DNA from: a virus
DNA: 35,974 bases
Strand: one strand, 5' to 3'
IMG/VR virus record: IMGVR_UViG_3300028610_000189
Coordinates: 1-35,974 of that record
Shown: positions 1-35,974 of the stretch, one piece after another
Layout of the letters: each line of letters opens with the position of its first letter
Position numbering within the stretch: the first letter of the stretch is position 1
Notes under the pieces: generated by a model
What the model was told of the DNA's origin: nothing
The model's input: only the letters and a program-made list of their open reading frames with translations
Database searches by the model: none
Program-made: the position numbers and the translations under genes

Positions 1-1
1 C

Positions 2-37
2 GGCAAGATCGACGGTGACAAGGCGTCTTCGTGTTAG
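2..37 (+). CDS. C-terminal end of an upstream gene (partial)
   Basis: An open frame runs in from the left edge and stops at TAG 35-37. Only eleven codons are visible (GKIDGDKASSC), too few to name the protein. The stop overlaps a GTG start by one base (TAGTG), the same geometry as the TAATG junctions found throughout the window, which supports this being a real gene end rather than chance. Confidence 0.4.
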   Translation, partial: GKIDGDKASSC

Positions 38-393
38 TGCGCATCGTCGCACTGCTGCTTCTCTCTTCGTTGGTGTTCGCACAAGGAACCGTGCAGAAGA
101 CGTTCACTTGGACGCCACCGACTGAGAGAGAAGACAACACGCCACTACCGGACGCAGAGATCGCAAGTTACAAAATTTATTGTGACGGTGCACCAGCTCC
201 TATCTGGGAACAAACTAATCAACCGGGCGCAGACGAACGATGGGAAGCGCCAGCGGGGACATTCGCACTTGGTCCTCACAATTGTCATGCGACAACGATT
301 GATACAGGAGGTCTGGAATCTGATCCTAGTAACACTGTCCCTTTTACTGTGACGCTCGCCAACCCCAAGCCGCCCGTTTTTGTGCTCCAGTAA
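37..393 (+). CDS. Secreted small protein with a fibronectin type III-like fold
   Basis: About 118 aa. Seen: a short basic N-terminus, a hydrophobic stretch (IVALLLLSSLVFA) and an AQG cleavage-like site, so a signal peptide is likely. The mature part resembles an Fn3-type beta sandwich: TWTPPT opening strand, ASYKIYCDG in the middle, and a closing ATTIDTGGLESDPSNTV segment of the kind seen in Fn3 modules (VTAVDxxGxES.PSN). Two cysteines (YCDG, HNCHA) could form a disulfide. GTG 37 is preferred to GTG 31 because it overlaps the upstream stop by one base. Inferred role: an exported or surface-exposed accessory protein. It lies outside the structural block and the function is unknown. Confidence 0.6.
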   Translation: MRIVALLLLSSLVFAQGTVQKTFTWTPPTEREDNTPLPDAEIASYKIYCDGAPAPIWEQTNQPGADERWEAPAGTFALGPHNCHATTIDTGGLESDPSNTVPFTVTLANPKPPVFVLQ

Positions 394-434
394 GGCCTCC
401 ACCGCGTAAAAGGGGAGGGTGCGCGATTTTCCGC

Positions 435-486
435 TAAACAATTTTTTTCTAGATGTGCTATAATAGCGTTACCGTGTATTACACGG
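435..486 (+). promoter_or_regulatory. Sigma70-like extended -10 promoter followed by a short hairpin
   Basis: TGCTATAAT at 456-464 is a perfect -10 (459-464) with the extended TG. A -35-like TAAACA lies at 435-440 (4 of 6 matches to TTGACA, 18-nt spacer), and the spacer carries a T-rich run. The expected start of transcription is near 471. The transcript would then begin with a perfect 6-bp inverted repeat, CCGTGT (472-477) / ACACGG (481-486), loop ATT, which could be an RNA hairpin or a protein-binding operator. This is the clearest host-type promoter seen in the window. Confidence 0.7.
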
Positions 487-505
487 CAGGCAAAGGAGCA
501 ACGCA

Positions 506-1048
506 ATGCACATCAGAAAAGTCCCAACACCGGACGAGTTCAACAGAATAGTTGAATCAATCTGGAAAGAGCAATCTACGCCGGAGCAACGACGCAACGT
601 TCACCCGAACCTTGCGAAGAATTTCATCCGGGCCTTTTACAAGCAGGTCATGAAGAAGCCCTTCCCGTACAAGTTACGCATCGGGACAGGGAACCGACGC
701 ACGTGGTGTCGCTGGGGAGTGTTCACTGTCAACCCTTCGCAGGGCTGGCACGACATCAACCACGACATGGGTCACTGGCTCGAACGTCAACTCACTGGAG
801 GTGCGCACACTAACCAGCAACTGCGGTTCGAACGTGACGGAGCAACACTCATCTGTCGCAAGTTCCTGCGCGACGAACCCTACGCAGAGACGAAGCCTGA
901 GAAGGATGTGCAGGCGGAGCGTGCAGCCAGAGTGGACGCGAACATCGTGCGCTGGGAGACAAAACTGAAGCGTGCGACCAACGCGCTGAAGAAGCTGAAG
1001 AAGAAGAAACGGTACTACGCCAAAGTACTAGCAGAACGGGGCTCCTAG
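506..1048 (+). CDS. Putative metallopeptidase-like phage protein
   Basis: 180 aa, preceded by AAGGAG at 493-498, 7 nt before ATG. Residues 82-90 read HDINHDMGH: a His-x3-His-x3-His cluster whose second half (HDMGH) looks like an HExxH zinc motif with Glu replaced by Asp. H101 and E109 follow in a H...LRFER context, as in phage SprT/metallopeptidase-like small proteins (H..rHa.lE). The C-terminal third (residues 128-175) is a Lys/Arg-rich coiled coil (RWETKLKRATNALKKLKKK), a tail I associate with this phage family. The gene has its own promoter and terminator, unlike the run-on late genes. Catalytic activity is uncertain because the general-base Glu is missing. It could instead be a zinc- or DNA-binding protein. 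Confidence 0.5.
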   Translation: MHIRKVPTPDEFNRIVESIWKEQSTPEQRRNVHPNLAKNFIRAFYKQVMKKPFPYKLRIGTGNRRTWCRWGVFTVNPSQGWHDINHDMGHWLERQLTGGAHTNQQLRFERDGATLICRKFLRDEPYAETKPEKDVQAERAARVDANIVRWETKLKRATNALKKLKKKKRYYAKVLAERGS

Positions 1049-1064
1049 CGAGCCCCTTCTTTTT
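1038..1064 (+). terminator. Intrinsic terminator of the 506-1048 cistron
   Basis: GGGGCTC (1038-1044) pairs perfectly with GAGCCCC (1050-1056) around a 5-nt loop that contains the TAG stop of the preceding gene. A T-rich tail (ttcttttt) follows at 1057-1064. This is a textbook rho-independent terminator and separates the upstream cistron from the packaging genes. Confidence 0.88.
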
Positions 1065-1071
1065 GCGCTAC

Positions 1072-1104
1072 CCTCGATGCGCCATTTGGTCAACCGTATC
1101 GAGG
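1072..1104. repeat. Inverted repeat just before the large terminase gene
   Basis: CCTCGAT (1072-1078) and ATCGAGG (1098-1104) are perfect 7-nt complements around a 19-nt loop. The right arm includes the likely Shine-Dalgarno (GAGG 1101-1104) of the terminase start at 1111, so the fold could control its translation. It could also be a binding site. No sigma70-like promoter is apparent in this gap. Confidence 0.4.
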
Positions 1105-1110
1105 ATGTAG

Positions 1111-2706
1111 ATGGGCCAGGTCATATCACTAAATTTCGGCTTGGTCCATCAGCCACCCAAGTTCAACTACGATTTCGACTTCGATGACCTAGACGAAGAG
1201 ATCATCGAACAGCTCCCGGACGACACTGCAGAGATCCTTGCAGGGTTCACCGAGGAGGAGCTTCACTACCTGCGCTGGCGTGTCTGCTGGCAGCAGATGG
1301 CACGCGCCAAGCAACTGCCGCCGCAAGAATTCATCGACATGATCAAACCGATCTGGCTTATCCGGTCAGGTCGTGGCTTTGGTAAAACACTAACCGGTGC
1401 GAACTGGATGGGAGAGCAGGCGTGGCAGCTCCCGAGCTTCTACGCAGTCGTCTCCCCAACGCACGATGACGTTCGGTACACCTGCTTCGAAGGTCCGACC
1501 GGGCTCATGTCAGTTATTCCCCCGCAGCTCATTCATGATCGTAACCAAGCGCTGCCTTCTATCACCCTGAAGAACGGCTCGATCATTCGTGGGTTTGCGG
1601 GGGATACTCCTGAACGTTTACGTGGTCCGCAGCACGCAGCTATCTGGTGCGACGAGATCGCATCATGGAAGTATCCGCAGGAAGCGTGGGACAACATGCT
1701 GTTCGGCCTGCGTCTCGGCGACACGCCACGCATGTGCGTCACGGGTACGCCGAAACCCACTCCATTCGTGCGCAGATTGCAGAAAGATAAGCGCGTCGTG
1801 GACGTGGTCGGTGCGACGTACGAAAATCGCGCCAACCTGACAGAGTACTTCTTCGAGTCGATTGCCAAGTACGAAGGCACGCGCGTCGGTCGCCAGGAAA
1901 TTCACGGTGAGGTTCTGGATCCGGAAGAGGAGGGATTCGTACAACGCAGTCAGTGGAAGGTGTGGCCGCAGGAGAAAGCACTACCGAAGTTCACCTACCT
2001 CGTCATGTCTATCGATCCGGCATTCAAGGAGCGGAACTACGACAAGCGCAAGCAGGAAAATGACCCGACAGCCTGCAGTGTCTGGGGTGTATTCATGATG
2101 CCCCGAATGGGCAAGCCTCCGCTTCCGCACGCAATGCTGCTCGACTGCTGGGAAGACTGGCTGGGCTTCCCGAGCTTGATTCGTCGCATCAAAAAAGAGA
2201 TGCGGTACACGTACGGTGATCAGGACGAGCCGATTTTGAAGCCCCTCATTCGTCCGAAAGCGCATCGCGCAAAACATCAGGGACGAGTCATCGATGTCAT
2301 CCTGATCGAAGAGAAAGCCTCTGGATTATCAATTCGTCAGCAGCTTGCCGAAGAGAACATCTTGACTCACGGCTACAATCCGGGTAATGAAGACAAGCTA
2401 ACGCGGCTCCATTATGTGTCACCAATGTTTGCGGCAGGACGAGTATGGGCAGTTGAATCAGAAATCAATCCCGGAAACTTCAAGTCTTGGGCAGACCCAC
2501 TTGTCTCCCAGGTATGCAGCTACGTTGGCCCAGGATCCGTCGAACGTGACGATTTGCTCGATACTGCGACACAGGGGCTGCGCCTTCTCATGGATAAATT
2601 CTTTGGTCCGTTCACAGTCGTGGATTCCGTCGAGGACAAAGAACGAGCACGTGCTCGCGAGATAGCGGAGCGGAGGCTGAAGAAGCGAGAAAATCCATAT
2701 GGATGA
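1111..2706 (+). CDS. terL: Terminase large subunit
   Basis: 531 aa. This is the packaging motor: an ATPase that drives DNA into the prohead, with a nuclease that cuts the concatemer. Seen: Walker A GRGFGKT at residues 87-93, Walker B AAIWCDE at 176-182 with the catalytic Glu, and coupling motif VTGTP at 210-214. The C-terminal RNase H-like nuclease begins with VMSIDPAF (D302) and has further acidic positions in ILIEEKASG and DDLLDTATQG. Length fits the family. The N-terminal ~75 residues are acidic and family-specific. ATG 1111 follows GAGG at 1101-1104. The stop overlaps the next gene by 8 nt. The small subunit candidate is not adjacent but lies at 35170. Confidence 0.95.
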   Translation: MGQVISLNFGLVHQPPKFNYDFDFDDLDEEIIEQLPDDTAEILAGFTEEELHYLRWRVCWQQMARAKQLPPQEFIDMIKPIWLIRSGRGFGKTLTGANWMGEQAWQLPSFYAVVSPTHDDVRYTCFEGPTGLMSVIPPQLIHDRNQALPSITLKNGSIIRGFAGDTPERLRGPQHAAIWCDEIASWKYPQEAWDNMLFGLRLGDTPRMCVTGTPKPTPFVRRLQKDKRVVDVVGATYENRANLTEYFFESIAKYEGTRVGRQEIHGEVLDPEEEGFVQRSQWKVWPQEKALPKFTYLVMSIDPAFKERNYDKRKQENDPTACSVWGVFMMPRMGKPPLPHAMLLDCWEDWLGFPSLIRRIKKEMRYTYGDQDEPILKPLIRPKAHRAKHQGRVIDVILIEEKASGLSIRQQLAEENILTHGYNPGNEDKLTRLHYVSPMFAAGRVWAVESEINPGNFKSWADPLVSQVCSYVGPGSVERDDLLDTATQGLRLLMDKFFGPFTVVDSVEDKERARAREIAERRLKKRENPYG

Positions 2707-3061
2707 CAACCAGCCCCCCAACATCAAACTCGATCTCCCGTACTTCATGCACGAACCGGTGCAGCACCTGAAGGCTATCAAATGGTGCGAGGGTCACTGG
2801 GCCGAGTTGATGTTCGCGTTGAAAGATCGGCAGTTGGATGACCAGATTGCGGAGACTTCCGATGAACTGACCGCGAAGTTTGTGCGCGGTGAGTTAGATC
2901 CCTGCTGGGAAGCGTGCAACATGATCAACATGGGTGCACTCGAAATTTTCGGACCCGACCGGATCATCGACGAGAATAACGGCTGTCCCGTGTGTGCGTT
3001 CGCAAACATCGTCCCATACGTTGCTGATCTTATGGCGAGTAAATACGGAGTCGTCAACTAA
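2699..3061 (+). CDS. Conserved-looking hypothetical between terminase and portal
   Basis: 120 aa, acidic, with no family I recognise. It has four cysteines, two in a GCPVCAF motif near residue 99 and two earlier (KWCEGHW, CWEAC), so metal binding is possible. It overlaps the terminase end by 8 nt and its own stop overlaps the portal start (TAATG), so it is translated as part of the packaging/portal operon. A structural or packaging accessory role is inferred from position only. Confidence 0.7.
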   Translation: MDDNQPPNIKLDLPYFMHEPVQHLKAIKWCEGHWAELMFALKDRQLDDQIAETSDELTAKFVRGELDPCWEACNMINMGALEIFGPDRIIDENNGCPVCAFANIVPYVADLMASKYGVVN

Positions 3062-5670
3062 TGGCAACCCCAGAAGATCAAGTCGGTTCGGTTGAAGAAT
3101 TCACAGACGTACCTGACAAGGTAGTCGATACCGACGACGGTGGTGCCATCGTTCAGGTCGGCGAAGACCTTCAGCGACCGAACAAAGAATGGTACGACAA
3201 CATTGCCGACGACTTCACCGATGATGTCCTGAACAAAATTTCGACGCGCTTAATGCAAGACATCGAGCGCGATAAGAAGGCACGCGAAAAACGGGAGAAG
3301 GATTACGAGGAAGCGATTAAGCGCACGGGGCTGGGCAAGGAAACACCCGGAGGCGCGGATTTCGAAGGTGCATCTAAAGCAGTGCACCCCATGCTTACTG
3401 AAGCGGTGGTTGATTTCGCGTCGCGTGCGATCAAGGAACTTATGCCGCCGAACGGACCCGTAAAGACCTACATCCCCGGTGAGCATCCTGAAGTAGATCG
3501 CTTCAAGAAAGCCGACCGCATCAAGAATTATATGAACTGGCAGTTCCTGACGCAGATGCAGGACTTCCGCACCGAACTGGAACAGCTACTGACGCAAGTC
3601 CCCTTAGGCGGATCGCAGTATATGCGCATCGTCTATGATTCAAAAAAGAAACGCCCTGTCCCGACGTATTGGCCCAGCGACGACGTTTACATCCCCTACG
3701 CAGCATCCAACTTCTACACCTCAGAGCGCGTCACCTTCGTTGAGCACATCACGGAGTTGGAGTACGAGCAGCGCGTTAAGAGCAAGATGTACAAAGATCT
3801 TGGTCCCGTCGTCTCATCATCTGCTACTGAGGACGTATCTGGACCAGCGAAAGCGACAGCTGCTGTGGAAGGTAAGGATGCAATCGCACCCTATAACGAA
3901 GACGGACTGCACAACTGCTACGAAGTCAATTGCTGGTGCGACGAACTTGAAGATGAGCACGAGTACGCTCCCTACCGCATCACCATCCACGGACCCTCCC
4001 AGAAAGTTTGCGCAGTCAATCGCAACTGGGAAGAGACTGACGAAACCAAACAACCCCTGTACTGGTCGGTAGAATTCCCGTTCATCCCATGGCGCGGAGC
4101 GGGATCAATCGGCCTTGGTCAAATGATTGGCTCGCTCTCCGGAGCTGCTACTGGCGCACTTCGCGCGCTCCTTGATTCTGCTCACATGAACAACCTGCCC
4201 ACACTCATACGACTTAAAGGGGCGAACTTCAGTGGGCAGAGCAAGGAGCTGCGTGTTGCGGCAGTTACTGAAATCGAAGGCGGCATCGCTGGTGATGACA
4301 TTCGCAAACTCATCATGCCGGTGCCGTTCAACCAGCCGTCGAATGTTCTGCTCGAACTCCTGGGTGTTGTGGATGGTCTCGGACGTGGCGTCGTTCAAAC
4401 AACCTTCGAAAAATTAGGAGAGCAATCTTCCGAAATGCCTGTAGGCACCACGCTAGCGCTTATCGAGGAAGGCATGACTGTCTTCAGCGCTATTCACCTG
4501 CGTATGTTCAAAGCCATGGACATGGTCATGAAGATCATGTGCCGCATCAACCGGATGTACTTGGACGACGGAGAGCTGAAAGACGACGTCGGTACCGTGC
4601 TTGCTTACCGCAAAGATTTCGATCCGCCGCATGATGTCATGCCGGTTGCGGATCCGGAGATCTTCTCTGACGTTCAACGTATGGCGCAGCTGCAAATTAT
4701 TGCAGACCGTGCCGCTGCGATGCCCGAGGTTTACAACGTCAAGGAAGTCGAGAAGCGCATTCTCGAACGGACCAGAATTCCGAACCCTGACGAGTTGCTC
4801 CTACCTGACGACACACCGGAGGAGGCAAACGCAGTCAACGAGAATGCAGCGATGACCATGGGCAGGCCTGTGGCAGCGTTCCCGAATCAAGATCATTTAG
4901 CGCATCTGCAGGTCCATCTGGACTATGCGATGTCGCCCGTGTTGGGGCAAAACCCCTTAATCGCACCGCGCTTTGTTCCCATGCTCATGGGGCACATCAT
5001 CGAACACGTCGCGCTCTACTACGTTTCGTACAACGTCGATCTGCTGCAAGCAACGACCGGCTTGACGGACGACCAGCTGGGCCAGGTGATGAGACTTCGA
5101 GATCCGAAAGTGCGCGAGGAGATGGATAAAAATCTCGCGTACCAATCGGTAGAAGTGATTCCTGCAGTCGGAAAAGTTCTGTCAGGCATCATGCCAGTGA
5201 TTCAGCAGCTGCAAGAAGTCATGCAGTCGCTGGAGCCCGAAGAGCCACAGCCGCCGGTCGATCCAAATGCAATGGCTGCTATCGAGCAAGAGCGCGAGGC
5301 AGATACGGCAAGAGATTCCCGAGAGCGCGAACGCACGCAGTTGACGCTCGTGGACAAACGCGAGCAGCGTGAACACGATCAACAAAAGACGTTTATGGAG
5401 CTTGATGCTGAGGAGCGACAGAAGGCTCTAGATTCAGCCCGTGACGAAGCACTAAAGGCGAACGAGTACGCTGCTCGACTCGAAGAGCTTATGGAGCGCG
5501 AACGGTCTGAAGACGAGCGCACTGAGATGGAAACAGCTTCGCGCGAACTCATGAATGCCGAGGACAATGCTACGGCTCTAGAGATCGCAGGTGTCAAGGC
5601 AGTGACGGATCGGTCGAAGATCAAGTCGGGAGAGGGTGTAACATCCCCCCGACCACGCACGGATACTTGA
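3061..5670 (+). CDS. Portal protein
   Basis: 869 aa. The portal forms the dodecameric channel at the unique capsid vertex through which the terminase packages DNA and to which the tail binds. The N-terminal half carries features I associate with portals of podovirus-like marine phages: a GADFEGASKAVHPMLTEA segment near residue 98, a DFASRAIKELMPPNGPVKT stretch, and a wing/stem region around LLTQVPLGGSQYMRIVYD. Residues from about 730 onward are a long Glu/Arg-rich coiled coil (REQREHDQQKTFMELDAEER), probably the barrel-like extension that projects into the capsid. The gene directly follows the terminase in the usual order. Confidence 0.88.
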   Translation: MATPEDQVGSVEEFTDVPDKVVDTDDGGAIVQVGEDLQRPNKEWYDNIADDFTDDVLNKISTRLMQDIERDKKAREKREKDYEEAIKRTGLGKETPGGADFEGASKAVHPMLTEAVVDFASRAIKELMPPNGPVKTYIPGEHPEVDRFKKADRIKNYMNWQFLTQMQDFRTELEQLLTQVPLGGSQYMRIVYDSKKKRPVPTYWPSDDVYIPYAASNFYTSERVTFVEHITELEYEQRVKSKMYKDLGPVVSSSATEDVSGPAKATAAVEGKDAIAPYNEDGLHNCYEVNCWCDELEDEHEYAPYRITIHGPSQKVCAVNRNWEETDETKQPLYWSVEFPFIPWRGAGSIGLGQMIGSLSGAATGALRALLDSAHMNNLPTLIRLKGANFSGQSKELRVAAVTEIEGGIAGDDIRKLIMPVPFNQPSNVLLELLGVVDGLGRGVVQTTFEKLGEQSSEMPVGTTLALIEEGMTVFSAIHLRMFKAMDMVMKIMCRINRMYLDDGELKDDVGTVLAYRKDFDPPHDVMPVADPEIFSDVQRMAQLQIIADRAAAMPEVYNVKEVEKRILERTRIPNPDELLLPDDTPEEANAVNENAAMTMGRPVAAFPNQDHLAHLQVHLDYAMSPVLGQNPLIAPRFVPMLMGHIIEHVALYYVSYNVDLLQATTGLTDDQLGQVMRLRDPKVREEMDKNLAYQSVEVIPAVGKVLSGIMPVIQQLQEVMQSLEPEEPQPPVDPNAMAAIEQEREADTARDSRERERTQLTLVDKREQREHDQQKTFMELDAEERQKALDSARDEALKANEYAARLEELMERERSEDERTEMETASRELMNAEDNATALEIAGVKAVTDRSKIKSGEGVTSPRPRTDT

Positions 5671-5748
5671 CGAGTGGATCCGAGAAGCAGATGTTTGACC
5701 GGCAGGACTGTACCGTAAGGTCTCCATATTCAATAGCAGGAGAGAACG

Positions 5749-5982
5749 ATGAAAGGCAATGTACACGGTGGGAAAATGGGCAAGTACCCGAAGGGTGCTA
5801 TCAACCAACACAAGTCACTGGCTACGGGGGCTGCGCTCCCGAAAGTGGACAAGCGAGATCTCGGTGGCGACTGCAATTTGAAAGGCGGAATGGGTAAGGG
5901 CGGCAAGATTTCGTCGAGCGGAGATACCGGAGGCGGCTACAAACACACGCCACCGAAGTCGTCACCGCGCACGCCCGCTTAG
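5749..5982 (+). CDS. Small basic Gly/Lys-rich protein
   Basis: 77 aa, very rich in Gly, Lys and Ser (for example GGMGKGGKISSSGD), with no predicted fold and no recognised family. ATG 5749 is supported by AGGAG at 5738-5742. A 5-nt complement TCTCC (5721-5725) could pair with GGAGA (5739-5743) and mask the ribosome site. Its composition resembles the larger basic protein at 14254, which suggests both may be DNA-associated or disordered virion proteins. That role is inferred from composition only. Confidence 0.6.
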   Translation: MKGNVHGGKMGKYPKGAINQHKSLATGAALPKVDKRDLGGDCNLKGGMGKGGKISSSGDTGGGYKHTPPKSSPRTPA

Positions 5983-6006
5983 ACTTTACATAAAGTTAGG
6001 GCTAGT

Positions 6007-6204
6007 ATGTCCGCCGAAGACGTTGTTTTAAAGAAAATTCTTCAGAGGCTGAAAGAGGAACAGGCCGGATGCATCGTCTTGCTCGCGACACCGAAAGACA
6101 AATCAGCTTTCGGATACGGTGAAGCAAGCGGAACTTATCATGGTCTGTGTCGCGCCGAGCAGTTGTTCAACGAAGTAGTTGGTGAAGCAGAAGACGAGAC
6201 CTAA
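6007..6204 (+). CDS. Small hypothetical protein
   Basis: 65 aa with a predicted helix-rich N-terminus (MSAEDVVLKKILQRLKEEQ) followed by a small beta-like part (GCIVLLATPKDKS). No family is recognised. The ribosome site is weak (TTAGGG). It sits between two small structural-block genes and reads in the same direction. A 14-nt near-palindrome, ACTTTA-CA-TAAAGT (5983-5996), lies just upstream. Confidence 0.55.
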   Translation: MSAEDVVLKKILQRLKEEQAGCIVLLATPKDKSAFGYGEASGTYHGLCRAEQLFNEVVGEAEDET

Positions 6205-6210
6205 GTCAGT

Positions 6211-6657
6211 ATGAACATAGCAAGCGTACGAACAATGCTGGATTACGATTCACTTGAGCACGCCTTTCCGGAGGTCGATCCTGGCCTGGTACCGTTTGGC
6301 TCGCGAGTGTTAGTTCAGAAGCGTTCACCGCGTGCAATGACGAAGGGTGGGATCATCGTTCCGGATGATACCCAGGAGACTGAGTTCTGGAACACTCAGG
6401 TCGCTAAAGTCACGCTGCTTGGACCAGCCGCTTTTAAGAATCGCGACTCTCTGGAAGTCTGGCCGGAAGGAGAATGGTGTCAGATCGGAACCTATGTGCG
6501 CGTACCGAAGTTCGGTGGCGACAAGTGGATGGTTGACGTACCGGACCCCGTGCGGCAGAAGACAGGCGTAGAGCAGGCGTGTTTCGTGCTTTACAACGAT
6601 CTGGATCTGATCGGTGAAATAACTTGTGATCCGTTATCGGTAATCGCTTATCTGTAG
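6211..6657 (+). CDS. GroES-like co-chaperonin
   Basis: 148 aa. The Cpn10 fold caps the GroEL chamber. Seen: PFGSRVLVQKRSP at residues 28-40 (the first beta strand of Cpn10, as in RPLxDRVLVxR), then a mobile-loop region ending GGIIVPDD (46-53) whose IIV tripeptide is the GroEL-contacting hydrophobic patch, then TQVAKVTLLGP (62-72, matching GxVxAVGxG). It is longer than bacterial GroES (~95 aa), with about 25 extra N-terminal residues and a longer roof region. Phage GroES proteins (T4 gp31 type) help fold the major capsid protein. Its position upstream of the scaffold and capsid genes fits that role. Confidence 0.85.
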   Translation: MNIASVRTMLDYDSLEHAFPEVDPGLVPFGSRVLVQKRSPRAMTKGGIIVPDDTQETEFWNTQVAKVTLLGPAAFKNRDSLEVWPEGEWCQIGTYVRVPKFGGDKWMVDVPDPVRQKTGVEQACFVLYNDLDLIGEITCDPLSVIAYL

Positions 6658-6667
6658 GAGATGAAGC

Positions 6668-7684
6668 ATGTCCCCCGAAAATGAAAACGTCAAACCTGGA
6701 GACGACGAGCAGGAAGAAGAATTCGTTGCCGTCGAAGAGCCTTCTGAAGGGCAAGTGGATGACGATGACCTCGACGATGACGGTGAAGGTGAAGGTCAAC
6801 AGCAAGATGAACGTCTCGCGGGTGATCAAGAGGAACCCGAGGACAAGGCGACTCGACGTCGGTCAGAGAATAAGACACGTCGTCAGCGTCAGAAGGAAGC
6901 ACGCGACCGCACTGAGCGCGAGCTAAACTTCCTCCGTACTCGAAACCAAGATCTGGAGCAACGCTTCAGTCACTTCGAGCAAGAAACCGACGCGCGCATC
7001 GCTGGCAGTGAAGTTGCCACTGTTGATCAGAGCATCAACAAAGCTCGCGGTGATATGCAGCTCGCCAATCAGGTCATCGAGCAAGCCGTAGCGGCAAATG
7101 ACGGAAGGAATCTCGCGGAAGCGCTCGATCACCGCGACACGATTCGCGACAACCTGCGCGATCTCGAACAAGCCAAGCAGTATTTGGCTCAGCCAGCTGG
7201 GCGTCGTCAAGCTGCACCAGCACGAGAGCTGGACCCGCGCCACGTAGCGCACGCGCAGTCGTTCATGATCGATAATGACTGGTGGGATCCTGCCGGTCGC
7301 GATCAGGATTCGGTCGCTGTATTACAGATCGACCGTGCATTGGTCCAAGAGGGGTTTGACCCTACCAACAAGAATTATTGGGACGAGCTACGTGCTCGTA
7401 CCGCAGAAGCATTACCTAGTCGGTACGATTCCCGTGCCGGTCAGCACGATGACGGTGGTGGAGGAGGGTCCGGTAACGGACAGCAGAGACCTTCAGGCCA
7501 GAACCGTGGACCTCAGTTCCGAACAGGAGGACGTGAACGTCCGCTGAAAAAGAACGAGGTGTATATCAGCCCCGAGCGCAAGGAAGCGATGGTCGAGGCT
7601 GGTGTTTGGGACGATCCAGTGCTCCGCAACAAGTATCTAAAGTCGTATTCCAATTACGATAAGCAAGCTGCGGAGGGAGCATAA
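6668..7684 (+). CDS. Scaffolding-like protein
   Basis: 338 aa. Seen: a strongly acidic N-terminus (EQEEE, DDDDLDDDGEGEG), a basic stretch (RRRSENKTRRQRQK), a long coiled coil from about residue 75 to 180 (NFLRTRNQDLEQRF onward), a Gly/Gln-rich linker near 260-285, and a short basic C-terminal domain (YISPERKEAMVEAGVWDDP). This order (charged, helical, small C-terminal domain) and the position two genes before the capsid cluster are typical of phage scaffold proteins that template prohead assembly. AGGAG at 6656-6660 selects ATG 6668. The assignment is by architecture and synteny, not by a signature motif. Confidence 0.7.
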   Translation: MSPENENVKPGDDEQEEEFVAVEEPSEGQVDDDDLDDDGEGEGQQQDERLAGDQEEPEDKATRRRSENKTRRQRQKEARDRTERELNFLRTRNQDLEQRFSHFEQETDARIAGSEVATVDQSINKARGDMQLANQVIEQAVAANDGRNLAEALDHRDTIRDNLRDLEQAKQYLAQPAGRRQAAPARELDPRHVAHAQSFMIDNDWWDPAGRDQDSVAVLQIDRALVQEGFDPTNKNYWDELRARTAEALPSRYDSRAGQHDDGGGGGSGNGQQRPSGQNRGPQFRTGGRERPLKKNEVYISPERKEAMVEAGVWDDPVLRNKYLKSYSNYDKQAAEGA

Positions 7685-7686
7685 TC

Positions 7687-8265
7687 ATGCCAGCTAAACG
7701 TAGAACAGACACGAGACTGAATTCCGATCAATCGGGAGAGCGCGCAGACCGTCGCATGCAAGATCGCGATGTGACGCAGAACCGCGCACTGTCAGACGAT
7801 GAGAGGGTGGCCGAGTTTCGCCAGCAATATTTCCAATCTGCATTGCCAGACATTCCTAAGATCGATGGTTACCACGTTTGTTGGCTGACCACGGAAAATC
7901 CACGCGATCCGATCCATGCGCGCATTCGGCTGGGCTACGAGCCGATCAGAGTTTCGGACATACCTGGCTGGGACCATGCGTGTCTCAAGACCGGGGAGTG
8001 GGAAGGCTGCATTGGTGTCAACGAGATGATCGCTTTCAAGCTTCCTCTCGAACTGTACGAATCGTACATGTACATCAATCACCATGAGCAACCTCTCAGT
8101 GAAGAAGAGAAGTTGAGCAGCCAGCTCCGTGCGATGGAAGCTGAGATGAACGCCGCAGCAAAACGCGGGAAGGTAAGTCTCGAACTCGAAGATGGCACAG
8201 CAGCGTTGGGAGTGGCACCAGAACCACCTCCGTTTGCTGAGCAAACAGGGGAAGGCTCTGGATGA
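7687..8265 (+). CDS. Conserved head-module protein of unknown function
   Basis: 192 aa. The core reads YHVCWLTTENPRDPIHARIR, followed by GYEPIRVSDIPG and GEWEGCIGVNEMIAFKLPLE, ending in INHHEQPLSEEE. I recognise this pattern (WLTTxN..DPI..R...GYE) as a recurring protein between scaffold and capsid genes in marine phages. Its biochemical role is not known to me. The last 60 residues are helical and then Pro/Glu-rich. GGAGG sits 10 nt upstream of ATG. Confidence 0.7.
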   Translation: MPAKRRTDTRLNSDQSGERADRRMQDRDVTQNRALSDDERVAEFRQQYFQSALPDIPKIDGYHVCWLTTENPRDPIHARIRLGYEPIRVSDIPGWDHACLKTGEWEGCIGVNEMIAFKLPLELYESYMYINHHEQPLSEEEKLSSQLRAMEAEMNAAAKRGKVSLELEDGTAALGVAPEPPPFAEQTGEGSG

Positions 8266-8292
8266 ACTTTAATCTAGCATTCGGAGAAATTC

Positions 8293-8856
8293 ATGAGTTC
8301 TGTAGCATCTCCGTTCGGGCTAAAGCCAGCTTTTCATCCTTCGGGAATCATTCGTCAGCAGCAATCGACGATAATTAGCGGCTTCGCTACGAACATCTTT
8401 CAGTTCTCTCCAGTGCGTATTGACGACGCAACGGGCGCTCTTGTGCCTGCCGTCGCTACTGCTTCCAATGTTCTCGGTGTCTTCGCAGGCGTCGAGTTCA
8501 CGGGGACAGATGGCAGACGACGCGTCGGAAACTTCTGGGAAGCCAACACGGTAGGTACGGAAATCGTTGCCTACTACGTCGGTGACGCCCAGATGGTCTA
8601 TGAAATCCAAGGCGACGGTCCTATCTTACAGGCCAACGTCGGGGATATGGCGGACTACAATGCGCTGGCTGGGAACACCACAACCGGCTTGTCTTCGGTC
8701 TCACTGGCAACCGCTGGTCTCAGTGCTGCTGCTGCTACGCTCCGCGTAGTTGGCATCAACCCTGCTCCTGATAACGTGGTTGGTGACTTGTTCACCATCG
8801 CGCAGGTTCAGATCGCTGAGCACGCGTTTAACCAGTACACGACCGTCAAGACCTAA
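8293..8856 (+). CDS. Head decoration-like structural protein
   Basis: 187 aa, starting SSVASPFGLKPAFHPSG. The opening (xxPFGLrPv...) and the following beta-rich sequence (FSPVRIDDATGALVPAV, then VLGVFAGVEFT) match a family of small virion proteins encoded just before the major capsid protein in many phages and usually annotated as decoration or capsid-stabilising. GGAG at 8283-8286 precedes ATG. The protein ends 25 nt before the capsid gene. The decoration role is inferred from synteny and from the recalled family pattern. Confidence 0.65.
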   Translation: MSSVASPFGLKPAFHPSGIIRQQQSTIISGFATNIFQFSPVRIDDATGALVPAVATASNVLGVFAGVEFTGTDGRRRVGNFWEANTVGTEIVAYYVGDAQMVYEIQGDGPILQANVGDMADYNALAGNTTTGLSSVSLATAGLSAAAATLRVVGINPAPDNVVGDLFTIAQVQIAEHAFNQYTTVKT

Positions 8857-8881
8857 TCGGCTAACCAAGGGAGCATAAGTC

Positions 8882-9811
8882 ATGGCAGTACCTATGAGAT
8901 CCACTGACTTCCGTTCAATTGTCGAGCCGATCTTGAACGAGACATTTGACGGAATTTACAACCAACGCGCCGATGAATGGAAAGGTGTTTTCACGGATCG
9001 AAAGGGTACCCCCCGTTCGTACCATGAAGAGCCGGTCCTGTTCGGTTTCAACGCTGCGCCGGAGATGCCTGACGGCACCCCGGTAACGTTCGACGCAGGC
9101 GGAGTGCTGTTCATTCAGCGCTACGTTTACAAGGTCTTTGGCTTGGCGTTCGCGCTTACCAAAGTCTTGGTCGAAGACGGCGACCACATTCGTATCGGTC
9201 GCATCTACTCTGAGCACCTCGCTCAGTCGATGATCGAAACGAAAGAAACGCTCTGTGCCAACATCCTCAACCGCGCCTTCAACGGTGCGTTCGTTGGTGG
9301 TGATGGTGTAGCGCTGAACGTGACCAACCATCCAATCGCACCAGGTGGTGCTGCGGGTGGCGTGTTCTCGAACCTGTTGACGACTGCTGCAGCTCTATCG
9401 CAAACGTCGCTTGAGCAGATGCTCATTCAGATTCGCAATGCCGTGGACAATAACGGCAAGCGGATTCGTTTGCAGCCTCTCAAGATTGTCACTGGTCCGA
9501 GCCAGGTGTTCCAAGCAGAAGTTCTGCTGAAGAGCGTCCTGCGCGCTGGCACGGCAAACAACGACATCAACCCGATCCTTTCGATGGGACTCCTGTCTCA
9601 GGGTCAGGCCAATCTGTCGCGTATCACATCGACTACTGCATGGTGGGTCCAGACGGATGCACCGCGCGGCATGCAGATGATGATGCGTCGCGGGCTGGAG
9701 AAGTCGATGGAAGGTGATTTCGAAACCGATTCCATGCGGTACAAGTCCACGGAACGTTACATTCCGGACTGGACGGACCCGCGTGCGGTGTACGGCACAC
9801 CTGGACTGTAA
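8882..9811 (+). CDS. Major capsid protein
   Basis: 309 aa. It forms the icosahedral shell and is expected to have the HK97 fold. Seen: an N-terminal helix (STDFRSIVEPILNETFDGIY), an E-loop-like segment (EWKGVFTDRKGTPRSYHEE), a spine-helix-like region (RIYSEHLAQSMIETKETLCANI), and a P-domain/A-domain portion with the capsid-typical stretch LQPLKIVTGPSQVFQAEVLL. It ends RYIPDWTDPRAVYGTPGL. A strong AAGGGAG at 8867-8873 precedes ATG, as expected for a highly translated gene, and a strong hairpin follows the stop. Position after scaffold and decoration genes supports the call. Confidence 0.9.
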   Translation: MAVPMRSTDFRSIVEPILNETFDGIYNQRADEWKGVFTDRKGTPRSYHEEPVLFGFNAAPEMPDGTPVTFDAGGVLFIQRYVYKVFGLAFALTKVLVEDGDHIRIGRIYSEHLAQSMIETKETLCANILNRAFNGAFVGGDGVALNVTNHPIAPGGAAGGVFSNLLTTAAALSQTSLEQMLIQIRNAVDNNGKRIRLQPLKIVTGPSQVFQAEVLLKSVLRAGTANNDINPILSMGLLSQGQANLSRITSTTAWWVQTDAPRGMQMMMRRGLEKSMEGDFETDSMRYKSTERYIPDWTDPRAVYGTPGL

Positions 9812-9836
9812 GTAAGTCCAAAAAACGCAGAAGGGT

Positions 9837-9860
9837 GGGGGCCAGACGTAAATGGCCCCC
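9837..9860 (+). terminator. Strong hairpin after the capsid gene (terminator or mRNA-stability element)
   Basis: GGGGGCCA (9837-9844) pairs perfectly with TGGCCCCC (9853-9860) around the loop GACGTAAA. The following bases (taacttct) are not a good U-tract, so read-through, attenuation or 3'-end protection of the capsid mRNA is as likely as full termination. A second hairpin with nearly the same loop begins 5 nt later. Confidence 0.65.
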
Positions 9861-9864
9861 TAAC

Positions 9865-9887
9865 TTCTCCAGACGTGAAATGGAGAA
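9865..9887 (+). promoter_or_regulatory. SD-sequestering hairpin before the 9894 gene
   Basis: TTCTCCA (9865-9871) pairs perfectly with TGGAGAA (9881-9887) around the loop GACGTGAAA. The 3' arm holds GGAG (9882-9885), the Shine-Dalgarno 8 nt before ATG 9894. Folded, the ribosome site is hidden. The loop differs by one inserted G from that of the preceding hairpin (CCA-GACGT-AAA-TGG in both), although the outer stem sequences differ. This is what a repeated RNA-protein recognition site would look like. Confidence 0.6.
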
Positions 9888-9893
9888 ACCAAA

Positions 9894-10595
9894 ATGGGTT
9901 TAGTTAACATTCAAAACACCAACTTCGACAACGGAGTTACCAACCGCAACGCTGCGGATCTTTTCGGCTCGATGGGTCAGCTTGACCCGACGAAGTTTCA
10001 TTCCTTCATGGATGACTTCGATAAGTTCACCGCGCCCGGTGGCTACACTGCTCCAGCAACAGGATCAGTAGCACCGAACGCCACAATTTTGGGTGGTGCT
10101 GTTGACATCATCACAGGCGCAGTCGATACCAACGTCGCCATCATCCAAGCCACGTCACTGGGTTACTCCATTGTCGCGTCGCAACGGGTGTACTTCAGAT
10201 CGAAAGCAGAGATGGACGATGTCATCGATGCTGACGGCATCTGGGGTCTGAATGATGCAGCAGCAAGCATCACTCCGGCAGACGGTGTCTTCTTCGAGAA
10301 GACTGACGGTGCTGCAACGGTGGACCTGGTTGTCCGTTCAGGCGCAGGGGAAATCGCGAGAGAGGCTGCTGTCGCTACGATGGTCGCTGCAACTCAGATC
10401 ACCTTGGAGTTCTACTGGGATGGCATCGACCGTCTCTACTTTGGTGTCGATGGCAACGCCACCGGCTTCATCGATCTGGCAGGGCTTGCACTTCCAACGG
10501 GATTGCTGGCTCCGACAGCGGGTGCTGTAACAGGCAACGGAACAACGACCACGGTGACTCAGGACTACCTCTTCGCTGCGCAAGAAAGGGGATAA
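9894..10595 (+). CDS. Jelly-roll-like virion protein (decoration candidate)
   Basis: 233 aa. Seen: an N-terminal linker, LFGSMGQLDPTKFHSFMDDF around residues 23-42, then a beta-rich domain with a ConA/LamG-like pattern: RVYFRSKAEM, ADGVFFEKTDGAATVDLVVR, ITLEFYWDGIDRLYFGVDGN, and a YLFAAQERG end. The FYxDGxDxxxFxVDG strand pair is typical of lectin-like sandwich domains in virion proteins. Equivalent genes follow the capsid gene in related marine phages. I infer a capsid-surface or fibre-base protein. Its translation is probably controlled by the hairpin that buries its ribosome site. Confidence 0.65.
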   Translation: MGLVNIQNTNFDNGVTNRNAADLFGSMGQLDPTKFHSFMDDFDKFTAPGGYTAPATGSVAPNATILGGAVDIITGAVDTNVAIIQATSLGYSIVASQRVYFRSKAEMDDVIDADGIWGLNDAAASITPADGVFFEKTDGAATVDLVVRSGAGEIAREAAVATMVAATQITLEFYWDGIDRLYFGVDGNATGFIDLAGLALPTGLLAPTAGAVTGNGTTTTVTQDYLFAAQERG

Positions 10596-10598
10596 GCC

Positions 10599-10928
10599 AT
10601 GAGACCCGTAAGGCAAACTCTGTCAGCGGGCGGAGCCGAGATTGGTGATCCGATCCCGATTGACGTCTATCAAGACCCGACCAATATCGGTCTGGGTGTT
10701 GAGATCACAGCGACAGCAACCTATACGGTCGAGCATACGTTTGACGATGTGTTTGATGAGGCTTTCAACCCAGCTACGGCAACGTGGTTTCCTCATCCAA
10801 CACTCGCCGCCCAATCTGCTAATGCGGATGGCAACTTAGCCTTCCCACCCACAGCAGTTCGAATTAACGTTGCTGCGAACACGGGTTCTGTCATCTTTAA
10901 CGTAATTCAAGCGGGAGCAATCGGATGA
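10599..10928 (+). CDS. Small structural-module protein
   Basis: 109 aa, beta-rich. It starts RPVRQTLSAGGAEIGDPIPI and continues with ATYTVEHTFDDVFDE and a TWFPHPTL segment. I recall this VDIY..P.N...GV....TYTVEHTFDDV pattern from small proteins next to capsid genes in marine phages, but no function is established. The stop overlaps the next ATG (ATGA), so it is coupled to the coiled-coil gene downstream. Confidence 0.6.
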   Translation: MRPVRQTLSAGGAEIGDPIPIDVYQDPTNIGLGVEITATATYTVEHTFDDVFDEAFNPATATWFPHPTLAAQSANADGNLAFPPTAVRINVAANTGSVIFNVIQAGAIG

Positions 10929-11461
10929 GTTTGGTCACACCGTCTCACGAAACCTCCGGACTTCTGGCTGTCCTTGAGAATCCAGAACTCTTCAAAAAAC
11001 GCTTGGAGCAACTGCAGGAGACTGAGAGAAAGACACAAGCTGTTGTCGATCTCGCTGGTCCTGCCGACGAAATTGTACGAATGCGTAAGGAGATCGAAGC
11101 AGACAAAGAAGCTGCGGAGGTCGCCCTCAGCGATGCGCTTGATCAGGCGGAAGCCATTGCGGCAGAAGCCAAAGGTCAGGCGCAGCTGATTGTGGACAAA
11201 GGTACGCAGGAGGCAAACAGACTAACGTCGGAGGCGGAGAGTCTTCGTAATTCTGCAGCAGAAAATTCGGCAGCTGCTAATTCTGCTGTAGCTGCCGTGG
11301 AAGCGGACAAGAGAGCCAACGACACCCGAGCAGGTGAGTTGGATGGTCGGGAAGCCTCACTCCAACAGCAAGCTGATGCACTCGCCAGTCGAGAGCAAGA
11401 GCTTTCAGGAGAGAAAGATAAGCTCACGCAAGTGCGGGATCTTATCAACGAAGTTATCTGA
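10925..11461 (+). CDS. Coiled-coil protein
   Basis: 178 aa. After about 35 residues almost the whole chain is Ala/Glu/Gln/Lys-rich helix (for example AEAIAAEAKGQAQLIVDKG), resembling the stalk helix of F-type ATPase subunit b in composition only. No enzymatic motif is seen. It overlaps the preceding gene by 4 nt and precedes the first large fibre gene. A trimeric stalk, assembly chaperone or linker for the fibre is possible. The function is unknown. Confidence 0.6.
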   Translation: MSLVTPSHETSGLLAVLENPELFKKRLEQLQETERKTQAVVDLAGPADEIVRMRKEIEADKEAAEVALSDALDQAEAIAAEAKGQAQLIVDKGTQEANRLTSEAESLRNSAAENSAAANSAVAAVEADKRANDTRAGELDGREASLQQQADALASREQELSGEKDKLTQVRDLINEVI

Positions 11462-11469
11462 GGTAGCCC

Positions 11470-13959
11470 ATGACTGCACAGTCGGGTCTGGGCTTCTCTG
11501 GGATCGCAGCGATCCAGATCCCTGATGACGGTGCCACTGGCTTCGTCCTCACCAAACTCACGCCCGACAATTACGACTACGATTGGCTTGCCGGGGGAGG
11601 TGGTGGTCCCACTGTCGATCCCGGCACTGTCGATGACAGTATCCTGCGTTGGAACACTGTTACGCCTGCGTGGGAAGAATTCACTTCCTTCATCTTTCCT
11701 CTAACGGATGGTCTGACTGATCAGATCATGTCAACCGATGGCGCGGGAGTCGTGTCGTGGATTGATCCTCCAGCCGGAGGCGGACTGCTCTCTGCAGAGT
11801 ACCGATTCAGTTCCAGCATCGTCGCTGCTGATCCCGGTAGCGGTCGCTATCGTTTTGACACTGCGTCGTACGCTACCGTCACTGAAATTTTCATTGACGA
11901 TGAGACCAGCGGTGGCGTTGATATCTCCAACCTGTTAGCTCAGGTGGGCTTAGGTGATCGACTCTATTTCCAAGTCAAGACGGAGGCGAATAAGTTTGTA
12001 GTCTTCGACGTGACTGGTCCAGCGGTTGACAACGTTGGCTGGTTCACCATTCCGGTGGACGAGGTCGTCTTCGGTGACTTCTTCGCGAACAACGACCGCT
12101 GCATCATGATCTGGTCTGTCGGCGGCACGCCGGAGACGTTGCAGACAGCGTACAACGAAGACACGTCAGTCCCGCAGATTACGATCAATGCGACGCCTGA
12201 TCCACTGACGATTGATGCCAGCGTTGCTGGTGACATCTTCGCGGTGAGGGATGTTGCGAACGCCGACCTGGTTAGGATAAGCACGACAGGTAGCGAGATC
12301 GTTGGTGGCTCGAATGCTAGTAACATCCTGAGTCTTCGCGGCTCTACTGACGCTGATCTCGGTGTCCTTGAAGTGCTGAGTCCCATAGACATAGATGTTG
12401 ACTGGACTGTTTCCAGTCTTTTGAATGTCATCACGTGGGCTACAACCGTCCCATCATCGGGTGCCGCAGTTTCGGGGTTCATCAGAGTTACTCCCACGAT
12501 CACGATTGACAGTGGGCTCTTCATCTTCGGCACCGTGATCGACCAAGGACGTTATCTCCAGACGGTGTCTCCAGGTTTCGCAGTTCACACGCTGTTCCTG
12601 GGTCAGCCAAACCTTGAGACCTCGACTCCGGGAGTCCAGCCCAATCAGGTGTTCGTCTATGCGTCTCAGCCGCAGATGGAGAACGACGGTGCTGGTGCAT
12701 TAGCCACTCCGATTCCGAACATTCTTTCTATGACCTCTGTCCCGCAGATGATTACGCGAACGTTCGGCGACACGCTGAGCGCGACGAACATCTCTGGCAT
12801 ACAGGTCGCCGCGAACTTCTCGACCGTAGCTGGAAGCTCAATTGCATTCGGTACGATCCGTGGCGTTCATATGATCAATCCGGCTGTTGGTCTGTTTCAA
12901 CCTGGAGCCGGTGCAGAGTCGATGACTGCGTACATCGGACTGGAGTTCAACGCAATTCCATTCGGCGGCAACGTCACGAAGTCCGTGATCCGGTCGTCGC
13001 TTGTTGCTGCGTCTAATGCTCGACTGATAGATAACCTCAGTACGGCAGAGTCTGACTTCGGTGCTGGTGACGTTCATCTCGACGACAACACCGCTCTCAA
13101 ATATGGAAACACCGTTGCTTCCCCGGACATAATGACGTTCTGGAACACGGGGACTTCATCGTTGCGGGTCTCACCGTTCTTCGGTACTGGCGGCAACCCA
13201 CTGGACATCAACATCACTGCCGCCGATGAATGTAACTTCCAGCAAGATCTTGGACTGGGTGCTATCGGCCTGCGCTTTGATGTCAATGCCATCGTGTTTG
13301 GCAACGCAGCTACTGCGACTCCGAACAGCAACAACTGGTTCGGACTCTTCGGTCCACCGAATGGCAGACAGGTCCAGATCGGCGGAGAGTACTCTGACTT
13401 TTTATTCAGTTCAGGTGGTGCAGTCGATATCAATGGGCTGGCAGTATCGAACTTCCAGAACTTCAAATTCAGTGTGCCGTCGTTCTTGCTTAACGGTGGA
13501 ACGGTCGCGGATGCGTCTAACGTCTTCGTCGAGGGAATGCTGTCTTTCGGCGCTACACTCGTTCAGTCGCTTCGAGTTCTGGGGCGCACGACTATCCGAG
13601 GTCGCATCAATCAGCCTAGCGAATCTCCGGCTCAACTCACAGCGAACACAAATGATTGGCTACTTGCGCCGAACAACAATCAGCGTGGATACGTTCTGCT
13701 GACTACCGATGGTCTTGGACCGTACAACGTGACGGGTATAGACTCCAGCTTTGGGCGCTCGCAGATTGCTGAGATTATCGAGATCATCAACATCAGCGCT
13801 GACACAATTACATTTACCAACCAAGATGTGCTGAGTCTTGCGGCTAACAGGATCATCACGGCAACGGGCGCAGGCATTGCAGTCGGGCCGAACGAATCCA
13901 TCAGGTTCTGGTACGACGACACCGGCACCGTTAGATGGCGACACGTTCAGGAGCAGTAG
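11470..13959 (+). CDS. Large beta-rich fibre-type protein 1
   Basis: 829 aa. Seen: an N-terminal segment (SGLGFSGIAAIQIPDDG) and LRWNTVTPAWEE / QIMSTDGAGVVSWIDPPAG, the common phage fibre linker. Residues ~110-217 are a module (ADPGSGRYRFD, EIFIDD, VDISNLL, VTGPAVDNVGWFTIPV) that recurs twice in the 1153-aa protein. The middle is repetitive beta sequence (NTVASPDIMTFWNTGTSSLRV). The C-terminus (INISADTITFTNQDVLS, then ESIRFWYDDTGTVRWRHV) is the terminal cap typical of phage fibres. Role inferred: tail fibre or capsid fibre for host contact. No enzymatic motif was recognised. Confidence 0.72.
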   Translation: MTAQSGLGFSGIAAIQIPDDGATGFVLTKLTPDNYDYDWLAGGGGGPTVDPGTVDDSILRWNTVTPAWEEFTSFIFPLTDGLTDQIMSTDGAGVVSWIDPPAGGGLLSAEYRFSSSIVAADPGSGRYRFDTASYATVTEIFIDDETSGGVDISNLLAQVGLGDRLYFQVKTEANKFVVFDVTGPAVDNVGWFTIPVDEVVFGDFFANNDRCIMIWSVGGTPETLQTAYNEDTSVPQITINATPDPLTIDASVAGDIFAVRDVANADLVRISTTGSEIVGGSNASNILSLRGSTDADLGVLEVLSPIDIDVDWTVSSLLNVITWATTVPSSGAAVSGFIRVTPTITIDSGLFIFGTVIDQGRYLQTVSPGFAVHTLFLGQPNLETSTPGVQPNQVFVYASQPQMENDGAGALATPIPNILSMTSVPQMITRTFGDTLSATNISGIQVAANFSTVAGSSIAFGTIRGVHMINPAVGLFQPGAGAESMTAYIGLEFNAIPFGGNVTKSVIRSSLVAASNARLIDNLSTAESDFGAGDVHLDDNTALKYGNTVASPDIMTFWNTGTSSLRVSPFFGTGGNPLDINITAADECNFQQDLGLGAIGLRFDVNAIVFGNAATATPNSNNWFGLFGPPNGRQVQIGGEYSDFLFSSGGAVDINGLAVSNFQNFKFSVPSFLLNGGTVADASNVFVEGMLSFGATLVQSLRVLGRTTIRGRINQPSESPAQLTANTNDWLLAPNNNQRGYVLLTTDGLGPYNVTGIDSSFGRSQIAEIIEIINISADTITFTNQDVLSLAANRIITATGAGIAVGPNESIRFWYDDTGTVRWRHVQEQ

Positions 13960-14244
13960 ATGGCTTACACAGATAAAGAGTGGGACAACGTCATGGCATT
14001 CCTCAACCAGGAAGCTGAGAAGCGTCCACCTGCCGGTATCGGGAAACTGATCGAGAGCCCTGAGGAATTCATAGGGATGCTTCGCACGACAGAAGCCATC
14101 AAGCCCGCCATAGTGGGCGACGAAGTGCTGAAGAATCGCAGGGAGTTCACTGAACTAGAACGACAGAAATCACATTTGGACCAGTCGGTAATCGATGCGC
14201 AAGACAGGATCGATAATCATCCCGGCAATCCAAACAATCCGTAG
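13960..14244 (+). CDS. Small helical hypothetical protein
   Basis: 94 aa, starting on the base after the fibre stop. The sequence is mostly helical (DKEWDNVMAFLNQEAEKRP, then KNRREFTELERQKSHLDQSV) and ends in a Pro/Asn tail (DNHPGNPNNP). No family is recognised. The spacing and direction place it in the fibre operon. It could be a small fibre-associated or assembly protein. Confidence 0.55.
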   Translation: MAYTDKEWDNVMAFLNQEAEKRPPAGIGKLIESPEEFIGMLRTTEAIKPAIVGDEVLKNRREFTELERQKSHLDQSVIDAQDRIDNHPGNPNNP

Positions 14245-14253
14245 GAGATGACG

Positions 14254-14934
14254 ATGGGTAAGAACGTTGGATTAACGTACGTGAAGGACTTCAGCTTTCC
14301 AGCTGAGCAGGGCTTCACCGGTTCCGCAGGCGTGCACCATGTCCGTGGATACAAACGAGGTGGCCGCGTGAATAAAGCGAAAGGTGGCCCAGTGAAGAAA
14401 CAGATGGGTGGCCTCATCGGTGGTCCTCAGGGTAAGTTGGGGCATGATCGTGAGATCGTGGTCGATGACGTCACAATCAGCATGCCGAAGATGAAAGGCG
14501 GCTCAGTTCATCAGAAGCTGAAACACGAAGGCGGCAAGATGGGCTACAAGTACGGTGGTCAGGTGAAGAACACCTCCAGCGAGTTCGTGCAGACGCGCGG
14601 CAAGCAAAAAACCATGGACCATGGCAACCAACCTGCACGTCGCGGTCGTAACCAGGCCGAGATCGAAGCCGGTGGCACCAAGCGTTTGAAACCGGGCCTG
14701 AAGAAGGGCGGCTACATGAAGGGTAAGGCGGACTCTGGTGGTGGTGCTTTGGCTGAAGCTGCTCTCATAAGAGTGCGGCGAGTGCTGAAGCCCAACAAAA
14801 AGATGAAGGCTCCCGACAAAGCCAAAGGCCGAGGCATGAGCAAGAAAGGCATGCCGGAAAACGTCAAGTGCAAGGGAGGCAGCGTAGGTTACGCGTCGGG
14901 TGGTCGAGTAAAAAAAGCCGAGGCGGCTCTGTAG
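14254..14934 (+). CDS. Basic Gly/Lys-rich protein, frame-0 (short) form
   Basis: About 226 aa from ATG 14254. An earlier ATG at 14248 abuts AGGAG (14243-14247) with no spacing, so 14254, 6 nt downstream, is the better start. The chain is dominated by Gly, Lys and Arg with repeats such as RGGRVNKAKGGPVKK, KYGGQVKN and GGRVKK, is probably disordered, and has no recognised domain. It may bind DNA or fill gaps in the virion; this is inferred from charge. The frame-0 C-terminus is AEAAL. An A7 run 16 nt before the stop and an open -1 frame down to 15056 suggest a second, longer product of about 267 aa. Confidence 0.65.
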   Translation: MGKNVGLTYVKDFSFPAEQGFTGSAGVHHVRGYKRGGRVNKAKGGPVKKQMGGLIGGPQGKLGHDREIVVDDVTISMPKMKGGSVHQKLKHEGGKMGYKYGGQVKNTSSEFVQTRGKQKTMDHGNQPARRGRNQAEIEAGGTKRLKPGLKKGGYMKGKADSGGGALAEAALIRVRRVLKPNKKMKAPDKAKGRGMSKKGMPENVKCKGGSVGYASGGRVKKAEAAL

Positions 14935-14957
14935 AAAAGGTCGCTAAGCGAGTCGCC
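14910..14957 (+). promoter_or_regulatory. Candidate -1 ribosomal frameshift signal (A AAA AAA plus stem)
   Basis: In frame, GTA AAA AAA GCC contains the X XXY YYZ heptamer A AAA AAA at 14910-14916. After a 5-nt spacer, GGCGGCTC (14922-14929) pairs with GAGTCGCC (14950-14957) over 8 bp with one G-U. The 20-nt loop contains the frame-0 TAG (14932-14934). Slippery heptamer, 5-9 nt spacer and stem is the known architecture of bacterial and phage -1 frameshifts (dnaX, lambda G/GT). An undercalled A in the homopolymer is the alternative. Confidence 0.6.
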
Positions 14958-15056
14958 GAGAAAGTAATGGACCGTCACGTCAGATCCCCGAGACCGAAAG
15001 GTCACGGGACTAAACCTCGTGGTGGGCGTAGCCGAGTCCGTGGCGGAGGATACTAA
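14916..15056 (+). other. -1 frame C-terminal extension of the basic protein
   Basis: The -1 frame entered at the A7 run codes 46 residues, rich in Arg, Gly and Lys (GGSVEKVAKRVAEKVMDRH, then GGRSRVRGGGY), matching the composition of the preceding protein. Its TAA (15054-15056) overlaps the next ATG as TAATG, the standard junction in this genome, whereas the frame-0 stop leaves a 121-nt gap. That is good evidence the extension is translated, either by frameshifting or because one base is missing from the sequence. An independent start at ATG 14969 is possible but has no convincing ribosome site. Confidence 0.65.
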
Positions 15057-16126
15057 TGCCAACATCAGGAACAGTCGGTAGCACAATCTTCCGGAACCAG
15101 CAGATCATTGATCATGCGTTTCGTCGTTGCAAAATGGTTGAGCAGGAGATTACCGGGGAGCACATCGAGATCGCACTCGACATGCTCTGGTTGTGGACGC
15201 AGACCCTCGTCAACAAAGGCATCAAGCTGTGGAACGTCATCCCACTCTTGCTGCCAATTTACGAGCGTCAGGCAACTGTGCCGTGCCCTCTCGGTACCGT
15301 GGACACCTACACCATCAACCTGCGCAACCTAAACCGGATCACCGGTACTGCGACCGCATCGGAAGGTGTTGCGGACAACGCATTCGACAGTGACCTGACG
15401 ACAGCGTGCACGCAGATAGCAGCGCTGGGCACGATTGACATGTTGCTCGACAGTGCGACCAACGTGAGTACCTTCGGCATCATGCCCAACGTCTCAGGTG
15501 ACTGGGACTACGTGATCGAGGGCTCGAACGATAACTTCGTGACTTCGGTAAATCTCCTCACGCGGACGGCTCAAGCAGTCGTTGCAAATGAATGGCTCTG
15601 GGTGGATGTGCAGGGCGTGCTGGGAGGCGTCAACGACTTCGATAACTATCGACTTCGCGCTACCGGTACCACGGTGCTCGATGTCATCGAGCTGTTCTAC
15701 GGCAACAAGCCGAATGAAATTCCGATGTACAAACTGAATCGGAACGACTACGCAAACCTGCCTGACAAATCGAGCACAGGCAGACCGACGCAGTTCTGGT
15801 ACGACAAAACACGTACGCAACCGGAGATCGAGTTGTGGCCTAACCCTGCAGCAACGCACACATTCGATCAGGTTACCGGCTTCGTGCAGCGGCAGCTGCA
15901 AGACGTGGGTGTGATGAGCGACGAGCTGGAGGTTCCTGACCGTTGGTACCTCGCTATCGTTTGCAACCTAGCTGCACAAATGGGCAGAGAGATCAAAGAG
16001 GTGGACGAGATAATCATTCCCCGACTGGATCTCGATGCAGAAAAGTATTTAACCGACGCATGGACGGGCGAGACCGATGAGTCTGAAGCGTACCTGCGTC
16101 CCAACATCGCACCTTATACGAGGTAG
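15056..16126 (+). CDS. P22 gp4-like head-tail connector with an inserted discoidin-like domain
   Basis: 356 aa. Residues 1-92 (QQIIDHAFRRCKMVEQEITG, LDMLWLWTQTLVNKGIKLW) and ~225-356 (EIPMYKLNRNDYANLP, FWYDKTRTQPEIELWPNP, VPDRWYLAIVCNLAAQMGRE) form the helical connector scaffold shared with P22 gp4-type adaptors and tail tubular A proteins, which bridge portal and tail. Between them, about residues 94-214 look like an F5/8 type C (discoidin) beta sandwich: GVADNAFDSDLTTACT, TFGIMPNVSGDWDYVIEGSN and YRLRATGTTVLDVIELFYGN. This could decorate the outside of the neck and bind glycans. Translation is coupled to the -1 extension upstream (TAATG). Confidence 0.72.
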   Translation: MPTSGTVGSTIFRNQQIIDHAFRRCKMVEQEITGEHIEIALDMLWLWTQTLVNKGIKLWNVIPLLLPIYERQATVPCPLGTVDTYTINLRNLNRITGTATASEGVADNAFDSDLTTACTQIAALGTIDMLLDSATNVSTFGIMPNVSGDWDYVIEGSNDNFVTSVNLLTRTAQAVVANEWLWVDVQGVLGGVNDFDNYRLRATGTTVLDVIELFYGNKPNEIPMYKLNRNDYANLPDKSSTGRPTQFWYDKTRTQPEIELWPNPAATHTFDQVTGFVQRQLQDVGVMSDELEVPDRWYLAIVCNLAAQMGREIKEVDEIIIPRLDLDAEKYLTDAWTGETDESEAYLRPNIAPYTR

Positions 16127-16128
16127 TC

Positions 16129-16488
16129 ATGGCTATCTTTTTAGATCCAACTGGAAAGAGCACTTACGGGATTGGCGTTTGTCAGCGATGCTGGCGTAAG
16201 TTCTTCCTCGAAGATTTGCATTCAGATCCGAACACTCCGGGACTGAAAGTTTGCATCGATGATCTCGATGACTACGATCCGTATCGTCTGGCTCCACGTC
16301 AGGCTGATCGCATCACGTTGCCGTTTTATCGTCCTGATGAGGCTCTGACGGCAGGGGGACCGAACCCGAACGTTAATTTCCTGGGCGGCATTCGTGAGGC
16401 TCCCGGCTCCAGTCCGCGCATCACGGAAGACGGTAGGTTGCGTGTGCTTGAGGACGCAACGGTGAACCAGAATGAGGTGGAAGACTAA
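16129..16488 (+). CDS. Conserved virion-module protein with a zinc-ribbon-like N-terminus
   Basis: 119 aa. Seen: DPTGKSTYGIGVCQRCWRKF with a CxxC near residue 18, then GLKVCIDDLDDYDPYRL with one further Cys where related proteins usually have CxxC, then a PRQADRITLPFYRPDE segment. I recognise the pattern (GxGxCxRC...PGLxVCxxC.DxxDPYRLxPRQ) from small proteins next to connector genes. In this copy the fourth Cys is replaced (CIDD), so a complete zinc site is doubtful. The stop overlaps the next fibre gene (TAATG). Function unknown. Confidence 0.65.
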   Translation: MAIFLDPTGKSTYGIGVCQRCWRKFFLEDLHSDPNTPGLKVCIDDLDDYDPYRLAPRQADRITLPFYRPDEALTAGGPNPNVNFLGGIREAPGSSPRITEDGRLRVLEDATVNQNEVED

Positions 16489-19400
16489 TGCCCAACATAA
16501 CAATCTCAGATCTGCCTGACGTTGTAGTGCCCATCGATGCACCTGCTACGTTCCTGGAGGTGTCAGTTCTTGAAGCGGGTGTAGAGGTCAGCCGAAGAAT
16601 TGCAGCGGATGATCTCTCGTCTGCATTCGGATTAGATGCAACGTTCGTTACTCAGTCAGCGAACGCAATCCTGCCGAACGAGCGGATACTAACTGCGGGA
16701 GCAGACATCGGCATTGTTGACAGTGGTCCCGGTCTCGCGATCACAATCAGCGTGACCAACCATCCAAGTCAGAATCCGTTTAATTCGCCACTTGGGATAT
16801 TGGCGGACATCAACACAGCGACTCCTCCCACGAACGAAGCGGTCACGGCTCTGTTAGAGATACGCGATCTCCAAAACGTCAATGTACTGGCTCGTCTGGG
16901 CTTCGCTGCTGGAGTACCTTCTCTTGAACTGCGCAGCTTCATGGAGGGAGAGGACGTATTCATACGCGGGACGGCATCCACCGGCAACGAAGAGAACATC
17001 CTCCACTACGACATGAATGCTCGCGACCTGGAACTGTTCAGGTCTGACAGCGTGGTCTTCAGTACGAACACGGGGGGTCAGTTCGCAGCGGTCAGCAGCA
17101 CTTCCAACAATCCTACGACCGGTGGGTCACAGAGTACCCGGATAGACCTGACGAACAGTCTGCTCGCCCTCGTGGGAAGTTTTGGAGGTGTCGGTTCCAC
17201 CGTCATCGATGTCCACAGTTACATCCACGGTGGTCACGTCACGATCAGCGGAGAAGACACGGCATCAGGAGCGACAAGAATCGGATTTGAGATGGATCCT
17301 GACGGTGTGACCACATTCCGTTACGGTGATTTGGCCTCTGTGGACGGTGGTGTCGAGTTCAGTGCCCCGGATGTTGATACCCCGTTCCGGATAACCCCGC
17401 TGAACGCCGGAGTCCCTGTAGCCGACTTCATCGATTACAACATTGACCGAGACGATTGGGAAATACGCGGTGATGTCCAATTCACCGATAACCCCGCTAC
17501 CAGTCGAACTGTCACCTTCGATAACGACGTCATAATAAATGGCGCAGATCGCTTCATACAAGCACCGCTGAATATCGGCAACGCCAGCAATCACGGTTCG
17601 GTTGGATCGGGGGATATTTACTTTGTCAGTGATACCGGAGCTAACCGTGGGCTCTTCCTCGGTCGGCAGTTCTTCGCACAAAACCTGACTGACAAAGGTG
17701 CTCCTCAATTCGGTGCCGTGTTCGACACGGACACCAGCATGCTCACGGATCCTGGGCTCTACAACCTGCGATTCAATAACGCCACGCCCGCGAGCGTCAC
17801 CGAGATCTCGATTGATGACACCGGAATAGGTGGTCACGACTTCGGAAGCTTCTGGGGCGCGGAACTTGTGTCTGGCGATAAGCTGTTCATCAAGCAAGTT
17901 GACGATGACACTCGGTGGATCATCTTCACGCTGAGCGGTCCACCAGTTGATCAAACAGGCTTCTGGACAATGCCGGTTACTGTTGACAGCAGTGGTGTAC
18001 TTCCGGTTGACACAGAAGAAATCAATGTCGCGGTTTACTTAGAGAGTCTTGGCTTCTCTGGGGAAGCTGCGTTCGATCAGTTCAACTATCAGTTCGACAC
18101 AGCAACGGCACAAGCTGATCCAGGTCCGGGATTGATTCGTCTGAACAATGCGACTCCTTCGTTAGCAACTTTTGCCTACGTTGATGACTTAGACGTGAAT
18201 GGAATCGACGTTGGTTCTCTGGTCATTGACAGCTTGCTGGCAGGTGAGAAGTTCCGCATCAGGAACTCCACCACGTTAGTCTCTCAGCTGAATTATCGGC
18301 TCACTGGTATAGCAGTGGACTTCACTGGATTCTGGCGCATCCCCATTGTCTATGAAGACGGGGACGACGTACTCCCAGCAAACGGTGAAGACATCCAGGT
18401 CTTCTACGATCCAGACCTCTTCATCGAGGCTGGAACGGATGTTGCTAACCAGTCGGACATGCTTTACTGGGAGTCAGATCATTGGGCTGCTAGTAGCCCT
18501 GGAATGACGTTCAACAACGCTTCTCCGGCTATCGGTGGCCGACTGCGAATGGCTGGCAACGCGACGTCTGATCCCCTTCGCTGTCAAATCTTCGCGGTCG
18601 TCGGCAACTCAACTTCCGGTCTGTGGTTCACGCAAGGTCATCAAGCGGATGAGGGATTCTTCGCGCTCCATGTTGGTAGTGCCGGAGCAGAGACCTTCAC
18701 TTGGGGTTGGGACACGCCGGGAGGTGGAACGCAACCCATCATGCACATGGATGAGCAAGTTCGGCTTGTCATTGAGTCCGGTGCAGGATTCTTCATGGAG
18801 GAGAAGGCAGCAGACCACGGCAACATCGCTGGACACGGTGAGTTCTGGGTGCGTAACACTGGAGCCGGTGACCCGATGTTCACTGATGACGCCGGGACTG
18901 ACTTCGTATTGAACTCGACTGCTCCGGCAGCACCGATTGTCCTACTCGATAACGAGCAGATTCAATTCGGTAGTAGCACTGACGTCACAATGGACTGGGA
19001 CGGTGTTGACTTTGAAGTAGAGAGTTTGGCAGCGAGTCAAATATTCAACTGGCGCGACGGTGGGCGACATCGCTTCTACGATCCGACCGATGCTCAGTAC
19101 ATTGAGATCGAACCGGTATCTGCGACGGTCTTTAACATCAACATGAGCAACTCATCGGCAGGGTGCATATTCAACGGTGCTAATTTCTGGCGTTTCCTTG
19201 ATGGTTCGTTGCAGTGCGAGGGTTTGTCCATTGATGGAGCTATCGCTAGTGCGCTGACGATGGAAGTGTCTGGGATTGAACGAGCGTCATGGTCTTGCAG
19301 TGATACGCTTCTCGTTCTCTCGCTGATCCAATCTTCTGGTGACAGATATGTGATCAGAAATGGCATCAACGACATGGTTGGCTTCGAAGAAACTGGAGGT

Positions 19401-19949
19401 CTAACCGTATTTGAAGACGGTGCAGCCGATACCGACTTTGTCAACCTGAAGCACACTGGCGTCAACGGACAGCTAAATTCTAACTTGGGATCGCTCCAAA
19501 TGCTGACGGCTGGAACGATCCGGATGTTCTTCACGGATCCCACCGTGACGGGTAGGACGACTGCTGCAGACATTCAGGATAACGGAAGCGTATTCCATGA
19601 AGTAGGCTACAACGATCTGCAAATCTTCAACGACAACGTGTCTGATACGTTGGAGTCTCGACATGCCGGTCAGATCGCTTTCAAGGATGCAACCACTGCA
19701 CGAACGTTGACGCTCGCATCGAACGTCGATCTGGACTTCCCGGTTGAAACAATGACTACGGTCATTAATGCATTCACTTCGGGGGATTACACGATTACGG
19801 AAGGAGCGAGCACGACGCTCTTCTATCTTGATGGCAGTACACGAATTGATACAGCAGGAGGTGCAACGGTAGGACCAGGCGGAGTTGCTAACATTTGGCG
19901 CGAGAGTGCGACGGTCTATTACATCTGGGGAACGGGAATCACACCGTAA
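16488..19949 (+). CDS. Large beta-rich fibre-type protein 2
   Basis: 1153 aa. The N-terminus (ISDLPDVVVPIDAPATFLEV, then SANAILPNERILTAGADIG) matches the attachment part of phage fibres. Two copies of the module also found in fibre 1 lie at about residues 412-515 (TDPGLYNLRFNNATPASVTE, IIFTLSGPPVDQTGFWTMPV) and 534-645 (ADPGPGLIRLNNATP, TGIAVDFTGFWRIPI). A second module type (DHGNIAGHGEFWVRNTGAGD, then FTDDAGTDF) is shared with fibre 3. The C-terminal cap (YTITEGASTTLFYLDGS, ANIWRESATVYYIWGTGI) is also shared with fibre 3. Inferred role: receptor-contacting fibre. No peptidase, lyase or esterase motif was recognised. Confidence 0.75.
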   Translation: MPNITISDLPDVVVPIDAPATFLEVSVLEAGVEVSRRIAADDLSSAFGLDATFVTQSANAILPNERILTAGADIGIVDSGPGLAITISVTNHPSQNPFNSPLGILADINTATPPTNEAVTALLEIRDLQNVNVLARLGFAAGVPSLELRSFMEGEDVFIRGTASTGNEENILHYDMNARDLELFRSDSVVFSTNTGGQFAAVSSTSNNPTTGGSQSTRIDLTNSLLALVGSFGGVGSTVIDVHSYIHGGHVTISGEDTASGATRIGFEMDPDGVTTFRYGDLASVDGGVEFSAPDVDTPFRITPLNAGVPVADFIDYNIDRDDWEIRGDVQFTDNPATSRTVTFDNDVIINGADRFIQAPLNIGNASNHGSVGSGDIYFVSDTGANRGLFLGRQFFAQNLTDKGAPQFGAVFDTDTSMLTDPGLYNLRFNNATPASVTEISIDDTGIGGHDFGSFWGAELVSGDKLFIKQVDDDTRWIIFTLSGPPVDQTGFWTMPVTVDSSGVLPVDTEEINVAVYLESLGFSGEAAFDQFNYQFDTATAQADPGPGLIRLNNATPSLATFAYVDDLDVNGIDVGSLVIDSLLAGEKFRIRNSTTLVSQLNYRLTGIAVDFTGFWRIPIVYEDGDDVLPANGEDIQVFYDPDLFIEAGTDVANQSDMLYWESDHWAASSPGMTFNNASPAIGGRLRMAGNATSDPLRCQIFAVVGNSTSGLWFTQGHQADEGFFALHVGSAGAETFTWGWDTPGGGTQPIMHMDEQVRLVIESGAGFFMEEKAADHGNIAGHGEFWVRNTGAGDPMFTDDAGTDFVLNSTAPAAPIVLLDNEQIQFGSSTDVTMDWDGVDFEVESLAASQIFNWRDGGRHRFYDPTDAQYIEIEPVSATVFNINMSNSSAGCIFNGANFWRFLDGSLQCEGLSIDGAIASALTMEVSGIERASWSCSDTLLVLSLIQSSGDRYVIRNGINDMVGFEETGGLTVFEDGAADTDFVNLKHTGVNGQLNSNLGSLQMLTAGTIRMFFTDPTVTGRTTAADIQDNGSVFHEVGYNDLQIFNDNVSDTLESRHAGQIAFKDATTARTLTLASNVDLDFPVETMTTVINAFTSGDYTITEGASTTLFYLDGSTRIDTAGGATVGPGGVANIWRESATVYYIWGTGITP

Positions 19950-20512
19950 TGATATGCAGAGTTCGACCAAGGTTGATCTTACCGTCTCGCTTCCATCAGC
20001 GAGGGTCCATGGGTCAACATACGCTGGCGGCAGCGGCTCAGCAGGGAGCATCAACTCCTTCCGTGGCTGTGACCAATCCCGTGACCATCTTGTTCAGCGA
20101 CGATACGGCAGCGAACAACGTAGGAATCATTTTCAACGATACGATTCAAGCTGTCGGTACGCCGACCGAGATGGTCAAGCGTCACGATCTAACGTACATC
20201 TTGATGGGGGACGACGATGCAGGTAGTCCGATTGATCATACGGATGAGTGGGCTGCTTTCGGTAATCCATCGCTCTTTGAGGTCGCATGCGATTCACTGT
20301 CTATGGGAGTGTGGAGTACTGAAGCGGCAGCGGTCGGAGTCTTCGTCGATATGAGTGTTGACCGAATATGGAATGTAAACCGACCTGGAGGAAAAGGTCG
20401 CACTGCTGGCACGACACAGGTCATCGGCTCGTTTACAGTGCGCGAGATTGCCGACACGGGAAACAGCACGACGTTCACAGTGGACGTTACGAATATACAG
20501 ACGGACCCTTAA
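19949..20512 (+). CDS. Beta-rich hypothetical virion protein
   Basis: 187 aa from ATG 19949, which overlaps the fibre stop (TAATG). ATG 20009 (MGQHTL...) is an alternative start that removes a basic leader. The body alternates short strands (NPVTILFSDDTAANNVGIIF, FEVACDSLSMGVWS, GSFTVREIADTGNSTTFTVD). No family is recognised. Placed directly after a fibre gene, it may be a fibre-associated protein or chaperone; this is inferred from position. Confidence 0.6.
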   Translation: MICRVRPRLILPSRFHQRGSMGQHTLAAAAQQGASTPSVAVTNPVTILFSDDTAANNVGIIFNDTIQAVGTPTEMVKRHDLTYILMGDDDAGSPIDHTDEWAAFGNPSLFEVACDSLSMGVWSTEAAAVGVFVDMSVDRIWNVNRPGGKGRTAGTTQVIGSFTVREIADTGNSTTFTVDVTNIQTDP

Positions 20513-20513
20513 T

Positions 20514-21191
20514 ATGATTACACTGCCACCATACATCTACGACCGAGATTCCTATCTTCAAGTGCCGGTAGCGGATCGTTGGATATTCAATAAACTTGCT
20601 CTCGCTGAGAAGCTTGGATATACCTGTGGACCTCTTGGTACTCACCCATCGGCGCAGACAGATGTGATTGTTCGTCCCCAGATGAACATCTTCGGAGAAG
20701 GGAGGGGAGGGTTCTTAGAGTACGACACATGGCCGTTCGCTCCTTGGGATCACGTTCCGAACGCGAACCCTGGATACTTCTGGTGCGAGCAGTTCACTGG
20801 GCGACATGCCTACACGATCTTCGTTGATGACGTGGCTCGCTACTGTGCTTTCTCGGAAGCAATCCCCCTCGCTGTGAACCAGATCGAAGTTTACGCTGAG
20901 GATCTTGCGTTGGCGGAGGCTCCAGCATTGCCTGTTTTCCTGCAAGGAATTTCCAAGTACCTGTACGTTGAATCAATCGGTGGCAACATCATTGAAGTTT
21001 CACCGAGAGCAGGGATGATAGGTGCAAGACAAGTTCTAATAGATGAATACAAGTTGATCGACCCAACGTGGGTTGAACCCACCGATCTCGAATTTGGCAT
21101 GGTAGATCAAAGGATCATGCCCGATGTCGCCGGAGGCTTTCGCTGGGAAACCATTGAGAGCGGTCGTCGGCCTTTTACTACAGACCCATAA
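20514..21191 (+). CDS. Hypothetical protein of the fibre/lysis interval
   Basis: 225 aa from ATG 20514, one base after the preceding stop. It is aromatic-rich (LPPYIYDRDSYLQVPVADRW, PFAPWDHVPNANPGYFWCEQF) with a beta-rich C-terminal half. I recognise no domain or catalytic motif. The abundance of Trp, Tyr and Phe suggests a compact globular, possibly carbohydrate-facing protein, but that is speculation. It is co-oriented with the fibre gene upstream and the small Ala/Pro-rich gene downstream. Confidence 0.6.
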   Translation: MITLPPYIYDRDSYLQVPVADRWIFNKLALAEKLGYTCGPLGTHPSAQTDVIVRPQMNIFGEGRGGFLEYDTWPFAPWDHVPNANPGYFWCEQFTGRHAYTIFVDDVARYCAFSEAIPLAVNQIEVYAEDLALAEAPALPVFLQGISKYLYVESIGGNIIEVSPRAGMIGARQVLIDEYKLIDPTWVEPTDLEFGMVDQRIMPDVAGGFRWETIESGRRPFTTDP

Positions 21192-21203
21192 GAGGAAAGA
21201 AAA

Positions 21204-21524
21204 ATGGCAAAGCAAGAAGTAAGTGCAGTACAAGTTCAGATGGCAGCGTCTGCTGGTGTGAGACTCCTGCAGGTCGATGACCTTCCCGTGCCTATGAGCA
21301 TCGCAAAGTCTGGTGCATTGAGCATCCTTGAAGGGTTGCTGACCGCACTGGCAAACGGTGAAGTGGTACTGGCACCACCTCCGCCAGCAACTCCGGAAGT
21401 TGCAGCTGCAGTTGCAGCCGCTGTGAAACCTCCGGCAGCTCCAGCAGTTCCAGATGCTGCAGAAAATAATGGGGGAGGTGGCGAAGCTCCTGCCATAGCT
21501 CCCGTGGAATCAGCGGAGGGATAA
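21204..21524 (+). CDS. Small protein with an Ala/Pro-rich tail
   Basis: 106 aa. Residues 1-50 are a possible folded part (VSAVQVQMAASAGVRLLQVD, SIAKSGALSILEGLLTALAN). Residues 55-106 are low-complexity Ala/Pro/Glu with a GGGG run, probably disordered. AGAGGA at 21191-21196 precedes ATG. No family is recognised. It lies at the start of the lysis-like cassette, but composition gives no clear lysis function. Confidence 0.55.
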   Translation: MAKQEVSAVQVQMAASAGVRLLQVDDLPVPMSIAKSGALSILEGLLTALANGEVVLAPPPPATPEVAAAVAAAVKPPAAPAVPDAAENNGGGGEAPAIAPVESAEG

Positions 21525-21527
21525 GTC

Positions 21528-21881
21528 ATGAAGGTTACGAAAGAGCAGGGTCTACATATCACGATGGCAGGGGTGATCGCTTTTCTACCTCTGCTACCGA
21601 TAATGTGGTTCATCGGCAAGCCGGTAATTTCTACGGCACTCGCAGAAGACATCAAGCAGGCGGCGCAGGAACAAGCGGTGCCAATCAAGAATGCTTTTGT
21701 CGCTCTGCTCGTTCGTGACATCAACAAGCTTAAGAAAGAGATGGCAGGTCTTCGGTTCCGTCAACGCCAGGGAACGGACTGGACAGCAGATGATGCCGAG
21801 TATCTTGCCGATTTGGAAATTGAGTTAGCCGCGCTTCAAGAAGCGAAGGTTGCTCTCGAAGTAGTGGTGAACACAAGCTAA
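21528..21881 (+). CDS. Membrane-anchored coiled-coil protein (lysis cassette candidate)
   Basis: 117 aa. One clear transmembrane segment at residues ~11-30 (ITMAGVIAFLPLLPIMWFIG) is followed by a periplasm-length helical domain with heptad-like charge pattern (DINKLKKEMAGLRFRQRQ, DLEIELAALQEAKVALEVV). A single N-terminal TM plus coiled coil is the layout of i-spanins (Rz), and a lipoprotein is encoded three genes downstream. A holin or structural membrane protein are alternatives. GGAGG at 21515-21519 supports the start. The stop overlaps the next gene (TAATG). Confidence 0.6.
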   Translation: MKVTKEQGLHITMAGVIAFLPLLPIMWFIGKPVISTALAEDIKQAAQEQAVPIKNAFVALLVRDINKLKKEMAGLRFRQRQGTDWTADDAEYLADLEIELAALQEAKVALEVVVNTS

Positions 21882-22369
21882 TGGATCTCTTGCAAGAAAG
21901 ATTTAGCTATGCAGACACGGAGACTGAAAGTGTTATTACTGTTAATGCTTTTGAGCTGGCTGGCATTGAACGTCCGTGGGTGTCTCATGATGATCTTGGG
22001 GGAAAACCGTTCGCATCTTGCATCCCGGACGGAGAGTACCAGCTGGAGCCGTGGGTCAGGCCGAACGGGCACGAGGTTTACATTCTGTCCAACCCGGACC
22101 TTGGCGTTTACAAGGAAGAGGCAGACCGACCGAACAATGTGGGGAGGTATTTAATTCTCTGGCACATTGCTAATTTCGTGACCGGCGTAGTGGGCTGTAC
22201 AGGACCCGGAATGCGTCGAGCACTGATGAAAAACAAAAAGACTGGACAGGTTGAACGTGCAGTCTCTAGCAGCGGTGAGGCAATGCGCATCATCACTGCA
22301 CAATTGGGGCGAGTGGAGACACATCGCTTAACGATCCGCGCTAAATGCGGAACAGGAGAAGCAGCATGA
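21881..22369 (+). CDS. DUF5675-like protein (possible lysis enzyme)
   Basis: 162 aa. The order VNAFELAGIERPWV, SCIPDGEYQLEP (residues 46-57), VGRYLILWHIANF and VTGVVGCTGPG matches the DUF5675 pattern as I recall it (ERP...SCIPxGxY...ILIHxGN...GCI). H95 and C106 occupy positions that recall the His...GC of L,D-transpeptidase-like folds, so action on peptidoglycan is conceivable. That is inference; no activity is established here. It sits where an endolysin is usually found, between a membrane protein and a holin-like gene. No other muralytic enzyme was recognised in the window. Confidence 0.65.
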   Translation: MDLLQERFSYADTETESVITVNAFELAGIERPWVSHDDLGGKPFASCIPDGEYQLEPWVRPNGHEVYILSNPDLGVYKEEADRPNNVGRYLILWHIANFVTGVVGCTGPGMRRALMKNKKTGQVERAVSSSGEAMRIITAQLGRVETHRLTIRAKCGTGEAA

Positions 22370-22590
22370 ATACACTCGTAGGTGCACTGATCGCAGCGTT
22401 GATTCTTTTCGGATCCAGCGTTGTCACATTGTTTACCAGCAATCCCGACCTTACTTTTGCAGACCTCACGACCGCGACCTGGGTTTCCCTTGCCGGTGGT
22501 GCAGCAGTTGCATTCTTAAAAGACTACCAAGCGCTTACTACCCGACGCTTGGTCAACAGAGTCACAGGATCGGGTGACGGAGGTATTTAA
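22366..22590 (+). CDS. Two-TM holin-like protein
   Basis: 74 aa. Two hydrophobic helices, ~4-24 (LVGALIAALILFGSSVVTLF) and ~35-52 (WVSLAGGAAVAFLKDYQ), and a basic C-terminal tail (TTRRLVNRV) give a class II holin-like topology. The SLAGGAAVAFLKDYQA end is similar to small membrane proteins annotated as holins in marine phages. AGGAGAA at 22354-22360 selects ATG 22366, which overlaps the preceding stop (ATGA). The holin role is inferred from topology and context. Confidence 0.65.
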   Translation: MNTLVGALIAALILFGSSVVTLFTSNPDLTFADLTTATWVSLAGGAAVAFLKDYQALTTRRLVNRVTGSGDGGI

Positions 22591-22591
22591 G

Positions 22592-23014
22592 ATGAACTAT
22601 CTAGTTCAGACGCGACAGCTTTTCGCGTTCTACTGCCTGCTGTTATTGATAGGGCTGCAAGGATGCGCGTCATCCAACCCGCTCGCTCAAGCAGAGACAG
22701 TCGAGCAGAAAGCGTATGCCGCGTACGGTTCGTTCGTTATCGCTGAAGAGCAGGCTGCGAAGCTTGTGTCCAGTGGTCAGCTAAATAACAGTCAAACAAT
22801 TGCTATCGGGAGGGCGGACGAACGAGCGAAAGCAGTCGTCGATGACTTAATCGCAGCGGTGCTGGAGTTCGAAGAAATTCAGGACGAGTTTAGGAGGTTC
22901 GGTACTGGCGAACAACGGTACGTCAATGCCATGAACAGCCTCAACAACTGGACTGAGAGACTTGTTCCGCTCATCAATAATTTACTCGCAGCAGTTAGAG
23001 GAGCAGAACAATGA
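22592..23014 (+). CDS. Phage lipoprotein (lysis cassette)
   Basis: 140 aa from ATG 22592, with GGAGG at 22579-22583. The signal sequence ends in a lipobox LQGC (residues 22-25). Residue 26 is Ala, not Asp, so sorting to the outer membrane is expected. The mature part is helical (AETVEQKAYAAYGSFVIAEE, LNNWTERLVPLINNLLAAV). I recognise this QAET..QKA.A.YG pattern from lipoproteins next to holin genes in marine phages. It is longer than classical Rz1 o-spanins and not Pro-rich, so it may be a different kind of envelope protein. Its presence implies a Gram-negative host. The stop overlaps the next ATG. Confidence 0.75.
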   Translation: MNYLVQTRQLFAFYCLLLLIGLQGCASSNPLAQAETVEQKAYAAYGSFVIAEEQAAKLVSSGQLNNSQTIAIGRADERAKAVVDDLIAAVLEFEEIQDEFRRFGTGEQRYVNAMNSLNNWTERLVPLINNLLAAVRGAEQ

Positions 23015-23508
23015 ATCCGATCCAATTGATACTGATGGCAATTCGGGGTCTGTCTATTGTCGTAGATAACCCCGCTCTCGGTGGAGGTTCCAGCATTAAG
23101 TTGCAGGAGACGTCGAAGTTGCTCGATTTTCTCGGCGAACTTCTGGAGCGTGGGGACGAGGCTCACACTGAACTGAAAGAGTTCGCGGAGATGGTCAAGA
23201 GCATGGCTGAACAGGGGCGGGCACCGTCTAAAGCAGAGTGGGATTCTCTGAAGGAGAGAAGCGATGCAGCCCATGATGTCATTCAAGAGGCACGCCGCAG
23301 AGCTGAAGAGGAAGAAGCTGCAAATCAACCTCCAGTTCCTGACCCTGAACCCGAACCGGAACCCACACCGGAGCCCGAGCCTGAGCCAGATCCTGAGCCC
23401 GAGCCTGATCCGACACCCGAACCGGAACCAGAACCGGATCCTGTGCCAGATCCTGATCCAGCACCCGAGCCTGATCCAACAGAGACCGAAACACCCCCAA
23501 CCGGGTGA
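23011..23508 (+). CDS. Helical protein with a long Pro/Glu/Asp repeat tail
   Basis: 165 aa. Residues 1-105 start with a weakly hydrophobic segment (IQLILMAIRGLSIVV) and a helical domain (DEAHTELKEFAEMVKSMAEQ). Residues ~110-160 are an almost pure PEPEPDPEPEP-type repeat. Such tails form stiff, extended polyproline-like rods, as in TonB-type spanning proteins, and could reach across the periplasm. The 4-nt overlap with the lipoprotein gene suggests the two products act together. A spanin-like or envelope-spanning role is a hypothesis. Reverse-frame Gly/Ser ORFs here are shadows of the repeat. Confidence 0.65.
   Translation: MNPIQLILMAIRGLSIVVDNPALGGGSSIKLQETSKLLDFLGELLERGDEAHTELKEFAEMVKSMAEQGRAPSKAEWDSLKERSDAAHDVIQEARRRAEEEEAANQPPVPDPEPEPEPTPEPEPEPDPEPEPDPTPEPEPEPDPVPDPDPAPEPDPTETETPPTG
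23338..23490 (+). repeat. Tandem Pro-Glu/Pro-Asp codon repeat
   Basis: About 150 nt alternate CCx with GAG/GAA/GAT codons in a roughly 6-nt period. Codon choice is mixed, so the repeat is imperfect in DNA although nearly perfect in protein. It could vary in copy number by replication slippage in 6-nt steps without changing frame. Confidence 0.75.
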
Positions 23509-23518
23509 GGAGTAACGC

Positions 23519-24163
23519 ATGGCTGTCTCGATGACATTTAACTCGCTACTGGCAGACCTTCGGGCCTACCTGGAGCGAGGTACGTCCGTCGATCCCACAG
23601 TGTTCGACCAGCTCCCGAGCTTGATTAATCTGGCAGAGCGGGAGCTGGCGAACCGATTAAAAATCCTGGGATTTGTAAGCAACGTGACGGATACGATGGG
23701 TATCGGGCAGTCAGTTATTCCAAAGCCTGACCGCTGGCGCGACACGATCTCGATCAACTTTGGCGTGGGAGCGACGCAGGTGCGCACGCAGCTGTTCGCT
23801 CGATCCTACGAGTACTGCCGACGGTATTGGCCGGATGAAGATCTAACCGACCAACCGAAATTCTATGCGGATTACGATTATTTCAACTGGCTGATCGCAC
23901 CGTCGGCAGACTTTGCCTATCCCTTCGAGGTCAATTACTGGGAGTTGCCTGCACTTCTGGATGCAACCAATCAAACGAACTGGTCTTCGGACTTTGCCCC
24001 GAACTCCCTGCTTCATGGTGCGCTCCTGCAGGCGACTCCATTTTTAAAGAACGACGAACGCATCCCGACATGGGAAAAGATTTACGAAAAGGACATTGCG
24101 ATTCTTGAAGGTCAGGACATCAAACGTGTCATTGATAGGAACGTTACGAGGGAGGCTGTCTGA
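23519..24163 (+). CDS. Adaptor/head-tail joining-like protein
   Basis: 214 aa. Helical N-terminus (FNSLLADLRAYLERG, INLAERELANRLKILGFVSN), then beta-rich VTDTMGIGQSVIPKPDRWRD, FARSYEYCRRYWPDE, PKFYADYDYFNWLIAPSADF, YPFEVNYWELPALLD, and a helical end (LLQATPFLKNDERIPTWEK). I recognise this pattern as a widespread adaptor-type protein of marine podoviruses and their relatives (KPxRWRxTISxNxG...YEY...P.fYADYdY..w.iaP). It may form a ring in the neck. It differs from the gp4-like connector at 15056, so two neck components may be present. The stop overlaps the next start (TGATG). Confidence 0.62.
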   Translation: MAVSMTFNSLLADLRAYLERGTSVDPTVFDQLPSLINLAERELANRLKILGFVSNVTDTMGIGQSVIPKPDRWRDTISINFGVGATQVRTQLFARSYEYCRRYWPDEDLTDQPKFYADYDYFNWLIAPSADFAYPFEVNYWELPALLDATNQTNWSSDFAPNSLLHGALLQATPFLKNDERIPTWEKIYEKDIAILEGQDIKRVIDRNVTREAV

Positions 24164-26418
24164 TGGGTTACACAACGGTATTCGGTGGGGAGCTACTGTT
24201 CCCTTCACAGACCAGCTATCTCGCCATCGCAACGGCTGTCGATGTCGCACTGCAGTGGCCGATTGAACAACAGATCGAAGGCGTGGATGTCGTCGCAGAC
24301 TTCCTCGACATTAATACCACGGCTGCAGCACTCAACATTGATTTCCCTGACGCACGCAATGTCAGTACAGGCAACAAGTCCACGGTCAACAACATCGGTG
24401 GCAATGACTTCACCGTGCGTGACAACACGGGAGGCGTCATTCAATTTGTAGGGACCGGCGAACAGTGGGTCCTTGTACTGACGGACAACTCGACGCAGGC
24501 AGGTATCTGGTCAGCGTTTCAACTGGGCGCAGCAACGACACTCGCTTCTGCCTCTGCACTGGCAGGAGCAGGCTTGCAGGCTGATGGTTTCGGCATGCTC
24601 GAACAGATCATTGATTCTGATGTCGAGGGTGCAACGCCCATCACGGTAGTCGATGGTGATCGAGCGAAGTGCTTGGTTTATACCTCAGGTGCAGGTACTG
24701 CGAACTTGCCCTCAGCGGGAATTGTCGGCAACAACTGGTTCTTCATGCTGCGCAACTCAGGCAGCGGTACGCTCAACGTCTTGCCCCCGTCTGGTGTGAT
24801 CGACGGTGGTGCGAGCATCAACCTGGATGTAAACGACAGTGCGTTCTTCTTCACGGACGGTGCGGACTACTTCACCATCGGACTCAGCTCCGGCTCGACC
24901 ATTGCGTTCGACTTCGTGTCGATCCCGATCCCAGGCTCTGGTGACTTCGTACTCTCCGGTGCAAACCTGAACAGGATCGCTTATCGATTTACGGGTGCAT
25001 TGACAGGTAACCGACGCATCGTCGTACCGAACTCGACGCAGCAGTACTGGGTGGACAACCAGACGAGTGGATCCTTCTCGTTGGAGATCGACACCGCTGC
25101 CGGTGCGGGGATATTCGTTACTCAGGGTCAGAGTTTAATCGTTTACTGCGATGCCACTGACGTGATCAACGCGAACTCATCCACCAGTATTGGGTTCCCG
25201 ATCACCATTGGGCAGGGCGGCACGGGTGCAACGACTGTCGGTGGCGCACAAATCAATCTGCAGGTTCCTCCCGATTCGCGTCTGCTAACTGCAGGCGACG
25301 GCATGCTGGGTGGTGGCGACCTCACTGCAGATCGCACATTCGACTTCGATCTCGCAAGCATTGCGATAGCAGTTCCTGACACGGTCAATGACTTCTTCGT
25401 CTTTCAGGACGTTGACAATGCTAACGTCAATGCAAAGGCACTGCTCAGCACAATCGCTGGTGCCGGTATTACTGGCGTTCCTGTCGATAATCAGATCGCT
25501 GTCTGGGACAGTGCGGCAAGTATTGAAGGTACTGCTGCGCTGACCTTTGATGGAGCATTTCTTAGTCTCGGTGTTGGAGATGGAATTGACTTCAGTGCCA
25601 GCATGCAGATCTTCGAAGGCATCATTGATCTCAACGGTATCGCTACTGGCTTGCAGATTCGCGGGCAGGACGAGAACGACGATGGCATAGCGCTCGAAGA
25701 TGGCATGCGACTGACGTTCGAAGATCAGGCATTTGCCAACCATATCTACATGCGCAACGAAGGTATCGGTGGTGGTTCCGGTACGATCTCCGTCCGAAAA
25801 GATGGAGGCACTGCCAACTTCGAGCTTCGCGAAGGTATCGGTCTGCAGATGCGCGACGGTGCAGACACACTCATCGCAACCTTCGGCACGCTGACTGGAC
25901 CCCCGTCTGTTCTCAACTTGAGCGGTACCTTTGACGGATTCCGTATCCAGCTGGGCTCGCTGTACATCTTCGAGCAGGCATCAGCTTCAACCAGTCAGGC
26001 GCAGTCCGGTCAGTTCTGGGTCAGAGATGACGTACCGAATGATCCAAGGTTCACCGATGATGCTGGTAACGACTTCGGGATCGCTCTTGCTCCTGGTCGT
26101 ATCACAACTAATAATTCGTTCAACTTCAACTCCACTGACAACAGAGCAGAGAACTTCGTTGGCTCTTACTTTGATGGCGGCAACGACACGATCACGTTGG
26201 AGGACAGCACCAGTCAAGTCAATTGGCCTGTCGGAGTTGTAATCAATATCATTGCTCCGGGAAGCGGCATTCTTACGATCACTGAGGGTAGTGGCACGAC
26301 GCTCTTCTTCGACGATGGTCAAGATACCGTTGGTGGCGTCACGGTCACGCAAGGCGTCGTATCTATCTTCCGACAGACAGCCTCGAACTACATCATCTGG
26401 GGGAGTGGAATGACATGA
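24163..26418 (+). CDS. Large beta-rich fibre-type protein 3
   Basis: 751 aa. The N-terminal ~150 residues form a domain I recall from phage fibres: VALQWPIEQQIEGVDVVADF, DARNVSTGNKSTVNN, VLVLTDNSTQAGIWSAFQLG, ASALAGAGLQADG. A tail-fibre linker repeat, ITIGQGGTGATT, follows near residue 347. Then come DSRLLTAGDGMLGGGDLTAD and the FWVR module (GQFWVRDDVPNDPRFTDDAG) shared with fibre 2. The C-terminal cap (LTITEGSGTTLFFDDG, VVSIFRQTASNYIIWGSGM) is homologous to that of fibre 2. Probably a tail fibre for adsorption. No enzymatic signature was seen. Confidence 0.78.
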   Translation: MGYTTVFGGELLFPSQTSYLAIATAVDVALQWPIEQQIEGVDVVADFLDINTTAAALNIDFPDARNVSTGNKSTVNNIGGNDFTVRDNTGGVIQFVGTGEQWVLVLTDNSTQAGIWSAFQLGAATTLASASALAGAGLQADGFGMLEQIIDSDVEGATPITVVDGDRAKCLVYTSGAGTANLPSAGIVGNNWFFMLRNSGSGTLNVLPPSGVIDGGASINLDVNDSAFFFTDGADYFTIGLSSGSTIAFDFVSIPIPGSGDFVLSGANLNRIAYRFTGALTGNRRIVVPNSTQQYWVDNQTSGSFSLEIDTAAGAGIFVTQGQSLIVYCDATDVINANSSTSIGFPITIGQGGTGATTVGGAQINLQVPPDSRLLTAGDGMLGGGDLTADRTFDFDLASIAIAVPDTVNDFFVFQDVDNANVNAKALLSTIAGAGITGVPVDNQIAVWDSAASIEGTAALTFDGAFLSLGVGDGIDFSASMQIFEGIIDLNGIATGLQIRGQDENDDGIALEDGMRLTFEDQAFANHIYMRNEGIGGGSGTISVRKDGGTANFELREGIGLQMRDGADTLIATFGTLTGPPSVLNLSGTFDGFRIQLGSLYIFEQASASTSQAQSGQFWVRDDVPNDPRFTDDAGNDFGIALAPGRITTNNSFNFNSTDNRAENFVGSYFDGGNDTITLEDSTSQVNWPVGVVINIIAPGSGILTITEGSGTTLFFDDGQDTVGGVTVTQGVVSIFRQTASNYIIWGSGMT

Positions 26419-26846
26419 GTATGATTCAGTTCCCTGCTGGGTCAATGTCACTCCTCGATAATCCGGTCTTCGAGTCGGATCCTTACGACATTTTCAATGG
26501 TCAGTCATCTCCTACTGATGCCGGTGCGGAAATGGAAATACAGGCAGATGGTGATGTCTTCAGTTTTCGTACTCCCGGTGTGAATTTCCGCGTGGGAGGA
26601 TGGGGGAATCCCTCACTTGACATCTCTGACTTTGATTTTAGATTGGACACGATCAGTGGAACGCTCAACTTTCCCGGAAGTGACGCTGCCGATACATGGA
26701 TTGCTGGATCAACAATTCCTCGTTGGGGAGTAGAGGAGACAGGGTTTGGGACGACGACGTTCACAGGCACGTTACGAGTACGTCCATCAGGGGGTGGAGA
26801 CGATTTTGACACCGCAGCTGTATCACTAGAAGCAGAGTCCACATAA
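26415..26846 (+). CDS. Small beta-rich virion protein
   Basis: 143 aa, overlapping the fibre stop by 4 nt (ATGA) and the next start by 1 nt (TAATG). The sequence is acidic and beta-rich (GAEMEIQADGDVFSFRTPG, WGVEETGFGTTTFTGTLRVR), with no recognised domain. The context between a fibre and the tail stabilisation protein suggests a small tail component or fibre cap. The function is unknown. Confidence 0.6.
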   Translation: MSMIQFPAGSMSLLDNPVFESDPYDIFNGQSSPTDAGAEMEIQADGDVFSFRTPGVNFRVGGWGNPSLDISDFDFRLDTISGTLNFPGSDAADTWIAGSTIPRWGVEETGFGTTTFTGTLRVRPSGGGDDFDTAAVSLEAEST

Positions 26847-28405
26847 TGCCACGCCAACCTGCAATGCTTGCCTCTGCTCCCGGAATCAAACGGGACAGTA
26901 CTCGTTTCGATAACGAGCACTACATCGACGGACAGTGGTGCAGGTTCCAGCGTGGCAAACCGAAAAAGATGGGCGGCTACCAGCAGGTGACTGACACGGT
27001 GCCGGAGATCACTCGCGGCATGGCTTCTTTCTCACAAGACGACGTCCAGTACTTGCACCTGGGTCATCCGAACACCATCGGTCAGTACCAAGTTAACAAC
27101 GGTAATCTGTTCCTGTTCAATGATCGTACTCCTGCAGGTTTCGCTGCTAACGTCGATAACCTGTGGCAGTTCGATATCTATGCGGACACTGGCGGCACAG
27201 GTAACCACGTGCTCGTTGCGCACGCTGCACCGAACGCTGCGAACATCGACAACTCGATAGGTGGCGACATCTACATCGACACCATCGATGCAGGTACGAT
27301 CCTTTCGACGACAGGTTTAGCTGTTGGTGCCACTGGGTGGAATACCGGCGGAGGTGGAAACGTTAGCGGTGGCATCGTCGTCAGTGGTCTGTACTTATTC
27401 GCGTACGGTAGTGATGGACTGATCCGATACTCTGCGATCAACAACCTGTCTGCTGCGCCCGTCGAGTTCAACTTAGGCACGCAGAAAATTGTCAAGGGCA
27501 TGCCGCTTCGAGGTGCTGGTGCTGGACCGGCTGTCTTGATGTGGGGGCTCGACTCTCTCATCCGAGCGACATTCAATGCAGGTGGCTCACCTGATTTTGT
27601 TTTCGACATCGTCGCACGTGGAACTTCGGTCATGAGTTCGCAAGGCATGGTCGAGATGGACGGCATTTATTATTGGCCCGGTGTTGATCGCTGGTACCTA
27701 TTCAACGGTGTCGTGCGTGAGATGCCCAACAACATGAATCAGAACTGGTTCTTCGACAACATCAACTTCGTGAACCGACAGAAATGTTTCGGCTTCAAGA
27801 TCCCTCGCTACGGTGAGATCTGGTGGTGCTACCCACGTGGCAATGCGACAGAGTGCACGCACGCGGTCATCTTTAACGTGCGCGAGGGCTACTGGTTCGA
27901 CACGCCGCTACCTGACAACGACGACGTCAATCAGGGGCGCACGGCAGGAGTTTTTGCCAACGTGTACCAGCGTCCATTCATGGTGGACAACGACGTGGGT
28001 GCGAACGGTCGCACGCTGTGGCAGCACGAGACTGCATTCGACAAGATTCGTCTGTCGTCTGTCAGCGCTGTGCTGTCATCCTTCGAGACCCACGAGTTCT
28101 CGCTGCTCGATCAGCAGATGGCTGACAAGTCCCTGCGCGTTGCCAGAATCGAGCCCGACCTGGTGCAGGCAGGTGACATGTCGATCACTATGAAGGGGCG
28201 TGCCAACGCGAAGGCTGATGTGGTGGACGGACCTACCGAGACGATTTTTGTGGCACCCTCGTCTGGTGAGGAAGAGACTGTTAAATTTAAGGACATCCGA
28301 CGGTTGATGAGCTTCAAGTTCGAATCGAATGTCCAAGGCGGGAACTACGAGCTGGGCAAGACGTACGCGCATCTCGAACCGGCAGACGGAAGGGTTGAGT
28401 CATGA
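26846..28405 (+). CDS. P22 gp10-like tail/DNA stabilisation protein (tail nozzle)
   Basis: 519 aa. In P22 the gp10 hub closes the portal-gp4 channel; T7 tail tubular protein B is the counterpart. The N-terminus (GIKRDSTRFDNEHYIDGQWC, RFQRGKPKKMGGYQQVTD) is the usual opening of this family in environmental podoviruses. The body reads as beta-propeller-like blades (QYLHLGHPNTIGQYQV, ADTGGTGNHVLVAHA, MVEMDGIYYWPGVDRWYLFN, IPRYGEIWWCYPRGNATECT, VIFNVREGYWFDTPLP). Length fits. It follows the adaptor and fibre genes and precedes the ejection genes, the expected place for a podovirus tail. Confidence 0.78.
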   Translation: MPRQPAMLASAPGIKRDSTRFDNEHYIDGQWCRFQRGKPKKMGGYQQVTDTVPEITRGMASFSQDDVQYLHLGHPNTIGQYQVNNGNLFLFNDRTPAGFAANVDNLWQFDIYADTGGTGNHVLVAHAAPNAANIDNSIGGDIYIDTIDAGTILSTTGLAVGATGWNTGGGGNVSGGIVVSGLYLFAYGSDGLIRYSAINNLSAAPVEFNLGTQKIVKGMPLRGAGAGPAVLMWGLDSLIRATFNAGGSPDFVFDIVARGTSVMSSQGMVEMDGIYYWPGVDRWYLFNGVVREMPNNMNQNWFFDNINFVNRQKCFGFKIPRYGEIWWCYPRGNATECTHAVIFNVREGYWFDTPLPDNDDVNQGRTAGVFANVYQRPFMVDNDVGANGRTLWQHETAFDKIRLSSVSAVLSSFETHEFSLLDQQMADKSLRVARIEPDLVQAGDMSITMKGRANAKADVVDGPTETIFVAPSSGEEETVKFKDIRRLMSFKFESNVQGGNYELGKTYAHLEPADGRVES

Positions 28406-28668
28406 GCATCATCAACCCCACCGGCTTCGACAATGTGATTGAGTGGGCTGACTTCATGGCGGGCGCACTGGGCTTCTTCTCCGACGAGCTGACTGGGTCC
28501 GATGCGAATTACGAGCGTCTGGATGACCCGGACAAGTGGCAGGAGTGGGCGGCAGGTGTCTTCGGCGGAGTAGATGCACTGGGACAGGACGTACCTGATC
28601 CATTTTCATACGATGATTGGAAAGAGTGGGCGGAGAGAATGTTCTCCACAGTAGATTTCACGGGATAA
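28402..28668 (+). CDS. Small acidic hypothetical protein
   Basis: 88 aa, overlapping the preceding stop by 4 nt (ATGA). Acidic and Trp-rich (DKWQEWAAGVFGGVDALG, DDWKEWAERMF). The two W-E-W-A elements look like a duplicated amphipathic helix. No family is recognised. It could be a small virion component or a chaperone for the following ejection proteins. Confidence 0.6.
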   Translation: MSIINPTGFDNVIEWADFMAGALGFFSDELTGSDANYERLDDPDKWQEWAAGVFGGVDALGQDVPDPFSYDDWKEWAERMFSTVDFTG

Positions 28669-28672
28669 AACG

Positions 28673-30640
28673 ATGGCTAGAAATACACCTACACCCAGAG
28701 AGCAGGAAGGTTTCACGGGCATCCAAGCTCAACCAGGTCTTGCTGCAATGCTGCAAGAGAAAGGGGGTGACCCTGAGATTGTCGAAGCTGCTCAAGAGAT
28801 TGAGTCCATGCCCGGTGGTCCGGAGCTACTCTACTCGTTCGCTGCGACAGAGCTGCTGAAGAAAGCCGGTGTCAAGACACAGGACACCAAGAAGGTGAAG
28901 CTCTACGAGATCGGTGGCTACGTGGATAAGGCCGAAGGTGGTCTTGCAAAAGCTGCTGAGACGACACGCCGAGGTGGACGTGGCGGCGACTCGATGATGG
29001 TGCACATGACGCCTGAAGAGTTCGAAGTCATCGAAGGGATGTGGGGTAAGGCTGACATCAACCCGAACACCGGCATGCCCGAGTACGGTTTCTTCTCCAA
29101 GATCTGGAAGAAGGTGAAGAAGGCAGTGAAAAAAGTCTTTAGTTCCGAGATCTTCCAGATCGTTGCTCCAATTGCACTGAGCATTTTCGCTCCCGGACTG
29201 GGCGCATGGATCGGTAAAGCGGTAGGTGCCGGTGTGGGTACAGCGGGCAGTGTGGTCGGTAACGCACTACTCCGGGGCGGCATGTCCGCAGCCGGAGGTG
29301 GTGACTTTGCGACCGGTGCGATCTCCGGTGCCATCAGCGGAGGTCTCGGTGATCTCGCGGGTGGTGCGATCAAAGATGTTGCACCCGGACTGTCCGACAG
29401 TACTTCAGCCCTCGTCGGTTCGGCTCTCGCCAGCGGTGCAGGTGCCGAGCTGACTGGTGGTGACTTCGCATCGGGTGCCATGCAGGGCGCAATGGCTCAG
29501 ATGATGCAGCCGACGATGGAAGGCATCACGGAACGTGGTCAGGAGATCTTCAACCTCGAAGACCCAGGTGCCGGTGGCATCATGGCAGTGCGGCCAACTG
29601 AACCGGGGGCAATGTCACCTGCCGGTGGAGGTGTGGACCCGCTCACCCTCGATCCTGGTGTGGGCGGCTTGGCTGAGGCGGGCGGCATGAGTCCCATCCC
29701 TCCGGGTGAAGATCCGGGACTGACTGTGTTTGGTGATCCCGCAGGTGGACCTCCAGCAGCAGCAGTTGCACCTCCCGCTCCGGCGACCGGTGCTGCGCCA
29801 GCTGGTGGGGGCACCGATCTTCTTGGACAGGCACTGCCCCTCTTGTTAGGTGCTGGTGCGTTGGGTGGTGGTGGATACGAAGAGGGTCAACCTCCCGAGA
29901 TGCCACCGTGGATGCTGGAATCTTTGCCGCAGTACACCAGCAACCGAGAATGGATTGGTCCTGAGGGGGCGGCTGCTTACTACACTTACGGGCAACAAGG
30001 GGCTCCGACAACAGGCGAGCAACTCTTCATCACACCTGATCCCTTCGGCGGAGAGACCGGCACGCCAGCGGTACCGGGTCCAGCTGGTGGATTAGGCGGA
30101 ACGGGTGGCGTAGCAGACATGATAGCTGCAGGCCAACCGATCCCAGCTCAGCTGGCGCAAGGTGCTCGACCTCAGTTGCAAGCTGCTGGTTACACTCCGG
30201 ATCCCAACACAGGTACGTGGATGCCGCCTCAGGCGGAGCTGGGTCAGGGCATGCCGGGGAATGCCAGAGGAGGCTACCAGCGGGGAGGCGCGTTCGATTA
30301 CTGGTCTCAGAACGCCGACGTACAGCGCACCAGCCCGTCTGTAGCAGCCGCAGGGCGTTATGTAAAAGGACCGGGCACTGGTAGGTCCGACGATATCCCG
30401 GCGCGACTGAGCGACGGTGAGTACGTCATAGACGCAGAATCGGTCGCACTCTTGGGTGATGGATCCGGTGACGCGGGAGCGAAGCGGTTGGATGAGATGC
30501 GCAACAACCTGCGTCGGCACAAATCGGAGAAGCTGAGTAAAGGTGGCTTCAGCCACAAAGCGAAGCAGCCTGCCCAGTACATGGCACGGGGTGGCATGGT
30601 GAAACTCCGCAGAGCGATGATCGAATCGGGGAGAATGTAA
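28673..30640 (+). CDS. Internal virion/ejection protein candidate with membrane-active segment
   Basis: 655 aa. A cationic amphipathic helix (KIWKKVKKAVKKVF, residues ~143-156) leads into a long hydrophobic Gly/Ala stretch (~160-260: IVAPIALSIFAPGLGAWIG, GAISGAISGGLGDLAGG), suited to membrane insertion during DNA ejection. Residues ~260-500 are Pro/Gly/Ala-rich and probably disordered. The C-terminal region carries RSDDIPARLSDGEYVIDAES and LGDGSGDAGAKRLDEM, a motif I recall from many marine phage virion proteins (SDsIPAxLSDGEFVv.Ad.V..lG.Gs...GA..L..M). It is followed by three similar-sized genes with no tape measure, as in podoviruses. Confidence 0.65.
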   Translation: MARNTPTPREQEGFTGIQAQPGLAAMLQEKGGDPEIVEAAQEIESMPGGPELLYSFAATELLKKAGVKTQDTKKVKLYEIGGYVDKAEGGLAKAAETTRRGGRGGDSMMVHMTPEEFEVIEGMWGKADINPNTGMPEYGFFSKIWKKVKKAVKKVFSSEIFQIVAPIALSIFAPGLGAWIGKAVGAGVGTAGSVVGNALLRGGMSAAGGGDFATGAISGAISGGLGDLAGGAIKDVAPGLSDSTSALVGSALASGAGAELTGGDFASGAMQGAMAQMMQPTMEGITERGQEIFNLEDPGAGGIMAVRPTEPGAMSPAGGGVDPLTLDPGVGGLAEAGGMSPIPPGEDPGLTVFGDPAGGPPAAAVAPPAPATGAAPAGGGTDLLGQALPLLLGAGALGGGGYEEGQPPEMPPWMLESLPQYTSNREWIGPEGAAAYYTYGQQGAPTTGEQLFITPDPFGGETGTPAVPGPAGGLGGTGGVADMIAAGQPIPAQLAQGARPQLQAAGYTPDPNTGTWMPPQAELGQGMPGNARGGYQRGGAFDYWSQNADVQRTSPSVAAAGRYVKGPGTGRSDDIPARLSDGEYVIDAESVALLGDGSGDAGAKRLDEMRNNLRRHKSEKLSKGGFSHKAKQPAQYMARGGMVKLRRAMIESGRM

Positions 30641-31765
30641 ATGCCCAACAACTTAGACTTCCTATTTGAGGGGAGACCTCCGCAATCGGTCACAACCTAC
30701 GGGCAGACCGTGGAAAACATCCCGAAGTGGATGTCGGATTACACGCAGGGACTGATCGCGCGAGCGAATGCAGCGGCAGCTGAGCCCTACATTCCGTACG
30801 GTGGTCCCAGGATCGCGGGCTTCTCACCCGAGCAGCAGGCTGCGTTCGGCCTAACCGAAGCAAACATCGGTGCGTACCAGCCTTACCTCGAAGCGGGAGC
30901 TGCCGGGTACGGTGGTGGGCTGCAGCGTGCTGCAAACATCAGACGATCTGCCGATCCGTTCCTCCAAGCAGGCTCACGACAGTGGACGGATGAAGGCGTC
31001 GCTGAGGAGTACATGAATCCGTACATCAGTGGCGTGCTCGACCGGCAAGAGCAGCTCGCCACGCGTACATTGGAAGAGGGCTTCCTGCCGTCACTGCAGC
31101 GCACCTTTGGAGGTGCAGGTCAGTACGGTTCACGTGGTGGCACCGGCTCGATGGAAGACATCGGTATCGAAGGTGTGCGCGACATCCAAGAGGGACTCGA
31201 AGCACAGCGTCTCGAAGCACTGTCCGGAGCGTACGGTCAGGGTGCAGACATCTTTGGTGCGGACCAAGGACGGCAAGCTGAACTGGCACGCATCGTCGGT
31301 GCACTTGAAGAGGCTGGCGCACAGCAGATGTTCATGGGAGCCGAAGGACTCGGACGCATGGGCGAAGCTGCCCAGCAGATGGGCCTCACGGATGCTGCAT
31401 CGATGGAAGCAATCGGTCAGCAGACACGCGGAATGGATCAGGCAAGTCTCGATCTTGCGTACGCCGACTTCTTGGAGCAACGTCAGTTGCCGTTCGACCG
31501 AGCGAGTTGGATGTCCGAGATCATTCGTGGATTGCCTCCGCAAGGCAGAACGACGACGCGTACCGATGTGGGACCGGCTTCTGTTTACCAGCCGTCACCA
31601 CTGTCGCAACTTGCTGGTGCCTACGGTGTGTACCGTGGACTGCAACAGCCGGGAGGAGCCGAAGGCGGCTACATGGTTGACGGCGAATTCGAGGACGTGA
31701 CTGAATACGCGGAGGGTGGGTACGCGTCCCCAAAAGGAGCGCTGGTGGAGGCGGCTATGAGGTAG
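30641..31765 (+). CDS. Internal virion/ejection protein candidate, frame-0 (short) form
   Basis: 374 aa, starting on the base after the preceding stop, with GGGGAG at 30628-30633. The N-terminus (VENIPKWMSDYTQGLIARAN, GFSPEQQAAFGLTEANIGAY) is a pattern I recall from virion proteins next to ejection genes. The rest is helical and Gln/Gly/Ala-rich (LQRTFGGAGQYGSRGG, AEGLGRMGEAAQQMGL). Frame 0 ends GALVEAAMR-stop at 31765, leaving 175 nt before the next gene, unlike the zero-gap junctions nearby. The -1 frame across this gap is open and coding-like, giving a probable 432-aa product. Confidence 0.7.
   Translation: MPNNLDFLFEGRPPQSVTTYGQTVENIPKWMSDYTQGLIARANAAAAEPYIPYGGPRIAGFSPEQQAAFGLTEANIGAYQPYLEAGAAGYGGGLQRAANIRRSADPFLQAGSRQWTDEGVAEEYMNPYISGVLDRQEQLATRTLEEGFLPSLQRTFGGAGQYGSRGGTGSMEDIGIEGVRDIQEGLEAQRLEALSGAYGQGADIFGADQGRQAELARIVGALEEAGAQQMFMGAEGLGRMGEAAQQMGLTDAASMEAIGQQTRGMDQASLDLAYADFLEQRQLPFDRASWMSEIIRGLPPQGRTTTRTDVGPASVYQPSPLSQLAGAYGVYRGLQQPGGAEGGYMVDGEFEDVTEYAEGGYASPKGALVEAAMR
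31711..31735 (+). promoter_or_regulatory. Candidate -1 ribosomal frameshift signal (C CCA AAA with upstream SD)
   Basis: In frame, TCC CCA AAA GGA contains the X XXY YYZ heptamer C CCA AAA at 31729-31735. GGAGG at 31711-31715 lies 13 nt before the heptamer; internal Shine-Dalgarno sequences 10-14 nt upstream stimulate -1 frameshifting in bacteria (dnaX, established). No strong downstream stem was found by eye. An undercalled C or A is the alternative. Confidence 0.55.
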
Positions 31766-31938
31766 ATGAGTACGGCATCGGTGGACTGGCACGTGCTGCA
31801 GGTTCAGGCATCTGGAACTTCGGACAACGTGCAGTAGGAGCGCTCAGCCGATGGGCGAAGCAGTTGTACCCTGACTTCGGACGGGGTGTCGGCGCAGCAG
31901 GTGGACATCATTTGGAACTGGAACATAAACAGGATTGA
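31735..31938 (+). other. -1 frame C-terminal extension of the ejection-type protein
   Basis: Entering -1 at the heptamer, 67 sense codons run to TGA 31936-31938, 2 nt before the next ATG (31941). The encoded tail reads like real protein: GGGGYEVDEYGIGGLARAAG, then an amphipathic IWNFGQRAVGALSRWAKQLY and a polar end. Composition matches the preceding protein. A chance 67-codon open frame that ends exactly at the next gene is unlikely. It is either the product of programmed frameshifting or the true C-terminus hidden by a one-base sequence error. Confidence 0.7.
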
Positions 31939-31940
31939 TC

Positions 31941-33206
31941 ATGGCTGAACCAGCAATCACAGTTGATCAGATTATCGAACGCACGACTGACCCAGGACCG
32001 GGGCAAAGTCTGCAACAGATGATCATCAAGAATCGTGACGATGCATTGAAACGTTTGCGTGCAGGTCAGGACGCAATCAAAGAACGACGCGCCCAGCAAC
32101 AGCAACGCGACCAACAGGCTAAGTGGCTGGCGTTCGGACAAGCAATGTTGTCGCCGACACAGACAGGTGCGTTCGGTGAGAACGTCGGCATGGCTGCGGG
32201 TGCACTGCGTGGAGAAGTGGAGACTCAACGTCAGCACGAAGGCGAACGCATTCAGGAAGAGCAACTCTACGCAGCGCAGGAAGAACAGATCCGCCGAGAC
32301 TATCTGGACGACGAGCTACGTCGCGCGCAGATTGAGAAGCAAGGCAGGCTTGGCGAGTACGCTCAACGCAGGCCTGTCGGTACCGCGTACTCTATGGAGC
32401 ACCCTGAAAATCCCAACAGGTTTGCACGGGTACAGCAGATATGGGATCCCGATGTCATCGGTCCTAACGGTGAGCAGGGCATGATGACAACGCAGTACGT
32501 GGATAAACCCGGTGAAGACGGCAGCATTCCGTACGCATCTTCTCCCTACGATCTGCAACGGAGAAGTGAGTTGGAGTTCCAACTCGGACTGGAAGAATCC
32601 AAAGCGGATCGCATCAACAACGACATCATGGCAGGTCGTGAGGCTTACCCGGTCATCGAGAAATATGAACGAGTGATCGCACTGATGAAAGAGGTGGAGC
32701 ATGCTGGCTACGGTACCGGCGGCTGGGTAGCTTTGCTGCAAGGTGCCTCTGAATGGTTCGGTGTCAACACGAAAGAGGTTACCGATCTCGGTATCCTGCG
32801 ACACGAATTAGGTCAGGCAGTGCTGCTGGGTTTGAAGAATTTCCCCGGTCAGATCTCCGAGGGCGAGCGTAAGTACATGGAAGCGTTGGAGACAGGGCTG
32901 TCGAAACCGCTTGGTGTCAACATGGCACTCATTGAAGAGGGCTTGCGCATACAACGTAAGCGATACCGTCGTGGTGTTGCTGCAGCACGCCAGCATGGAC
33001 TCGATCTCGATTTACAAGCGATGGGCATCACAGCCGATAACCCCGAGGGACTGATGACGGAGGGAAGACAGTCAACTCCGTCCGCCGCACCGGGATCATC
33101 TCAACAGAATCCTATAATCGTAGGACCGGGAGTACCCGAACCTAGCGTCGGAGATTGGGTGAAGCGACCTGACGGTACCATCCGGCAGTATAGAGGGAGA
33201 CAGTAA
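31941..33206 (+). CDS. Helical internal virion/ejection protein candidate
   Basis: 421 aa. ATG 31941 is used; TTG 31935 is upstream in frame but has no support, and AGGA (31931-31934) is 6 nt before the ATG. Residues ~25-135 are a long Gln/Arg/Glu coiled coil (DAIKERRAQQQQRDQQAK, EQLYAAQEEQIRRDYLDDEL). A middle domain (GTAYSMEHPENPNRFARVQQ) and a compact C-terminal helical domain (LGILRHELGQAVLLGLKNF, PGQISEGERKYMEALETGL) follow. The ISEGERKYME element recurs in phage virion proteins as I recall. The last ~40 residues are Pro/Ser-rich. Probably a DNA-ejection component. No enzymatic motif was seen. Confidence 0.65.
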   Translation: MAEPAITVDQIIERTTDPGPGQSLQQMIIKNRDDALKRLRAGQDAIKERRAQQQQRDQQAKWLAFGQAMLSPTQTGAFGENVGMAAGALRGEVETQRQHEGERIQEEQLYAAQEEQIRRDYLDDELRRAQIEKQGRLGEYAQRRPVGTAYSMEHPENPNRFARVQQIWDPDVIGPNGEQGMMTTQYVDKPGEDGSIPYASSPYDLQRRSELEFQLGLEESKADRINNDIMAGREAYPVIEKYERVIALMKEVEHAGYGTGGWVALLQGASEWFGVNTKEVTDLGILRHELGQAVLLGLKNFPGQISEGERKYMEALETGLSKPLGVNMALIEEGLRIQRKRYRRGVAAARQHGLDLDLQAMGITADNPEGLMTEGRQSTPSAAPGSSQQNPIIVGPGVPEPSVGDWVKRPDGTIRQYRGRQ

Positions 33207-35170
33207 TGGCTGAGTGGTGGGAAGACGACGCAGCATTCGGAGAAGCCGTTGATACTGGAGACTGGCATCTCCAACCTGGTGCAACCGGGCAGCGGTTTCC
33301 TATTGATCCCGAGGTCACTCCTCAAATGATCGAAGAGCTGCCGGAGATGACGCACAGCTCGCGCATGATGGAAGGCTTCGAGACTTCAGGTGAGGCTGAC
33401 CCGTCACTGCTAGGAGCTGCAGCGACCTTGGGACGCAGAACAGGTGTCGAGTTCAGTCAGGCGTGGTTGAACATGACGACCATGGATCCACACGAGCTGG
33501 GCATGCAGCTGCAGAATCGATTCCCGGACGTGATCTCCGTACGACTCGCACCGCACCCCAAGATGCTGGAGGAGGATTGGGATCCAGAGGACGCACCCGA
33601 GTACGTTCCGATTGCGACGAATAAGATCACGGGCTACGAAGCTGTCATCAACAAGCCGGGGATCAGTGGTCAAGATGTGCTGCAGACCATCGGGCTGGTC
33701 GGTCAGTTCTTACCTGCTTCTAAAGCCACGATGATTCCTAAAGCGTTGGCTCCGCGAGTCGGCACCGCGATGGTTACTTCAGGAGCGACCGAGCACCTTG
33801 CACAAAGAGGTCAAGAGGCAGCAGGAGGTGAGTACGATCCTGAAGATGTTGCACTGGCGACAGCGTTCGGTGTTGTTCCGGAACTGTTAGCGAAGCCAGC
33901 GTTGGGACTGGCAATGAAAGGTAAGGAGATGTTCGGCAAGCTGGCAGACTTAACTAACATTCCTGAGACTGTCACCCAGGCACTGGAGTTTGCTGCAGCA
34001 CGAGGCTACAAAGTTATGACGTCCGATGCATTGCAGGAGCACCTCGCACCTGCGCAACGGATCTTCCTGAAGGTCACGGATCGTATTCCGTTCTTCGGTA
34101 CTGCGAAGCAACGTCTCAAGCAGCAGGCCCAGCGCAGCGACACCCTCAAATCAATTTCAGATGAGCTGGGCATTGACATGGATGCTGAGCTGGGTCAGGA
34201 GATTGCGCAGACTTTTGAGGAGCGCATGAAAGACTGGCGTTTCTTTGGCTTCAACACCCTCGATGGCAGACCTAGCGAAGCGATGATCAGACGTGCTTGG
34301 CTGAAGGAAGCCGGAGAGGTTGTGGACGATGTCCTCGCGAAAAAGATCAAGGCTTCGCAAATCGATGAAGCGTTAGTGGACGCTGTCTTCAACGGTAACA
34401 ACGGCAGGCGCATCAAGGAGCTGTTCGCCAAGCTTACGCCGGAAGGACAGACCATGGCGCAGCAGCGATTCCTTGCGGAAGGCATGCGGCGTGCGAACTG
34501 GAGACCCGGACAAGCGAGCAACATTGCAAATCCCGGTACGTTTGTGAAGTACCTCGATGACCACGCTAAAGCAGTGAAGAACATGTTCCCGGATCCTGAC
34601 CAGCGTGCAATGCTTGAGGGTGCGCGAGAGTTCATTCGCATCTCCGAGGATGCAGCGAACATCGGTAAAGGTGCAGGCATGACTGCAGCCATGGCAGGAG
34701 GCGGGATGTTCTACCTCTTAGATGTCGTGGGTGGAGCGATGGCTGGCGCGATGACCGGCATGATGGGGCAGGGAGTGCAGAGTGCTCCGGTGCGTAATCT
34801 TTTCTTGCGTCTTGCGCATGCTCAGGGCAAACCTGCACTCGTGAACGAGATCATGGCGCAACTGCGTCCGTTAATAGTGGCGACAGGCAATCAGGTATTG
34901 CAGGGAGAGATCGACATGCCTGAACTGAACCTGAGCATGTCGCCTGACATGATCCAAGGGCAGGCAGCAACGGGCATGTCGGCACTGCGACAGATAGTTA
35001 CCGGTGTCACAGAGAAAATAAATCCCATCTCATGGCTGGGAGGCACACCCGGAGAGGAAGGTTCGCTGGGTGGAGGTTCACCCTTCGTCGGACCTGGGTT
35101 GGATCCCGGCCCGAGTCCGGAAGACGCGGCTCTAAGACTTCAGCAAATGCAACAGGAGCAGCAACAGTAA
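33206..35170 (+). CDS. Large internal virion/ejection protein candidate
   Basis: 654 aa, overlapping its neighbours at both ends by one base (TAATG). It is predominantly helical. Seen: an N-terminal acidic region (AEWWEDDAAFGEAVDTGDW), hydrophobic segments (QTIGLVGQFLPASKATMIP; AGMTAAMAGGGMFYLLDVV, then GGAMAGAMTGMMG), a middle rich in charged helices (RRAWLKEAGEVVDDVLAKKI), and a disordered Gly/Pro/Gln tail ending in QQMQQEQQQ. A long helical protein with late membrane-like segments, placed last in the tail/ejection block, fits podoviral ejection proteins that form a trans-envelope conduit. No lytic transglycosylase motif was recognised. Confidence 0.62.
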   Translation: MAEWWEDDAAFGEAVDTGDWHLQPGATGQRFPIDPEVTPQMIEELPEMTHSSRMMEGFETSGEADPSLLGAAATLGRRTGVEFSQAWLNMTTMDPHELGMQLQNRFPDVISVRLAPHPKMLEEDWDPEDAPEYVPIATNKITGYEAVINKPGISGQDVLQTIGLVGQFLPASKATMIPKALAPRVGTAMVTSGATEHLAQRGQEAAGGEYDPEDVALATAFGVVPELLAKPALGLAMKGKEMFGKLADLTNIPETVTQALEFAAARGYKVMTSDALQEHLAPAQRIFLKVTDRIPFFGTAKQRLKQQAQRSDTLKSISDELGIDMDAELGQEIAQTFEERMKDWRFFGFNTLDGRPSEAMIRRAWLKEAGEVVDDVLAKKIKASQIDEALVDAVFNGNNGRRIKELFAKLTPEGQTMAQQRFLAEGMRRANWRPGQASNIANPGTFVKYLDDHAKAVKNMFPDPDQRAMLEGAREFIRISEDAANIGKGAGMTAAMAGGGMFYLLDVVGGAMAGAMTGMMGQGVQSAPVRNLFLRLAHAQGKPALVNEIMAQLRPLIVATGNQVLQGEIDMPELNLSMSPDMIQGQAATGMSALRQIVTGVTEKINPISWLGGTPGEEGSLGGGSPFVGPGLDPGPSPEDAALRLQQMQQEQQQ

Positions 35171-35742
35171 TGCCTGCACGACGCATCAAGCCACCGGCTA
35201 AGAGGTACGCGCGTAACCGTGCAGGTCACCTGCTTGCGGAAGGTTCGCGCGTGTTCTTGCCTGATCATCTCGACCAGGTTCGTGCGATTGCAATGCGTGG
35301 CATCAGCGAAGACCAGATGTCCGAGATCTTCGACATCAGCAAGAGACAGCTGGGCCTGTGGAAGGCGCAGTACCCGATGTTCAAGGATGCAATCGAAGCA
35401 GGCTACACCGATGCCGACGCTGCTGTCCTTGGTGCGTTGTACCAGAGTGCCGTCGGTTATACGCACGACGAAGAAAAGATTTTTCAGTGGGACGGAGAGG
35501 TCATCCGTGCCGACACTATCAAGCATTACAAGCCCGACGTGCAAGCGATCAAACTGTGGTTGACCAACCGACAGCGCGAGCACTGGGCTGATCGTAAAGA
35601 GACTGAGCACAGCGGTAAGGACGGCTCGCCCATCGGTCTGCGTGACGAGACGAAACTCGAAGTGGTCTCGAGTATTTTGGCATTGATTAAACCTAAACCT
35701 GACAACGTCGTCATCGATGGACGTACCGGGGAGGTAGATTAG
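35170..35742 (+). CDS. Terminase small subunit-like HTH protein
   Basis: 190 aa from ATG 35170, which overlaps the preceding stop (TAATG); in-frame upstream codons from 35032 are inside the previous gene and not used. Residues ~33-66 form a helix-turn-helix (HLDQVRAIAMRGISEDQMSE, then FDISKRQLGLWKA). After it, GALYQSAVGYTHDEEKIFQW, IKHYKPDVQAIKLWLTNRQR and EHWADRKETEH match the small-terminase pattern (AlykrAtGy..eE.k......tv...Pd..Ai.fwLknR....W.dk.e.eh). The protein would recognise the packaging site. It is separated from terL by the whole structural block, although the two could be closer on a circular map. Confidence 0.75.
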   Translation: MPARRIKPPAKRYARNRAGHLLAEGSRVFLPDHLDQVRAIAMRGISEDQMSEIFDISKRQLGLWKAQYPMFKDAIEAGYTDADAAVLGALYQSAVGYTHDEEKIFQWDGEVIRADTIKHYKPDVQAIKLWLTNRQREHWADRKETEHSGKDGSPIGLRDETKLEVVSSILALIKPKPDNVVIDGRTGEVD

Positions 35743-35744
35743 TA

Positions 35745-35936
35745 ATGGGATTCCTGAGCGACGTATTTAATTTTGAGAAGTCACATCTGAAGAGTCTGTG
35801 GAAGGGCATCAAGGATGATCCGAAGCGACTGATCCTTGGTGTCGATCCTGCCAGCACAAAGATGTGGAACGAGATCCTTGGTCGTAATGACCGGGCACTC
35901 GTCAACCAGTTAGGTGGTGCAACGTCGTACGATTAA
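35745..35936 (+). CDS. N-terminal part of an unknown gene, probably truncated by the window-end artefact
   Basis: 63 codons are open, with GGAGG upstream of ATG. The visible sequence (GFLSDVFNFEKSHLKSLWKG, PKRLILGVDPASTKMWNEIL) resembles the start of larger phage virion-associated proteins. The stop TAA (35934-35936) is created by the first two bases of the right arm of a 40-bp inverted repeat, so the stop is probably not natural and the gene likely continues. Function unknown. Confidence 0.5.
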   Translation: MGFLSDVFNFEKSHLKSLWKGIKDDPKRLILGVDPASTKMWNEILGRNDRALVNQLGGATSYD

Positions 35937-35974
35937 GGATCTCGTTCCACATCTTTGTGCTGGCAGGATCGACA
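35840..35974. repeat. 40-bp perfect inverted repeat at the right end of the window
   Basis: Bases 35840-35879 and 35935-35974 are exact reverse complements, separated by 55 nt. The right arm runs to the last base of the window, so the pairing may extend beyond. The left arm is inside coding sequence (VDPASTKMWNEIL). A fold-back at a contig end is typical of chimeras from multiple displacement amplification or of assembly errors. A real hairpin is less likely. Confidence 0.9.

Follow-up and report, generated by a model that had tools for sequence, protein, structure and literature searches.

One gene of the window, the whole stretch of 35,974 bases of an IMG/VR virus record that was analysed here, is very probably decoded by programmed -1 ribosomal frameshifting, so as to yield an ejection-type protein of two lengths; that the shift occurs in the cell was inferred. 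Ribosomes would pause as an upstream GGAGG pairs with 16S rRNA, and some would slip back one base on C_CCA_AAA, where the Pro and Lys tRNAs could re-pair with CCC and AAA. Those that did not shift would make a 374-aa ejection-type protein, while shifted ribosomes would make a 432-aa form that bears a conserved tail of 67 residues and terminates at the start of the next gene. Both forms were inferred to enter the virion, as two versions of the ejection protein in a set mixture, and the tail may add a helix that binds the membrane or a partner. The rate of shifting and the presence of two isoforms in the virion are likewise inferences, made without protein, ribosome-profiling or reporter data.

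The first-pass annotation had proposed a programmed -1 frameshift here, citing an in-phase C_CCA_AAA, GGAGG 13 nt upstream of it, and a -1 frame that stays open for 67 codons and stops 2 nt before the next start. Each of these elements was confirmed (Table 1), the codon positions of the heptamer matching frame 0, and the proposal itself gained support in that the frame break and the stimulators are conserved, the tail evolves under purifying selection and the site has turned over repeatedly. The mixed ring or conduit also suggested there would be an inference only. The frame-0 protein terminates in EGGYASPKGALVEAAMR, while the 67 residues of the extension are RSAGGGGYEVDEYGIGGLARAAGSGIWNFGQRAVGALSRWAKQLYPDFGRGVGAAGGHHLELEHKQD. 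Given the distance from the -1 stop to the next ATG, ribosomes in the long frame would terminate at the start of the next gene.

Table 1. Features of the two putative frameshift genes in the window, and homologues of the first gene sorted by the product that depends on the shift.
Feature	Position or members	Strand	Basis
Gene in frame 0 (short product of 374 aa), homologous to phage DNA ejection proteins	30641..31765	+	sequence, homologue matches
Shine-Dalgarno-like GGAGG, 13 nt 5' of heptamer	31711..31715	+	sequence; site-A codon invariance
Slippery heptamer C_CCA_AAA, in phase	31729..31735	+	codons CCA 31730-31732, AAA 31733-31735
Frame-0 end 3' of slip site, GALVEAAMR + TAG, stop 9 codons on	31736..31765	+	sequence
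-1 frame extension, 67 codons + TGA (TGA 31936-31938)	31735..31938	+	sequence; pN/pS
Weak 8-bp stem 3' of slip site	31740..31783 (31740-31747 with 31776-31783)	+	z -0.15
Next gene, 421 aa; ATG 31941, 2 nt past -1 stop	31941..33206	+	sequence
Transglycosylase / DNA transfer protein	33206..35170	+	phrog_770 1.2e-14
Second gene, -1 frameshift conserved; frame 0 encodes 228 aa, basic and rich in Gly/Lys	14248..14934	+	sequence, homologues
Slippery heptamer A_AAA_AAA, second gene	14910..14916	+	sequence
-1 extension, second gene, 46 codons + TAA overlapping next ATG (TAATG)	14916..15056	+	sequence
Extension-type genes (n = 14)	window, L001, L002; L012, L014, L020, L021; L028, L030, L031, L034, L035, L036, L042		
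Truncation-type genes, long in frame 0 (n = 13)	L004-L007, L009, L016, L019; L013, L017, L023, L032, L033, L039		

Changes 3' of the slip site were counted by frame to give pN/pS for the tail. For the -1 extension of the window gene, pN/pS was 0.15-0.34 in its own frame and about 0.8-2.5 in the other two; across all four groups with broken genes it was 0.15-0.59 in the long frame and mostly about 0.8-3.8 in the others. The -1 tail was thereby judged to be under purifying selection, and in its own frame only. This result bears on the idea that the shift chiefly sets expression of the next gene, ribosomes in the long frame ending near its start and re-initiating, and those in the short frame ending about 90-220 nt upstream. 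The end of the long frame ranged from 15 nt upstream of the next start to 16 nt within the next gene in all 27 slip-bearing genes described below (27/27), but coupling alone has no need of selection on the amino acids of the tail, and contact between stop and start is common in the window genome anyway. As the chief explanation, coupling was considered unlikely. The two roles are nevertheless compatible, and because the long frame always ends near the next start, a programmed frameshift that makes two products could possibly have an added effect on the next gene.

Comparison within this group of uncultured bacterial viruses was based on 34 distinct homologous genes that remained after dereplication (the window gene and those drawn from L001-L043). 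Exactly one strong in-phase heptamer of the form X_XXY_YYZ was present near the 3' end in 27 of the 34, belonging to one of three site types: CCCAAAA (site A), GGGAAAA (site B) or GGGAAAG (site C). A -1 shift is needed to reach the conserved tail in 14 genes, whose overlaps each hold a single in-phase heptamer; the frame-0 stop falls 1-12 codons past the heptamer, and the -1 tail comprises 46-81 residues. The other 13 carry the tail in frame 0, where it is the -1 frame that closes, after 3-8 codons, so producing a short form. With a single slip site per gene and opposite frames, each gene would therefore give one short and one long output, the polarity differing between genes. Homologues without a frame break had been named in advance as grounds for refutation; such homologues do exist, yet in these 13 an in-phase slip site persists, its outcome reversed.

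The heptamers could not be attributed to chance, since the background rate of in-phase XXXAAA[A/G] was 0.29 per 1000 codons (65,476 codons from other genes of the same loci), compared with one per gene in 27/34. The dipeptide PK was spelled C_CCA_AAA in 10/10 site-A genes but C_CCA_AA[AG] in only 2/94 cases elsewhere; for GK, the spelling G_GGA_AA[AG] occurred in 10/268 cases elsewhere. An exact scan of all IMG/VR contigs with the site-A signal, a 25-mer (GGAGGGTGGGTAYGYGTNCCCAAAA), matched 14 contigs, all of them members of the family. Some genes had further heptamers at codons 7-13 (EGKPP), which were not uniform across the family and indicate that composition alone is able to produce heptamers; moreover, counts across relatives are not independent events. 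Five ingroup members had no heptamer, L022, L025 and L027 encoding the long form only and L037 and L038 the short form only. These genes would make one form, so dual output appears not to be universal, and they have putatively lost the slip site or never had one. Tail and slip site were both absent from distant relatives (L040, L041, L050-L128 and Caulobacter phage RW). In a sister group (L054-L058, L060, L065), the homologous gene has ...YWKPxxGWGxx as its conserved end; no heptamer is present, and the -1 frame at the stop continues into the next gene.

Among the seven site-A genes that are long in frame 0, the codons for AEGGYPK, at and before the slip, showed zero pairwise mismatches, the lowest run in a gene with a mean mismatch of 0.37 (211 invariant-residue columns). 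No other stretch of these genes is under such strong synonymous constraint as the slip signal. Given that they do not require a shift to make the long form, usefulness of the short form, or of the shift itself, can be argued from this constraint, and the short form is probably also selected. The heptamer might instead be a 'savior' site, at which shifting restores the long protein after a frame-disrupting mutation and the short form is a functionless by-product. This would fit the window gene and the 13 other genes whose long form depends on the shift, as well as the fact that the long tail is the conserved part. It does not account for retention of the slip site in 13 genes that already have the long form in frame 0, nor for the synonymous constraint just described, and was thought quite unlikely.

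Programmed slippage with two useful products also had to be distinguished from independent translation of the tail, as a small protein initiated inside the overlap. Short -1 ORFs near a stop are reachable by re-initiation. The tail frame lacked ATG and GTG in the window, L001 and L002, with only late TTG codons (two in the window), and so has no plausible start of its own; in 13 relatives, the tail is fused in frame 0. A separate protein was accordingly rated very improbable.

Ribosomal slippage was further supported by the sequences flanking the heptamer. The codons immediately 5' of the slip were GCG GAG GGT GGG TAY in 10/10 site-A genes, a spelling that these genes use in 0/44 further occurrences of the peptide motif; this invariance places GGAGG 13 nt 5' of the heptamer. 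Shine-Dalgarno sequences that stimulate -1 shifting work at a spacing of 9-14 nt (PMC5009743), and the window GGAGG satisfies this rule for a 5' stimulator. The site-B and site-C genes had hairpins starting about 5-6 nt 3' of the heptamer (14 nt in L028), with 90-100% of cells paired in the stems, as against 24-50% when the stems were slid. Covariation in these hairpins was thin, at one two-sided change per site-B or site-C group and not beyond shuffles, and so few changes do not suffice as evidence by themselves. In the window, the stem downstream of the heptamer was not better than shuffles (z = -0.15).

Slippage of RNA polymerase on the C4A4 run would yield identical products. With only 3-4 C and 4 A, however, the runs fall short of those on which transcriptional slippage is known, and codon phase is conserved together with the Shine-Dalgarno and hairpin stimulators, as would be expected of ribosomes; this origin of the second frame has hardly any likelihood. 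Ribosomal frameshifting is thus the reading carried forward. Comparison of the gene sequences demonstrated the slip site, the conserved tail, selection in the -1 frame, the stimulators, and a short output that is kept where frame 0 is long.

The same break was found by IMG/VR scans in L001 (91% identity) and in L002 and L003 (86%), at TAC CCA AAA, where the run is C3A4 instead of the C4A4 of the window, and in all four the tail ends in HKQD before the stop. Because these relatives keep the break with three C rather than four, a miscounted run was excluded, and the proposed disproof, a corrected C5 or A5 run that would give one frame, did not materialize. That the break is an artefact of sequencing or assembly, or an indel newly arisen in a single phage, was suggested only by its position at an indel-error-prone C4A4 run and is already refuted by L001-L003: separate contigs at 86-91% identity retain the break, run length is not its cause (C3A4 in L001 and L002), and a further 11 distinct genes have their breaks at heptamers of two other types.

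At least six changes of site type and at least four of polarity were required on a tree built from 40 rows of the N-terminal part. L014 (3001-4158) had an N-terminus near that of L002 and yet carried a site-B cassette, with a slip and tail of the L012 type and no site A; tail cassettes have apparently recombined in this gene. In L007, a site-B-like tail was joined in frame, such that GGGAAAA was out of phase, and site A was kept. The putative pattern is therefore of one working slip per gene, moved or swapped with tail cassettes. One interpretation is that selection maintains a fixed proportion of short and long ejection protein and is indifferent to the assignment of frames; with slippage near one half, polarity would flip cheaply, and the product would be a mixed ejection complex. 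This interpretation is tentative, its chances being put a little below even. If true, one and the same signal would serve to extend the product in certain phages, as in T7, and to truncate it in others, as in dnaX.

The window protein was taken as an ejection (internal virion) protein on the basis of homology and context, its function being inferred. It matched no Pfam family and no PHROG at threshold. The 'ejection-type' label of the first-pass annotation rests instead on its homologues, 27 of 45 aligned sequences matching phrog_4287, 'DNA ejection protein' (best 1.1e-15; L013 2.9e-10), and on L047 (4992-8549), where a homologous N-terminal domain occurs in one 1185-aa protein with Peptidase_S74 chaperone and SLT transglycosylase domains. 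The gene follows a 655-aa tape-measure-like gene and precedes the 421-aa gene and the transglycosylase/DNA transfer protein, the last of which supports an ejection module; an SU10-type adaptor gene sits upstream. Identity as a tail assembly chaperone of the lambda type (G/GT) was rejected on gene order and homology: such a gene should be small and directly 5' of the tape measure, and this one encodes 374/432 aa and lies downstream of the 655-aa gene. A phage database yielded nothing when searched with DNA and distant relatives only when searched with protein, and no relative was found among genome contigs (prophages). A structure model of an unbroken relative, L004, was helical almost throughout, the tail forming a helix of its own, at low confidence (pLDDT 65, pTM 0.30). 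It matched nothing in PDB, and its BFVD matches were confined to phage proteins, for the most part uncultured and uncharacterised; for these reasons, no claim of function was based on fold. The tail had also been described as amphipathic and membrane-active. The first property was borne out by calculation in the window (an 18-aa moment of 0.65, reached in 2/300 shuffles). Moments were high throughout the window group, whereas many relatives had weak ones, and membrane activity remains a guess.

Among the nearest known counterparts is gp65 of Caulobacter phage RW, which matches phrog_4287 at 1.6e-9 and is homologous to the family in its N-terminal part, with a similar gene order; unlike the window gene, neither gp65 nor phrog_4287 has the C-terminal tail or the slippery heptamer. 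Phage frameshifting is known mainly from tail chaperones and capsid proteins, and no report of it in ejection or internal virion proteins was found in the literature searched, coverage of which was incomplete; here, it concerns an ejection-type gene with 27 distinct slip-bearing representatives. In gene 10 of T7 and T3 (10A/10B), a -1 slip near the stop of a virion gene likewise adds a C-terminal extension to some copies, and the major capsid protein of Kuravirus uses GGGAAAG (PMC9965538), the same heptamer as the L031 and L028 groups. Both of these are capsid proteins, whereas the window family is ejection-type and its relatives swap the product that depends on the shift. Lambda gpG/gpGT (G_GGA_AAG) shares the -1 slip and the class of heptamer, but is a chaperone of long-tailed phages encoded 5' of the tape measure, while the window gene is of virion type and lies between a tape-measure-like gene and a transglycosylase. 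E. coli dnaX (tau/gamma) and carboxysome csoS2 (PMC5009743) are long in frame 0 and short in -1, as are the 13 truncation-type members, and dnaX also uses an upstream Shine-Dalgarno and a 3' hairpin; these are cellular genes of a single polarity, where the phage family has both. There is precedent for -1 frameshifting in structural genes of phages, namely T7 gene 10, the Kuravirus capsid and lambda G/GT; what is unusual is that polarity is exchanged among members of a single gene family. This enables a rare comparison, in which the same protein and the same two products are obtained by opposite decoding logic with one slip kept per gene, and suggests that such phages assemble their ejection complex from two forms of one protein. 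Gene callers cut off or miss such tails.

A second gene of the window appeared to have a conserved -1 frameshift, on A_AAA_AAA (Table 1), its 46-residue extension being SRGGSVEKVAKRVAEKVMDRHVRSPRPKGHGTKPRGGRSRVRGGGY. Heptamer and tail were kept in six further distinct homologues (L197, L198, L199, L203, L208 and L209), while L205 and L207 had neither, and pN was well below pS for the tail in the -1 frame only. The mechanism is less certain here, because an A7 run can also be read via polymerase slippage. Both frameshift genes (14248-14934 and 30641-31938) had similar low-complexity motifs just 5' of the slip (GGY..., HGGLARYARGG and GYASGG), which were present in relatives too.
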